DNA from: Spirochaeta sp.
GTDB taxonomy: Bacteria > Spirochaetota > Spirochaetia > DSM-2461
Reading direction: 5' to 3'
NCBI GenBank assembly: GCA_030592625.1
Contig: JAUVIY010000100.1
Span: forward strand, 1-8,185
DNA length: 8,185 nt
The position numbers and the translations under genes are program-made. The notes under the pieces were generated by a model. It ran no database searches and was not told the DNA's origin. It worked only from the letters and a program-made list of their open reading frames with translations. Below, in pieces: positions 1 through 8,185 of this stretch (position 1 is its first letter; each line of letters begins with the position of its first letter).

Positions 1-1
1 A

Positions 2-1651
2 CTAACTCTTCACCTTCTCCCGTTCATGATAGTGGGTATGCAGCAGCTCATGAGACATCTGCCCCAAAGGCTCCCCAAGAAACTCGGCGTAAAGCTGTTC
101 TACTGCCGGATTTTCATGAGACTTCCGGAGTTCCTTCCCCTCGTCTTCAGCGAAAATCGCACCGATTCGGGCCTTGCGAACTTCATCGGTGGTGTAGCGG
201 GGTTGACCACCGCCGCCGATGCAGCCGCCGGGGCATGTCATGATTTCCACGAAATGGAGGGTTTCCTCTCCGGATTTTATCTTCTTAAGCAGTGCGCCGG
301 CGTTGGCCAGTCCGTGGGCTACCGCCAGGCGGGCAGTGACGCCTTCCAGGAAGTCCCATTCGGGTTTGCAGCCGGTGAGGGTGACTTCGGCAATCTTCAC
401 CCCCTCCAGGGTGGTGAGGGGTTTAACATGGAGATTTTCCATCGGGAGGGGAGTGCCGGTGACGATTTCCCACACCGTACGCAGGGCCGCTTCCATGACA
501 CCACCGGTGTTGGCGAAGATGTCCGCGGCACCGGAGGCGATGCCCAGGGGGGCGTCCATCTTTCCATCCTCAAGTTCCATCAGATTGAGGCCGGCCCGCT
601 TGATAAGGGAGGCCAGCTCCCGGGTGGTGAGGACGTAGTCCACGTCCTGGCAGCCGCTGGAGTTCATTTCCTCCCGGGCCGCTTCGAACTTCTTGGCTGT
701 GCAGGGCATGATGGACACGACGGTCATATCTTTGGCGTCTACTCCGGCTTTACCGGCGTAGTAGGTTTTGGCCAGAGCGCCGAACATCTGCTGAGGACTC
801 TTGCATGTCGAGAGGTTATCCAGAATATCGGGCCAGTAATATTCGGCATACTGAATCCACCCTGGAGAACAGCTGGTGAACATGGGCAGGGCGGCCTCGC
901 CACCGTCCTTCAGAACGGTTTTCAGCCGGGTCAGGAGCTCGGTACCCTCCTCGATGATGGTGAGATCGGCGGTGAAATCGGTGTCGAATACGGCGTCGAA
1001 TCCGAGTCGACGCAGGGCCGTGACCATCTTGCCGGTTACCAGGGTGCCCGGAGGCCGGCCGAACTCTTCGCCCAGGGCGGCGCGGATCGCCGGTGCGGTC
1101 TGGACGACGACATGCCGATTCGGATCGTCCAGAGCGGCTTCCACCAGTGCGACATGGGAGTGTTCAGTGATGGCACCCACGGGGCATACGGCAACGCAGC
1201 GCCTGCACTTGATGCACTTCGCCGAGTCTCGAACCAGTGCCGCAGTGCTATTGTCGATGTCTCCTCCGGCGGTTTCGCCGGGATACCGGATTTCCCTGAT
1301 TCCCATGTTCCGGGCCAGCTCCTGCAGCTCGCAGTCGCCGCCCCGTTCACAGGTGGTACATTCACCTTCGTGTTCCGAAAGCATCAGCTCCACGACGGTG
1401 CGCCTGGCATTCCGGGCCCGTTTGGAATTGGTGAGGATTTCCATGCCTTCCCGTACCGGCATGGAGCATGCGGCGGCCAGAGTCGGTGCACCGATTATTT
1501 CGACGGTGCAGACCCGGCAGGCTCCCAGGGGGTCCCGACCTTCCAGCCGGCACATCGTGGGAATTGTAATACCGGCGCTTGCTGCGGCGGTGAGAATCGT
1601 ATCGTTGTTGGATGCTTCGACGGCGATTCCGTCTATGGTGATTTTAGGCAT
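2..1651 (-). CDS. hydA: [FeFe]-hydrogenase catalytic subunit, HydA-like (NAD(P)-linked group A)
   Basis: This 549-residue protein catalyses reversible 2H+ + 2e- = H2 at an H-cluster and is the catalytic subunit of the soluble complex encoded with hydB and hydC. Visible in order: an N-terminal [2Fe-2S] ferredoxin domain (C34, C45, C48, C62); a His-Cys3 [4Fe-4S] site (H94, C98, C101, C107); one CxxCxxCxxxCP [4Fe-4S] motif (C146, C149, C152, C156); the H-domain motifs TSCSPGW (259-265), MPCTAKKFE (315-323) and EIMTCPGGC (469-477); and a C-terminal small-subunit-like tail ending near LLHTHY. By alignment from memory to the Clostridium enzyme CpI, the proton-path residues C261, E235, E238, R242 and S281 are kept. 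Oddities: only one of the usual two [4Fe-4S] motifs is present, and the second Cys of TSCCPGW is Ser262. The ATG at 1651 has an AAGGAGG site 6 nt upstream. The start overlaps the end of hydB by 8 nt. Assignment to the family is secure; activity is inferred. Confidence 0.95.
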   Translation of the reverse strand: MPKITIDGIAVEASNNDTILTAAASAGITIPTMCRLEGRDPLGACRVCTVEIIGAPTLAAACSMPVREGMEILTNSKRARNARRTVVELMLSEHEGECTTCERGGDCELQELARNMGIREIRYPGETAGGDIDNSTAALVRDSAKCIKCRRCVAVCPVGAITEHSHVALVEAALDDPNRHVVVQTAPAIRAALGEEFGRPPGTLVTGKMVTALRRLGFDAVFDTDFTADLTIIEEGTELLTRLKTVLKDGGEAALPMFTSCSPGWIQYAEYYWPDILDNLSTCKSPQQMFGALAKTYYAGKAGVDAKDMTVVSIMPCTAKKFEAAREEMNSSGCQDVDYVLTTRELASLIKRAGLNLMELEDGKMDAPLGIASGAADIFANTGGVMEAALRTVWEIVTGTPLPMENLHVKPLTTLEGVKIAEVTLTGCKPEWDFLEGVTARLAVAHGLANAGALLKKIKSGEETLHFVEIMTCPGGCIGGGGQPRYTTDEVRKARIGAIFAEDEGKELRKSHENPAVEQLYAEFLGEPLGQMSHELLHTHYHEREKVKS

Positions 1652-4600
1652 GGGATTCCTCCTTCATTCGGACCTTTTTGCCGTAGTCGCAGCGCAGGCA
1701 TCGATATGCCTGTCTGTGGGCCACCGATTCGGTCCAGGGCTGTTCCACTTCATCGAAATTGTGTCGTCGCCGGTCGTGGGGCAGAACCCGCATCTTCTCC
1801 CGGGGATAGGGTGTCGGATCGGCGTCAGGATCGTAATGGGTATCGTTTTCCTGCTCCCATCGCCAGAAGGCACGGTCTTCTTCACCGCTGAGCATCGTGT
1901 CGATGCCTACGGCAGCCCGTTCTCCCGCTCCGATGGCCATCACCACTGACGATGGGCCTTCCACCGCATCACCGCCGGCGAATACGTCGGATATATTCGT
2001 AGCTCCGGTTACCGGATCGGCCTGAATGAAACCCCGTGAGTTCAGGGCAGGCACGCTGTTTCCGAATATTCCAACGGCATCCAGCCTCTGACCGATAGCC
2101 AGGATAATCTGGTCGGCGGGCAAATCAATCGATTTGTCCCGGTCGTCCGCCATCGGCGCTCTCCGGCCCGAGCGATCGAATTCTCCCAGGTGCATGGGGA
2201 GACAGACCAGTTTTTTCGCCTTCCCGTCGCTGCCTGTGATGATTTTCACAGGTTGAAGGAGGGAACGGAGGACAACCCCTTCCTGCAGGGCCTCGTCCAC
2301 TTCTTCGAGGTAAGCCGGCATCTCGTCCCGTCCCCGTCTGTAAACCACGGTAACCGATTCGGCTCCCAGCCTGAGAGCTGTTCTGGCCGCATCCACCGCC
2401 GCGTTTCCACCGCCGATGACGACAACGTTTATTCCGACTTCCACAGAACCCCGCAGATTGTAGGTTCTCAAGAACGGTACGGCCTGGACGACGCCGGGAG
2501 CATCTTCTCCGGGAAGCCCCAGAGGAACTCCGCCGGGAGCTCCAACACCCAGGAACACCGCATCGTTCATCTCACGGAGCTCTGACAGGGTGAAATCCCT
2601 GCCTATGGCCTTTTCGGTAAGTATCTCGGCTCCCATGTTCTCAATCATCCGGATTTCCCTGGCCAGAGTTTCCCTGGGCAGACGATAGGCAGGTATGGTC
2701 TGGACCAGCATGCCCCCGGGTCGGGGTTCGGATTCGTAGACAGTGGGTTTGTATCCCAGACGGGTGAGAAAGTAGGCACATGAGAGACCTGCCGGTCCGG
2801 CACCGACGATGGCAATTTTCTTTACGGCGGCTTCCTTGTCTTCATGGACATCCGGCAGTTGTATCGTGACTTCCTGGTCCACCATGTATCGTTTGATGCT
2901 TCTGACGGCCACCGATTCATCCAGTGACGAGCGGCGGCATTTATCTTCACAGGTATGGAAGCAGACCCGGGCACAAACCGCAGCAAAGGGATTTCTGTCC
3001 CTATGGAGTTTCAAGGCTTCGGCGTATCGGCCTTTACCTATAAGGGATACGAATCCCGGTACATCAACAGCTGCCGGACAAGCGCTCTGGCATGGAGCCC
3101 GGACAAGGCCGGCGCATACACCGGCGGCACAGTGTTTATCCCTGATATGCTCTTCGAATTCATTTCGGAAATGACGAATCGCCGAAAGCACCGGATTGGG
3201 GGCCGTTTGACCCAGGCCGCAGAGAGCTGTGTCCTTGATGCTGTGTCCCAGCTCAATCAGTGCTTCGATGTCACCTTCGACACCCGAACCGGCTCCGATC
3301 CGTTCAACGATTTCCAGCATTCGCTTGGTCCCCACGCGACAGGGAACGCATTTCCCGCAGGATTCCTCCTGAACGAATTCCAGGAAGAACCGTGCCACGT
3401 CCACCATGCAGGAGTCATCATCCATGACGATGAGTCCGCCGGACCCCATGATGGCTCCCCATTCCTTGAGGGACTCATAGTCCATCGGGACGGATAGTCC
3501 GGACTTGGGAACGCAGCCGCCGGAAGGCCCGCCGACCTGGGCGGCCTTGAAGGTTTTACCATCCTTCAAACCGCCGCCGATGTCATATATGAGCTCACCG
3601 AGTTTAGTGCCCACCGGCACCTCGACGAGACCCGAGTCCTCGATAGCTCCCGCAAGAGCGAATACCTTGGTGCCCTTGCTGTTTTCGGTGCCTCTTGAGG
3701 CGAATGCCGAACCGCCTCCTTCAATAACAGGTGCCACATTGGCAAGGGTTTCAACGTTGTTGAGCAGGGTGGGCTTACCCCAGAGACCGCTCACCGCCGG
3801 GAACGGCGGCCTCGGCCGGGGTTCTCCGCGCCTGCCTTCCACAGAAGCGAGAAGAGCTGTTTCCTCGCCGCAGACGAATGCGCCGGAGCCCATTCGGATA
3901 TCCAGATTGAACCCGAAACCTGTTCCGAGGATGTCTTTTCCCAACAGACCGTATTCTGCGGCACTGTCAATGGCCTTGTTCAACCGGGCGACGGCCAGAG
4001 GATATTCGGCCCGGACATACACGTATCCCATTCCGGCACCCACTGCGTAAGCGGCGATGATCATGCCCTCTATGATGGAATGGGGATCGCCTTCCAGGAC
4101 ACTGCGGTCCATAAACGCACCGGGATCTCCTTCGTCGGCATTACATAGAACGTATTTCTCATTTCCATGGGCCTCTTGAGTGAATTTCCACTTTCGCCAT
4201 GTAGGGAAGCCTGCACCTCCTCGTCCACGGAGCCCCGAAGTCTTCATCTCTTCGATGATTCTGTCGGGACCGATTTCCAGAGCCCTGGCCAGGGCGGAAT
4301 ACCCGCCGTGGGCGATGGAATCCAGGATATCCAGGGGGTCTACCTTACCGCAACGACGGAGTACCACCTTTTCCTGCAGGCGGAAGAAGTCCGATTTATC
4401 TTCAGTGGGTGCGGGTTTTCCGTCATGGCGGTTCTTGTGCAGAAGATCCTCAACCGGGTCTCCGCCCAACAGGTGTTCTTTGACGATGCGATCAGCATCC
4501 TTTTCGCAGAGTCCTTCGTAGATAATCCCCTCGGGATCCACCATCATCACCGGTCCTCTGGAACAGGGGCCCAGGCATCCGGTTTCCTTGATGGGGTATG

Positions 4601-4781
4601 TATCGTAAAGGCCGGCTTCCAGCAGGGATTTCTCAAATGCCTTTTTCAGTTCGGGTTCTCCGGAAGCGAGGCACCCCCCCCCTGCGCAGAGCCTGATCGA
4701 TTTATGGCCGTCAATCATGTAATCTTTTTTCAAATCATCTTTGAGTTTTTCGAGACTGCCGGCATCGGAAATTCTGTTCAT
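1644..4781 (-). CDS. hydB: HydB-type NuoF-like flavoprotein fused to a GltD/NfnB-like NAD(P) oxidoreductase
   Basis: This 1045-residue fusion is the diaphorase subunit of the hydrogenase complex. Residues 1-115 are a thioredoxin-like [2Fe-2S] domain (C32, C37, C69, C73). Residues about 133-545 are NuoF-like: the FMN/NADH-binding segment GLRGRGGAGFPTW (183-195), NADEGDPGAF (214-223), GSGAFVCGEE (298-307), an SLBB-like region, and the NuoF [4Fe-4S] ligands C475, C478, C481 and C521. Ordinary HydB then has a 2[4Fe-4S] ferredoxin tail. Here the CxAGVC remnant (C551, C556) leads into a GltD-type module: Cys pairs C564/C568 and C603/C607/C611/C615 for [4Fe-4S] clusters, an FAD GAGPAG motif (660-665), an NAD(P) motif GGGNAAVDAAR (790-800) followed by VYRRGRDEMPA (813-823), and a closing FAD segment GGDAVEGPSS (936-945). 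The tail carries CLRC (1028-1031). The ATG at 4781 has AAGGAG 7 nt upstream and overlaps the hydC stop as ATGA. YRR after the Rossmann motif favours NADPH at the second site, by analogy with GltD and NfnB. Confidence 0.93.
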   Translation of the reverse strand: MNRISDAGSLEKLKDDLKKDYMIDGHKSIRLCAGGGCLASGEPELKKAFEKSLLEAGLYDTYPIKETGCLGPCSRGPVMMVDPEGIIYEGLCEKDADRIVKEHLLGGDPVEDLLHKNRHDGKPAPTEDKSDFFRLQEKVVLRRCGKVDPLDILDSIAHGGYSALARALEIGPDRIIEEMKTSGLRGRGGAGFPTWRKWKFTQEAHGNEKYVLCNADEGDPGAFMDRSVLEGDPHSIIEGMIIAAYAVGAGMGYVYVRAEYPLAVARLNKAIDSAAEYGLLGKDILGTGFGFNLDIRMGSGAFVCGEETALLASVEGRRGEPRPRPPFPAVSGLWGKPTLLNNVETLANVAPVIEGGGSAFASRGTENSKGTKVFALAGAIEDSGLVEVPVGTKLGELIYDIGGGLKDGKTFKAAQVGGPSGGCVPKSGLSVPMDYESLKEWGAIMGSGGLIVMDDDSCMVDVARFFLEFVQEESCGKCVPCRVGTKRMLEIVERIGAGSGVEGDIEALIELGHSIKDTALCGLGQTAPNPVLSAIRHFRNEFEEHIRDKHCAAGVCAGLVRAPCQSACPAAVDVPGFVSLIGKGRYAEALKLHRDRNPFAAVCARVCFHTCEDKCRRSSLDESVAVRSIKRYMVDQEVTIQLPDVHEDKEAAVKKIAIVGAGPAGLSCAYFLTRLGYKPTVYESEPRPGGMLVQTIPAYRLPRETLAREIRMIENMGAEILTEKAIGRDFTLSELREMNDAVFLGVGAPGGVPLGLPGEDAPGVVQAVPFLRTYNLRGSVEVGINVVVIGGGNAAVDAARTALRLGAESVTVVYRRGRDEMPAYLEEVDEALQEGVVLRSLLQPVKIITGSDGKAKKLVCLPMHLGEFDRSGRRAPMADDRDKSIDLPADQIILAIGQRLDAVGIFGNSVPALNSRGFIQADPVTGATNISDVFAGGDAVEGPSSVVMAIGAGERAAVGIDTMLSGEEDRAFWRWEQENDTHYDPDADPTPYPREKMRVLPHDRRRHNFDEVEQPWTESVAHRQAYRCLRCDYGKKVRMKEESHA
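1658..1664 (-). promoter_or_regulatory. hydA ribosome binding site inside the end of hydB
   Basis: AAGGAGG on the minus strand lies 6 nt before the hydA ATG and within the last codons of hydB (the Met-Lys-Glu-Glu stretch near its C-terminus). The strong site with the 8-nt gene overlap fits translational coupling and stoichiometric synthesis of the two subunits. Confidence 0.85.
4674..4682. repeat. Nine-base G/C homopolymer inside hydB
   Basis: Nine C in a row on the plus strand read as GGG GGG GGG on the coding strand. They encode Gly34-Gly35-Gly36, the loop between the [2Fe-2S] ligands C32 and C37 of the thioredoxin-like domain. Relatives, as I recall them, usually have a Gly-Thr-Gly loop here, which would interrupt the run. 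A tract this long is prone to replication slippage and to sequencing error, and a one-base change would truncate HydB after about 35 residues. Confidence 0.9.
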
Positions 4782-5296
4782 GACACAGCTCCTTCAGAAT
4801 CCTCGGCATAAGGGGTAAGAAGTTCTTTCACTTTGGCGGATTTCACCCGCTGATGAGTATCGTCATCGATCATCACCACAGGTGCCAGGCCGCATGCTCC
4901 GAAACATCGTCCCACTTCCAATGAGAAGGTCTGGTCTTCGGTCGTTTCACCAACTTCGATCCCCAATGCGTTCTTCATGGCGGAAAGCACCTCCTGCCCG
5001 CCTCTGACATAGCAGGCCGTTCCCATGCAGACACGAACGACATGTTTGCCCCGGGGAACCGTCGAAAACCAGGAGTAGAAAGAAACCACGCCGGTCACAT
5101 GGCTGAGAGGCAGATTCAGACGCTCGGAAATGTGAATCAGAATTTCTTTCGGAAGATATCCGAGCAGGTTCTGGGCCGATTGGAGCACCGGTATGAGAGC
5201 ACCATCCCTGCCGGACCAGTCGTTAATGATACCGTCCAGAATCTCGATGGTCTGCTCGATACTCAATTCCTCATGGGTTTCCGTTTTAACGCTCAT
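4778..5296 (-). CDS. hydC: HydC, NuoE-like [2Fe-2S] thioredoxin-fold subunit
   Basis: This is the 172-residue small subunit of the hydrogenase complex. It has an N-terminal helical domain (to about residue 70, ending in the family-typical VTGVVSFYSWF) and a thioredoxin-like domain with the four [2Fe-2S] ligands C90, C95, C131 and C135 in the CMGTAC and CFGAC motifs. In NuoEF and HydBC pairs this subunit docks on the flavoprotein and takes part in electron transfer with FMN. It is the first gene of the operon and overlaps hydB by 4 nt, so the two are probably translationally coupled. The start at 5296 is preferred over an in-frame ATG 14 codons upstream (5338). The 5296 ATG has a clear GGGAGGA site just before it, whereas the upstream ATG has none. 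Length is normal for the family. Confidence 0.95.
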   Translation of the reverse strand: MSVKTETHEELSIEQTIEILDGIINDWSGRDGALIPVLQSAQNLLGYLPKEILIHISERLNLPLSHVTGVVSFYSWFSTVPRGKHVVRVCMGTACYVRGGQEVLSAMKNALGIEVGETTEDQTFSLEVGRCFGACGLAPVVMIDDDTHQRVKSAKVKELLTPYAEDSEGAVS

Positions 5297-5300
5297 GGAT

Positions 5301-5305
5301 CCTCC
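5301..5305 (-). promoter_or_regulatory. Ribosome binding site that sets the hydC start
   Basis: On the minus strand the sequence reads GGAGG, then four bases (ATCC), then ATG at 5296. No comparable purine stretch precedes the alternative in-frame ATG at 5338. This site therefore decides in favour of the shorter, 172-residue HydC. Confidence 0.8.
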
Positions 5306-5371
5306 CTGGACGGACTTCTCCCGGCACTCCGTGAACATGAGGAGTGCGGCGATTGGTGGAACCGTCGCTGA

Positions 5372-5389
5372 TTGTTAATGGGTCTACAC
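5372..5389. promoter_or_regulatory. Imperfect Rex-like site (one complete half-site)
   Basis: TTGTTAA-TGGG-TCTACAC compares with the Rex-type operator TTGTTAA-N4-TTAACAA: the left arm matches seven of seven bases, the right arm four of seven. A second TTGTTAA half-site lies at 5416-5422 without a partner. Rex senses the NADH/NAD+ ratio and controls hydrogenase and fermentation genes in several anaerobes, so the placement upstream of hydC makes sense. The match is weak. Confidence 0.25.
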
Positions 5390-5425
5390 TACGCTTTTTC
5401 AGTTGCAATCGTCCATTGTTAATCG

Positions 5426-5441
5426 ATTGGTTTTTATCAAT
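5426..5441. promoter_or_regulatory. Inverted repeat resembling a CRP/FNR-family site
   Basis: The plus strand reads ATTGGT-TTTT-ATCAAT, with five of six arm positions symmetrical. Its 14-base core, TTGGT-N4-ATCAA (5427-5440), differs at one position from the FNR consensus TTGAT-N4-ATCAA. Anaerobic regulators of the CRP/FNR superfamily are plausible controllers of a hydrogenase operon. No regulator of that family is in the window, so the identity is inference only. Confidence 0.35.
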
Positions 5442-5442
5442 T

Positions 5443-5460
5443 TAATGATATTTTTCATTA
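5443..5460. promoter_or_regulatory. Perfect 6-6-6 inverted repeat (TAATGA/TCATTA)
   Basis: TAATGA (5443-5448), a six-base spacer, and TCATTA (5455-5460) form a perfect inverted repeat. It overlaps the candidate -10 element of the hydCBA promoter and begins two bases beyond the FNR-like repeat. It could be an operator. The arms are AT-rich and short, so chance symmetry is possible. Confidence 0.35.
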
Positions 5461-5472
5461 TTACAGTGGTAA
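5445..5472 (-). promoter_or_regulatory. Candidate promoter for hydCBA
   Basis: On the minus strand, a -35-like TTACCA (5472-5467, four of six consensus bases) is followed after 16 nt by a -10-like TATCAT (5450-5445, five of six). Transcription would start near 5438, leaving a leader of about 140 nt. It overlaps the inverted repeat at 5443-5460, which is where a repressor would be expected to bind. In AT-rich DNA such matches arise by chance, so confidence is low. Confidence 0.3.
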
Positions 5473-5480
5473 TGTGGCTA

Positions 5481-5492
5481 AACCAAATGGTT
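5481..5492. promoter_or_regulatory. Inverted repeat AACCA-AA-TGGTT, possible GntR operator
   Basis: Five-base arms AACCA and TGGTT surround two bases. The site overlaps the best -35 candidate for the GntR-family gene (5488-5493), so it is well placed for autorepression. It does not show the GT...AC pattern common to many GntR operators, which counts against a firm assignment. Confidence 0.35.
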
Positions 5493-5516
5493 AATAAATG
5501 AGAAAATCACTATTAA
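5488..5516 (+). promoter_or_regulatory. Candidate promoter for the GntR-family gene and deoC
   Basis: TGGTTA (5488-5493) and TATTAA (5511-5516), 17 nt apart, are weak -35 and -10 candidates. An alternative -10, TAGAAT (5534-5539), lies so close to the GTG start that it would give an almost leaderless message. Neither is strong, which would fit low-level expression of a regulator. Confidence 0.25.
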
Positions 5517-5546
5517 ACAAAACTTAAATGATTTAGAATACAAAAA

Positions 5547-6353
5547 GTGGACAGGCCAATCCAATCACAGTATTCTATCAAAGTTGAGACTCCCTCGCTG
5601 ACTGAAAGGCTGTATCGTCGCCTCCTGGATTCTTTGAAGGATGTTTACAATCCGGGGGATAAGTTCCCGTCGGAACGGGACGTGGCCAGACGCTTCGGTG
5701 TCAGCCGGCCCACGGCGGCCCGTGCCATGGCCCGGCTGATGGATGAAGGGCTTATCGAATCCCGGAGAGGGGCCGGCCGTTTCGTCCGGAGGCCGCCGCT
5801 GGACTACGATCTGAGTTCCCTGGTGAGTTTCACTTCGCGCTGCAGGTCGGAAGGTGTGAAACCCACTACCGAAGTGCTGGAGTTCACCCCCCCGGGACTT
5901 GGTAATATTCCTGATGAAGCGATCAGGGAGCTGCAGCTGCTTCCCGGGGAGGGAACCTATCATTTCACCCGCAGACGTTTCGCCGACGGCCGACCCGTGA
6001 TTCTCGAACGACGCTGGCTGGCGGCCCGATTCTGTCCCGGGCTGGCCAAGGCTGATGTGGCAGGCTCTCTCTACGATCTACTCAAAGAGCGGTATGCCCT
6101 GGCTCCCGCCGGCGCCCGGCAGGTGATACGGTCCGTCATCCTCGAGGGAAAAGACCGCACTTTATTCTGGGAAGATGAAGTGGGAGCCGCATTCGAAATC
6201 ATGGCCACCGGGTATCTTGAAGGGGGGGTGCCTCTGTGGTACGAGCGCACCCTGTATCAGGGCAGTACATACGAATTCCATAACAGACTCGGCCCCTTAT
6301 CCACGGCCAGACCGGCCGTCAGCGTTTTGAGAATCGCAAAGGAGAGTAAATGA
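5547..6353 (+). CDS. GntR-family transcriptional regulator with UTRA ligand-binding domain (HutC-type)
   Basis: This is a 268-residue DNA-binding regulator. Residues about 17-81 form a GntR winged helix-turn-helix, with the recognisable PSERDVARRFGVSR helix-turn-helix core (41-54) and an RRGAGRFV wing (73-80). Residues about 92-245 form a UTRA effector domain, with SEGVKPTTEV (101-110), DGRPVILERRWL (147-158) and PLWYERTLYQGSTYEF (229-244). UTRA regulators of the HutC/FarR type bind small metabolites such as sugar phosphates. Here the coupled deoC suggests a deoxynucleoside-derived ligand, but that is inference. The start is GTG at 5547. An in-frame TGA at 5529 with no start codon between them excludes anything further upstream. 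No Shine-Dalgarno sequence precedes it. The gene overlaps deoC as ATGA, so both are one operon. Length is normal for the family. Confidence 0.9.
   Translation: MDRPIQSQYSIKVETPSLTERLYRRLLDSLKDVYNPGDKFPSERDVARRFGVSRPTAARAMARLMDEGLIESRRGAGRFVRRPPLDYDLSSLVSFTSRCRSEGVKPTTEVLEFTPPGLGNIPDEAIRELQLLPGEGTYHFTRRRFADGRPVILERRWLAARFCPGLAKADVAGSLYDLLKERYALAPAGARQVIRSVILEGKDRTLFWEDEVGAAFEIMATGYLEGGVPLWYERTLYQGSTYEFHNRLGPLSTARPAVSVLRIAKESK
6339..6344 (+). promoter_or_regulatory. deoC ribosome binding site within the end of the regulator gene
   Basis: AAGGAG lies 5 nt before the deoC ATG, inside the last codons of the GntR-family gene. With the ATGA stop/start overlap it supports translational coupling and confirms the ATG at 6350 as the deoC start. 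Confidence 0.8.
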
Positions 6354-7075
6354 AATACAACTATGAAGACGTCGCGAAGATGATCGATCACTCTCTTCTG
6401 AATCCCACCCTGACACCCGATGATCTGGAGAATGGCTGCCGCCTGGCTGCAGCTTATGATGTCGCCAGCGTATGCATCATGCCCTTCGCTGTTACCGGCG
6501 CGGCAGCAATCCTGGCGGGAACCGGTGTCGCGGTGGGAACCACAGTCGGTTTTCCCCACGGGTGTAATACTACGACGGTAAAACTGGTGGAAGCTGAACA
6601 GGCCATGCAAGACGGCGCCGTAGAGCTGGACATGGTAATCAACATATCTCTGGCACTGGCAGGCCGTTACGATGAAATCGGCAAAGAGGTGGAAACTATC
6701 ACCGCTCTGGCCCATCGAGGCGGGGCACGGCTCAAGGTGATCTTCGAGAACTGCTATCTGAACGGCAACGTAATCAAGTCCCTGTGCGATGTGTGCGGAA
6801 CAACCGGTGCCGATTGGGTGAAAACCTCCACCGGATATGGTGGAGGAGGTGCTGTCAATGCCGACCTGAAACTCATGCGCAAGCTCTCTCCCGATCATGT
6901 TCAGATTAAAGCGGCCGGCGGCGTGCGCACACTGGACAGGCTCCTCGAAGTGCGGAAGTTCGGCTGTACAAGGGCCGGTGCCACCCGTACGGCAGCTATC
7001 CTTGATGATGCCAGGGCTCGCCTGGGATTGGATCCCATCAAAGGATTCGACGGGGAATTGCCGGCAGATTGTTAG
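6350..7075 (+). CDS. deoC: Deoxyribose-phosphate aldolase (DERA)
   Basis: This 241-residue class I aldolase cleaves 2-deoxy-D-ribose 5-phosphate to acetaldehyde and glyceraldehyde 3-phosphate, the last step of deoxynucleoside catabolism, in the cytoplasm. The family signature is clear: IDHSLLNP near the N-terminus (12-19), VGFPHG (66-71), ELDMVIN with the conserved Asp94, LKVIFEN with Lys129, VKTSTGY with the Schiff-base Lys158, and IKAAGGVRT with the second active-site Lys187. Length lies between the short Bacillus-type and the longer E. coli enzyme. The C-terminus after CTRAGATRT is a short extension ending ELPADC with no obvious C-terminal tyrosine of the E. coli type. It is coupled to the upstream GntR/UTRA gene, and no other deo or nucleoside-uptake gene is in the window. 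Its stop codon overlaps that of the convergent exporter gene. Function is well supported; a different short-chain aldol substrate cannot be excluded. Confidence 0.93.
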   Translation: MKYNYEDVAKMIDHSLLNPTLTPDDLENGCRLAAAYDVASVCIMPFAVTGAAAILAGTGVAVGTTVGFPHGCNTTTVKLVEAEQAMQDGAVELDMVINISLALAGRYDEIGKEVETITALAHRGGARLKVIFENCYLNGNVIKSLCDVCGTTGADWVKTSTGYGGGGAVNADLKLMRKLSPDHVQIKAAGGVRTLDRLLEVRKFGCTRAGATRTAAILDDARARLGLDPIKGFDGELPADC

Positions 7076-8185
7076 TCCGTGTTCGAGTCCTCAACCCGGT
7101 CCTTCCGGGTGAGGTCATTTATCCATTTACCCGATCTGAAACGCCGAAAGGTGAGGATGAATTTGAATATCTCCTCGAGTCCTACCAGGAGATAGACCAC
7201 CGGCAGACTGAAGTCGAGGACCAGTCCGGCGACGAACGCCATGGGTACACCGATTCCCCAGACACCCAGAAGCTCTGTTACGAAAGAATAGGTTGTATCG
7301 CCGCCGCTCCGTAGTATGCCGACAATCATGTGAAGATTGAATGACTTGATGGGGATGAGTACTCCGAGAGCAATGAGGGTGAGACGGACCAATGCGATGG
7401 TATCCGGTTTCATCTTGAGCAGCAGGACTATTGCCGGTGCTGTGGCGGACATGAGCAGACCCAGGGCGATCCCCAGAAAAAGACCCTGGATCAGGAAATA
7501 CCGGGCGAACAGATAAGCATTATCTTTATTTCTCTCGCCGATTTTTTTACCGACCATGATGGCGGCGGTATTACTGGTTCCCATAAGGATGACGAAAAAC
7601 AGGTTCTGTATCGATTCGGTTATATTGGCAGCGGCAACGACATCGGTTCCCATTCTGGCAAATACAATCTTGTACATCACCATGCCGAGTGACCATGCGA
7701 TCTCATTCAGCAGGACGGGTCCTGCGGTCATGATGAATCTCTTTACCATAGCCCTGTCGAATCCGAGGTATTCCCTTATGGTTGTCGCCACAGGAAGTCG
7801 GCGGGAATAAATAAAAGTCACTGTGACAACAAGTTCGACTCCCCGGCTGATGAGGGTGGCGATTGCCGCACCCCGGACTCCAAGGGCGGGAAATCCGAGA
7901 TAGCCGAAAATAAGGACGAGGTTCAATACCGTGTTGAGGCCCATACTGATCGCGGTGGCGGCCAGGGGAATCCGGGGTCTTTCGATGGAGCGGAGTGCCA
8001 TCGCGAAGCAGAAGGAAATACCGGAGAAGATATAGCTTGGAGCGATGATACGGAGGTATTCGACGCCCAGTTTCACCACGACGGGATCCGGGGTGAACAG
8101 CCGCATCAGCTCATGGGGGAATAACCATGAGGCAAGGGCGAAGGAGACCGCGAAAATCATGGACCCGACCAGGGACAGTCCGACG
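7072..8185 (-). CDS. MATE-family multidrug/cation exporter (5' end beyond the window)
   Basis: This inner-membrane transporter, probably Na+- or H+-driven export of organic compounds, is missing its N-terminus. The reading frame stays open through position 8185, and the internal Met at 8160 is preceded in frame by VGLSLVGS, so it is not the start. About 370 residues are visible against a usual MATE length near 450, so roughly the first 80-90 residues lie outside. Repeated hydrophobic segments fit the C-terminal ten or so of twelve helices. The segment around LFTPDPVVVKLGVEYLRI is typical of the loop and helix in the first half of the fold, and RGAAIATLISRGVELV is also family-like. The basic C-terminal tail contains RFRSGKW. 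Substrate cannot be told from sequence. It runs convergent to deoC with a 4-nt overlap and shows no functional link to it. Confidence 0.88.
   Translation of the reverse strand, partial: VGLSLVGSMIFAVSFALASWLFPHELMRLFTPDPVVVKLGVEYLRIIAPSYIFSGISFCFAMALRSIERPRIPLAATAISMGLNTVLNLVLIFGYLGFPALGVRGAAIATLISRGVELVVTVTFIYSRRLPVATTIREYLGFDRAMVKRFIMTAGPVLLNEIAWSLGMVMYKIVFARMGTDVVAAANITESIQNLFFVILMGTSNTAAIMVGKKIGERNKDNAYLFARYFLIQGLFLGIALGLLMSATAPAIVLLLKMKPDTIALVRLTLIALGVLIPIKSFNLHMIVGILRSGGDTTYSFVTELLGVWGIGVPMAFVAGLVLDFSLPVVYLLVGLEEIFKFILTFRRFRSGKWINDLTRKDRVEDSNTD
7089..7114. terminator. Terminator-like hairpin just after deoC, inside the MATE gene end
   Basis: CCTCAACCCGG and CCGGGTGAGG can pair as a 10-bp stem with one bulged A and a five-base TCCTT loop. 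It begins 14 nt after the deoC stop. The following plus-strand bases (TCATTT) are only moderately T-rich, so it is a poor intrinsic terminator by the usual criteria. It is coding sequence for the exporter C-terminus, so termination would depend on dual-use DNA. Confidence 0.35.

Follow-up and report, generated by a model that had tools for sequence, protein, structure and literature searches.

Electron bifurcation by HydABC-type enzymes is carried out by a single FMN through a mechanism that is still debated, and the ferredoxin tail of HydB is generally regarded as its low-potential exit. The locus described here raises the question of what such an enzyme does when a different module stands at the place of that exit. 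The window (the whole 8,185-nucleotide stretch of Spirochaeta sp. DNA that was analysed, contig JAUVIY010000100.1) carries its hydrogenase genes in the order C-B-A, with HydA as the last gene on the contig (Table 1). A first-pass annotation had proposed that a GltD/NfnB-like module fills the place of the ferredoxin domain in HydB and is joined to it without a break. This was borne out by domain analysis: the reading frame of HydB runs through 1045 residues with zero internal stops, Pfam places an SLBB domain at residues 374–422 and Fer4_20 and Pyr_redox_2 domains in its C-terminal part, and the same search found no Fer4-type ferredoxin tail in the protein. The span originally singled out (1644–3140) corresponds to residues 548–1045, the entire extra module, and downstream of H545 a CxxCxxCxxxC motif is absent from all 176 rows of the fusion alignment. 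The polypeptide is accordingly predicted, as had been claimed, to combine FMN, FAD and two pyridine-nucleotide sites, and the R815-R816 pair is predicted to confer specificity for NADP(H).

Table 1. Features of the hydrogenase locus in window coordinates; conservation counts refer to an alignment of 176 HydB-GltD fusion rows.
Feature	Position	Strand	Basis
HydC/BfuC, NuoE-like [2Fe-2S] subunit, 186 aa	4778..5338	(-)	PF01257 E 4.8e-49; HoxE/NuoE models
HydB-GltD fusion (sub-type I BfuB), 1045 aa	1644..4781	(-)	ORF, Pfam, homologue and genome searches
2Fe-2S_thioredx, thioredoxin-like [2Fe-2S] 'B5' domain; residues 25-102; C32, C37, C69, C73	4476..4709	(-)	PF01257 E 2e-6; Cys columns in the alignment (some rows without them)
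FMN/NADH-binding NuoF core, Complex1_51K; residues 180-350	3732..4244	(-)	Pfam
C458, further putative B2/zinc ligand	3408-3410	(-)	alignment to 7t2r_B and 7q4v_B
NuoF-type [4Fe-4S] 'B1' domain, NADH_4Fe-4S; residues 461-545; C475, C478, C481, C521	3147..3401	(-)	PF10589; four Cys in 176/176 rows
Putative B2/zinc ligands H545, C551, C556	3114..3149	(-)	alignment to 7t2r_B and 7q4v_B; 176/176 rows
DPD_II/Fer4_20 (4Fe-4S) in lieu of a ferredoxin tail; residues 552-638; C564, C568, C607, C611, C615	2868..3128	(-)	PF14691 E 2e-21; five Cys in 176/176 rows
K630, equivalent of StnC K170 (glutamate in NfnB)	2892..2894	(-)	alignments; Lys in 175/176 rows
FAD/NADP(H) domain, Pyr_redox_2; residues 655-953	1923..2819	(-)	Pfam
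R815-R816 in VYRRGRDEMPA, predicted NADP(H) selector	2334..2339	(-)	RR in 174/176 rows
RCLRC at the C-terminus (C1028, C1031)	1689..1703	(-)	split phmmer match to 4ylf_B, 5jca_L; 175/176 rows, remaining row cut
HydA/BfuA, H-cluster subunit, 549 aa	2..1651	(-)	PF02906 E 2.5e-93, PF02256; stop codon at contig edge
43-residue gap in HydA, site of the second CxxCxxCxxxC of relatives	1184..1216	(-)	comparison with relatives

The CxAGVC segment at the junction had been read as the remnant of a ferredoxin domain. Its cysteines, C551 and C556, lie at the positions given, but the segment has to be interpreted differently. Together with H545 they align with H525, C531 and C536 of the NiFe-HydB structure 7t2r_B, described as ligands of the B2 site (PMC9304861), and on this alignment CxAGVC belongs to a conserved metal site, the B2/zinc site known from bifurcating HydBs, to which it contributes two ligands. 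In the window HydB and the relatives nearest to it, the position of the fifth ligand (C476 of NiFe-HydB) is taken by Gly496, and in most fusions by Cys or Thr; T518 was considered for this role and ruled out, the 7t2r_B alignment placing the ligand at 496. The difference from the bifurcating HydABC enzymes of T. maritima, A. woodii, T. kivui and M. thermoacetica lies in the tail, which is of the B3/B4 ferredoxin kind in those enzymes and a GltD-type module here, whereas the H-cluster HydA, HydC and a HydB core that holds FMN, B1, B5 and the greater part of the B2/zinc site are shared.

The module itself is circularly permuted, with RCLRC at its C-terminus and the counterpart segment N-terminal in NfnB (split phmmer match), and it scores higher against StnC-type chains (367.7, 361.5 and 341.8 bits) than against NfnB (285.4 and 244.1 bits). 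Two [4Fe-4S] clusters were assigned by homology, one putatively held by C564, C615, C1028 and C1031 and the other by C568, C607, C611 and K630, the equivalent lysine of StnC being reported as a cluster ligand (PMC10482914). NfnAB likewise combines two [4Fe-4S] clusters, FAD and an NADP(H) site in a GltD/NfnB fold, but it differs in its Glu ligand, N-terminal RCLQC, bifurcating FAD, NfnA partner and lack of a hydrogenase. The suggested relation to the Sporomusa-type Nfn (Stn) holds for the kind of module and fails for its location. The Stn/Nfn-ABC transhydrogenases (8oh5, 9bov, 9n5u) resemble the window enzyme in having a HydBC-like core and a permuted GltD module that contains the lysine ligand. 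In them, however, a NuoG-like subunit carries that module, as shown for Stn (PMC10482914), whereas in the window HydB carries it and the H-cluster domain lies on the NuoG-like subunit; StnB also retains a ferredoxin-like tail, and Stn/Nfn-ABC have no H-cluster. An AlphaFold model of the HydB fusion was of moderate quality (mean pLDDT 77.6, pTM 0.52, pLDDT <50 at 560–566 and 613–619) and leaves the relative placement of the two halves unproven.

The partner subunit HydA has all three H-cluster motifs, P1, P2 and P3 (TSCSPGW, MPCTAKK and CPGGC; EIMTCPGGCIGGGGQ), as does BfuA of sub-type I BfuABC. In 39/39 fusion loci where a HydA partner could be recognised, among them those of same-genus relatives, HydA has two CxxCxxCxxxC motifs, while the second is missing from the window HydA. 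An apparent 129-bp deletion leaves this copy without 43 residues and one cluster motif, and it may be impaired. BfuA of the 'M3a' type has the full cluster set. This type is called typical of sub-type I (PMC11406978), and the window HydA does not belong to it. Some HydB-GltD fusions are partnered by formate dehydrogenase-like subunits.

The fusion is not confined to this contig. A homologue search in which 7999 candidates were scored listed 120 matches, one being the window's own protein, and among the matches listed there were at least 119 other fusions (1002–1070 aa, 93–100% query coverage, 64–89% identity). The genome survey that had been suggested gave an essentially full-length match in 20 of 61 genomes, own genome included, at 60% identity or more in 19 of them and at 45% in the other (G052). 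The architecture is found across many phyla, the window fusion grouping with Spirochaetota fusions in our own tree, and genomes with the fusion also encode an unfused HydB. Within Moorella, a GltD tail is present in 10 of 11 genomes (cut short in one) and a ferredoxin tail in the eleventh, whose HydB core is ~90% identical to the GltD-tailed ones and whose HydA is 93% identical; the HydA row of G068 in the Moorella trees is a sensor protein, not HydA. These comparisons indicate that HydB tails are exchanged on a near-identical core, even inside this genus. Growth on H2 + CO2 is reported for one M. humiferrea isolate and not for others (PMC11328732).

The architecture is already in print as "sub-type I BfuB" of a group A3 [FeFe]-hydrogenase, BfuABC, of Hydrogenedentota, for which relatives from Spirochaetota and further phyla are named (mSystems 2024, PMC11406978), in a description that, as far as its available text goes, is without biochemistry; in the open-licence PMC literature no biochemical study of a HydB-GltD fusion was found. 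BfuB is described with the same FMN/NuoF core, DPD_II and C-terminal FAD/NAD(P) domain and without B3/B4, and Spirochaetota relatives are said generally to lack BfuD, as the window does. The B2/zinc role of CxAGVC, the permutation and lysine ligand, the Moorella tail exchange and the formate dehydrogenase-like partners are added by the present analysis. The glutamate synthase-linked group A hydrogenases (HydDB group A2), to which a kinship had been suggested, share a GltD domain encoded adjoining a group A HydA. Their published rule, however, requires the downstream protein to contain GltD and to lack NuoF (PMC5037454), and this identity was rejected as NuoF and GltD form one protein, HydB; the rule concerns the downstream protein, while in the window the genes run C-B-A and the contig ends with A. 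M. thermoacetica HydABCDEF (FEBS J 2024, cited through PMC13391211, PMC13040438 and PMC11328732) is reported to reduce NADP+ with H2, one part of what the fusion is predicted to do, and was considered as a characterised example on account of L046, the 1011-aa fusion encoded by the cultured strain Moorella DSM 21394, which belongs to a roughly six-gene operon. It is no precedent, because neither soluble hydrogenase is fused in G071, the genome inferred to be that of M. thermoacetica, and the HydB inferred for it (L133) lacks a GltD module and ends in a ferredoxin tail.

We favour, with a probability of roughly 0.55, an [FeFe]-hydrogenase HydABC/BfuABC in which the bifurcating core keeps most of its ligands and the ferredoxin exit is replaced by a permuted GltD-type FAD/NADP(H) module. 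Seen directly in the sequences are the domains, the conserved B1 and B2/zinc ligands, the Cys/Lys cluster positions, the NADP-type motif and the Moorella tail exchange. H2 would likely be coupled to NAD+ through the FMN and to NADP+ through the FAD, NADP(H) taking the part of ferredoxin. Electrons would move between an FMN/C1/B2 gate and NADP(H) by way of the two [4Fe-4S] clusters and the FAD; their direction is a guess, because the GltD module of Stn is reported to serve as electron input, via B1. The FAD of the module would be an ordinary, non-bifurcating flavin, by analogy with the StnC FAD, which is reported to be non-bifurcating, unlike that of NfnB. From the potentials in Table 1 of PMC9304861 we computed limits for H2 evolution of ~150 Pa with NADH + NADPH, 3 Pa with NADH alone and 16 kPa with NADH + ferredoxin. 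Reversible H2/NAD/NADP balancing alongside the unfused HydB of the same genomes is a plausible role.

Ferredoxin would probably not be a substrate of the fused enzyme, although both [4Fe-4S] clusters of the same DPD_II-type domain lead to ferredoxin in NfnB (PMC10482914). That precedent, with the conservation of the remaining bifurcating core in the alignment, speaks for an enzyme linking all of H2, NAD, NADP and ferredoxin, its DPD_II clusters keeping ferredoxin exchange and its FAD adding NADP(H). Such an enzyme appears unlikely to us given the loss of the dedicated 2[4Fe-4S] tail from every fusion row and the presence of an unfused HydB in relatives. It is somewhat harder still to see the complex as a conventional hydrogenase or transhydrogenase that is linked to NAD(P) and does not bifurcate, in which the module is an extra NADP site and H2 reduces NAD+ or NADP+ singly: the B2/zinc-site His, reported missing from non-bifurcating homologues (PMC9304861), is retained throughout, although Syntrophomonas wolfei HydABC, with a HydB lacking B3/B4, is reported as non-bifurcating (PMC11406978), and Moorella thermoacetica has an NADP+-reducing hydrogenase, albeit of different architecture.

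The postulate of PMC11406978 that the FAD bifurcates as in NfnB, beside the FMN-FeS centre, is improbable. The module is homologous to NfnB, and an arginine near the FAD (R700, equivalent to NfnB R201 and StnC R239) is present in 176/176 fusion rows; this residue cannot separate a bifurcating from a non-bifurcating FAD, because it is conserved in the fusions as it is in both NfnB and StnC. The bit scores, lysine ligand and permutation, by contrast, bring the module nearer to StnC, and no NfnA-like protein is among the six ORFs of the window that were scanned with Pfam and other domain models, so that the sequence evidence speaks against a bifurcating FAD. Joining of two genes by assembly, which the fragmentation of the genome (438 contigs) and the odd deletion in the neighbouring HydA might have suggested, has a negligible probability and is refuted for the HydB fusion by its recurrence in the homologues listed and in genomes assembled into a single contig or a small number of contigs (G050, G051 and Moorella G062, G063 and G066).

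More broadly, the fusions may form a branch of the bifurcating Bfu family that does without ferredoxin, in which NADP(H) is the low-potential exit, H2 (or formate in sister complexes) is split into NADH + NADPH and the tail is an exchangeable part, a proposal that we hold tentatively and at slightly less than even odds. These proteins are natural experiments in which a ferredoxin exit has been swapped for a pyridine-nucleotide module, and the Moorella pair, with near-identical HydA and core but different tails, allows a direct test of the role of the exit. For genome annotation, the NuoF rule classes such operons as bifurcating, ferredoxin-linked group A3 despite the missing ferredoxin domain, whereas the fused enzyme would likely trade electrons among H2, NADH and NADPH rather than ferredoxin.

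The HydB of the window divides in Pfam into 2Fe-2S_thioredx, Complex1_51K, SLBB, NADH_4Fe-4S, Fer4_20 and Pyr_redox_2 domains. The same division was obtained from NCBIfam, with NuoF models at residues ~151–556 and GltD-type models (PRK12771, PRK12814, gltA) from ~515–561 on; the best 25 of 56 matches all scored under the curated cut-off of their model, which is to be expected for a fusion. Its HydA possesses Fe_hyd_lg_C, the small-subunit domain, Fer2, the His-ligated NuoG cluster domain and one Fer4 (Pfam), and scores slightly under the cut-off of the NCBIfam group A6 'exception' model (754.7; cut-off 765).

Coordinates of genes and features in the window and in other loci (L numbers)
Feature	Location	Coordinates	Strand	Remark
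hydC	window	4778-5338	minus	first of order hydC-hydB-hydA
hydB	window	1644-4781	minus	single open frame, 1045 aa
hydA	window	2-1651	minus	last of order hydC-hydB-hydA
Place of the missing HydA residues	window	1184-1216
Flank	window	5547-8160		GntR/UTRA regulator, deoxyribose-phosphate aldolase, MATE transporter; hydrogenase link not evident (Pfam, NCBIfam)
Second, tailless NuoE/NuoF pair	L031	1614-3652		near fused gene
Second, tailless NuoE/NuoF pair	L040	8098-10404		near fused gene
Second, tailless NuoE/NuoF pair	L042	6608-8741		near fused gene
Second, tailless NuoE/NuoF pair	L043	9413-11581		near fused gene
Second, tailless NuoE/NuoF pair	L070	9845-11985		near fused gene
Leu-Glu fusion	L055	667-3873
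Leu-Glu fusion	L060	5932-9123		beside molybdopterin subunit
DRTGG protein	L046	4119-4457		assigned in listed order
HATPase	L046	5057-5611		assigned in listed order
BfuD	L046	5608-5979
Sensor gene	L046	12747-14993		sensor-type [FeFe] domain fused to sigma-54 activator
Ferredoxin-tailed HydB	L132	4751-6610		Moorella

The first-pass annotation had described a GltD-type module in place of the ferredoxin tail of HydB, and had allowed for an assembly join of two genes. A protein search with this HydB scored 7999 candidates, and the best 120, apart from the window's own protein, are 119 homologues 1002–1070 aa long, with 64–89% identity and 93–100% query coverage. Essentially full-length matches were found in 20 of 61 genomes, its own included (G000, G005, G007, G009, G014, G018, G020, G024, G027, G028, G030, G033, G041, G042, G048, G050, G051, G052, G054, and G055; 45% identity in G052), with pieces in at least several further genomes among the matches listed. 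Its recurrence in these 119 listed homologues and 20 genomes means that the fusion is not an artefact. An unfused HydB-like match ending near residue 561–612 also occurs in all 20 genomes, those of G000 being fragments on contigs C375 and C324. The window's own genome (73% complete) has two Fe_hyd_lg_C genes, in the window and on C375; RnfC and pyruvate:ferredoxin oxidoreductase were both found above cut-off, so ferredoxin enzymes are present elsewhere in it.

In the available text of PMC9304861, the B2 site of NiFe-HydB consists of C438, C476 (Thr in FeFe enzymes), H525, C531, and C536, and its His is present in all but 8 of 1558 BfuB but in no non-bifurcating homologue. Alignment with 7t2r_B gives C458, Gly496, H545, C551, and C556 as the window equivalents. 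For comparison, 176 fusion rows besides the window were used, namely the 119 homologues and 57 of 65 loci (eight with fewer than ~400 aligned module residues were excluded); six pairs between the two sets are >99% identical, leaving ~170 distinct. C458, H545, C551, and C556 are unchanged in 176/176, and position 496 is Cys in 93 + 24 rows, Thr in 15 + 26, and Gly only in the window and 11 closest-relative rows, including two near-identical pairs. The CxAGVC segment was formerly read as a remnant; these invariant ligands make it a conserved metal site. The joint lies directly behind it, and no CxxCxxCxxxC ferredoxin motif follows H545 in any of the 176 rows. The core appears to be that of a bifurcating enzyme. 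In StnB, a subunit of the Sporomusa-type Nfn, the linker is held by a zinc ion (PMC10482914, available text).

Using phmmer, the module was matched along its length by 9bov_A (367.7 bits), 9n5u_A (361.5), and StnC 8oh5_C (341.8), and in two pieces by NfnB 4ylf_B (285.4) and 5jca_L (244.1), the N-terminal RCLQC segment of NfnB matching the C-terminal RCLRC (C1028, C1031) of the fusion. The module therefore appears to be of StnC type, permuted. Its two clusters were assigned using the DPD ligand pattern, and by homology C1028, C1031, C564, and C615 would bind one cluster and C568, C607, C611, and K630 the other. The StnC paper (PMC10482914) was the other basis; in its available text, K170, at the position of K630, matters for the cluster adjoining the FAD, and the FAD is concluded to be non-bifurcating. 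NfnB, in contrast, has Glu there. The position is Lys in 175 of 176 fusion rows (His in L065), and Glu (L004), Lys (L005), and Gln (L006) in other GltD-like proteins of the window's own genome, L005 also having a C-terminal RCLEC. R700, an arginine near the FAD, is common to NfnB, StnC, and 176/176 fusion rows and so does not help to decide the FAD type. R815-R816, presumably an NADP signature, occurs in 174 of the 176 rows and is replaced by Leu-Glu in L055 and L060, which are perhaps NAD-specific.

Electrons from H2 would likely pass through HydA and B1 to FMN, and the FMN/C1/B2 gate would send one pair to NAD+ and a second through the two DPD_II clusters and FAD to NADP+, the whole H2/NAD+/NADP+ route probably being reversible. 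The parts and putative ligands are visible at sequence level; from these we infer the route, its direction and that ferredoxin is not involved. The window's HydA lacks, in frame, 43 residues with the second CxxCxxCxxxC ([4Fe-4S]) motif, both motifs being present in 39/39 recognisable HydA partners and two same-genus relatives. The gap is possibly an assembly error; its two sides meet at the third Cys codon of the two motifs, the product expected of recombination between them. It would interrupt the cluster chain and may impair this copy; the functional argument is based on the family.

Scanning genome contigs with a 40-row alignment (A2) gave at least 80 loci, and among those listed an open frame with both halves was found in 46 (L028–L073), some ending at a contig edge and L070 having the halves in two overlapping frames. 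By record title these belong to Spirochaetes, Actinomycetota, Deltaproteobacteria, Bacteroidales, Proteobacteria, Clostridia/Firmicutes, Kiritimatiellae, Halanaerobiales, Chloroflexota, Omnitrophota, Verrucomicrobia, Acidobacteria, Planctomycetota, Nitrospirae, and Atribacteria. Among 65 fused loci (L009–L073), the neighbouring HydA carries H-cluster motifs in 39; in 15 the sole partner is NuoG-like and has no such motifs, some of these partners being cut short (that of L018 is a piece of 146 residues with 58% identity to HydA), and 11 have neither within the available stretch. Pfam, run on 12 of the 15 (L018, L059, and L061 left out), found molybdopterin-oxidoreductase domains in 11 (L032, L034, L051, L054, L056, L057, L060, L062, L063, L072, and L073) and the NuoG part only in the other, which is cut short. 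Formate dehydrogenase alpha was the best NCBIfam match in 5/5 tested from these 11, above cut-off in L072 and L073; one kind of fused core is thus encoded beside hydrogenase subunits in some loci and formate dehydrogenase subunits in others.

When 105 HydB cores (65 fused, 34 ferredoxin-tailed, 6 tailless, L074 possibly just cut) were placed in a tree, a quick method that does not settle direction gave seven changes among the three tail labels, starred branches forcing at least four for the fused label. The tail thus appears exchangeable. The tailless NuoF of L031, L040, L042, L043, and L070 form their own clade.

The full 1011-aa fusion of Moorella DSM 21394 (L046), recorded as M. thermoacetica and named M. 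caeni in the available text of PMC11328732, was found in 9 of 11 Moorella genomes (89–100% identity); G068 has part of it at the edge of a contig, and the search of these 11 detected no fusion in G071. At the equivalent place G071 carries HydC, a 620-aa HydB with a 2[4Fe-4S] tail, HydA, and then the same sensor gene as L046. Its HydB core is 85–100% identical to that of L046 in each 40-residue block of 161–520, and HydA 93.2% (90.4–96.7% for eight fused species), with HydC at just 71%. The N-terminal domain of this ferredoxin-tailed Moorella HydB (L132) is 76% identical to the BfuD of L046, as if stand-alone BfuD and HydB N-terminus had exchanged places. The DRTGG, HATPase, and sensor genes around the operon perhaps serve H2-sensing control. 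In the available text of the literature examined, no mention was found of the Moorella tail swap, of formate dehydrogenase as a partner of the fusion, or of the evidence from the lysine and the permutation. G071 is probably M. thermoacetica, whose HydABC is reportedly ferredoxin- and NAD-dependent, going by the title of Wang et al. 2013. All Moorella isolates of PMC11328732 are said, in its available text, to encode a trimeric bifurcating hydrogenase, hydABC; for the Moorella species with the fusion, this label merits re-examination.
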